Shown here piece by piece: positions 1 through 34,132 of a stretch of DNA of 34,132 nt. A model generated the notes under the pieces. That model was not told the DNA's origin, did no database searches, and saw only the letters and a list, made by a program, of their open reading frames with translations. Made by a program: the position numbers and the translations under genes. Numbering within the stretch: the stretch's first letter is position 1; every line of letters starts with the position of its first letter. The DNA is from a virus: IMG/VR virus record IMGVR_UViG_3300036851_000517, positions 1-34,132 of that record. The stretch is one strand, 5' to 3'.

Positions 1-75
1 GGCCAGCACGTCGTTGGCGCGGTCCAGGGCGACCGACTCAGGGATGGCGCGCACGACGCTGAAGCGCCCGTCCAT
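1..75 (-). CDS. Unidentified protein, N-terminal fragment cut by window edge
   Basis: Only the first 25 codons are present, beginning MDGRFSVVRAIPESVALDRA; the rest lies beyond the left edge. The ATG at 75-73 shares one base with the TGA of the Fis-type HTH gene (TGATG), the coupling seen throughout this phage, which supports the start. It would be the second gene of the leftward early operon. Too little remains to name a function. Confidence 0.55.
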   Translation of the reverse strand, partial: MDGRFSVVRAIPESVALDRANDVLA

Positions 76-260
76 CAGACGGCGACCTCGTCGACCGACT
101 CGTAGCGCACCACGGGCCGGATGCCGAACTCGCGCATGCGCCGGTACAGCGTTCGCTCGCTGACGTCCAGCGCTTGGGCGGCCGCAGCGACGTCGCCGGA
201 GGCGACCTCGAGGGCCTTCAGGATTTCCTCGGACGTAATCGGGAATCGTCGTGACCGCAT
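75..260 (-). CDS. Fis-type helix-turn-helix DNA-binding protein
   Basis: A 61-residue protein from the ATG at 260. Residues about 6-45 read as a Fis/HTH_8 DNA-binding unit: helix ITSEEILKALE, then GDVAAAAQALDVSERTLYRR as the helix-turn-helix. In this family the fold binds DNA as a dimer or follows a sigma-54 activator domain; here it stands alone with only a short acidic tail. An ORF opening exists upstream to 323, but the ATG at 260 sits 6 nt after a -10-like hexamer, so a leaderless transcript from this ATG is the better reading. It diverges from the repressor-like gene at 348, the position of a Cro-like or early regulator. The family call rests on pattern; the role is inferred. Confidence 0.75.
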   Translation of the reverse strand: MRSRRFPITSEEILKALEVASGDVAAAAQALDVSERTLYRRMREFGIRPVVRYESVDEVAV

Positions 261-295
261 GACGCCACTCTGGCGCCTAGACGCCACAATGTCAA
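261..295 (-). promoter_or_regulatory. Promoter and operator-like repeats for the leftward early operon
   Basis: Read leftward, TTGACA (295-290) is followed after 17 nt by CAGAGT (272-267), then 6 nt to the ATG at 260, so the mRNA would be leaderless or nearly so. Two direct copies of GACGCCAC (261-268 and 280-287, plus-strand reading) flank an inverted TGGCGCC (271-277) and lie across the spacer and -10. This is a good candidate operator for the repressor-like protein or the Fis-type protein. The -35 is a perfect match; the -10 is weak. Confidence 0.55.
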
Positions 296-347
296 TACCC
301 CGCCATTTCGATGCCGCACGCACCGCGCGGGCGATTAGCCTGCAGGC

Positions 348-725
348 GTGGGCGAGCTCCTAGGCCTCTTCGAGGGAAAGGCGCTGCACCGGGCCCTGAC
401 CGAAGCCGGGCATGAGGTCAGCGTTCGGACCGTCCAGCGCTGGGTCTCGGGTCAGACGCCGCCGAAGGCTCAGGACATGGCGGCCATCCGCAGGCTGCTC
501 GAGCTGACCGATGAGGAAGCCGCCCCGCCAGCGTGGGCGGAGCGGCTCATGGATGAGGCCGTGACGCGGGTTATCGAGGCGCTGGCACCGGCTGATCTGC
601 GAGAGGCCGCGGAGCTGCTGATCGCACGGCTAGAAGCGCTGCCACCGCCTCCCGTCGGTTCGTCTCCCGGCTCTGACGCATCAGCAGCTCCGGGCGCCGT
701 AGAGCGGCCAGAGCCAGGACCCTGA
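348..725 (+). CDS. Repressor-like helix-turn-helix protein
   Basis: A 125-residue protein starting at GTG 348. Residues 8-50 suggest an XRE-like helix-turn-helix (GKALHRALTEAG, then VSVRTVQRWVSGQTPPKAQD), followed by a helical, acidic middle and a Pro/Ser/Gly-rich tail from about residue 98. It diverges from the Fis-type gene across 87 bp with operator-like repeats, which is how a phage immunity repressor and its early operon are arranged. It lacks a recognisable LexA/CI-type peptidase domain, so RecA-driven self-cleavage is not indicated. TAGCCT lies 6 nt before the GTG, the same geometry as the leftward promoter, but no clear -35 accompanies it. The repressor role is inferred from position and fold. 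Confidence 0.65.
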   Translation: MGELLGLFEGKALHRALTEAGHEVSVRTVQRWVSGQTPPKAQDMAAIRRLLELTDEEAAPPAWAERLMDEAVTRVIEALAPADLREAAELLIARLEALPPPPVGSSPGSDASAAPGAVERPEPGP

Positions 726-759
726 TGGCGTCGATGCCGAGCTGGTGGACGTCGTGCAT
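571..759 (-). CDS. Possible 62-residue protein antisense to repressor end
   Basis: The frame from ATG 759 has a strong ribosome binding site (GGGGAGGAGG, 4 nt upstream of the ATG) and a helical, Arg/Ala-rich product beginning MHDVHQLGIDAIRVLALAAL. It overlaps the last 155 bp of the repressor-like gene in antisense. The Shine-Dalgarno match is the only real support, and long chance frames are common at this GC. It would be transcribed toward the repressor from the 760-900 interval, where no promoter is evident. Confidence 0.25.
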   Translation of the reverse strand: MHDVHQLGIDAIRVLALAALRRPELLMRQSRETNRREAVAALLAVRSAAPRPLADQPVPAPR

Positions 760-878
760 AAGGCCTCCTCCCCTAGAGCGACCTGCCCGTCGGGTCCGCT
801 GCCGGGCAACTGCAGCGGGGCACGAGCCCATGTTGAATCCTGCTTGATGGGACGGCTAGTCCCACTGGGGTCGGTTGT

Positions 879-894
879 GGTGCGGTCACGCACC
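879..894. promoter_or_regulatory. Perfect 6-bp palindrome ahead of the plus-strand membrane genes
   Basis: GGTGCG (879-884) and CGCACC (889-894) surround GTCA, ending 15 nt before the Shine-Dalgarno of the 37-residue membrane peptide. A second small hairpin, GGGAC/GTCCC, lies at 849-863. Either could be an operator or a weak terminator after the repressor gene. TTGAAT at 833-838 is a possible -35 without a convincing -10. Nothing else is evident in 726-910. Confidence 0.3.
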
Positions 895-921
895 CGTAAG
901 TACAGACTCAGGAGGTGACCG

Positions 922-1035
922 GTGCAGTTCCGGTGGCCGAGCGATAGAACCCAGAGGGTAATCAGCCTCGTCCTTCTGGTCCTGCTTCTCCTCGCGGTAT
1001 GGATCGCTTGGGCGATTGGGCTGCCCATTGACTAG
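922..1035 (+). CDS. 37-residue single-pass membrane peptide
   Basis: GTG 922 is preceded by the excellent Shine-Dalgarno AGGAGGT. The product has a basic N-terminus (VQFRWPSDRTQR) and one hydrophobic helix (about residues 13-34, rich in Leu/Val/Ile/Trp), then PID and stop; the orientation is likely N-in. It ends inside the start region of the GT87-like gene, so the two are probably translationally coupled. It may be a small partner or anchor of the glycosyltransferase. No family was recognised. Confidence 0.6.
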   Translation: MQFRWPSDRTQRVISLVLLVLLLLAVWIAWAIGLPID

Positions 1036-1948
1036 ATTGCCCTGGCTGCAGGCGCTCGCCACCCGATACCTGCTGCCCGCGTGGTTCACGATCTGGAGCA
1101 TCTACGTCGTCGGCGGCATCCTGCAGTGGGGCGGGATCGGTGGGGACGCCCTGATCTATCACCGCGCGGTGACAACCTGGCTGGCGGGTGGTAGTCCGTG
1201 GGACGCCGCGATCGTGGGGCCCTCGGGCGATTCGTTCCATTTCTACGCGCTGCCGCCGGCGGTGATCCTGCTGGCACCGTTCGGCCTGTTACCAGAGGCG
1301 TGGGTGCAGCTCGTCGGTGTCGTCATCCAAGCGGCCGCGGCCATCTACGTCGTCCGCCGCCTCGAGCTGCCCTGGTGGTGGCTGCTCTTCCCACCGATCA
1401 TGTCTGGCGTGCTGGCAGCGAACCCGAGCATCGCGCTCCTCGCCGTGCTGATCGCCTCCGGTCCGGTTGTGAAGGCCATCGGGCCGGTGCTCAAGGTGTA
1501 CGCGGTGCTGCCGTTGCTTGGTGAAGGGCGCTGGCGGGCGCTGGCGATCGCAGGTGGATTCACCGCGCTGACCGTCGTGCTCTGGCCGGGGCTGTGGAAT
1601 CAGTTCGTCACTGGCGCAACCGCCCGCGAGGCCCAGCTCATGGCTGAGAGCAACGGCGGCTTCTCCGCTTACCAGTACGGCCTCGGGGTGACGGCGCTGG
1701 TCGGCGTCGCGCTGCTGATCCTAGCCTGGTTCGATCGCCGAGCCGCCGGCTGGCTGGCGCCGATCGCCGTCTGGCCGGCCTCGCAGTTCCACTGGGCCAC
1801 CCTCGCCCTTCCGCTCCGGACGCCCTGGCTGGCCGCCACGCTGGCAGTCCATGTCCAGGGCCTCCCTGTGGTCGCGGTGCTCGGCTATATCCTGTGGCGC
1901 TGTGGTCGCCAGAACCGTCCACCTCAGAACTCGATCAGCTCGCCGTAG
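1016..1948 (+). CDS. GT87-like (DUF2029) multi-pass membrane glycosyltransferase
   Basis: About 310 residues with many hydrophobic segments. It shows the GT-C/GT87 signature order: an N-terminal helix, a periplasm-side loop GDALIYHRAVTTWLAGGSPW carrying the candidate catalytic Asp, then FHFYALPPAVILLAPFGLLP. Family members transfer a sugar from a polyprenyl-phosphate donor to envelope glycans; this one is shorter than the roughly 400-residue norm. The start is uncertain: TTG at 1016, or TTG at 1028 overlapping the stop of the 37-residue peptide. It follows the repressor on the same strand and converges with the tail genes, with a 25-bp tail-to-tail overlap. It is thus set up for expression in a lysogen, where changing surface sugars (conversion, superinfection exclusion) is a plausible role. 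Acceptor and donor are unknown. Confidence 0.75.
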   Translation: MGCPLTRLPWLQALATRYLLPAWFTIWSIYVVGGILQWGGIGGDALIYHRAVTTWLAGGSPWDAAIVGPSGDSFHFYALPPAVILLAPFGLLPEAWVQLVGVVIQAAAAIYVVRRLELPWWWLLFPPIMSGVLAANPSIALLAVLIASGPVVKAIGPVLKVYAVLPLLGEGRWRALAIAGGFTALTVVLWPGLWNQFVTGATAREAQLMAESNGGFSAYQYGLGVTALVGVALLILAWFDRRAAGWLAPIAVWPASQFHWATLALPLRTPWLAATLAVHVQGLPVVAVLGYILWRCGRQNRPPQNSISSP

Positions 1949-2556
1949 CTGCCAGCCTCGATGCTGACCGTGCTGCCGCCGACTTCGCTCGCGAAGCGCA
2001 AGGCGAGCGTGCCGCTGGCGCTGGGGATGCAGGTGCCTTCGACGATCGCCATGACGCCGCTCCCGCCCGGTCCGCCGGTGGTGCTGACGATGCTGTTGTC
2101 AACCACCGAAATCTGCCCATTGGCTATCGACACGCTGTTGCTCGCCGCAGCGGTGGGGATGAACCCGCCGTAACGAATTGACGTCATGGCCGGCCCGTTG
2201 ACCGCGAGGCGCAGGGCCGTCGTGTTGACGGCGGTGAAGAAGAACACGACGAATCGGAAGCGGTAGGTGACGCCTGACGACACGGCGAACGTGAGCCCCG
2301 TGACATCAGCGAATGACGTGCTCGACGAGTCGCGCTGGGCAGTATTCCGGACCAGGGTGATGGCACCGGAGCCGCCACCGCCACCGCCAGCCGGGAAGTC
2401 GGTCACCGTGCCTGCCGGATCCTTCAGGTGAATATCCCCGTCTTCACCCACGAAGAGGCGCCGATAATCGGCGGGAGGGTTGGTGAAGTCAGACCCGTCG
2501 TCCGCGCTCTCGCGGATCAGCAGCGCGTAGGCCTTCTCGTCCTCGATGGCTCCCAT
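1924..2556 (-). CDS. Tail fibre-like protein (receptor-binding candidate)
   Basis: A 210-residue protein, last of the leftward structural run. Residues 1-58 include RRLFVGEDGDIHLKDPAGTV, which resembles RVYFKSDGHIYAKDDAGTEY near the end of the preceding tail protein. A Gly-rich linker (residues 56-63) follows, then a Ser/Thr/Val-rich beta region of about 145 residues reminiscent of trimeric fibre-tip heads. There is no signal peptide or membrane segment. Its position after the large tail protein and its composition suggest a distal fibre or receptor-binding tip. It begins 9 nt after the stop of the preceding gene. The exact head fold was not recognised. Confidence 0.65.
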   Translation of the reverse strand: MGAIEDEKAYALLIRESADDGSDFTNPPADYRRLFVGEDGDIHLKDPAGTVTDFPAGGGGGGSGAITLVRNTAQRDSSSTSFADVTGLTFAVSSGVTYRFRFVVFFFTAVNTTALRLAVNGPAMTSIRYGGFIPTAAASNSVSIANGQISVVDNSIVSTTGGPGGSGVMAIVEGTCIPSASGTLALRFASEVGGSTVSIEAGSYGELIEF

Positions 2557-2565
2557 AGCTGGCTC

Positions 2566-5500
2566 CTAAGCTTCGCTCGCATAGATGAAGTCGCTGCCGT
2601 CGCTGGCCTGCAGGATGTCGTCAAAGACGATCGGCGTGGCGTGGTCGCTGGCGAGGAGCAGCGGCCCGATCCCGCCTCCCGGTGCGGTGGCGCTGGTGTG
2701 CGAATGCGAGTCGTCCACGACGCTCGGGTTGGGGTAGGTCCCAGACAGGTCGCCGCCAGCAGCTCCGCTCGGCGCCCCGCTCGTCAGGTCGTACTCGGTG
2801 CCGGCGTCGTCCTTGGCGTAGATGTGGCCGTCGCTCTTGAAGTAGACCCGCCCGAAGCCCGAGGGTGGCGTGGCGGGAGCCGAGCCGTGCTCGGCCATCT
2901 CCACGATGCCGGTGAACGAGCCCGAGTCCAGGACGTAGTGCTGGTCGGTGACCGCCGCCTCGACGGTGTCGTGGAAGTCGCCCTGAAACACGCTCTTGAC
3001 GGTCATGCCGGTCGGCGTCGAGAGGCCGGCGGTGCCGTTGGTGTTGGTGTTGTTGACGATCCAGATGTTGCCGCCGCACAGGTCGCGAATGCCGTAACTG
3101 GTCTGGTGCTCCACCGGCCCGAGGATGAACGTATTCAACGTGGCGTTCTCGTTGACCGTGTCACCGATCACGAAGCCGTGGCCGTTGTAGGCGGTCTGGT
3201 GGACGCGCACCTGGTTGCCCTGGAAGCCGAAGACGTTGCTCCCGCTCCTGACGTTGAAGGCGGTGCCGTCGATGTTGTTCAGGCGTAGGACCCGAATGTC
3301 GTTGTTGAAGCAGCCGAAATCGCTGACGCCATCCTGGTCCACGTTGATGCCGTGGCCCGACACCTGATTGATGTCGCCGATCCAGACCCGGTTGTCGCTG
3401 AAGCGCCGCATCAGGACGGCCTGGGTGACGGTGTACGTCGCCTTGACGCCGTCGATACGCCCCAGCTGCAGATCCAGGCAGTTGAGAATCTCGTCTCCGG
3501 CAGCCGGCGCGAGATTGACCATGGTGGTTAGGTTGGCGGCCGCCGAGAGCCTCGCGGCGCGACCATCGAAGGTCAGCCATAGGCCGGCGGCCAAGCCGGT
3601 GAGGGGCGTGAAGTCGACAGCAGCCGAGAGGTGGTAGGTGCCAGGGAGAAGCAGGATCGAGCTGCTCAGCGTGCGTACCGCAGCAGCAGATATGGCCGCG
3701 TTGATCTCGGTCTGATCGGCTACCCCGTCGCAGACGACGTCGGCGATCGCGCTGAGCGCACCCGGCGTGTCGTAGGCGGCGATGACCGTGGTGAAGGGCG
3801 GGCGGTGCTTACCGACCAGGTCGTCGTAGACGTGGCTATGGTCGCCGCGCTCGAGGCACGGATCGCTCCCTGTCAGCCCGATCGACAGCCGCGCATAGAC
3901 GCCGGCGACGTTACCGCTGTTGCCGTTCCAGCCCATGACCGAGATGCAGTTGGTGCCGACTACCAAGACGGACGGATCGACCGCGAAAGTGTGGACATCA
4001 GTGATATCGGACTCAGAGCCGAACCGAGTGCCGAGGGCGGCCACCAGCGTGCCGTTGATGCGAACGTCGCAGCCGTTGTCGGCGACGACCTGCAGAACAA
4101 CTTTGGCTGGGATCTCATCGACCTCGAACTCCTTGCGGTAGGCGCGCTCTTCCTGGGTGGGCCTGCTGCCGCTCGCGCTCCAAATCCACAGCGAGCTGCC
4201 AGCGTCGTACCACAGGGCGTCGGTGACGACGATGGGGTTGCCATAGGCCGAGTCGTCGAAGCCGGCATCGTGCCAGCCCGCTGGAGCCGAGCCGAGCGCC
4301 TGCTTCCAATCGACGCCGGTCTCTACGACCTGCGTCGGCGCGCACCGCCGAGCGCGATGCTGCGACCCCGCCTCTGAGGCCTGCCCAGCCGACCAGTTGA
4401 AGGTCGACCCGATGCCGAAAATGACCTGGTAATCGCCGTTGGCCTCGTCGCCGGTCTTCAGCCGCCAGGTGATCGAGGCGAGCGGCGACACCTCCTCGTT
4501 GGCGTCGTATGGGCCCGAGCCGGAGTGGTGGGTGACGAGGTCGCCGAGCCAGACGTGGCCGTCGGCGATGTCGGGCGCTGGCTCGTAGATGCCGGCGGCC
4601 GGGTTGTCGCCGTGATCGTGGAGCGGGATCTCCCAGGCGTCGGTCTGGCGCTTACGCGCTTCGATGTGGGCCAGGCCAGCGGCATCGAGCTGGCCGGGGT
4701 CGGAGGCCTCCGGCATGGGTAGGAAGCCCCAGCGCACGACGTCGCCGGCCGACCAATCCGGATCCACCACGGTGCGGTAGGCGAAGTCAGCCCCGCCCAC
4801 CAGGCAATGCGAGATGTAGACCGAGCCGCGCACCTTGCGGGCGATAGCGACCGCCACGTTGACGCCCTTCTCGAGGCGCACCGTGTTGGCACCGAATGCG
4901 CCCGAGCGGTCGGTCCCGTGCGACAGGTAGGCGTTCAGTTTGAAGAGGGGCGTCAGCTCGAAGACGACGCCCCCGAGCTGGTCCATCCGCGCCAGCAGGG
5001 TCAGGCCGTCGTCGCCGACGTCCGCACCCTGGGCCTCGCCATCCAGGAAGGGCACCGCCGCGCCGTCGGTGTCGAGGTCATAGTCGAAGGAGCTGTGGTC
5101 GACCTCGTCGATGCCGCTCGGCGAGTTGAGCAGCATCTCGACGATCGCCCGCTTGTACATCGGGATCGGATGTGCATTCGAGGCGCCGGCGAAGTTGCCC
5201 TGGCTGTCGAGGTCCCAGTAGCCCTCGATCGGATCCTTGCCGCCCGCCAAGTTGGAGTCGTTGTCCATCATGCCGCGCGCGAGGTAGGCGACCTGACCGC
5301 GGCCACCCCAGACCATCCACTCGTCCCCGGGCCCCTGCTTGGCCGACAGGTCGATCGGCGCGCCCTCGAGGAAGGCACCACCCATCACGCCGGCGTCGGA
5401 GTGCACGAGCAGGTAGCGGTCCTGCACCAGCAGCGCGGCCGAGGGGTGGTGGCGGTTGATCTTGCCCAGGAAGCGCCCGGTGCCGTGCTCGTGGACCTCG

Positions 5501-5613
5501 TACTCGAGCTCGGTCCAGTCGTCGACCGTGCCCAGCGACTTCGAGGCGATGTGCGCCTCCTCGGTGGGCAGGTCGTTGGCGGCGTAGACCGTGGTGTAGA
5601 GGCGCGCGGTCAC
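2566..5613 (-). CDS. Large tail/baseplate protein with beta-helix spike region
   Basis: 1015 residues from the GTG at 5613, which overlaps the previous stop as GTGA; that is why this start is preferred to the in-frame codon at 5634. Domains in order: a baseplate/tail-adaptor region resembling ReqiPepy6 Gp37-like siphovirus proteins (about 1-400); a beta-sandwich resembling galactose-binding modules (about 435-580; AYRKEFEVDEIPAKVVLQVV, INGTLVAALG); a parallel beta-helix of pectate-lyase type (about 610-900, beginning with ADVVCDGVADQTEINAAI and rich in Asn/Gly turns); and a C-terminal fibre segment with the repeat GDLSGTYPNPSV. It probably joins the tail tip to host glycans, and the helix may bind or cleave a polysaccharide. 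The mosaic is clear by eye; domain limits are approximate. Confidence 0.75.
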   Translation of the reverse strand: MTARLYTTVYAANDLPTEEAHIASKSLGTVDDWTELEYEVHEHGTGRFLGKINRHHPSAALLVQDRYLLVHSDAGVMGGAFLEGAPIDLSAKQGPGDEWMVWGGRGQVAYLARGMMDNDSNLAGGKDPIEGYWDLDSQGNFAGASNAHPIPMYKRAIVEMLLNSPSGIDEVDHSSFDYDLDTDGAAVPFLDGEAQGADVGDDGLTLLARMDQLGGVVFELTPLFKLNAYLSHGTDRSGAFGANTVRLEKGVNVAVAIARKVRGSVYISHCLVGGADFAYRTVVDPDWSAGDVVRWGFLPMPEASDPGQLDAAGLAHIEARKRQTDAWEIPLHDHGDNPAAGIYEPAPDIADGHVWLGDLVTHHSGSGPYDANEEVSPLASITWRLKTGDEANGDYQVIFGIGSTFNWSAGQASEAGSQHRARRCAPTQVVETGVDWKQALGSAPAGWHDAGFDDSAYGNPIVVTDALWYDAGSSLWIWSASGSRPTQEERAYRKEFEVDEIPAKVVLQVVADNGCDVRINGTLVAALGTRFGSESDITDVHTFAVDPSVLVVGTNCISVMGWNGNSGNVAGVYARLSIGLTGSDPCLERGDHSHVYDDLVGKHRPPFTTVIAAYDTPGALSAIADVVCDGVADQTEINAAISAAAVRTLSSSILLLPGTYHLSAAVDFTPLTGLAAGLWLTFDGRAARLSAAANLTTMVNLAPAAGDEILNCLDLQLGRIDGVKATYTVTQAVLMRRFSDNRVWIGDINQVSGHGINVDQDGVSDFGCFNNDIRVLRLNNIDGTAFNVRSGSNVFGFQGNQVRVHQTAYNGHGFVIGDTVNENATLNTFILGPVEHQTSYGIRDLCGGNIWIVNNTNTNGTAGLSTPTGMTVKSVFQGDFHDTVEAAVTDQHYVLDSGSFTGIVEMAEHGSAPATPPSGFGRVYFKSDGHIYAKDDAGTEYDLTSGAPSGAAGGDLSGTYPNPSVVDDSHSHTSATAPGGGIGPLLLASDHATPIVFDDILQASDGSDFIYASEA

Positions 5614-6098
5614 GAGCCCAGCGTCACTTCCCACTCAGGCGGGTTGGTGGCCTCGAACTCGATCACCGTATCCCACTGCTCCCAGCCGTAGTGCACGGGC
5701 GACTCGAAGCGCAGCCAGCCGGCGCTGATGGTGGCCTCATCGCCGGTATCGAGGCCCTCCACCATCGGGCCCACCCCCTTGATCACGACGTCGGCCCGGG
5801 TCTCAACCGCACAGGCCGTCTTCAGCGCGAGCACGGCTGCGCGGAAGGCGAGGCGTCGAGCCGCGCGGGTGGCGCCCACCCCGAAGACTGAGCCCTCCAG
5901 GCGGACGAGCTGCAGGCGCTTCTCGAACTGGCCGGCGGCGCTAGGCGTGTAGTAACCCTCGCGCCCGGGGATCAGGACCCGCTGCCCGCTGACGGTGGGT
6001 ACGCCAGCGGTGGGCCCAGTGGCCGGGTCGATGTCGAACCAGTAGCCGTCGGCCAGGTCCTGCACGTCGAGCGCGCCGATGAAGACGCCGTGGCTCAT
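5610..6098 (-). CDS. Distal tail protein (Dit-like)
   Basis: 162 residues from ATG 6098, which overlaps the tape-measure stop as ATGA; an in-frame ATG at 6104 is the alternative. It is placed directly after the tape measure and before the large tail protein, the Dit position in siphovirus tail-tip modules. Sequence features fit: a Gly/aromatic-rich beta N-terminus (PGREGYYTPSAAG), a central RLQLVRLEGSV strand pair, and a C-terminal beta region ending FEATNPPEWEV. Dit proteins form the hexameric ring connecting the tail tube to the baseplate. The assignment leans on gene order. Confidence 0.65.
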   Translation of the reverse strand: MSHGVFIGALDVQDLADGYWFDIDPATGPTAGVPTVSGQRVLIPGREGYYTPSAAGQFEKRLQLVRLEGSVFGVGATRAARRLAFRAAVLALKTACAVETRADVVIKGVGPMVEGLDTGDEATISAGWLRFESPVHYGWEQWDTVIEFEATNPPEWEVTLGS

Positions 6099-8953
6099 CC
6101 CCATGTGGTGCTCATTCGCTCGAGCTCGTCGAGCGCCTCCCGCTTCGACTCGGCGACCCGCGGCTGGCCCTCAACGTTCAGGATCCACTGCTGGGTCAGG
6201 TCGCCGTTGTTGACGATGCCGCCGGCTGCGGCCCCAGCGCCGCCGGCCATGCCGTCTAGGCCCGCCAGGGCGGGCGACAGGGGCATCGCCACCTCGGGCA
6301 GCGAGCGCAGAGCGTCGGCCATGGTCTGGCCCACCGCATCGGCTGCGGCATGGGCGTCGCCGAGTGCGGTCAGCATCCCGCCGCTGATGGTCTCGACGAT
6401 GTTGGGGCCCCAGGTCGTGATGCCGCGGAGGGGCGAGCTGGGGTCGCGGGGTTCGGAGTAGATGCGCAGCATGTCGCGCACCTGCTTGGCGACGTTGGCT
6501 GAGGCCCTCGAGGCGAGCAGGCGGTCGGCGCCGTACTGGATGCCCTTGGAGTAGGTATCGACCACGTTCAGGCCCTCGCTGAAGTAGCCGCGGCCGAGCT
6601 TCTCGCGGGCCTCGGCCTGCACCTTGGCAATCGCCACGGCGACCTTCTGGATCCGCGCCCGCTCGGCGCCAGCGGCGTAGGCGGACAGGCCCTTGAAGCC
6701 GGCGGCGTCCAGCTCCTCGGCGAGGTCGAAGCGACTGGTGACCGGCTCCACCACGTCGCGGTTGACGTAGTCGAGCAAGCCCTGCAGGTTGCGGTCGATG
6801 CCCGCCTGCAGCGCCGGATTGACCAGCTCGCCAGCAGCCAGGGCCCCCGGCTCGAGCGACTCGTACTGGCTGATCAGGTTCTCGACCAGCGCGACCGTGT
6901 CGGCTTTGACCTGCGAGTCGGTGCTGCGCAGCCCATCGCGCACCGCCTTGGATGCCAGGACCGCCTCGATGTCGGCGCGGCGCTTCAGGTCGGAATACGG
7001 ATGGGTGACGTTCTCGACGAAGGCGGCGACCTGCTCCTCGAGCTCGCCGGGGCTGCCCACCAGCCCGGTCGCCAGGGCATCGAAGATCTCGCGCGCCTTC
7101 TTGCCCGCCTCCTCCTTGGCCTTGGCGAGCGCCTCGGCGATGGGGTCGACCATGACCTCGGCGGCAGGGCCCACGACGTACTGGCCGTCGACCAGCGTGG
7201 CGGCCAGCTCGCCAGGGACCTCGTCGGCCCGCTCGGTCACGCCGCGCATGGCCCGCTGCGCGCGGCGGTCCCACTCCTCGAAGGACGTGTCGTCGGCCAG
7301 CTCGCCGCCAGCCGCGCGGAGCTCGCCGAGCGCCACCGCCGTGTCACCGCTGGCATCCCGCATGGCCTGGAACGCCGCGTCGACGTCGCCACCGGCGGCC
7401 TCCACGATCTCGGTGAAGCGCTCGATCGACACGCCCCAGCTGCGCAGCGCCTCGTCGATGACGGCGGCCTTGAAGTCGTTGCCGACCACGTCGACCAGTT
7501 TCCTGAAGTCGGTCAGCGCCTTCTTGCCGTGGACCAGCTCATAGAAGAAGTCGCTGGCGGCCTTCTGGAGCTCGCCGACGGCGACCGCGGCGGCGATGGC
7601 GACGCCCACCAGGCCGGCCTTGCCGAGCCCCTTCACCAGCGCCGGGATGCCGCCCGGCTTGGTGAGCAGGCTGAGGCCCTTGAAGAGCAGCCCGACGCCG
7701 GTCGTCAGCTTGCCGACGATCAGCAGCAGCGGCCCGGCCACCGCCATCAGCGCCAGCGCCTGCACGACCAGCTGCTTGGTCCCGTCGTCCAGGGAGCGCC
7801 ACCAGACGCCCAGCGACCGGGCGCCGGCGGCGAGCTGGCGCATGACCTCCACCAGCATGGGCAGCACGTCGGCGCCGAGCTCGATGGCGGTGGCCTGAAT
7901 GTCGGCCATGGCGCGGTCGATCTCGCGCTGCGGGCCCTCGGTCTCCTCGTAGGCGGTCGCCAGCCGGCCGGCGGAGTCGGCGACCTTGCCGAAGACGGCG
8001 TTGAGCTGCTCGGAGTCCAGGGTCAGCAGGGCGGTGACACCGCGCAGGGCGCGGATGTTGCCGAAGACTGCGGCCGCGGCGGTCTCATTTCCGGCGAAGC
8101 GCTCCTCGAGGGTGCGCAGGGTGGCGAGCAGCCCCTGCTCGCGCAGCTGGCGGCGCAGCTGCTCGGAGGACAGGCCCAGCCCCTTCAGCGCCTCCTCGGC
8201 CTGGACGGTCGGCTTCTGCAGGGAGCTGAAGATCTGAATCAGCGAGGTCGCCGACTCCTCCACGCCGACGCCGGTCAGGGTCATGCCGGCCATGGCGGCG
8301 GTGACCTGGTCGAAGCTGACGCCCAGTGCTGCAGCGCCAGGGACCACGTTGCCGATGACCGACGCCAGGCCCGAGGCCTCGGCGGTGCCCTGGCTGACCG
8401 CCTCGGTCAGGATGTCCGCCGCTCGAGCAGCCGTGATGTTCTCGCGGCCATAGGCGTTGATGACACCGCCCAGCACCTGCGCGATGGTCTGCGTCTCGCC
8501 CAGCCCGGCGGCCGCCGCCCGGGCGGAGGTTTCGAGCACCTCCATTGCCTCGTCGGCCTTGAAGCCGGCGGACGCGATGAAGTAGAACGCCTCGACCAGC
8601 TCCTGCGGGCCCTTGCCGACGGCCGGGCCCAGCGCCAGGACCTTCTCGCGGATCCCGTCCAGCTCGTCGGCGGTGACGTCGGTCAGGCCGGAGATCTGGC
8701 GCAGGCTGGTGTCGAAGTCGAGCGCCATCTTGCCGGTGGCGGCGCCGGCGGCCAGGATCGGCAGGGTGACGTTGCGCGACCAGGCCTGCCCGACGCCGGT
8801 CAGGGCGCGGCCCACGTTGGTCAGGCTGGCGCCGGCCTGGCTCGTCCACTTCTCGGCGGCGATGCGCGCGCCCGAGAGCTTGGAATGGAAGCGCGAGTCG
8901 TCGACGTCGAGGTCGAGGACGCTGGTGCCGAGCTTCGCGCCACGTCTAGCCAT
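6095..8953 (-). CDS. Tape-measure protein
   Basis: 952 residues, mostly Ala/Leu/Glu-rich helix, starting MARRGAKLGTSVLDLDVDDS. An N-terminal TP901-type region includes GAATGKMALDFDTSLRQISG and a minimal-unit repeat zone to about residue 330. Two hydrophobic stretches follow near the centre (ALMAVAGPLLLIVGKL, then GLVGVAIAAAVAVGEL), typical of tape-measure membrane segments. The long helical remainder has no lysozyme or peptidase motif that I can see. By the usual 1.5 angstrom per residue this predicts a tail of about 140 nm. GAGGG lies about 10 nt before the ATG. It is flanked by the tail-assembly chaperones and the Dit-like gene. Confidence 0.9.
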   Translation of the reverse strand: MARRGAKLGTSVLDLDVDDSRFHSKLSGARIAAEKWTSQAGASLTNVGRALTGVGQAWSRNVTLPILAAGAATGKMALDFDTSLRQISGLTDVTADELDGIREKVLALGPAVGKGPQELVEAFYFIASAGFKADEAMEVLETSARAAAAGLGETQTIAQVLGGVINAYGRENITAARAADILTEAVSQGTAEASGLASVIGNVVPGAAALGVSFDQVTAAMAGMTLTGVGVEESATSLIQIFSSLQKPTVQAEEALKGLGLSSEQLRRQLREQGLLATLRTLEERFAGNETAAAAVFGNIRALRGVTALLTLDSEQLNAVFGKVADSAGRLATAYEETEGPQREIDRAMADIQATAIELGADVLPMLVEVMRQLAAGARSLGVWWRSLDDGTKQLVVQALALMAVAGPLLLIVGKLTTGVGLLFKGLSLLTKPGGIPALVKGLGKAGLVGVAIAAAVAVGELQKAASDFFYELVHGKKALTDFRKLVDVVGNDFKAAVIDEALRSWGVSIERFTEIVEAAGGDVDAAFQAMRDASGDTAVALGELRAAGGELADDTSFEEWDRRAQRAMRGVTERADEVPGELAATLVDGQYVVGPAAEVMVDPIAEALAKAKEEAGKKAREIFDALATGLVGSPGELEEQVAAFVENVTHPYSDLKRRADIEAVLASKAVRDGLRSTDSQVKADTVALVENLISQYESLEPGALAAGELVNPALQAGIDRNLQGLLDYVNRDVVEPVTSRFDLAEELDAAGFKGLSAYAAGAERARIQKVAVAIAKVQAEAREKLGRGYFSEGLNVVDTYSKGIQYGADRLLASRASANVAKQVRDMLRIYSEPRDPSSPLRGITTWGPNIVETISGGMLTALGDAHAAADAVGQTMADALRSLPEVAMPLSPALAGLDGMAGGAGAAAGGIVNNGDLTQQWILNVEGQPRVAESKREALDELERMSTTWG

Positions 8954-9146
8954 CGGGTGCTACCCTCGGTGTGGCGGGGCCGGGAGCGATGCTCTGGGTA
9001 CCCAGGCGAATAGAACAGCTCGTATCCGTTGAATGGCCGTCGAAGTCCTGGTCAGCGGCCAGCCGACAACCGCACGTGGGAATGAGGCCAGTGATCCTGG
9101 TCGGTCCACGGCCGGTGCGGAAACGGCAGGCCCCGCCTCTAATCAT
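8946..9146 (-). CDS. Doubtful 66-residue ORF between chaperone and tape measure
   Basis: The frame opens at an ATG overlapping the chaperone stop by 8 nt and closes 8 nt inside the tape-measure gene, so it would fill the 185-bp gap exactly. The product is Arg/Pro/Thr-rich with three Cys and no visible fold, and no Shine-Dalgarno precedes it. The spacing is suggestive; the composition looks like a chance frame. Confidence 0.25.
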   Translation of the reverse strand: MIRGGACRFRTGRGPTRITGLIPTCGCRLAADQDFDGHSTDTSCSIRLGTQSIAPGPATPRVAPDG

Positions 9147-9911
9147 CGCGCTTCACCGCGACCCTCTTCACGCCCACGCCGGCCATCGCCATCTGGGCCT
9201 CGTAGGCCTCGCGGTTCTTGGGGCGCACCACGACGCGCTGCTGCTCGGTCTGGCGCTGCCAGGACGAGAGCAGCTGCCGCGCGGCGCCACGGCGCAGCGA
9301 GCGCGTCCCAGCGGCGATGCGCTCGAAGGCCTGCAGCGACTCCTCCGCATGCAGGCGGGGGAGCTGCTCGGCGTAGGCGTTCAGCAGCGGTACGGGCATG
9401 GTCAGCCAGTCGTCCCAGCCGAGTCCGGGGTAGAAGCGGCTGAGCCGGGGGATGAGCCGGCCGAGGTCGACGGGTTCCCGGTCGGCGGCGTCTTGGTCGG
9501 CGTCGGGCCCGTCGCCGAGGCTGCGAAAGCCACGAGCAGCTGAATGTGCTGCGTCGGGGTCAGGTCGTTGATCACGTCACGAGGCGCGTCGAGCACAAGG
9601 TAGCTGACCTCGCGCAGCAGGCGCTCGGTGCGGCGCCAGGAGGCACGGTCGGCATCGCCGCCCTGCAGCTCAGCGATCTCGCGCTGGGCGGCCCCGATGC
9701 GGGCCACCGTGCGCATCCCGAACTCGGATGGGTGCCTCAGCGGGTAGAGGTCGCGCCGCTCCTTGAAGCGCACCGGCCACCAGCGCAGCAGCAGGTCGAG
9801 GTGGTCGTACTTGAAGCGCTGCCAGCGGCCGTCGGGGGCGTTGCGGTTGATGGCGACGGTGGGCCGGTCGGGCTCCAGGTCACCGATCGTCAGGATTGGT
9901 TGGCGTGGCAT
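9139..9911 (-). CDS. Tail-assembly chaperone, -1 frameshift product (G-T type)
   Basis: Siphoviruses make a short and a frameshifted long chaperone between the tail-tube and tape-measure genes. The -1 frame that ends at 9139 is coding well upstream of its first ATG (9399): just before that ATG it reads FYPGLGWDDWLT, and before that DREPVDLGRLIPRLSR, then continues as MPVPLLNAYAEQLPRLHAEE. Reading ORF 9911 to the heptamer at 9510-9504 and slipping -1 gives a protein of about 257 residues: 136 from the first frame and 121 from the second. The C-terminal part alone, from ATG 9399, would be 86 residues. The long product is expected to recruit tube subunits to the tape measure. The frames are seen directly; the exact slip site is inferred. 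Confidence 0.75.
9402..9911 (-). CDS. Tail-assembly chaperone, short (G-type) product
   Basis: 169 residues from ATG 9911 (MPRQPILTIGDLEPDRPTVA), with a basic, helical body that includes KYDHLDLLLRWWPVRFKER and a second helix TERLLREVSYLVLDAPRDVI. After about residue 136 the sequence becomes a Thr/Pro/Ser/Gly-rich tail, while the overlapping -1 frame shows the protein-like sequence. The tail is therefore what the non-shifted ribosome makes. Placed between the tail-tube protein and the tape measure, it should coat the tape measure during tail assembly and not enter the virion. Confidence 0.75.
   Translation of the reverse strand: MPRQPILTIGDLEPDRPTVAINRNAPDGRWQRFKYDHLDLLLRWWPVRFKERRDLYPLRHPSEFGMRTVARIGAAQREIAELQGGDADRASWRRTERLLREVSYLVLDAPRDVINDLTPTQHIQLLVAFAASATGPTPTKTPPTGNPSTSAGSSPGSAASTPDSAGTTG
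9504..9510 (-). other. Candidate -1 slippery heptamer G GGC CCG
   Basis: In the frame of ORF 9911, codon phasing puts GGGCCCG as X XXY YYZ at 9510-9504, with zero-frame codons GGC and CCG; a -1 slip would re-pair as GGG and CCC. It lies within the overlap of the two chaperone frames and before the conserved-looking FYPG segment. GC-only heptamers are less slippery than the usual A/T-containing ones, so another site in 9510-9570 is possible. Confidence 0.5.
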
Positions 9912-10083
9912 GGTCTCTCCCTGTGGGTCTGACCCGAATGAGGCGGATGCCGACTCGAGCGCAGTCGGCCTCGAGGCGATCGAGGGCCCGCTTGGCGCGG
10001 GCCGCTTCGTGGCGGTGGAACCGGACCTCGCTGAGCAGGCGCACGCGCTCGAGCTCGGCCGTGCGCCGGGTCAGGATGGTCAT
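9880..10083 (-). CDS. Small basic helical protein in tail module
   Basis: 67 residues from ATG 10083, overlapping the previous stop as ATGA. Residues 5-45 form a heptad-like, Arg/Glu-rich helix (RRTAELERVRLLSEV, then AARAKRALDRLEADC), possibly a short coiled coil. Its 3' end overlaps the chaperone start by 32 nt. No family was recognised; the tight coupling on its upstream side is the main support. Confidence 0.55.
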   Translation of the reverse strand: MTILTRRTAELERVRLLSEVRFHRHEAARAKRALDRLEADCARVGIRLIRVRPTGRDHATPTNPDDR

Positions 10084-10313
10084 CGCTTCGCCGGCGCCAG
10101 GCTGAACTTGCGGCGGTCGGGGCTGAAGAGCGTGCGGCTGAGGGCGACGTGCAGGCGCAGCGCGCGGCCCGAATCGACCGGGACCGCGCGCTTCACCTCG
10201 CCCACCTTGCCGAGCTTGCCGTAGCGCACCTCGCGCCCCACCAGCTGCTGGCCGGCGCGCGCGGTCCAGCGCTCACCGTCAGCAGCCCGCAGGTGGAAGG
10301 TGGCCTCGCTCAT
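10080..10313 (-). CDS. Small beta-rich protein after the tail tube gene
   Basis: 77 residues from ATG 10313, with ATGA overlap to the tail-tube stop. It appears to be strand-rich (TFHLRAADGERWTARAG, GREVRYGKLGKVGEVKRA) with a basic C-terminus. It might decorate or help assemble the tail tube, but no family is recognised and the role is a guess from position. Confidence 0.6.
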   Translation of the reverse strand: MSEATFHLRAADGERWTARAGQQLVGREVRYGKLGKVGEVKRAVPVDSGRALRLHVALSRTLFSPDRRKFSLAPAKR

Positions 10314-10891
10314 GTGCCGGTGTCCGGATCCTCGGCCCGGACGACGCCGAACTCCTCGCCCTCGTCGGCGTCTGGGTCGACCAGCGCGACGAAGAGGAAC
10401 TGGAGCCCGGCGGGCTGGCCCTTCAGGTAGACGATCTCCGGCGCGCCCTCGGTGTAGCAGCGCGGGATCTCGTACTGGGCCGTCAGGGTGTCGTCGTAGG
10501 GCGACGTGCCGCGGATGAGCAGCGCCGACTCGGGGATGCTGAAGCCCCGATAGAGGCCCATGACCCGCGACGCGCCATCGTCGGTCACCGCCTGCTGACT
10601 GAGCGCCTGGGCGTAGGCCTCGAGGGTCAGGTCCCAGAGCACGAACTCGATCTCGCAGTCCTCGTCGGTGCGAGCTGCCTTGATCGGGCCGGTCGAGCCG
10701 GCCGGCCGGATCCGGTTGACGGTCTGCGGGTGGCGGACGGTGACGCCGTCCTCCCCGTAGGACTTGTTGCCGTTGACGCCGAGCTGGTTCCAGCTCGCGC
10801 TCGGGGCGGCCCCGAGCAGGGGGAATGCGGTCCCTACCGCGGCCCGATACACGACCTCGGGCCCACCGATGACGATGGAGCTTGGCTCCAT
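10310..10891 (-). CDS. Major tail (tube) protein
   Basis: 193 residues starting MEPSSIVIGGPEVVYRAAVG, after a good ribosome binding site (AGGAG, 6 nt from the ATG). The composition is beta-rich: a VYRAAVGTAFP strand opening, then YGEDGVTVRHPQTVNRIRPA, a central IEFVLWDLTLEAYAQALSQQ helix, and late strands ending EYEFG-like with DADEGEEFGV. The pattern (N-terminal strand, one helix, beta sandwich) and the position between the tail-terminator-like gene and the chaperones match siphovirus tube proteins, which stack as hexameric rings. It has its own Shine-Dalgarno, unlike the overlapped neighbours, consistent with high expression. Confidence 0.75.
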   Translation of the reverse strand: MEPSSIVIGGPEVVYRAAVGTAFPLLGAAPSASWNQLGVNGNKSYGEDGVTVRHPQTVNRIRPAGSTGPIKAARTDEDCEIEFVLWDLTLEAYAQALSQQAVTDDGASRVMGLYRGFSIPESALLIRGTSPYDDTLTAQYEIPRCYTEGAPEIVYLKGQPAGLQFLFVALVDPDADEGEEFGVVRAEDPDTGT

Positions 10892-10912
10892 GGTCGTCTC
10901 CTTTCTGTGGCC

Positions 10913-11431
10913 CTAAGCCACGAACTCCTCGATGAGTGAGGCCGCGTAGATCCCGACGACTTCCGGCGCCTCTGTATCCGGGTCGGGGAATGAAAGTGGG
11001 CCGCCCTCGATCGTCACGTCACGGATCAGGACGGTGCCGGTGCTCAGGACCGCCCGGGCGTTGGACAGGTCCTTCAGGACGGCCTCGATGGCCAGGTGCA
11101 CGATCATCGCGTCGTCGTCGGTGCGGCCGAATGACTGGACGTCCATGCGCGGCCGGCTCCAGGGCGCACGGGTGGTGTCGCCGCCGGAGGCGACGCGGCC
11201 CGACGGAGTGATGAGGACCATGCGGATCAGCTGCTGCCCGAGCAGCGCGGCCCAATCGTGGCCGGTGTAGCCGGTCGCCGGCGCGCCGGCGACCTTGCGC
11301 GGGTACTGCAGGGCGAAGATGGGCGCCGTGGTCAGACCCGTCAGCGAGCCCTGGGGCAGCAGCAGGTCGGTCACCGACGTCTGGCCCAGCAGGATCCGGC
11401 GCACGGCGTTGTACGCGTTGGGGTGGGCCAT
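10913..11431 (-). CDS. Tail terminator/tail completion-like protein
   Basis: 172 residues from ATG 11431. The order after a gp10-like protein and before the tail tube is the usual place of the tail terminator, which caps the tube and joins it to the head. Segments RMDVQSFGRTDDDAMIVHLA and ARAVLSTGTVLIRDVTIEGG alternate strands and helices as in DUF3168/gpU-like proteins, and the acidic C-terminus reads VVGIYAASLIEEFVA. The family match is by pattern only. Confidence 0.6.
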   Translation of the reverse strand: MAHPNAYNAVRRILLGQTSVTDLLLPQGSLTGLTTAPIFALQYPRKVAGAPATGYTGHDWAALLGQQLIRMVLITPSGRVASGGDTTRAPWSRPRMDVQSFGRTDDDAMIVHLAIEAVLKDLSNARAVLSTGTVLIRDVTIEGGPLSFPDPDTEAPEVVGIYAASLIEEFVA

Positions 11432-11718
11432 CAGGTGACCTCGTCGCGCGCCAGACTGGCCGGGAGCTCACGCGCGAGGCCGCAGGCGCAGAGCTGCACC
11501 ACCAGGACACGGCCGCCGCCGGGCCGATCCCAGCCGAGCGTCGCCCAGTCGTGCTCATGCGGAGGTGCCTCAGTAGGCTCAGCGTCTGCGGCCTGCGCCG
11601 CCACCAGGGCGGTGTGCAGCACCCGGGCGACGTCATGCCCGAAGCGAATGGACTCCTCCTCGTCGGCAGCCCGACCGAGGGCGGTGATCGCCTCCTGCAG
11701 CAGCTCGCGATCGGCCAT
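11431..11718 (-). CDS. Small head-tail region protein with Cys pair
   Basis: 95 residues, coupled to both neighbours by one-base stop/start sharing. The N-terminal half is helical (LLQEAITALGRAADEEESIR, VLHTALVAAQAADAE). The C-terminal half has HEHDWATLGWDRPGGG and a LCACGL motif, so a minimal metal site using His and Cys is possible. No family was recognised. Its place among connector genes suggests a minor structural or assembly role. Confidence 0.6.
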   Translation of the reverse strand: MADRELLQEAITALGRAADEEESIRFGHDVARVLHTALVAAQAADAEPTEAPPHEHDWATLGWDRPGGGRVLVVQLCACGLARELPASLARDEVT

Positions 11719-12083
11719 CAGCCGATGCCTCGCTGGTACTCATCGGCCAGGCGCTCCTGCACCTTGGGGAACTCGACGTCGCCGGCATTGCGCAGCGCGG
11801 CGCCCTTCTTGACCTCAAGGATCAGCAGGTAGAACGCCTCGCCCTCGCCGCCGGTGACGTTGCCCCGGATGCGGCGACCCTGCAGGCGGGCGGGATTGGT
11901 GCCGATCGAGGCCTCGGCCGTGCCGGTCACCGTGCGCCAGCCGGGATGGTGCGAGCGGGCATACTCGGCTGCCGCCTCGGTGGTCTTGTCGATCGCCCGC
12001 CGAGCCGCGCCCTCCACCCTGGCCTGGACCTCGTCGCCGAGCCAGTACAGGCGACCGTGACGGGTGCGGGTGGTGCGCGCCAT
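11718..12083 (-). CDS. HK97 gp10-like head-tail connector
   Basis: 121 residues. A basic N-terminus (MARTTRTRHGRLYWLGDEVQ) leads into the helix ARRAIDKTTEAAAEYARSHH, then the strand region GWRTVTGTAEASIGTNPARL and AFYLLILEVKKGAALRNAGD. The helix-plus-strand plan, with a late helix (FPKVQERLADEYQRG), is that of HK97 gp10/neck-type proteins, and it is the expected second connector after the stopper. It is coupled by overlap to both neighbours. Confidence 0.65.
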   Translation of the reverse strand: MARTTRTRHGRLYWLGDEVQARVEGAARRAIDKTTEAAAEYARSHHPGWRTVTGTAEASIGTNPARLQGRRIRGNVTGGEGEAFYLLILEVKKGAALRNAGDVEFPKVQERLADEYQRGIG

Positions 12084-12436
12084 CAGCCGGACACCCGCGA
12101 CAGGGCCAGCTCGAGGTGCGACCGCTTGCGGAGGATGGTCTCGATGCCCAGCAGGCCGGCTTCGATCACCGTGCCGCGCCGGTCCTTGACCTGGTTGATG
12201 CGGTCCTTCTCGGTCAGGTCGGCGCTCAGCGGTGCCAGCAGCTTCAGGTCGGTCACCACGGCGGTGGTGGCCTCGGTCACCGCCTCGCGCTCGGTCGTGC
12301 CGTAGAGCCAGCAGGGCATGGCCGCCAGGTGCGTGGCCCAGGTGCCGCCGGGCCCGGGATTGCCTGAGTCGTCGATGGCGCCGCCGGTGTAGCGCTCGAC
12401 GAGTGCACGCTGGGTCATCCGCGAGCGGGCGCTCAT
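12083..12436 (-). CDS. Head closure (stopper-like) protein
   Basis: 117 residues from ATG 12436, which overlaps the previous stop as ATGA; the frame is open far upstream but that part is a shadow of the glycosyltransferase gene. It starts MSARSRMTQRALVERYTGGA and contains WATHLAAMPCWLYGTTERE, then the strand-rich EKDRINQVKDRRGTVIEAG. The short beta-barrel layout and position between the gp6-like connector and the gp10-like gene fit SPP1 gp16/HK97 stopper proteins, which plug the filled head. Confidence 0.6.
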   Translation of the reverse strand: MSARSRMTQRALVERYTGGAIDDSGNPGPGGTWATHLAAMPCWLYGTTEREAVTEATTAVVTDLKLLAPLSADLTEKDRINQVKDRRGTVIEAGLLGIETILRKRSHLELALSRVSG

Positions 12437-12987
12437 GCGAAGCCCGCCCCGGCCGGCGCCAGCTCGCCGATCAGCTCCTCGCGCTTCTCCTGATAGCCCT
12501 CCTGACCGCCACCCCGCGCACCGATCGACTCCTCGGCGTAGTCGCCGTCGCGGCGGGAGTCGAGTCCGCTGAATTCGAGCGCCAGCTTCACCAAGTCGAC
12601 CACGACCCGGTCGTACCGCTCGCTCTGGGCGGCCAGCGTGGTGGTGCCGGTGATACGCCCGCCCCACCGGATGACATAGCCGTCCGTGGACAGACGCTCG
12701 AGGAACATGCCGCCCGGGCGCAGCCGGAAGTCGACGCCCTCGGTCAGCGCGACGTCGTCCTCCTCGATGTCGGCGACTGACAGGGCGGCCGGGTAGAGCG
12801 AGATGAGGGTGCCGGATCCGTAGGCGACCCAGTCGACGGCGGCCTGCGGCCCATAGCCGCGGGCGGTGATCTCCTGCACGGCGGCGGTGGCGTAGGCCTT
12901 CAGATCCGCGTCCGGCAGGTCGGATTCCACCCCACGGGCGCGCAGGGCCGCCGCTACGACTGCGGCGCTGCCTTCCCAGTCGATCAT
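12433..12987 (-). CDS. Head-tail adaptor (gp6-like connector)
   Basis: 184 residues from ATG 12987 (ATGA overlap with the glycosyltransferase stop), beginning MIDWEGSAAVVAAALRARGV. An acidic helical N-terminus (LKAYATAAVQEITARGYG) is followed by a beta segment (GTLISLYPAALSVADIEEDD, FLERLSTDGYVIRWGGR) and a helical C-terminus (RYDRVVVDLVKLALEFSGLD). Connector proteins of this kind form a ring beneath the portal. In most siphoviruses this gene follows the capsid gene directly; here two glycosyltransferase genes intervene. Confidence 0.65.
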   Translation of the reverse strand: MIDWEGSAAVVAAALRARGVESDLPDADLKAYATAAVQEITARGYGPQAAVDWVAYGSGTLISLYPAALSVADIEEDDVALTEGVDFRLRPGGMFLERLSTDGYVIRWGGRITGTTTLAAQSERYDRVVVDLVKLALEFSGLDSRRDGDYAEESIGARGGGQEGYQEKREELIGELAPAGAGFA

Positions 12988-14000
12988 GCGGGCACCGCCA
13001 TCGGCTCGGCGCTGTGGGGCTGTGTGGAGGTCGTGGCGGCAATCGCGCGCTGATAGAGCCCCAGCAGGCGCTCGAGCGCAGGCAGCTCGGCGTGGAAGCG
13101 AGCGACGTGCTCCATCCCGCGCACCGCCCACTCGGCCCGGAGCTCGCTGCTCTCCACGAGCGCGCGGAGGGCATCGACGATGGTCGCCTCGGTGGCCTCG
13201 TAGAACGGGAGCTCACCGAACTCGCGCAGCATGCGATCGCGGGTCGACGGTGCCATCGGATGGTTGACCTCGGCGGCGCGCTCCGGATCGAGGCCGGCGA
13301 TCACGGGCAGGCCCATGCCCCAGGCCTCGACCGCGTTGCAGCCGTAGCCCAGCAGCAGTTGATCGACGAAGACGTCGGCCGCCGCCTTGCGGCGCAGGCA
13401 CTCGGTCCAGGCCACGTTCTCGATCAGGTCCAGCTCGACCGCCCAGCCCTCGGCTTGCAGCGTCTGGACGGCGGCCACGATGGCATCGGTGCCCTTCACC
13501 GAGCGGAAGGTCGGCGCATGGGCGATGCGCACCACGCCGTCCCGGGGCCGCCGGTGCTCCTTGCGGAGATCGGCCAACGCGTCGAGCGCGTAGGGCGTCG
13601 GGAGCCAGGTGACCTCGTCGCGCGCCAGCTCGGCCAGGTCCAGAGTGCTGGCGGCGGTCAGCCAGCCCTCACGCCGCGCGATCGACAGCATCGGCTCGGG
13701 GTCGACCCGGAAGGCGGTGCCGTGGTGGTGCAGGATGGTCGGCTTGGCCTGACCCTCGTCGAAGCGGTCGTGGGGCCCCGGCCGGTTGTTGAGGTGGATG
13801 ACATCGGCCGCCGCCCACAGGCGCCGGATGGCGCCGCCGTTGCCGCCGTAGTAGATGTCAACCGGCATGCGCTTGAAGGTGTGCGAACTGCCGGTGACGG
13901 CCCGGATGCTGGCGCCGCCATGGCGCTCGGCGGCCGCCTTGTAGCGCATCGCCTCACCGTTGGGGTCGACAGCGGCGGACACGATCAACGAGCGGATCAC
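12984..14000 (-). CDS. GT-B (GT4-like) glycosyltransferase
   Basis: 338 residues from ATG 14000. The N-terminal Rossmann-like half has DIYYGG and AAADVIHLNNRP. A linker reads HAPTFRSVKGTDAIV (161-175), as in GT4 enzymes. The C-terminal donor-binding half has GYGCNAVEAWGMGLPVIAG (218-236), whose Glu225 matches the nucleotide-sugar-contacting Glu of the EX7E motif. There are no membrane segments, so it acts in the cytoplasm with a nucleotide-sugar donor. It overlaps both the GT-A gene upstream (ATGA) and the connector gene downstream (ATGA), so it is made with the virion proteins. Glycosylation of a capsid or tail protein is the most economical hypothesis, as reported for some actinobacteriophages. 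Donor and acceptor are unknown. Confidence 0.75.
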   Translation of the reverse strand: MIRSLIVSAAVDPNGEAMRYKAAAERHGGASIRAVTGSSHTFKRMPVDIYYGGNGGAIRRLWAAADVIHLNNRPGPHDRFDEGQAKPTILHHHGTAFRVDPEPMLSIARREGWLTAASTLDLAELARDEVTWLPTPYALDALADLRKEHRRPRDGVVRIAHAPTFRSVKGTDAIVAAVQTLQAEGWAVELDLIENVAWTECLRRKAAADVFVDQLLLGYGCNAVEAWGMGLPVIAGLDPERAAEVNHPMAPSTRDRMLREFGELPFYEATEATIVDALRALVESSELRAEWAVRGMEHVARFHAELPALERLLGLYQRAIAATTSTQPHSAEPMAVPA

Positions 14001-14710
14001 TGCAGTGCCGCCCGAGCTGCGTCAACGAGCGGCGGCGGATAGTGCTCGGCGAGCTGCTCCCAGGGGTCGTACTCCTCGCTGACGCCCCAGTAGTAGTACA
14101 GCCGGTCGTAGCGGGTCAGGTGCGGCTCGCCGCGGAAGCTGACGTGCTGAAAGCGGTTGAGGTCGCGAGCCTCCCAGTGCACCGGCCCGGCGAGGCCGTC
14201 GATGGTGGAGCGATCCGTGTTGGTCTTCAGCAGGTCCTTGGCGGGCCGGAACCCGCAGCCCTCGAGCAGAGCCCGGCTGATCAGGTACGGGCCGCCGCCG
14301 TTGTTGGGCCGGATCTCGAGGTGGGCCAGGCGATCATGCGTCACGGTGCACAGGTAGGTCGACGTCCGGATCGCGCCATTGGTGGGCAGCGGCTCGAAAT
14401 AATCGGCCTGGACCCAGGAGTCGGAGCCGATCGGCGCGACCCAGTCGGCGCCATGCTGGCCGGCGTATTCGATGCCGTCGTTGAAGCGTCGCCCGAGCCA
14501 GACGTTGTCCTGCTCGACGGTGTCGAAGCCGGCGGCCCGGGCCAGCTCGAGGTTGGCGTCATCGGCGACCACCACGCAATGGGCCTCGATGCCGCGCTCA
14601 GCAAGCTCGGCGATCACCTGGCGGCGCTGCTCGAAACAGACCTTGGACAGGGCGAACCGCCGCCACGCTGGCGTGACGAACCAGAGGCTGGCGACGGCCC
14701 GCTTGCCCAC
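13997..14710 (-). CDS. GT-A (GT2-like) glycosyltransferase
   Basis: 237 residues from GTG 14710. The N-terminal half is GT-A-like: LWFVTPAWRRFALSKVCFEQ, HCVVVADD strand and turn, WLGRRFNDGIEYAGQHGADW (71-90), then APIGSDSW (92-99), whose SDS stands where GT-A enzymes place the metal-binding DXD. The C-terminal half has PYLISRALLEGCGFRP and a Trp/Tyr-rich end. It is the first of two adjacent glycosyltransferase genes between the capsid and connector genes, coupled to the second by ATGA. The incomplete DXD (Ser in place of the first Asp) may be a variant or may lower metal dependence. A sugar substrate cannot be read from the sequence. Confidence 0.7.
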   Translation of the reverse strand: MGKRAVASLWFVTPAWRRFALSKVCFEQRRQVIAELAERGIEAHCVVVADDANLELARAAGFDTVEQDNVWLGRRFNDGIEYAGQHGADWVAPIGSDSWVQADYFEPLPTNGAIRTSTYLCTVTHDRLAHLEIRPNNGGGPYLISRALLEGCGFRPAKDLLKTNTDRSTIDGLAGPVHWEARDLNRFQHVSFRGEPHLTRYDRLYYYWGVSEEYDPWEQLAEHYPPPLVDAARAALQ

Positions 14711-14716
14711 GGCGCG

Positions 14717-14890
14717 TCAGGACTCGTCGGACTTCTTCTCGGCGGCCTTGGCCGCCTTCTTGGCGTCGGCGGCGGCCGCGGCTGCCGGATTCTCGACGAC
14801 CTTGATGTTCGCGCCCTTGTAGCCGGGGATGCCACGGCCCGGTCGGACGCGCTGGCGCGCCAGATAGATGGTGCCTTCGTTGCTCGCCAT
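14717..14890 (-). CDS. 57-residue protein after capsid gene, Ala/Lys-rich tail
   Basis: It begins MASNEGTIYLARQRVRPGRG at ATG 14890. Residues 1-33 appear folded (strand, then GIPGYKGANIKVVENP); residues 34-57 are a low-complexity Ala/Lys/Asp/Glu helix ending KKSDES. It follows the capsid gene by 121 bp and precedes the glycosyltransferases, so it may be a small head decoration protein or a short acceptor. No family was recognised. Confidence 0.6.
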   Translation of the reverse strand: MASNEGTIYLARQRVRPGRGIPGYKGANIKVVENPAAAAAADAKKAAKAAEKKSDES

Positions 14891-14932
14891 GGATCGGGTA
14901 CCTCGTTCGGTGGGAGCGATGATTGGTGGGTA

Positions 14933-14987
14933 GGCCAGCTCGGTGTGCCCGCACGCCCCGTTGGGCGCGGAGCACACCGAGCTGGCC
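14933..14987. terminator. Long perfect inverted repeat after the capsid gene
   Basis: Arms of 16 bp (14933-14948 and 14972-14987) match perfectly around a 23-nt loop that can itself pair (CGCCCCGTTGGGCG). It lies in the 121-bp gap between the capsid stop and the 57-residue gene. No U-run follows on either strand, so a classical rho-independent terminator is not shown. An attenuator, mRNA-stability element or RNase site that lets capsid mRNA outnumber downstream messages is equally possible. Confidence 0.5.
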
Positions 14988-15011
14988 AGCGTCATCTCAG
15001 GTCAGCGACCT

Positions 15012-16328
15012 CTACGAGGCCGGAGCCCAGATGCTGAGGGTGATCTCCACGAAGGCGCCCGGGAAGTAGATCGGGAACGCGATCCGCTTCTCGAACAGGA
15101 TCACCGCCAGGTTGCGGATGAAGAAGTCGGAGTGCTGCTCCGCCACCCGCACGGTCAGGGGCTCGCGATCGAAGATCGTCGCGCCAGCGCGTCCGCCCAC
15201 CAGGGCCTTGCCCTCGGTGATGGCCTCCGACTCGACGCGCGGTAGCCGCCAGATCGGTGGCGAGTCCGGCCCGCCTGCGGCGAACGGATCGCCGGCCCGG
15301 TAGCGGCCCTCGTTGTCCTTCAGGAAGTCGAACTCCTCCGAGTCGACCGGGTGGACGAGCACGAAGGTCGGCGGGATGCGCCCGACGCCCGTCCGCGCCA
15401 TCCGGCGTGACGTCCGCACGCCCTCGAGGTTGGCCAGGTCGCCCAGGGCCGTCAGGTCCAGCGTCTGGAGCCCGGTGTTGTCGTCGTCCAGCAGACCGAT
15501 CAGGTTCGGCGCGGTGCCGTTCCCGTTGAGCAGCTGATCCTCCTCCTCGAGGTTGATCATCAGCTCGCCCTGGTTGTCGATCAGGGCCCGGATCTGGTTA
15601 ACGTCGCTGAGCGCCTGCCGGGTGACGGCCATCCAGGTCGCGATCCAGGTGGCGCGCGCGGTGCGCTCCTCGAGCCGGATGCTCGACTGCGGCTTGGCAC
15701 CGGTCACCGCGCTCGTGGCCTGCGCCACGGCTGCGGCGGCGTTGTCGAAGCCGACCTGGGCGACGTACTCGATCGTGTCGCCGGAGGGCATGTCCTCGTT
15801 GGCGAACTGCTGCCGGAGGGTCAGCGGCCGCTGGGCCAGCGGCAGGATGCCCGGCAGCCGGAAGGGCGGCACGACCTCCGACCCACCCGTGCCGGTGTGG
15901 ACGACGTCGGTGGCCGCAGCGCTGAAGCTGCCCGTGCGAGGCGCGACCACGATCGGGCCGGTCCCGATCTTGGCGCCCGGCACCTGCAGGTTGGGATCGC
16001 CGATCATCGCCTGGAACTGGGGCGACTCGACGAACTGGGTGCCGGCCGACTTCCGGGCCTTGCTGTCGATCTCGACGGTGCCGAAGCGCATCGGCTCGCC
16101 GGTCAGCTTGCCGGTGTAGAACTCCCAGGCCGAGGCCGCAGACGACACGTTGCCGTCGGTCGTCTCGGCGCCCTGGCGCTTCTTGTCGAGGTCGGCGAAC
16201 TCGGCCATCTTGGCGTTGTAGGCCGCCTCGTTCTCCTCGGTTGGACGTCCGGTCTCGGGATCGGTCAGATCCCGAGCTGCGGTGAGTGCGGCGAGCGCCT
16301 GCTCCCGGTACTCAGCTGCCTTGCTCAT
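15012..16328 (-). CDS. Major capsid protein (HK97 fold)
   Basis: 438 residues. Residues 1-80 form a charged helical delta-like region (MSKAAEYREQALAALTAARD, EENEAAYNAKMAEFADLDKK), expected to be removed during maturation. The HK97 core follows: VPPFRLPGILPLAQRPLTLR, the E-loop/P-domain region TWIATWMAVTRQALSDVNQI, GELMINLEEEDQLLNGNGT (the ring motif), and a beta-rich end with IFDREPLTVRVAEQHSDFF and IYFPGAFVEITL. The start overlaps the protease stop as ATGA, so protease and capsid are co-translated. The length agrees with capsid proteins that keep an N-terminal scaffold domain. Confidence 0.92.
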   Translation of the reverse strand: MSKAAEYREQALAALTAARDLTDPETGRPTEENEAAYNAKMAEFADLDKKRQGAETTDGNVSSAASAWEFYTGKLTGEPMRFGTVEIDSKARKSAGTQFVESPQFQAMIGDPNLQVPGAKIGTGPIVVAPRTGSFSAAATDVVHTGTGGSEVVPPFRLPGILPLAQRPLTLRQQFANEDMPSGDTIEYVAQVGFDNAAAAVAQATSAVTGAKPQSSIRLEERTARATWIATWMAVTRQALSDVNQIRALIDNQGELMINLEEEDQLLNGNGTAPNLIGLLDDDNTGLQTLDLTALGDLANLEGVRTSRRMARTGVGRIPPTFVLVHPVDSEEFDFLKDNEGRYRAGDPFAAGGPDSPPIWRLPRVESEAITEGKALVGGRAGATIFDREPLTVRVAEQHSDFFIRNLAVILFEKRIAFPIYFPGAFVEITLSIWAPAS

Positions 16329-17920
16329 GTGACGGATACCTCGCGCGGTGGCAGCGCGTAGCCGCCGCGCGTGGCCGCCTCGAGGATCTCGAGCGGGTCA
16401 TGCGCCAGCGGTTGCACTGCGTGGGTGGGGGCCTCCTCCGGCTGGTCCGTGTCGAGGTCCGTATCGACGTCGTCGCCCGGGATGGTCCTGAGCGCTTCGA
16501 GGGCGGCTAGATGCGCCTCGGTTGCGGTGGAGAGGTCACGCCCCTCCTTGGCTCGCAGCTCGCGCCGCTTCGCGTAGTGGGCGACGATCCGCGCGCCCTC
16601 CGCGTTGACCAGCGCGAGCTGCTCATTGATGGGCAGCTCGGCCATCGCGGCGGCGATGACCTGCTGCGGTGCCTCACCCTTCAGCGGCGGCACCTCGAGG
16701 CCGGCATCGCGCAGGTGGCCGCCCAGGTGGGTATGCACGCCCTGCCGGTCGGACGCCGGAATGTCGGCGCCCCCGCGACCGCCATTCAGGTTGCCGATGC
16801 CGCTCGAGCAGGCCACGGTCGAGGCCGCTCCGACGCGCCCGTCCTCGCTGATGAAGTGGTGGTTGAACTTGTAGGAGCTCTTGGCGTCGGGATCGCCGTC
16901 GTCGTCGACCCAGGCGTGCGAGGCGCGCAGCGGGCCGCGCTCAGCCGGGCAGCGGGCCTCGTTGGCCGGCCCGTCCCAGGCGGCTTCGTCGGTGGCGGTC
17001 TTGTGGCGCCCGATGGCGGAGGCCTCGAACGCCTGCCCCGCTCGAGCGGCAAGCGGCGAACGGTTGACCTTGCCCACCAGGCGCCGGACGGTGGCGTCCA
17101 GCGTGTCCAGGCGATCGACGAGGCCAGCCGTCTTCGCGCGCTTGGCGGTGTAGACCTGCGCCTTCCACTCGCCGGTCACGACCTTGCGGTCGACGCCGCG
17201 GCCAGCGACCACGTCGCCCACGAAGAGCGAGTAGAAGTCGTCGGCCATCTGCTGCATCTCGGCGCGACCGTCGTCGCTCAGCGGGACGTGCGAGCTGCTG
17301 CTCTCCTTGCCGTCGCCGGCGGTGATCACGGTGTAGGTCTTGCCGGCCATCTCGTCGGCCTTCGACGTCTCGAGGTGGTGGCCGATGATGCCGACCGATC
17401 CGACCTGCGCGGACGGGCTGGCCACGACCTCGTCCAGCTGGGCGGCGAGCCAGTAGGCGGCCGACGCCATGGTCGGGTTGGCGACCGCCACCATTGGCTT
17501 CTGGCCGCGGGCCTCGCGGAGCTCGGCGGCGAGCTCGGTGATGCCCTCCACCGATCCGCCAGGCGAGTCGACGTCGAAGATGATGGCGCCGATCTCCGGA
17601 TCCGCCAGGGCGCCGCGGAAGGCGCGGGTCAGGCCCTCCACGGTGGTGCCGCCGCTCATGGCGGTCAGCAGGTTCATGCGCTGGCTGATGACGCCGTAGA
17701 CCGGGATGACGGCGACGCCCTGGGCCTGGCTTGCGCCGGCGCGCGGGCCGTTCTGCGCCGCGCTGACGCGGGCCTCGATGTCCTCGTTGGTCAGCGGGGC
17801 GCCGACCGCCCGCAGGCGGACGATCTCCTCGATGACGGCGAGCATGGCCGGCTGGATCGCCCAGGGCCGCTCGTAGACCGCCTTGGTTATCTGGGTGTAG
17901 CGCTTAGCCGGGTCCGGCAT
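16325..17920 (-). CDS. Head maturation protease (S49/SppA type) with C-terminal extension
   Basis: 531 residues from ATG 17920, chosen for the TTGGAGG 8 nt upstream; an in-frame opening runs to 17962. Residues 68-270 are S49: VIPVYGVISQR, IIFDVDSPGGSVEGI (114-127, oxyanion region), NPTMASAAYWLAAQLDEVVA with probable nucleophile Ser153, then AQVGSVGIIGHH, and TAKRAKTAGLVDRL at the domain end. Residues about 307-405 are a second conserved-looking phage head domain (DEAAWDGPANEARCP, YKFNHHFISEDGRVG, HTHLGGHLRDAGLEVPPL), followed by a helical acidic tail that may act as internal scaffold. It should cleave itself and the capsid delta region during prohead maturation. Confidence 0.85.
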   Translation of the reverse strand: MPDPAKRYTQITKAVYERPWAIQPAMLAVIEEIVRLRAVGAPLTNEDIEARVSAAQNGPRAGASQAQGVAVIPVYGVISQRMNLLTAMSGGTTVEGLTRAFRGALADPEIGAIIFDVDSPGGSVEGITELAAELREARGQKPMVAVANPTMASAAYWLAAQLDEVVASPSAQVGSVGIIGHHLETSKADEMAGKTYTVITAGDGKESSSSHVPLSDDGRAEMQQMADDFYSLFVGDVVAGRGVDRKVVTGEWKAQVYTAKRAKTAGLVDRLDTLDATVRRLVGKVNRSPLAARAGQAFEASAIGRHKTATDEAAWDGPANEARCPAERGPLRASHAWVDDDGDPDAKSSYKFNHHFISEDGRVGAASTVACSSGIGNLNGGRGGADIPASDRQGVHTHLGGHLRDAGLEVPPLKGEAPQQVIAAAMAELPINEQLALVNAEGARIVAHYAKRRELRAKEGRDLSTATEAHLAALEALRTIPGDDVDTDLDTDQPEEAPTHAVQPLAHDPLEILEAATRGGYALPPREVSVT

Positions 17921-17926
17921 CGAAAG

Positions 17927-17958
17927 GGCCTCCAAGTGCACCAGGGCACTCGGAGGCC
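17927..17958 (-). promoter_or_regulatory. Hairpin occluding the protease ribosome binding site
   Basis: In the mRNA, GGCCTCC pairs with GGAGGCC and, after one mismatch, GTGC-side bases pair as AGTGC/GCACT, giving 7+5 bp around a 6-nt loop. The 3' arm contains the GGAGG Shine-Dalgarno of the protease gene (plus-strand 17929-17933), 8 nt from its ATG. This would hold translation of the coupled protease and capsid genes until the hairpin is opened by a ribosome, protein or temperature. The pairing is seen; the regulation is inferred. Confidence 0.55.
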
Positions 17959-18016
17959 ACAAATCAGCGTCGGTATTCCGGTCGGCTCACCAGGGAGCAC
18001 AGCGCCGTTGGGCGCG

Positions 18017-18046
18017 TTTGTACTACGCCCGTGTGACGAATGTCAA
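18017..18046 (-). promoter_or_regulatory. Promoter for the protease-capsid operon
   Basis: Leftward TTGACA (18046-18041) and TACAAA (18022-18017) are 18 nt apart. It overlaps the last codons of the HTH gene and leaves a leader of about 90 nt that ends in the hairpin covering the protease ribosome binding site. This would give the head-maturation genes transcription independent of the packaging genes. Confidence 0.5.
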
Positions 18047-18252
18047 GCCGATGAGCGCTTCCGTCGACGACGGGGCGGCCGACCAGGACGGCCGGCGTTC
18101 TCGCGCTGGTAGCGGGCCAGCTCGCGCTCGGACACGGTCCAGACGGGCCCGACCTTGGTGGCCTTCAGGCGGCCGTTGGCGATCTGGGCGCGGAGGGTCG
18201 AGGGGGCCAGGCCCAGACGGGCCGCAGCCTCGGCGATGGTCAGGGCAGCCAT
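18043..18252 (-). CDS. Excisionase/AlpA-like helix-turn-helix protein
   Basis: 69 residues from ATG 18252 (TGATG with the previous stop; a GTG at 18255 giving a GTGA overlap is also possible). Residues 1-55 are a winged helix-turn-helix of the excisionase/MerR type: LTIAEAAARLGLAPSTLRAQ, then the wing ATKVGPVWTVSERELARYQ. The C-terminus is extremely basic (RPPRRRRKR). Such proteins bind DNA as architectural factors or activators. It is the last gene of the cassette and its end overlaps the -35 of the protease promoter, so local transcription control is likely. It is distinct from the HTH protein next to the integrase. Confidence 0.7.
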   Translation of the reverse strand: MAALTIAEAAARLGLAPSTLRAQIANGRLKATKVGPVWTVSERELARYQRENAGRPGRPPRRRRKRSSA

Positions 18253-18413
18253 CACGCGCCCTCCTCGGCGAGCGCCTCGCGCACGATGCGCGTGACCGCC
18301 GCCTGCAGCGACTCGCCCGGCCGCATGCGCGCGACCAGGGCGGCATAGACCTCGGGGTCGACGCGGATCGTCCGGCTCGGACGCGCGGGCCCAGGACGGC
18401 GCAGGCGCGTCAT
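18252..18413 (-). CDS. Ribbon-helix-helix (Arc/CopG-type) DNA-binding protein
   Basis: 53 residues. After a basic, Pro-rich arm (MTRLRRPGPARPSR) it has the ribbon TIRVDPEVY, then helix AALVARMRPG, turn, and helix SLQAAVTRIVREALAEEG, the plan of dimeric RHH repressors and antitoxins. It starts by ATGA overlap with the gene before and ends by sharing a base with the HTH gene. It is a candidate to bind the palindrome at the head of this cassette. A toxin partner is not evident, so an antitoxin role is only an alternative. Confidence 0.65.
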   Translation of the reverse strand: MTRLRRPGPARPSRTIRVDPEVYAALVARMRPGESLQAAVTRIVREALAEEGA

Positions 18414-18739
18414 CGCTCCACCTCCCGGGCGGCGGCCTCGGCGGCTTCCGCCGTCACGGCGACGCCGCGCTGGAAGGCCCGCGCGTAGACGCGGTCAGCG
18501 GCCTTACGGGCAGCCCGGATCCCCACCTCGGCCTCAGCGATCGCCTTCAGATCCGCAGGATCCGTGATGACACGGGCCGTGGAATAGTCCGGCGGGTAGT
18601 GCAGCATCAGGTAATCGCGGATGTTGGCGAGCCGCGCCAGGCCGTAGGCCCCACCCCATGAGTAGACGACCTGCGGCGTCCGGTTCTCGCGGGCCGCACG
18701 CCGGTTCCAGTGACGCATTTCCGCGTCCAGGTTGATCAT
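18410..18739 (-). CDS. Unidentified 109-residue helical protein
   Basis: Starts at ATG 18739, which shares one base with the previous stop. Basic N-terminus (MINLDAEMRHWNRRAARENR), a central VVYSWGGAYGLARLANIRDY with an aromatic/Gly turn, and a long Ala/Glu/Arg helix to the end. There are no membrane segments and no motif that I recognise. It is the third gene of the cassette between portal and protease. Confidence 0.65.
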   Translation of the reverse strand: MINLDAEMRHWNRRAARENRTPQVVYSWGGAYGLARLANIRDYLMLHYPPDYSTARVITDPADLKAIAEAEVGIRAARKAADRVYARAFQRGVAVTAEAAEAAAREVER

Positions 18740-19086
18740 CAGACGCCCAGGCCCTTCAGCGTCATCAGGTTGCGGAGCTGACCGTCGGTCGACGCGTCGA
18801 GCTTGGAGCCGATCATCAGATCGGCGGCCCAGCGGCCGTACTTGCTGTTGAGCCAGGCGAAGAACTGGGGGCCGGCCCAGCCGAGGCGGTTGGCGTGGAA
18901 GAGGACCATCTCGTCGGCGACGGCGACGGTGGCCGCCCAGTCGATCGGCTCCTCGCCCTCCTCGAGCTCGTACTCTTCGAGGGCCAGGCGGCGGGATCCG
19001 AGGTAGCCGTGGCCGAGCCACTCGTCGTGGTCGTAGCCGGCCTCGATGTCAGCGGTGGTCAGGCGGGCGGCGGTCGTAGCAGTCAT
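18739..19086 (-). CDS. Unidentified 115-residue acidic protein
   Basis: ATG 19086 follows GGAG by about 9 nt. The protein has an acidic, Tyr-rich first half (YDHDEWLGHGYLGSRR, EEYELEEGEEPIDWAA) and a hydrophobic/aromatic second half (MVLFHANRLGWAGPQFFAWL). It is soluble by appearance. No family was recognised. It is second in the cassette driven by the palindromic promoter. Confidence 0.65.
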   Translation of the reverse strand: MTATTAARLTTADIEAGYDHDEWLGHGYLGSRRLALEEYELEEGEEPIDWAATVAVADEMVLFHANRLGWAGPQFFAWLNSKYGRWAADLMIGSKLDASTDGQLRNLMTLKGLGV

Positions 19087-19107
19087 CGGTGGGCTCCTTT
19101 CGGGAGG

Positions 19108-19275
19108 CTAGATGCGGGACCAGCGGGTGGTGTACTTGCCGGCATTCCGGCGGGCCAGGCGGACGTCGACGGCGGCACGCGCCTCGTCGTAGGCCTCGAT
19201 GCCCTTGCTGCTGCGGATCCGGACGTGGACCTCATGCAGGCGGGCGAAGGGGCTGTGGCGGTGGTTCTTGGTCAT
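19108..19275 (-). CDS. Small basic 55-residue protein, leaderless
   Basis: Begins MTKNHRHSPFARLHEVHVRI and is strongly basic with four His in the first 17 residues; it ends RNAGKYTTRWSRI. Its ATG lies 6 nt after the -10 hexamer TAGATT, so the mRNA would start at or near the ATG. It is the first gene of the cassette. No family was recognised; the strong promoter in the right place is the main support. Confidence 0.6.
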   Translation of the reverse strand: MTKNHRHSPFARLHEVHVRIRSSKGIEAYDEARAAVDVRLARRNAGKYTTRWSRI

Positions 19276-19281
19276 GCAGGT

Positions 19282-19310
19282 AATCTACGCGCGGCCGCGT
19301 AGATTGTCAA
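19282..19310 (-). promoter_or_regulatory. Strong promoter with palindromic operator
   Basis: Leftward TTGACA (19310-19305), exactly 17 nt, then TAGATT (19287-19282). A palindrome with 10-bp arms (19282-19291 and 19296-19305, AATCTACGCG and CGCGTAGATT) spans the -10 and spacer and just reaches the -35, so a dimer bound there would block polymerase. Expected users are the RHH or HTH proteins of the same cassette. The preceding bases 19311-19345 are unusually AT-rich for this genome. The promoter is among the clearest in the window. Confidence 0.75.
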
Positions 19311-19358
19311 GTCATTTCGCCGCCGAGTTTCGTTAAATCTTCCGGACCCGAGCGCGGG

Positions 19359-20864
19359 CTAGGCGGCGGGCGGCGAGGCCGTAACGGCGTGGCAGCGCGG
19401 GCAGGTGAACTTGTACGGGAGGCCGGCCTGCTCGGCTAGCAGCCGATGGCAGCCATCGCATCGGACCTCGGCGGCCATCTGCCCATCGCCGGGGAGCAGC
19501 AGCGGCGACGAGCCGCTCAGCAGCGCCTGCGCCGGCGCCAAGACCTGGGCGGTGCCGCCGGGGGCATTACCCCCGGCAGGCACCACGGCGAAGTTGTTGG
19601 GCAGGACGTAGACCTCGTCGCGGGGCCCGACTGGCAGGTGCACCATGCGCTTGAAGTCGGCCCGCGTCAGCAGCCCCTTGGTGGCGGCCGACTCGACCCG
19701 CTTCCAGACCTCGGCGATGGCGAACTGCATCGCCGCCACCGCGGTCCAGTCGAACCAGACGTCCAGGCCATCGGTCCGGCCGAACTCGGACAGCAGCTGC
19801 ACCTCGAGCTCGGCGGCGATCAGCCGCTGGCTGGGGATCACGCCCTGGGTGTAGGCGGCCACGTTGGCCTCGGAGTAGTTGGTGAAGGACGAACGCTCGA
19901 GGCCAGCCCCGAGCTGGGCGACCATGGCCGGCACGCCGAGATTGCCGGCCACCCGCTCCTCGGGGATCCGGCGCAGGGCCTTCAGGTCCATCTCGGTCGG
20001 ATTCCAGCTCAGGACCTTCACCTCGGTCGGCTTGGTCATGACCATCGGCTCGCCTCGGCGATCGCCGCCGAAGGTCTCTTGGAACTTCTTCTTGATGCCC
20101 TCCGGGTCGACCAGCGTCGCCGGCCCGGTCGTGTTGGCAGGCGCCAAGATCACGCCCGGCACGCCCAGGTTGCGGAGCATCGAGGCTGTGAAGTTGGCGG
20201 CCTCGTCGTCGGTGAAGATCTCGCGGAACAGCGGCTCGAGGCGGTCGACGCCCTTGCGCGGGTTGCGCGGGTGGATGCCGTTGCGGAAGTGGACGACGTC
20301 CGAGGGGCGGAGCTTGTAGGCGACGCCGTCGACCAGGTACTCGTAGTGGCTGATGAAGACGGTGTTATCGCGCGGATCCCAGCGCGGCTCCATCATCCAA
20401 CGCGGGATCCACCAGAGTTCGATCACGCGGCCGGCGGGGGAGCGCACCTTGGCCCAATAAGCGTCGCCGCGAATGAAGTCGACGATGGTGGCCATCCACT
20501 GCACGACGCCCGAGTAGTGCTGGTTGGGCCGCTCGAGCAGGCGCAGCATGTAGCCGGGCCCGGTGCCGGCCGGCATGTAGGCGATCTCGGTAGTGCCCTC
20601 CTTCACAATCCGGACCGGGGCCTCGGGGAAGTTGCGAGCGATCCAGCCCACGGTGGCGCCGACGATGCTGTTGGTGGCCGGGTCGCCCACCTCGCTGCGG
20701 TAGTCGAAGCGGGTGCGATTGAGCAGCAGCGACCAGGCCGAGCTGGTGCGCCACAGGATCCCAGAAAGGACGGTGCCTGCGCCGTTGACGGCGCCGAAGG
20801 TGACGCGGCCGACTGCACGAGCAGCGGCCCCGATGGGCGTCTGGTTGAGCGCCGTCAGGTCCAC
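19359..20864 (-). CDS. Portal protein with C-terminal Com-like zinc ribbon
   Basis: 501 residues from GTG 20864, with GGAGG 5 nt upstream. The body is HK97-type portal: ATVGWIARNFPEAPVRIVKE, the wing segment FIRGDAYWAKVRSPAGRVIE, RPSDVVHFRNGIHPRNPRKG, stem/clip region, and ERVAGNLGVPAMVAQLGAGL near the C-terminal third. After a Gly/Pro/Ala-rich linker, the last 39 residues hold two CXXC pairs (CDGC and CPRC, 19 residues apart) in VRCDGCHRLLAEQ and FTCPRCHAVT, a zinc ribbon like that of phage Mu Com. The dodecameric portal is the DNA gateway of the head. The zinc ribbon could bind DNA, RNA or a partner protein and is not a usual portal part. Confidence 0.88.
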   Translation of the reverse strand: MDLTALNQTPIGAAARAVGRVTFGAVNGAGTVLSGILWRTSSAWSLLLNRTRFDYRSEVGDPATNSIVGATVGWIARNFPEAPVRIVKEGTTEIAYMPAGTGPGYMLRLLERPNQHYSGVVQWMATIVDFIRGDAYWAKVRSPAGRVIELWWIPRWMMEPRWDPRDNTVFISHYEYLVDGVAYKLRPSDVVHFRNGIHPRNPRKGVDRLEPLFREIFTDDEAANFTASMLRNLGVPGVILAPANTTGPATLVDPEGIKKKFQETFGGDRRGEPMVMTKPTEVKVLSWNPTEMDLKALRRIPEERVAGNLGVPAMVAQLGAGLERSSFTNYSEANVAAYTQGVIPSQRLIAAELEVQLLSEFGRTDGLDVWFDWTAVAAMQFAIAEVWKRVESAATKGLLTRADFKRMVHLPVGPRDEVYVLPNNFAVVPAGGNAPGGTAQVLAPAQALLSGSSPLLLPGDGQMAAEVRCDGCHRLLAEQAGLPYKFTCPRCHAVTASPPAA

Positions 20865-20874
20865 GCCAGCCTCC

Positions 20875-22635
20875 TCACGCTGCCGTCCAGATTCCAGGTG
20901 CCTCGCCGTGGGCGAGCCAGCGGTTGATCCCCATAGTCAGGGCGACCATGCCGTCGATGCGCTCCGCGCTGTGGCGCTTGGACGGCTTCTGGTTGCCGTT
21001 GGCGTCGGTGTCGACCTCCACGTTGCCGGCCATCCAGCGCAGGATCGGGTGGCCGCCGTGGAGCAGCCGGTGCTCGAGGATGACCTTCTCCAGCTCGCGC
21101 CAGGCGGGGCCGAGCCCGGCGTGCGTCTGCGGGATGGCGGTACAGGTGGCGCCGTCGGCCATGAGCTCGGTGACGAGCTGGGTGGCGTTCCACTTGTCAA
21201 AGCCGATGTCGCCGATCGCGTACCGCTCGGCCAGCGCCAGCTGCTCGGCGCGAACGTAGCTGTAGTCGGTGACGTTGCCCGGGGTGGCGATCAGGTAGCC
21301 GTCACGGACCCAGTCGTCGTATGGCACGCCATCGCGCCGGCTGCGCTCGCGCACTCCCTCCTCGGGGCACCAGAAGCGACAGAGCACGGCGTAGCGCGGG
21401 GCCTCGTCCTCGTCGCCCTCCAGGCGAAAGATGATGACCAGGGCGGTCAGGTCCTTCACCGACGCCAGGTCGAGGCCCTCGTAGCCGCCGGCCGCGGCCG
21501 GGATGGTGGCTGCCAGCCAATCGTCGTATGGCAGCTCGTCGGGGTTGCCGGCGTTGCGGTCCCACTCGTCGATGTCAATCGCCCGCGTGCTAACCGAGGT
21601 CGGGATGTTGGCGTGGAAGCGCAGGAACGCGGCGAGCTTGCCCGGCGAGCGGCGGGCGACGTCGGCCTGATCCCGCAGGAAGGCAGACTTGACCGACACG
21701 TCCAGGTTGGGATTGGCCTTGGGCCAGACGGCCTCGTCGAACGGGTCGTCGCCCTCGTCGAGGGTGTAGATCAGGACCAGCATCGAGTCGTCGGTGGCGC
21801 GTCCCTCCACCACGGCCATCGCGTCCGCCCGCTCCTCGGCCCAGACGGACTCGCGCTTCACGCCGGCGGTGGTGATCTTGACGCCCATCGGCTGGCGCCT
21901 CGAGCCGGCGGCGGTCTCCACGTTATCGACCGAATCGCGCTCCTCGAGGACGTGCAGCTCGTCGACGATGTAGCCGTGTGGGTTGACGCCCTGCTCGCTC
22001 TCACCGGAGTCGCGGCCGAAGGGCCGGAAGAAGCTCGCCGTGCGCTCGTCGGCCAGGGACAGGGCGAAGCGGCGGATACGGCGCGCCAGCGACGGATTCT
22101 CCTTCACCATCCGCCGCGCGTCGTTCCACACCAGCTTGGCCTGGTCGCGCTTGGTGGCGATCGAGTACACCTCGGCACCCGGCTCGCCGTCGAAGAACGC
22201 GAGCAGGATGGCGATGCCGGCGGCCATGAGCGTCTTGCCGTTCTTCTTGGCGACCTCGATGTAGACGTGCCGGAACCGGCGCAGGCCGTCGGCGCGCTTC
22301 CAGCCGAAGGCGGAGCCGACAATGAACTGCTGCCAGGGCGCCAGCACGATCGGGTCGCCGAGCGGCTTGCCGGGCTGCGGGCCCCACTCGCCCTTGTAGT
22401 GGCGCAGCAGCGGGAAGAAACCGATCGCCTTCATCGCCGCGGGCACGTCGAAGTGGAGCCCGCGCTTGGCGCCATCCGCCAGGTCGCGCAGGTGTCGCTC
22501 GCAGGCCTTGTGCACCAGGACGCCGGCGACGATGCGACCAGCGGTCACGTCGAGCGCGTACTGCGTGACGGGATCCGGCGGCTCGGGCGCCTGCATCCGC
22601 CGACGCGCGCGAGGGGCCAGCGTCGACACGGTCAT
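20875..22635 (-). CDS. Terminase large subunit (packaging ATPase/nuclease)
   Basis: 586 residues. The ATPase half carries a Walker-A-like EVAKKNGKT (127-135) and Walker B YIVDELH (222-228, Asp225 and Glu226); the adenine/coupling region includes [17 protein letters not shown]. The nuclease half has the acidic strand [20 protein letters not shown], then [14 protein letters not shown] and a late acidic region [10 protein letters not shown]. It drives DNA into the prohead and cuts concatemers. Its ATG overlaps the stop of the fibre gene (ATGA). The small subunit is two genes upstream, an unusual separation. Confidence 0.92.
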
Positions 22636-23564
22636 GCGGTGCGCTTCCAGACTCGGACCACGATGTACGGCGGCAGGTTGTTGTGGGCCTGGCCGCCGCC
22701 CTTCGATCCGGTATCAACGCCGCTCGTGGTCGGCGTCCCGCTCATGGAAGTATCGACCGTGAAGCCGGTCACGCCCCCGGTGGTGGTCGGGAGCCGCGTC
22801 TGATTGTGGACGTGGGCCGGCATCTCAGCCTCAGTCAGCGCATGCGTCTTCGCCCCGCCAGTCTCCTCAACCGTGTCGAACTCAGCCTGCCCTGCGTCGA
22901 GTCCGACCAGCACGCGGCCCTGACCGAACGCAGCCCAGGTGCCGTATCCGAGCAGCGTGGCCGGGTCGCCGGCACGGGTCGTAATGAAGATGTCGCCAAC
23001 GGCGTAGACCTCGCCCGCGATGCCAGGAACCCCTTGTGGCCCCTCGGGACCCTGTGGCCCTTCTGGACCCTCCGCGCCGGCCGCGCCGGCATCACCCGGT
23101 GGCCCCTGAATGCCCTGCGCACCCTGAGAGCCAGGAGCCCCATCCGCGCCGGCCGGGCCGGCATCGCCCTGCGGCCCTTGGGATCCTGCTGGACCCTGCG
23201 GGCCCTCGGGACCGGGCACCGTGCTATCGGCGCCGGCCGAGCCTTGTAGGCCTTGGATGCCCTGCGGCCCCTCCGGACCCGTATCGCCTGCTGGGCCCTG
23301 CTGCCCGGCCGGTCCCTGAGGCCCTGTCGGCCCGATCGGCCCCTGCGGGCCTTCCGGGCCATCGGCACCCGCCGGCCCTTGTGGCCCCTCCGGGCCAGCG
23401 GGGATGGCCGCCACCTCCGCTTTGGTCGCCAGGCCCAGTACCTCGTGCGGACCGAGGCCGGGGTGCGGACCGCCAGGCCCACCAGTCCCCGCGATGGCTG
23501 CGACCTCGGCGATGATGCGCGACTGCCTGAGCGCGCTGCGAACGCGCACGTCGTACTCGCTCAC
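22632..23564 (-). CDS. Collagen-like fibre protein with tail-fibre C-terminal domain
   Basis: 310 residues. Residues 1-55 form an N-terminal attachment region ([20 protein letters not shown]). Then come two collagen blocks of 19 and about 22 Gly-X-Y triplets, split by STVP; the triplets are mostly GPE, GPQ and GPA. The C-terminal 120 residues begin with [20 protein letters not shown] and contain [34 protein letters not shown] and [16 protein letters not shown], the pattern of short-fibre/baseplate gp10-type C-terminal domains that often bind receptors. Collagen-like shafts in phage fibres form triple helices. It sits between the two terminase genes, which is atypical; a head or portal-vertex fibre is as possible as a tail fibre. 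Confidence 0.85.
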
Positions 23565-23851
23565 GTCCGCATCCCCGGCCGCCAGACGGTCGGCCCCTGG
23601 CGCTTCTCGACGAGCTCCCAGGACGTGCCCGGAGGGAGCAGGACCGCGCGCCAGGCGTGGAGCTGTGGATCCCAGAGCAGCACGTTCGGGATGGTCGGAT
23701 CGGACCGCTCGCTTCGTGTGACGCCCACCTCGCCGGAGGCCCGCACGACGATCGGTTCCTGGGCGATCGCGATGGTCTGCTCCTCAAGCACGACCGCCCG
23801 GGGCTTATGCCGTGCGACCCGGGCCACGGCGGCGTCGACCTTGTCGCTCAC
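23561..23851 (-). CDS. Unidentified 96-residue protein in packaging module
   Basis: Starts at GTG 23851 by GTGA overlap with the small terminase stop and ends by overlap with the fibre gene, so it belongs to the operon. Beginning [20 protein letters not shown], it is beta-rich in the middle ([20 protein letters not shown]) and ends [20 protein letters not shown] and [17 protein letters not shown], Trp-rich. It might be a fibre partner or chaperone, judged only by position. Confidence 0.65.
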
Positions 23852-24327
23852 TGGCTGGCCTCCCCACGCTCCCAGCGGCGGAGCGGATCGGTCTCCTCCT
23901 CCTCGCCGCCCACGCGGAGCCCGGTGCGCGCCGAAGGGGTCAGGCCCAGCTCGCGGGCGAACTGGCGCATGAGCTCGGCGTTGTCGCGGACGATCTGGTG
24001 CAGGGGATTCTTCACCAGCTCCCCACGACGCGCGCCGCGCACCAGGGGCCCGGACTCCTCGAGCATGCTGGCGGCGTGCTCGTAGCGGGCCACCGCCTCG
24101 CAGTAGGCCCGCAGGGCATCGGCGTCGACAGCCGTCAGGACGCCCGTGCCGCCGAAGTCGCGCATGACCCGGCGCCAGACGATGGCGGCCGCCTTGGACA
24201 GGCTGGCAGGCCGCACGGGGCGGTTCGGACGGGGCTGCGGCTCGGAGGTGTTGACCCGCGACGGCCGACGCTCGCCGTGCAGCAGCTTCAGCTTGGTCGG
24301 CATCTTGGGCGGCCCGCGGCGTCCCAT
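23848..24327 (-). CDS. Terminase small subunit (P27-like)
   Basis: 159 residues beginning MGRRGPPKMPTKLKLLHGER, the basic N-terminal signature of P27-family small terminases, followed by an Arg/Pro-rich stretch, then helices SKAAAIVWRRVMRDFGGTGV, DADALRAYCEAVARYEHAAS and KNPLHQIVRDNAELMRQFAR, and an acidic end (GGEEEETDPLRRW). It recognises phage DNA and hands it to the large subunit. Its ATG shares a base with the methyltransferase stop (TGATG), linking packaging with DNA modification. Confidence 0.85.
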   Translation of the reverse strand: MGRRGPPKMPTKLKLLHGERRPSRVNTSEPQPRPNRPVRPASLSKAAAIVWRRVMRDFGGTGVLTAVDADALRAYCEAVARYEHAASMLEESGPLVRGARRGELVKNPLHQIVRDNAELMRQFARELGLTPSARTGLRVGGEEEETDPLRRWERGEASQ

Positions 24328-25625
24328 CAGGCCGGGCCCTCGAGGCGCTCGGCCTGCTGCCCAGTGAAATGCTCCCAGCGCTCGATGCTGACCTGGGCGT
24401 AGCGCGGGTCGATCTCCAGGGCCAGGGCCCGCCGGCCCAGCTGTTCGGCCGCGATGATGGTGGTGCCCGAGCCGACGAATGGGTCGTAGACCACGTCACC
24501 GGGCCGCGTCGAATACTCGAGCGCGCGAGCGACGAGCTCGACCGGCTTCATGGTCGGATGCTCAGGCGACGCTCCCGGACGCTTGATCTCCCAGACAGTA
24601 TCGAGCCGCCGGCCACCATAGAATGCGTGGCGTTCCCCCTCGTCCCAGCCATACAGCACGGGCTCAAAGTCCTTCTCGCCAAGGTCGCCGTACAGGATCG
24701 GCTCGTGGCGATAGTGGAAGTCCGTCATGCCCATCACGAATCGGTCCTTGACCCAGATGATGGTCTGCCGGAGGCGGAGCCCGGCCTCGCGCAGGGCGAG
24801 CATGAATTCGAGGTGCATCGGCCCTGCCGGGGCCGCGAGGTAGAACGCCCCGCCGGCCCTGAGCGGCGCTAGCCGGCAGGCGGCAGCGACGAGCTCCCGC
24901 GTCTGCTCCGGACGAAGCGAGTCATTCTTCAGCTCCAGGCCATCGGTTCTCCGGTGCCGCGCTACGGCCACGTCGACCGACAGGTTCGTCTGATAGGCGA
25001 CCCCGTAGGGCGGATCCGTCCACAGCAGGTCGACCTGACCCTCGGCGGTGAGGCGGGCGACATCATCGGCGCTGGTGGCATCGCCGATCAGCAGGCGATG
25101 CTCCCCGAGCGCCCAGAGCTCGCCGGTGGCCACGGTCGGCTCCTCGGGCGCCGATGGGACCTCGTCCGGGTCCGTGAGGCCGGCTCGGCGCTCCTCGGGA
25201 CCGGCCAGGGTGCCCAGCAGCCGGCGCAGCGCCTCGTCGTCGACGCGGATCCCGTCGAGCAGCTCGCCGAGCTTCTCCTCGTCGCGGCCGGCCATGGCGC
25301 CCAGCGGGTCGAAGGTGGCGAGCACCAGCGCCTCCTCCTCGAGGGACAGGTCGACGTATAGCACGGGCACGCTCGGATCCTTGCGGGCAACCGCCTCCTC
25401 CACCCGGGCGTGTCCGTCGACCAGGTGGCCGGTGCGCCGGTTGATCACGACCTGCTGTACCCAGCCCACCGTCCCGAGCGCGCCGCGTAGGGCGCCGCGC
25501 TGCTCCTGGCCGTGCGTTCGCCAATTAGCCGGGTTGGCAACGATCGCGGACGGCTCCTCCTCGCCCGAGCCGACGATGCGGTTGCGCCAGGGCGCAGCTC
25601 GAGCTGGCGCTTTGGCCCTGGCCAT
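24327..25625 (-). CDS. ParB-like domain fused to N4/N6 DNA methyltransferase
   Basis: 432 residues. Residues 27-125 are ParB/Srx-like (NPANWRTHGQEQ, QQVVINRRTGHLVDGHARVE), a nucleotide- and DNA-handling fold found ahead of many phage methylases. Residues about 165-425 are an amino-methyltransferase with the motif IV DPPYG first (204-208), target region, HPTMKP (356-361), then SAM-binding motif I DPFVGSGTT (381-389), the beta-class order. It methylates exocyclic adenine or cytosine amines. No restriction enzyme accompanies it except a small HNH protein upstream, so protection of phage DNA from host enzymes or marking of packaging sites is likely. Sequence specificity cannot be read. Confidence 0.9.
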   Translation of the reverse strand: MARAKAPARAAPWRNRIVGSGEEEPSAIVANPANWRTHGQEQRGALRGALGTVGWVQQVVINRRTGHLVDGHARVEEAVARKDPSVPVLYVDLSLEEEALVLATFDPLGAMAGRDEEKLGELLDGIRVDDEALRRLLGTLAGPEERRAGLTDPDEVPSAPEEPTVATGELWALGEHRLLIGDATSADDVARLTAEGQVDLLWTDPPYGVAYQTNLSVDVAVARHRRTDGLELKNDSLRPEQTRELVAAACRLAPLRAGGAFYLAAPAGPMHLEFMLALREAGLRLRQTIIWVKDRFVMGMTDFHYRHEPILYGDLGEKDFEPVLYGWDEGERHAFYGGRRLDTVWEIKRPGASPEHPTMKPVELVARALEYSTRPGDVVYDPFVGSGTTIIAAEQLGRRALALEIDPRYAQVSIERWEHFTGQQAERLEGPA

Positions 25626-25931
25626 CTACGCGTTTCCCCGCGCCGAGCGGTTGCAGGACGCGTGCTCGAGGCCGTTGTAGCCGCGACGGTCGTCGGTGTG
25701 GCCCAGGTCCAGCGCGGCAGGATCCGCGCCCAGTGGGCGGCCGCAGCGCGGACACGGCACCGCGGGATCGTAGGCCGCCAGCTCAGCTGACCGTCGGCGC
25801 TGGTGAAACGGCCCGTAGCCCCGCTGCGTGGTGGTGCGGCGGTGCCGAGCGCAGAGCCCGCGATCGACGGCGGCCCCGGGGCAGCCGCCGATGAGGCAGG
25901 CGGTGGGAGCTGCGCTCGGCACGGGCGTCAC
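25626..25931 (-). CDS. HNH endonuclease with extra Cys/His knuckle
   Basis: 101 residues from GTG 25931 (GTGA overlap with the previous stop). Residues 12-30 form a Cys3His set (CLIGGC, then LCARH). The HNH part has CPRC (60-63), ALDLGHTDDRRGYNGL (73-88) and EHASCNR (89-95), giving the ββα-metal His residues and paired zinc Cys. Phages of the HK97 group need such a nuclease beside the terminase for packaging cleavage, and the gene lies just before the methyltransferase and terminase genes. Confidence 0.8.
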   Translation of the reverse strand: MTPVPSAAPTACLIGGCPGAAVDRGLCARHRRTTTQRGYGPFHQRRRSAELAAYDPAVPCPRCGRPLGADPAALDLGHTDDRRGYNGLEHASCNRSARGNA

Positions 25932-26146
25932 TCGTCCTCGGCGTCCTCGTCCGAATCGCCGACAGGCTCCGCCGCCGGCTCATCGGCGGCCGGCTCGGTG
26001 ACCTCGTCCTCCTCGGTGGGCTGGGTGGTGATTTCGTCGGTCACGGGATGGCTCCTCCTCCTGAAGGGTCGAAAGATCAGCAAGGCCGCGACGACCAGGC
26101 CGAACGTGAAGAGCAGCGGGATCAGGTCCGCTGCGGGCAGGCCCAG
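25928..26146 (-). CDS. Single-pass membrane protein with acidic tail, start uncertain
   Basis: The frame encodes a hydrophobic helix (LIPLLFTFGLVVAALLIFRP), then FRRRSHP and a 38-residue tail of mostly Glu/Asp/Ala/Thr/Pro. No ATG, GTG or TTG precedes the helix. The listed 5' end is a CTG at 26146, 10 nt after the holin-like stop. Alternatives are a +1 shift at the holin stop (GGG TAA C), which would fuse the two, or initiation at GTG 26044, which has a strong AGGAGGAGG but would lack the helix and leave only the acidic tail. The stop overlaps the HNH start (GTGA). A membrane helix with charged tail next to a holin suggests a lysis or envelope role. Confidence 0.55.
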   Translation of the reverse strand: MGLPAADLIPLLFTFGLVVAALLIFRPFRRRSHPVTDEITTQPTEEDEVTEPAADEPAAEPVGDSDEDAEDE

Positions 26147-26153
26147 GGTTGGG

Positions 26154-26489
26154 TTACCCGCTTGGCTTGGGCTCGTTGGCGGCGGCTGTGATGTTCGGGG
26201 CGACGGCCTTGGTTGCGACCCGGACCCCAGACGCCGCAGCGACCACGTTGGCGAAGGCGAGCACATAGCCGACGATCGCGGCGGGCGTCACGTCGACGCC
26301 CAGCTCGATCGCCCCGCCGGCCACCACGAGTGCCGACAGAAGCCCGATCGCCCAGGCGCGCACCGTGCTGCCCTCGGGCAGCGGGACGAACTTCAGCGCC
26401 TGACTGACGAGCACGAGATAGGTGATGATCGCCGCCCAGGCGATCGCGCCGGCGGCCGTGAAGACCTCGGCGAGCGGGAGAACTTCCAT
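26154..26489 (-). CDS. Holin-like membrane protein
   Basis: 111 residues from ATG 26489 with GGAGG 10 nt upstream. Three hydrophobic segments: VFTAAGAIAWAAIITYLVLV, WAIGLLSALVVAGGAI, and AAIVGYVLAFANVVAAASGV, then a short polar tail (NEPKPSG). Size, helix count and place next to the peptidase fit holins that form the timed membrane lesion, although no specific holin family is recognised. It is preceded by the papain-like gene with a 13-nt gap. Confidence 0.65.
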   Translation of the reverse strand: MEVLPLAEVFTAAGAIAWAAIITYLVLVSQALKFVPLPEGSTVRAWAIGLLSALVVAGGAIELGVDVTPAAIVGYVLAFANVVAAASGVRVATKAVAPNITAAANEPKPSG

Positions 26490-26502
26490 GGGTCCCTTCC
26501 TC

Positions 26503-27513
26503 CTACGGTGCGACGGTGACGACGAAGACGGAGCGGTGGATGTAGAGGACCTGGCCGGCGCCGGTCTTGACCTCAGCGAAGTCGCTGCGGTAGACGCCGT
26601 TGAACAGGAACGCGGTGTTGTTGGGCCAGAGCCGAGCCCCATCGCTGATGCGGTGGATATAGCCGTCGGTCTGGCTGCGGGCGAAGATCGTCCCGCTCAG
26701 GCTGGCCTGGCTGCGGATGTTGCAATTGGGCCCGTAGACCCGGCCGCGGCCACGCCAGGTGCCAGACGGGGCTGCCGGCACGACGTCGACCGCCTTCCAG
26801 AGCTCGAAGACGGCTCCCGACACGGCCATCCACCAGGGCATCCAGCAGTCACCGCTGACGCCCCAGGCGGAGCCCCAGCTCTGTCGCAGGCGGAGGCCTC
26901 GAGCGTCCCACCCGTAGCCGACGATGGCGTGGTTGCTGTTGTACCAGTCGGGATTGGGGAGCACCCCGTTGGAATAGGGGCGCATCCAGGCGTTGTACCA
27001 GTGCATGCCCAGCTGAATCGGGCCCAGCGCGACGATCGCCTGCTTGATCGCGTCGACCGTCTTGGGGATGGCGTAGTAGGCGGCGATCTTGTGGCGGCTC
27101 TGGTTGACCCCACCCGACTCGGGGTAGCCGTAGGCGCGCAGGCGCTCCATGCCAGAGCGCAGCGACGCGCCGGCCGACGTGCCGCCGATGTAGCGGAAGA
27201 AGAGGCCCTCGTCGAGGTTGGGGTAGCCGCCCAGCTCGGGGCGGTCCTGCTGGCCCTTGATGGTGGAGTCGCTGTAGGCCACGCACTGCGGCGTGTCGCC
27301 CTGGTTGAGGACGCCGGGCATGTTCGGCGCGAGGTAGGTTGCCGGCGTGGCAGTGGCCAGCTCCACGCCCAGCGCGGCCAGCAGGTCGGCCGCGTCGTAG
27401 TCGCGGTCGTCGGGTGGCGACGGGATCAGGCCGAAGCCGTGCGGGCCGCTATCGGGCAGGCGCTCGAGGGTGCTGGCGTCGACGTCGGTGCGCTGCTCGT
27501 CGGGCGGCATCAC
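26503..27513 (-). CDS. Papain-like (C1A) cysteine peptidase, probable SH3-like C-terminus
   Basis: 336 residues. The N-terminus has GFGLIPSPPDDRDY, seen in bacterial papain homologues. Active-site elements: NQGDTPQCVAYS, giving oxyanion Gln71 and Cys77 at the canonical 6-residue spacing; NHAIVGYGW with His195; and RQSWGSAWG, where papain has Asn and this protein has Gln211. Residues about 252-336 are strand-rich (RGRVYGPNCNIRSQASLSGT) and resemble an SH3b domain, which often binds cell wall. There is no signal peptide, so export would rely on the holin. It lies between a small Zn-motif gene (ATGA overlap) and the holin, where an endolysin is expected. A cell-wall peptide or surface protein is a possible substrate; structural or host-takeover roles are alternatives. 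Confidence 0.8.
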   Translation of the reverse strand: MMPPDEQRTDVDASTLERLPDSGPHGFGLIPSPPDDRDYDAADLLAALGVELATATPATYLAPNMPGVLNQGDTPQCVAYSDSTIKGQQDRPELGGYPNLDEGLFFRYIGGTSAGASLRSGMERLRAYGYPESGGVNQSRHKIAAYYAIPKTVDAIKQAIVALGPIQLGMHWYNAWMRPYSNGVLPNPDWYNSNHAIVGYGWDARGLRLRQSWGSAWGVSGDCWMPWWMAVSGAVFELWKAVDVVPAAPSGTWRGRGRVYGPNCNIRSQASLSGTIFARSQTDGYIHRISDGARLWPNNTAFLFNGVYRSDFAEVKTGAGQVLYIHRSVFVVTVAP

Positions 27514-27716
27514 AGGTCCAGCCCTTCGGGCTTGCAGTGCTGGCAGGGAACGGCATCACCCGAGGCGCGCAGGCGGAGCGCCTCGTCCTCCTCGATGGTG
27601 CGAACCCCCTCGGCGTCGTCGACGTTGCACTGCTCCCAGGGGTGCTCGCGGTGGAGCGTATCGACGCCGGCGTTGCGGTTCAGGACATAGCGCATGGGCA
27701 TGACCTCCTCCATCAC
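27510..27716 (-). CDS. Small Cys/His-motif protein
   Basis: 68 residues, coupled by ATGA to both neighbours. MRYVLNRNAGVDTLHREHPW is followed by a CNVDD turn, an acidic helix and VPCQHCKPEGLDL. The three Cys with nearby His could form a small zinc site. The first in-frame ATG (27716) gives the ATGA overlap with the lipoprotein stop; later ATGs exist at 27701 and 27695. Function unknown. Confidence 0.6.
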   Translation of the reverse strand: MMEEVMPMRYVLNRNAGVDTLHREHPWEQCNVDDAEGVRTIEEDEALRLRASGDAVPCQHCKPEGLDL

Positions 27717-27967
27717 AGGCAGATTTGCACGAGGGGCACGCAGATCAGCGGCGACGGCGAGGGCGAGGCCGTCGGGGTTGGGCTCGATGAGGCCGTCCGG
27801 GTCGGCGACGGCGAGGGCGAGGCCGTCGGAGCCGGTGACTCGCTCGCGACGATCGGGCTCGGTGCAGACGCGAGCGGCGCAGGCGGCCGGTCGAATGGCG
27901 GTGGGAAGAGCACGCAGGCCGTCAGCCCCAGGGTCGCCATCACCAGGCCCACGCTACGACGGGCCAC
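27713..27967 (-). CDS. Pro/Ser/Thr-rich lipoprotein (lysis or surface)
   Basis: 84 residues from GTG 27967: basic start VARRS, short hydrophobic stretch GLVMATLG, lipobox LTAC with Cys at residue 18, then FPPPFDRPPAPLASAPSP and a Ser/Pro/Thr repeat region ending in LICVPLVQICL. The signal is short but acceptable for lipidation. A 25-bp direct repeat encodes part of the Ser-Pro region. Rz1-like outer spanins are small Pro-rich lipoproteins, and the preceding coiled-coil membrane gene could be a partner. A monoderm host would not need spanins, so an exclusion lipoprotein is an alternative. It overlaps the upstream membrane gene by 14 nt. Confidence 0.55.
   Translation of the reverse strand: MARRSVGLVMATLGLTACVLFPPPFDRPPAPLASAPSPIVASESPAPTASPSPSPTRTASSSPTPTASPSPSPLICVPLVQICL
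27751..27829. repeat. 25-bp direct repeat inside the lipoprotein gene
   Basis: Identical 25-bp copies at 27751-27775 and 27805-27829, 54 bp apart (18 codons, in frame). They encode the recurring Ala-Ser-Pro-Ser-Pro-Ser-Pro units. Slippage between copies would lengthen or shorten the linker without breaking the frame. Confidence 0.85.
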
Positions 27968-28277
27968 GGTGCCGGTTGACCTGCCAGGCGGCGCGCTTGA
28001 TCTCGATCCAGAGGCGGATGCGGCGCCCGACTGGCAGCGCGGCGCAGAGCAGCAGCCAGAGCAGCGCCCGGGCGATAACGCGCTCCCAGACGACCGCGTC
28101 GCCGCGCAGCTCGGTGGCGAAGCCCAGGATGATCGTTGACCCCACGCCCAGGATCGCCAGCAGCGTCGCCCCGCCGCCCGATTGCCACCCATAGGTCGCA
28201 CCGAAGACGACGCCGAAGACCAGCGTGATGGTCAGCGAGCTGGGATTGAAGGTGAGGAAGAAGTCGGCCCAGCTCAT
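27954..28277 (-). CDS. Three-helix membrane protein (second holin candidate)
   Basis: 107 residues. Hydrophobic segments SLTITLVFGVVFGATYGW, ATLLAILGVGSTIILGFA and ARALLWLLLCAALPVG are separated by short polar loops and followed by a basic tail (RRIRLWIEIKRAAW). It is coupled by ATGA to the preceding coiled-coil gene. Size and topology suit a holin or antiholin. With the holin-like gene at 26154-26489 there would be two in the module, as in many Gram-positive phages. Confidence 0.6.
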   Translation of the reverse strand: MSWADFFLTFNPSSLTITLVFGVVFGATYGWQSGGGATLLAILGVGSTIILGFATELRGDAVVWERVIARALLWLLLCAALPVGRRIRLWIEIKRAAWQVNRHRGPS

Positions 28278-28603
28278 TCGCCGGCCCCTCCGGGTAGGCG
28301 ACGCAGCAGTCGGTTGATCTGCGCCTGCTGCTCGTCGACCTTGTGCTCGAGCTGCTCTCGGCGCTGGACTTCCTTGCCGAGCTCGACCAGGCAGTCACGC
28401 TCGGATTGCTCGCGGCGCTTGACCTCGCGCTCGAGCTCACCGATGAGCTCCTCGCGCAGGTCGACGATGCGCTTCTCGGTGTCGCTCGGCAGCCCGAGCT
28501 TGGCCGCTGTGCGGCGCTCGATCCGGTCCTTGAGGAAGGCGCCGCCGACGCCGGCGACGCCACCGACCAGGGCGAGGAGGGCGGCCTGGAGAAGCGGATC
28601 CAC
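28274..28603 (-). CDS. Membrane-anchored coiled-coil protein
   Basis: 109 residues from GTG 28603. An N-terminal hydrophobic helix (LLQAALLALVGGVAGVGGAF) is followed by a basic stretch and about 75 residues of heptad-like Glu/Arg/Leu helix (VDLREELIGELEREVKRREQ, LEHKVDEQQAQINRLLRRL). This is the plan of inner-membrane spanins and of some XhlA-type lysis proteins. It is the first gene left of attP and so opens the late/lysis run. A function in lysis is inferred. Confidence 0.6.
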   Translation of the reverse strand: MDPLLQAALLALVGGVAGVGGAFLKDRIERRTAAKLGLPSDTEKRIVDLREELIGELEREVKRREQSERDCLVELGKEVQRREQLEHKVDEQQAQINRLLRRLPGGAGE

Positions 28604-28720
28604 CGGGCTATGCCACGCTCGGCGCGGGGGTCAGGGCCGGCCGCCATGCCAGCACCTCACCGTGCCTGCCTGGCTCGCCGCGCCACCGTCAGAGGCCGCT
28701 CCACGGCGCGGACCATATCA

Positions 28721-28898
28721 CGGTGACTACCGCCGTGACTACCTCAGCGACGCGTCACGCACGAAGACGGCGGGCTGTTAACCGCTTGGTCGTAGGTTCG
28801 AATCCTACCGCCGGAGCCACAATCCAGCACGAATGGCCCAGCCCGGCCCAGCCCTCGCCACGCGTCACGGCGATGCGGTGACTCCCTCGGTGACTACC
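28721..28898. other. Phage attachment site attP with symmetric arm repeats
   Basis: The core is the 3' part of a tRNA-Asn gene (28773-28819). On the left are CGGTGACTACC (28721-28731), CCGTGACTACC (28733-28743) and ACGCGTCACG (28750-28759). On the right the order is mirrored: ACGCGTCACG (28860-28869), CGGTGACTCCC (28876-28886) and CGGTGACTACC (28888-28898). Paired repeats are 12 bp apart in both arms. This matches arm-type sites for a lambda-type tyrosine integrase, whose gene ends 1 kb away. Having both arms around one core means the site is unrecombined. The interval 28604-28720 shows no gene. Confidence 0.85.
28773..28819 (+). tRNA. 3' partial tRNA-Asn (GTT), att core, not a functional gene
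   Basis: The sequence has the anticodon loop CTGTTAA (28775-28781, anticodon GTT at 28777-28779), variable region, a perfect T-arm (GTAGG, TTCGAAT, CCTAC) and acceptor strand CGCCGGA-G-CCA. The D-arm and 5' acceptor strand are missing. The 5' side of the anticodon stem is shifted by one base, so host identity probably begins in the anticodon arm. Integration here would restore the host tRNA gene. Confidence 0.85.
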
Positions 28899-29053
28899 CG
28901 CTGGAGGCCCCGAGCAGACAGAGCCATCCACATCCGCAGCGCGAGGGCCTCGCACTCATCGCAGGCGGAGCGCTCGCTATCGAGCTCATGGCGCTCGAGG
29001 AAGCACAGCGTATCGGCCAGGTCGCGCCGACTCACTGACATCTCGATCTTCAC
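28865..29053 (-). CDS. Small protein whose end overlaps the right attP arm
   Basis: 62 residues from ATG 29053 (ATGA with the previous stop). Basic start MKIEMSVSRRDLADTLCFLE, then RHELDSERSACDECEALALR with a CDEC pair and a helical remainder. The last 11 codons are the arm repeats of attP, so integration does not cut the gene but integrase binding covers its end. Function unknown. Confidence 0.55.
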   Translation of the reverse strand: MKIEMSVSRRDLADTLCFLERHELDSERSACDECEALALRMWMALSARGLQRVVTEGVTASP

Positions 29054-29388
29054 GCCTCCGCCTCCCAGTCGGCCTCGCGGCCATCCGGGCGCACGACGTA
29101 GCGGCCGGCGCCGTGGGCCAGACGTGCCACGTCCAAGTAGCCGGCGCGGTCCTCAGCGGTGGCGTCCCCCCAGAGCCGCGGACGGTGGGCCGCCTCGTAT
29201 GAACCAGCCGCGATCGCCTCGAGGTACTTCGCCCGCCAGTCCGGCTCGAGCGCCGGCGCACCGGGCTTCACGATCCAGCCGTCCATCGGGCCGCCGCGTA
29301 GGACGACGGAGCCCGGGACGGGGTGGCGCAGCGATCCGACCTGGCCCTGCAGCTGCTTCTTCAGCGCGCGGCGCTGGGCGCGGTTCAT
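29050..29388 (-). CDS. Unidentified 112-residue phage protein
   Basis: Starts MNRAQRRALKKQLQGQVGSL, a basic N-terminal helix met in many small phage proteins. The middle contains VVLRGGPMDGWIVKPGAPAL, then DWRAKYLEAIAAGSYEAAHR. The MNRAQRR start at 29388 is preferred over a much longer open frame whose N-terminal part is a shadow of the next genes. Function unknown. Confidence 0.65.
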   Translation of the reverse strand: MNRAQRRALKKQLQGQVGSLRHPVPGSVVLRGGPMDGWIVKPGAPALEPDWRAKYLEAIAAGSYEAAHRPRLWGDATAEDRAGYLDVARLAHGAGRYVVRPDGREADWEAEA

Positions 29389-29390
29389 GG

Positions 29391-29618
29391 TCACACTGCC
29401 GCCTCGAGCTCGTCGTAGACGCGCTTCGGCGTCTCGCCCATCTCGGCGATCGGCGCGACGAATAGGACCCCGAGGTCCTCCGAGTAGGCCTGGACGTGCC
29501 GATGGCAGGCCGGGACCCAGCCGAAGGACCGCCTGCCGGGGAGCACGAGCCAGAAATAGTCGGCGCGCTCCACGCAGTCGTTGACATCGCAGAGCGGGGC
29601 AAGGCGCTCGATGGTCAC
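29391..29618 (-). CDS. Small Cys/His-containing phage protein
   Basis: 75 residues from GTG 29618 (GTGA overlap). LAPLCDVNDCVERADYFWLV and GWVPACHRHVQAYSEDLGVL hold three Cys and two His in the order of a small zinc-binding fold (CX4C, later CHRH). It is soluble with an acidic C-terminus. It is part of the operon just after the integrase. Confidence 0.6.
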   Translation of the reverse strand: MTIERLAPLCDVNDCVERADYFWLVLPGRRSFGWVPACHRHVQAYSEDLGVLFVAPIAEMGETPKRVYDELEAAV

Positions 29619-29872
29619 GATGGCACCTCGCCGATGCGGAAGCCGTCGACCGCGACGTCCTCCGCATAGCTGACGGGGTAGCCGAAGAGGCGATGCTGAA
29701 TGAAGTCATCACCAGTCGCGCCGCCCCTGACTGGCGAGGTGGGATGCAGGACGATCTCCGGCAGATCCCGCCATGACCCCGGGACGAGGGCCAGCCCGCG
29801 TTCGGTGAGCGCAGCGGCGAGGCGCGCCAGGATCGCGTCGCGGTCTACCAGCGCATCGCGGTGCCGGCTCAT
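29615..29872 (-). CDS. Unidentified 85-residue protein after integrase
   Basis: Starts MSRHRDALVDRDAILARLAA at ATG 29872, overlapping the integrase stop as ATGA, so it is coupled to the integrase. A helical N-terminus precedes a strand-like half (LVPGSWRDLPEIVLHPTSPV, then LFGYPVSYAEDVAVDGFRIG). An upstream in-frame opening to 29911 is ignored because of the overlap rule. No family recognised. Confidence 0.6.
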   Translation of the reverse strand: MSRHRDALVDRDAILARLAAALTERGLALVPGSWRDLPEIVLHPTSPVRGGATGDDFIQHRLFGYPVSYAEDVAVDGFRIGEVPS

Positions 29873-31002
29873 CCGACCAGCTCCTGCACCGCGGCGATCG
29901 CTGGCGCCCACTCGTCGGTGGCGCCGATGTAGTGCCCGTGGGTCGTTCGCGTCCGGGTGTGGCCCAGCAGGTCGGCCACCCGGCGGTCGGGGATGCCAGC
30001 CTCGAAGAGTCGGCTGGCGAAGGTGGTGCGCAGGTTCTTGAACGGGAGCCGCGGGATCCCCGCCGCCTCGAGCAGGTCGTAGAAGTGGTGCGTCAGCCAG
30101 GACCCGGAGAGTGCCCCGCCCCGGAGGTTGGGGAAGACGGGCCCGGTGGCGGTCGGCACGAAGCCCTCGGCGATCAGGCGCTCGCGGTGGGCGGCCAGCG
30201 CGTCAACCAGGGCCGGCGCCAGCGGCACGACCCGGCGCGAGCGGTCGGTCTTCAGCTCCTCGCGGACATAGCGGCCAGCCCTCGGTCTGGGTCCGGGGAC
30301 GTAGCGCACGCCGCGGCGAACGTGGAGCAGCCCGCGCTCGAGGTCGACGTCCTCCCACGCCAGGCCGAGCAGCTCGCCCATGCGCAGCCCGGTGCCGACG
30401 GCCACCGCGAAGAGCGCCTCAAGGCGATCACCGCGGGTGGCCTCGAGCAGGCGTCGCACCTCGGCGGCAGTGAGCGAGCGCGGCTCGATGGCGGGCACCC
30501 GGGGCGCGTCGACGTACTCGCGGCTGGCGACGTTGCGGCTCAGCAACCCACCGCGCACGGCAGCGCCCAGCGCCCGGCGCAGGACCGCGTGCACGTTGCG
30601 CACACTCTTGGGCGACAGGCGCTCGGCCAGGACCCCGAGCAGGTGCTCGACGTGGGCCGGCGTCAGCTGCGACAGGCGGACATCCCCGATCAGCGGCGCG
30701 ATGTGGAGCTCGATGGCGACCTCGTAGCCGTGGCGGGTGGTCGGCCGCAGATTGCGCACGTCACGAACCCACGCGGCGAGGAAGCCCGAAAGCGTCGCCC
30801 GGCTCGGCGACAGCCCGCGATCGCGCTCCGCGCGCAGCTCGACGAGTGCGCGGCGGGCGTCGCGGTAGCTCGTCCGCGTCCGCTTGCGATAGCGCCGCGC
30901 GGTCCGGGGGCCGATCGAGAGCTGGGCGATCCACTTGCCGTCCGCCCGCTGGTAGATCGAGCCCTCGCCCGGGGGCCGCCGACGGTCCGTCACGCTGCGC
31001 AT
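29869..31002 (-). CDS. int: Tyrosine integrase
   Basis: 377 residues from ATG 31002 (MRSVTDRRRPPGEGSIYQRA); TTG 31020 and GTG 30993 are other possible starts. Residues 15-60 are the arm-binding domain (GSIYQRADGKWIAQL), about 70-160 the SAM-like core-binding domain, and the rest catalytic: Arg207 in TGLRMGE, Lys251 in ELKTDRS, Arg325 in KNLRTTFAS, His348 in LLGHTR and nucleophile Tyr358 in HGHYIG. The first His of the HXXR box is Lys322. It should integrate the phage at a host tRNA-Asn gene using the attP 1 kb downstream. It overlaps the HTH gene before it and the next gene (ATGA), so it is part of the leftward early operon and needs no promoter of its own. Confidence 0.95.
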   Translation of the reverse strand: MRSVTDRRRPPGEGSIYQRADGKWIAQLSIGPRTARRYRKRTRTSYRDARRALVELRAERDRGLSPSRATLSGFLAAWVRDVRNLRPTTRHGYEVAIELHIAPLIGDVRLSQLTPAHVEHLLGVLAERLSPKSVRNVHAVLRRALGAAVRGGLLSRNVASREYVDAPRVPAIEPRSLTAAEVRRLLEATRGDRLEALFAVAVGTGLRMGELLGLAWEDVDLERGLLHVRRGVRYVPGPRPRAGRYVREELKTDRSRRVVPLAPALVDALAAHRERLIAEGFVPTATGPVFPNLRGGALSGSWLTHHFYDLLEAAGIPRLPFKNLRTTFASRLFEAGIPDRRVADLLGHTRTRTTHGHYIGATDEWAPAIAAVQELVG

Positions 31003-31162
31003 TGTGCAGCCAAGCGTCAACGGCGTCCGGGCTGAAGAGCCATTGGCCGCGCAGCTTGCGCGCCGGGATCTGGCCGGCCTGGGCCGCCAGGCGCAGCGTC
31101 TCGGGGTGGATGCCGAGCTGGGCGGCCATCTCGGCGGTGGTGAAGGCGCGGCGCTCGCTCAT
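30761..31162 (-). CDS. Excisionase-like helix-turn-helix protein, long overlap with integrase
   Basis: From ATG 31162 (ATGA with the previous stop). Residues 1-53 are a compact winged HTH: FTTAEMAAQLGIHPETLRLA, then wing ARKLRGQWLFSPDAVDAWL. That is the whole of an excisionase domain. The frame then continues for a further 80 residues, antiphase to the integrase, as a basic Arg/Pro/Ala-rich tail to 30761, for 133 residues in total. The tail looks like a shadow of integrase coding. Either the protein has a disordered tail, or the stop was lost, or the ribosome changes frame to yield an HTH-integrase fusion. A recombination directionality factor role is inferred from position. Confidence 0.7.
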   Translation of the reverse strand: MSERRAFTTAEMAAQLGIHPETLRLAAQAGQIPARKLRGQWLFSPDAVDAWLHNAQRDGPSAAPGRGLDLPAGGRQVDRPALDRPPDRAALSQADADELPRRPPRTRRAARGARSRAVAEPGDAFGLPRRVGS

Positions 31163-31392
31163 GGTTCCAGCAGCTCCAGATCCTCGGCGGTGCGCTGAGC
31201 CATGGCGGCGATCTGCACGAGCTCGTCGAGCATGCTCTGACGCGAGCGGGCTGCTCGCTTCCGCCGGCACTCATCCCAGAGCTCGTCGACCTCCTCGAGG
31301 ATGACGGCGTAGCCCTCGTGGGCGCTGTTGATCGGGTCGTGCCGCTCCCGGGCCAGCAGCAGCTCGCGGGCGACCAGCTGGGCGAACGTCAT
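31159..31392 (-). CDS. MazG-like small phage protein
   Basis: 77 residues from ATG 31392: MTFAQLVARELLLARERHDP, then INSAHEGYAVILEEVDELWD and MLDELVQIAAMAQRTAEDLE. The paired acidic helices (EEVDELWDE, then DELVQ) resemble the metal-binding helices of MazG/all-alpha NTP pyrophosphohydrolases, reduced to a minimum. If active it would hydrolyse nucleotides and adjust the pool. It overlaps the 34-residue gene before and the HTH gene after by ATGA. A much longer frame upstream is not used. Confidence 0.7.
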   Translation of the reverse strand: MTFAQLVARELLLARERHDPINSAHEGYAVILEEVDELWDECRRKRAARSRQSMLDELVQIAAMAQRTAEDLELLEP

Positions 31393-31493
31393 CGCGGCCG
31401 CCAGCGACAGAACGTCAGGTGCTGGCGACGACGCCCGCAGACGGGGCAGCCGAGCAGCAGCATGCGCAGCCGGAGCAGCAAGTAGCGCCTCAT
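31389..31493 (-). CDS. 34-residue basic peptide with CXXC
   Basis: It fills the space between its neighbours with ATGA overlaps at both ends, the pattern of real genes in this operon. The sequence begins MRRYLLLRLRMLLLG, followed by CPVCG and later a third Cys with His (HLTFC), so a tiny zinc site is possible. It is otherwise very basic. Below usual gene-caller cut-offs. Confidence 0.5.
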   Translation of the reverse strand: MRRYLLLRLRMLLLGCPVCGRRRQHLTFCRWRPR

Positions 31494-31849
31494 CGGTCCG
31501 GCGCCAGCTCCCGGCGCGCCTCGGCCTCATGCCAGGCCATGTGATCGTCCCAGGATTCGCCCGGCGCGCCGCAGCCGATGGCGCTGCCGGCGGCTGTGTC
31601 GTGGCGGGCCCAGGCCAGGGCGCGGACCGCCATCGCGTCGGCGATGACCTGGGGGTCCTCAGCCGTGGCGATGCCGCGGACGAAGACGGCGGCAGCGAGC
31701 GCGGACACCGCGACCTCAATGAGCAGCAGCCCCACCGCCCCGCGCCAGCCGGCGAACAGAGCCGCCGCCGTCAGGGCCATGGCGTTCAGGGCGGCGGCGA
31801 CCAGGACCAGCGGGACGGCGCAGCCGGGCGTCGACGTCGCCGGCGTCAT
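31490..31849 (-). CDS. Two-helix membrane protein
   Basis: 119 residues from ATG 31849 (ATGA). Hydrophobic segments CAVPLVLVAAALNAMALTAA and WRGAVGLLLIEVAVSALAAA, then a soluble half of about 65 residues with AWARHDTAAGSAIGCGAPGE and SWDDHMAWHEAEARRELAP. It could be a superinfection-exclusion or host-membrane protein; no family recognised. Confidence 0.6.
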   Translation of the reverse strand: MTPATSTPGCAVPLVLVAAALNAMALTAAALFAGWRGAVGLLLIEVAVSALAAAVFVRGIATAEDPQVIADAMAVRALAWARHDTAAGSAIGCGAPGESWDDHMAWHEAEARRELAPDR

Positions 31850-32022
31850 CGCCGTGCCTCACGGATGGCGCATGCGGCGACGAGGGCGACAACTAGGTCC
31901 GCTGCATCGATCGCCGTCGTCGACCAGCCCATCTGACGCCAGAGCCAGTCGCCGAGCAGCCAGCCGCCGGCGAAGAGCCCGCCCCAGAGCGCGCCCACCG
32001 CGGCCTTCCGGAGCGTCAGCAT
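31846..32022 (-). CDS. 58-residue membrane protein
   Basis: ATG 32022 shares a base with the stop of the RuvC-like gene. MLTLRKAAVGALWGGLFAGG begins a Gly/Trp-rich first helix (to GDWLWRQ), and a second (DAADLVVALVAACAI) follows before a short basic end. It pairs with the next gene by ATGA, so two small membrane proteins are made together. Function unknown. Confidence 0.55.
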   Translation of the reverse strand: MLTLRKAAVGALWGGLFAGGWLLGDWLWRQMGWSTTAIDAADLVVALVAACAIREARR

Positions 32023-32525
32023 CACGTCGGCTCACCGTAGTCGGCCGCGATCTGGCGATCGGCCCAGGTGACCGCCACCGCCAGCGCGCTCCACAGGTCG
32101 CCGGCGATGCCGTACAGCGGCCCGGGCGTGGCCTTGCGACCGATGGCGGCGGAGCCCCCGTAGCGGTCGATCAGGGCCTGCCGGACGTTGGGATCCTTGG
32201 CGCGCGAGGTGCCGCACAGGTGGACCTTCACCGCCTTGCGACCGATGCGATCGACACGCACCGGGTGGGCGGCCTCGGCGAAGCGGCCGCTCCAGAAGAC
32301 GGTCTCGAAGACCTCGGCGCCGACCGGCATGCCGTAGCCCTCAACCTTCTCGATCACAATGCGGTCGACGTCAGGTGAAAGCAGCTCGCTCAGATCGTCC
32401 CAGCGAATGAGCTGGCGGAGGCGCTCGTTGGGCCAGACGCTGAACTGCCGGATCCCGCCGCCGGCGCCCAGGACCAGCCAAGCAGACTGCGTCGGCCCGG
32501 GATCGATGGCGAGCAGGGCCCTCAT
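32022..32525 (-). CDS. RuvC-like Holliday-junction resolvase/nuclease
   Basis: 167 residues. RNase-H-fold carboxylates are in place: Asp8 in LLAIDPGPTQSAW, Glu59 in DRIVIEKVEGYGMPVG, and Asp143 in GIAGDLWSALAVAVTW, the spacing of phage RuvC-like enzymes. A basic middle (DRIGRKAVKVHLCGTSRAKD) may contact DNA. It would resolve branched replication or recombination DNA before packaging. It is coupled to the glycosyltransferase gene before and the membrane gene after. Confidence 0.8.
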   Translation of the reverse strand: MRALLAIDPGPTQSAWLVLGAGGGIRQFSVWPNERLRQLIRWDDLSELLSPDVDRIVIEKVEGYGMPVGAEVFETVFWSGRFAEAAHPVRVDRIGRKAVKVHLCGTSRAKDPNVRQALIDRYGGSAAIGRKATPGPLYGIAGDLWSALAVAVTWADRQIAADYGEPT

Positions 32526-33304
32526 CAGTAGGGCACCGTGTCGAAGTCGAAGACGGGTGGCGGCAGGCCCGGCATATCGTCCTCCTGGCCGGTCCGCTCG
32601 AGCACCATGACGCGGTCGTTGCAGAACGCGCGGTTGGCGAGGATCTGCTTGGCGTCGCGGGACAGGGTGCGGTGCTCGATCTCGTACCAGGCGCGCAGCG
32701 GCTGTGGTGTCACCACGCGGCGGTTACGGTCGGGACCGTGCCAGAGCCAGACGCGCTCGCCGTCCTTCAGCGCGGAGTACCACCAGTGCAGCTGCTCGAC
32801 GCGCATGCCGGGCAGGGCCCGAAAGATGTGCGGGAGCGGCACACAGGTCTGGGCGAGCCTGCGATGCCAGCCGGTGGCCGCCGGCGAGTCGCCGCTGGGC
32901 GTGCAGAACGGGACGCTGACGACGTCGATCTCCGGCTCGTCGAGGTAGCCCTCGAGCTCGGCGCGGGTCACGTCGCGGTCGGTCCAAATGACCCAGTCGG
33001 CGTCGACCACGGCGATCCAGTCGGAGTCACGGGCGGCCTCACGCAGCAGGAACGAGCGCTTGGCGACCTGGCCGGCCCACAGCTCGGTGGGGGTGAAGAT
33101 CACGGGCTGCAGGCCGACCTCGCGGGCGACGCGCCGGATGGTGGCGGCCTGCTCACGCCGGCTGCGCGGCTTGGCACCGGGGAAACGTCGGTAGGCGCCG
33201 TCGACGGCCACGATGCGGTCGGCGATGTCGGCGCAGCGGCGGACGCAGAGCTCGAGGTCCTCCGAGCGCTCGTCGTACCAGATCAGGGCGGCGGTGACGA
33301 TCAT
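32525..33304 (-). CDS. GT-A (GT2-like) glycosyltransferase in early operon
   Basis: 259 residues from ATG 33304 (TGATG with the previous stop). Features: ALIWYDERSEDLELCVRRCA, the strand and turn DRIVAVDGAYRRFPG (29-43), the donor-region helix QVAKRSFLLREAARDSDWI, the metal-binding DAD (101-103) in VVDADWVIWTD, and late acceptor-side elements LHWWYSALKDGERVW and YEIEHRTLSRDAKQ. It is soluble, with no membrane helix, and uses a nucleotide sugar. In an early operon its target may be host or phage DNA, or a host protein, rather than a virion protein. A longer open frame upstream of the ATG overlaps other genes and is not used. Confidence 0.75.
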   Translation of the reverse strand: MIVTAALIWYDERSEDLELCVRRCADIADRIVAVDGAYRRFPGAKPRSRREQAATIRRVAREVGLQPVIFTPTELWAGQVAKRSFLLREAARDSDWIAVVDADWVIWTDRDVTRAELEGYLDEPEIDVVSVPFCTPSGDSPAATGWHRRLAQTCVPLPHIFRALPGMRVEQLHWWYSALKDGERVWLWHGPDRNRRVVTPQPLRAWYEIEHRTLSRDAKQILANRAFCNDRVMVLERTGQEDDMPGLPPPVFDFDTVPY

Positions 33305-33519
33305 CAGTCGAGCCGGCTGGTGAGGTGGTACTGGCCGCAGACGCCGTGCTTGTAGACCCGGAAGGGGCGGCCGTAGGTGCCCTGCGCTTGGCGAGCGGCG
33401 CGGACCGCCGACTGACGCTCGAGGTAGGCGTGCTTGCGCTGCGGACAGGGTGCCGGAACGTGGCCGCCACGGCCGCGCTGCCGGACGGGGACCTTGCGGC
33501 GGTAGTCCGGCGTCGTCAT
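33304..33519 (-). CDS. Small basic protein, HTH/Zn-like
   Basis: 71 residues from ATG 33519: MTTPDYRRKVPVRQRGRGGH, CPQRKHAYLERQSAVRAARQ, then RPFRVYKHGVCGQYHLTSRL. Two Cys and several His could bind one zinc; the high charge suggests nucleic-acid contact. A resemblance of the final HGVCGQYHLTSR to small phage zinc proteins is noted but not certain. Confidence 0.6.
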   Translation of the reverse strand: MTTPDYRRKVPVRQRGRGGHVPAPCPQRKHAYLERQSAVRAARQAQGTYGRPFRVYKHGVCGQYHLTSRLD

Positions 33520-33791
33520 CGCAGCTGCTCCCGGATCCGGCGCAGGGCATCGGCCTCGGTGTCGCCACCGGTGGTGTAGACCAGCAGCGAGCTGCCACCG
33601 TCGCCCGGCTGGTAGACCGCGGCGGTGGCGTGGTCCCGCGTCCGCGACAGGGTCAGCGCCCAGCGAGGCGGGACGGCCTCGAGCGCCTCGCGCCAGGCGA
33701 TGCCCAGCTCGAGCGCGACCCCGAGCTCGTCGTCGACTGAGCGCATGGCATGGGCCTCGGCGCGTAGGACCAGGCGGCGGAGCCAGCTCAT
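33516..33791 (-). CDS. Unidentified 91-residue protein
   Basis: Starts MSWLRRLVLRAEAHAMRSVD at ATG 33791 with ATGA overlaps at both ends. Helical N-terminal half; second half strand-rich (PPRWALTLSRTRDHATAAVY, then SSLLVYTTGGDTEADALRRI). No family recognised. Confidence 0.6.
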   Translation of the reverse strand: MSWLRRLVLRAEAHAMRSVDDELGVALELGIAWREALEAVPPRWALTLSRTRDHATAAVYQPGDGGSSLLVYTTGGDTEADALRRIREQLR

Positions 33792-34066
33792 TCGGGCGAA
33801 GGTTCCACGGGCGCGAACGCACCCTCGGCCTTGTGCAGGCTCATCGACACGGGCGGGATCGGCTCGTGCAGGATGCCGAGCACGAGGTTCGCGCCCTCGG
33901 CGATGGCGCGGCGCTCGTCCTCGCTGAAGGTCCAGACGGAGTAGACCGTCGTGCCGCCGTACTCGTTCGTCGCCCGCCAGTAGGGCAGGCCGCCGATGCT
34001 CTCTTCGTGACCGGGCGGGGCACCGTAGATGCCGGTCGTCTTCGGGGTGGTGATCGGCTCAGGCAT
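33788..34066 (-). CDS. Unidentified 92-residue acidic protein
   Basis: ATG 34066 has GGAGG 10 nt upstream. MPEPITTPKTTGIYGAPPGH is followed by YWRATNEYGGTTVYSVWTFS and DERRAIAEGANLVLGILHEP, a pattern found in many small phage proteins of unknown role. It is the first complete gene of the run at the right edge; the remaining 66 bp upstream contain no supportable gene. Confidence 0.6.
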   Translation of the reverse strand: MPEPITTPKTTGIYGAPPGHEESIGGLPYWRATNEYGGTTVYSVWTFSEDERRAIAEGANLVLGILHEPIPPVSMSLHKAEGAFAPVEPSPE

Positions 34067-34132
34067 GGTCGAAGGGCCTCCTTGGGCTGCGGGTGACCGA
34101 AGCGGAGAAACCTGGACGCGCGGAAGGAACAG

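Follow-up and report, generated by a model that had tools for sequence, protein, structure and literature searches.

In phage lambda, arm-type sites flank the attachment core, the integrase is heterobivalent with an N-terminal arm domain, and the excisionase gene is adjacent. The lambda core is short and lies outside tRNA genes, the arm sites are unequal in number, and host factors (IHF) are known. Mycobacteriophages L5, Giles and those of Cluster K (CrimD, Pixie) carry pairs of arm-type repeats flanking a common core in a tRNA or tmRNA gene; the pairs of L5 and Giles are direct, and those of CrimD are inverted relative to each other (PMC3203893). For the anticodon-centred islands of Islander class A, the tRNA gene is restored, a fragment of it is displaced, and tandem arrays occur (PMC4383910).

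We analyzed a full IMG/VR virus record, 34,132 bases long and classed as linear; this whole stretch is referred to as the window, and all coordinates are those of the window. We are highly confident that it holds the intact tRNA-Asn attP of a temperate, siphovirus-like Chloroflexota phage, at which the integrase would bind arms and core, the host tRNA would be rebuilt, and excision would be directed by an HTH_17 protein. The site occupies a non-coding gap with the neighbouring genes on both sides reading leftward, and its features are as follows.

28723-28743, plus strand: left (P) arm, two arm-type sites GTGACTACC at 28723-28731 and 28735-28743, pitch 12
28750-28759, no strand assigned: left copy of the inner 10-mer repeat ACGCGTCACG, candidate excisionase or accessory site, unconserved
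28773-28819, plus strand: attP core, 47 nt, the 3′ part of tRNA-Asn(GTT)
28860-28869, no strand assigned: right copy of ACGCGTCACG, candidate accessory site, unconserved
28878-28898, plus strand: right (P′) arm, GTGACTCCC at 28878-28886 and GTGACTACC at 28890-28898, pitch 12
29869-31002, minus strand: lambda-type tyrosine integrase, 377 aa from the ATG at 31002 (the longest ORF starts at 31020)
30761-31162, minus strand: excisionase (RDF)-like HTH_17 protein (Pfam HTH_17, 1e-11), helix-turn-helix part at about 30992-31144

The core, GGCTGTTAACCGCTTGGTCGTAGGTTCGAATCCTACCGCCGGAGCCA, starts 2 nt 5′ of the anticodon loop and ends with CCA. On each flank of it lies a tandem pair of the arm word with consensus GTGACTNCC at a 12-nt pitch, and the order of the repeats is symmetric (D D I, core, I D D). 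The site thus has the composition of a lambda-type attP, with a host-identical core, arms on both sides that are distinct from it, an adjacent integrase and an RDF-like gene nearby. An earlier, sequence-only reading had described six mirrored repeats with 12-bp spacing around the last 45 or so bases of a tRNA-Asn (GTT) gene. The repeat order, the outer four repeats, the pitch of 12 on both sides and the target tRNA were confirmed; the orientation was not, since the outer repeats are direct, in one orientation on both flanks, and the tRNA block measures 47 nt, two longer than had been thought. With its direct pairs the window attP resembles those of L5 and Giles, unlike CrimD with its inverted pairs, and it shares with the mycobacteriophage attPs the arm pairs around a tRNA-located core and a lambda-type tyrosine integrase. 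The mycobacteriophages differ in their Mycobacterium hosts, other arm motifs and other tRNA targets, and L5 and Pixie have more sites. Lambda, which is similar in its arms around a core, its heterobivalent integrase (the arm domain being predicted from the fold in our case) and its adjacent excisionase gene (excisionase-like here), differs in its short, non-tRNA core and its unequal numbers of arm sites.

The hexamer GTGACT occurs eight times in the 34-kb window (both strands), and four of these occurrences are at the site. Two tandem GTGACT pairs were observed, vs. approximately 0.005 expected from the word frequency in the window. A motif-free test required one 9-mer to be tandemly repeated on both flanks, with at most one mismatch and a spacing of 11-13; of 3000 flank pairs generated at random by a first-order Markov model, none qualified. 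The inner ACGCGTCACG pair behaves otherwise: it is absent from the other attP sites examined, and its match is near chance (about 0.05, an estimate). Consequently, where all six repeats had been taken for integrase arm sites, we retain the outer four; the inner GTCACG repeats, unsupported by the relatives, were rejected as a third arm site. Between arm and core the window also carries AGCACGAA or its complement TTCGTGCT, in exact or slightly varied form, at 28760-28766 and 28827-28834. This motif recurs in several attP and attR sites, at 24454 of the related contig G008 and in the left arms of L149, L185 and L174, and it may be a further protein site, e.g., for the excisionase or an accessory protein.

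The other genes of the window (terminase, portal, protease, capsid, tape measure) are those of a siphovirus-type temperate phage. Two genes are unusual in their own right: 24327-25625, apparently a fused gene, encodes a protein matching ParB-like partition and DNA methyltransferase families, and 26503-27513, near the lysis-side genes, encodes a papain-family cysteine peptidase (Pfam 4e-7), an unusual phage cargo. The integrase matches Pfam Phage_integrase (2.5e-24) and Phage_int_SAM_3 (3.4e-9) and the integrase family of PHROG (1e-60). Its catalytic residues are present (R207, K251, K322-x-x-R325, H348, Y358), with the H of the H-x-x-R box replaced by K in this phage group. No Pfam arm-domain match was obtained for this protein. 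Its AlphaFold model (mean pLDDT 82.9) begins with a three-strand sheet followed by a helix, which is the plan of arm-binding domains, and we infer that the N-terminus is such a domain. The top solved-structure matches of the model were Tn1549 Int and full-length lambda Int, and Tn1549 Int was also the best sequence match among solved structures. The conjugative transposons Tn1549 and Tn916 select their targets loosely, whereas a single tRNA gene is targeted here. As a separate observation, the integrase L115 of the closest relative (G008) carries 27 inserted residues within its catalytic domain (columns 244-270 of alignment A1) that are missing in the other nine sequences.

The HTH_17 reading frame overlaps the start of the integrase gene, running 242 nt into it in another frame. 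A protein of this kind is kept upstream of int in L003, L033, L005 and L123, with the close HTH/int arrangement retained, and from its family and position it is probably the excisionase. The ORF at 31017-31274 was rejected for this role, as it is in the wrong frame and the HTH_17 protein is encoded in another.

To locate the target, one genome per species from 84,980 species was scanned for exact matches to the 45-nt core pattern CTGTTAACC...GAGCCA. The complete tRNA-Asn with the same ending that the sequence-only reading had predicted for bacterial genomes was found at 27 loci, each match lying inside a complete 75-nt tRNA-Asn(GTT) gene. Such a match was expected to name the host, and it points, very probably, to a Chloroflexota bacterium: 26 of the loci are titled Chloroflexi, and the 27th (L019, titled ‘Steroidobacteraceae’) is flanked by a gene whose syntenic counterpart at the Chloroflexi locus L017 is 73% identical, so that it is probably a misbinned contig. 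The GC content of the target loci (66-72%) fits that of the phage (64-74%). Four of the 27 core-bearing genomes, including both that have arm remnants, belong to one Chloroflexota class, probably Limnocylindria, which is also the host class of the integrated relatives described below. The presumed hosts are little-known soil bacteria of this phylum. One further tRNA-Asn locus (L004), which has a different anticodon arm and matched only a shorter 32-nt pattern, was set aside.

Searches by core, integrase and arm pattern yielded five further phage contigs with a complete attP: G005 (39.3 kb), G006 (29.7 kb), G008 (40.7 kb), L171 and L174. In G008 the integrase is 63% identical to that of the window and the structural genes are colinear with it. 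All six attP sites, the window's included, have the tRNA-Asn core with a GTGACT pair on each flank at a pitch of 11-12, and GTGACT is common to 24 of 24 arm sites; loss of the arm repeats from related phages, named beforehand as evidence to the contrary, was seen in none of the six. The core is invariant except for GAATCC/GAGTCC, a variant that is present in host tRNA genes as well. The minimal block common to the six sites and the host genes, GGCTGTTAA...CCA, extends from the anticodon stem-loop to the tRNA 3′ end, as in Islander class A; the class A cases come from sequenced whole genomes, whereas the gene here is the tRNA-Asn of Chloroflexota MAGs. Megablast of the last 8 kb of the window against approximately 50,700 phage records gave no matches. 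Arm-pair matches outside a tRNA-Asn core in two viral contigs (L187, L188) were inspected and judged to be chance. In a more distant phage, L002, this tRNA 3′ end occurs around position 8774 together with other paired repeats, TGACACTCA, also at pitch 12; with an integrase of about 30% identity it was set aside from the comparison, and it suggests that the pitch is kept when integrase and arm word change together.

Since tRNA fragments are common in phage genomes, we considered whether the site is left over from an integration that has since decayed, or whether a tRNA fragment lies by chance near unrelated GTGACT repeats. The integrase and probable excisionase genes next to the site are intact, the architecture is identical in six phages, the arms are split in bacterial genomes (see below), and random flanks did not reproduce them (0/3000); we give this explanation almost no weight.

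For an intact attP, a lambda-type course of events can be proposed. The N-terminal domain of the integrase would bind the four GTGACTNCC arm sites, two per side, an assignment that we infer from the repeats, and its core-binding and catalytic domains would bind the tRNA-like core. Recombination would then take place between this core and the matching 3′ region of the host tRNA-Asn(GTT) gene; judging by the left edge of the shared block 2 bases before the anticodon loop, the crossover most likely falls at that loop. With the entire 3′ part, CCA included, coming from the phage core, the tRNA would be rebuilt at the integrase-side junction, attL, consisting of tRNA and right arm. The displaced tRNA fragment would mark the other end, with left arm and core forming attR. 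For excision, the directing factor is probably the HTH_17 protein, whose gene immediately precedes int.

Integrated forms were sought in 177 genomes of one Chloroflexota class. The attL arrangement, a complete tRNA-Asn followed by the right arm only, was present in 10 of them, with the GTGACT pair 65-69 nt downstream where measured; a reversed-pattern control gave no matches in the same 177 genomes. Three of the 10 have an integrase relative (36-41% identity) directly adjoining. The attR arrangement, left arm and core without the tRNA 5′ half, was found in three genomes (G072, G166 and G164). The arms are therefore split in relatives sharing core and arm motif, as is typical of lambda-type elements once integrated, and the model in which the core supplies the tRNA 3′ end and the arms separate is borne out in these relatives. 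The integrases of the integrated examples are about 36-43% identical to that of the window, and several of these examples resemble small or decaying islands, not phages. In the 177 genomes the window capsid protein had no matches, and the large terminase had one distant, partial match only (46%). A phage beside the tRNA with its arms divided between attL and attR, as anticipated, was hence found as related elements (integrase identity of about 40%), while the window phage's own prophage was not.

The rebuilt tRNAs bear on tRNA-dependent lysogeny, in which the host tRNA is lost upon integration and replaced by a tRNA gene that the phage carries. Such phages likewise have a tyrosine integrase and a tRNA-located core flanked by arm pairs (PMC10865867). 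They are characterized by a short, non-rebuilding core and a phage-borne tRNA of the same isotype; the 47-nt core found here, running through CCA, rebuilds the tRNA, the integrated relatives have a complete tRNA-Asn, and a tRNA search of the 34-kb window found no complete tRNA gene (an Rfam search of the window gave zero matches). This mode of lysogeny is contradicted by the rebuilt tRNAs observed, and we consider it highly improbable for the window phage.

A single G166 contig shows, in succession, the tRNA, a right arm, 5.8 kb, a left arm with core, 7.5 kb, and another left arm with core, the latter two sites lying 5.8 kb and 13.3 kb beyond the tRNA, indicative of two elements in tandem. Along the tRNA orientation of this contig (G166:C4, L150-L152), the tRNA-Asn is at 499-573 and the cores are at 6348 and 13851. 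ORFs in the region of these small islands (5.8 and 7.5 kb) code for a berberine-type FAD oxidase, a Crp-type regulator, a BNR-repeat protein and a further tyrosine integrase. The core and arm word of the phages are also used by non-phage islands. Tandem elements at this very tRNA raise the question of whether the window site could be a junction between two tandem integrated copies instead of the attP of a free phage. Yet the window comprises 34 kb without host DNA, complete tRNA or a second core copy, the internal junction in G166 has the left arm pair only, and the same arrangement is found on six contigs, for which tandem lysogens would need to be the rule. We judge a tandem junction unlikely. 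The sequence-only statement that the DNA was not integrated when sequenced stands as the simplest reading, with the qualification that a tandem lysogen would likewise join both arms to one core; we take the sequenced molecule to be free phage DNA. The sequences themselves show the identity of the core, the arms, the gene content, the conservation among relatives and the splitting of the arms in integrated relatives. As the core occurs in host tRNA genes, paired arms in relatives and split arms in genomes, an intact attP and a Chloroflexota host are very probable.

The arms of the six phages lie at differing distances from the core. The inner arm is 34, 34, 35, 48, 57 and 57 nt away on the left and 47, 48, 57, 58, 59 and 69 nt on the right, and the integrated elements add 34 and 57 nt (left) and 65, 68 and 69 nt (right). 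On the right side, no further arm pairs were found at closer range in the viral contigs, nor farther from the core in the genomes. A common period of approximately 11 fits the phage distances better than any of 4000 random sets, and with unique distances alone it beats all but 32 of 4000. Given that these sequences are related to one another and that the period itself was fitted, the steps of approximately 11 nt are suggestive only; moving an arm by complete 12-bp repeat units would give a similar picture. Tentatively, with slightly less than even confidence, we propose that one integration code (tRNA-Asn core and GTGACT) is common to the phages and islands of the class and that arm pairs shift by whole helical turns, in which case arm position would be constrained by the face of the DNA and not by a fixed distance.

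The window site is an attP of a well-known kind, ordinary but unusually well documented. Through it an uncultured virus is tied to a bacterial phylum on mechanistic grounds and not by similarity scores, and bacteria without genetic tools gain a ready set of integrase, attP and attB. The six attP, about ten attL and several attR sites form a comparative set for arm spacing rules, with which a helical-phase rule is testable; if true, such a DNA-face rule would be usable for finding attP sites from sequence alone.
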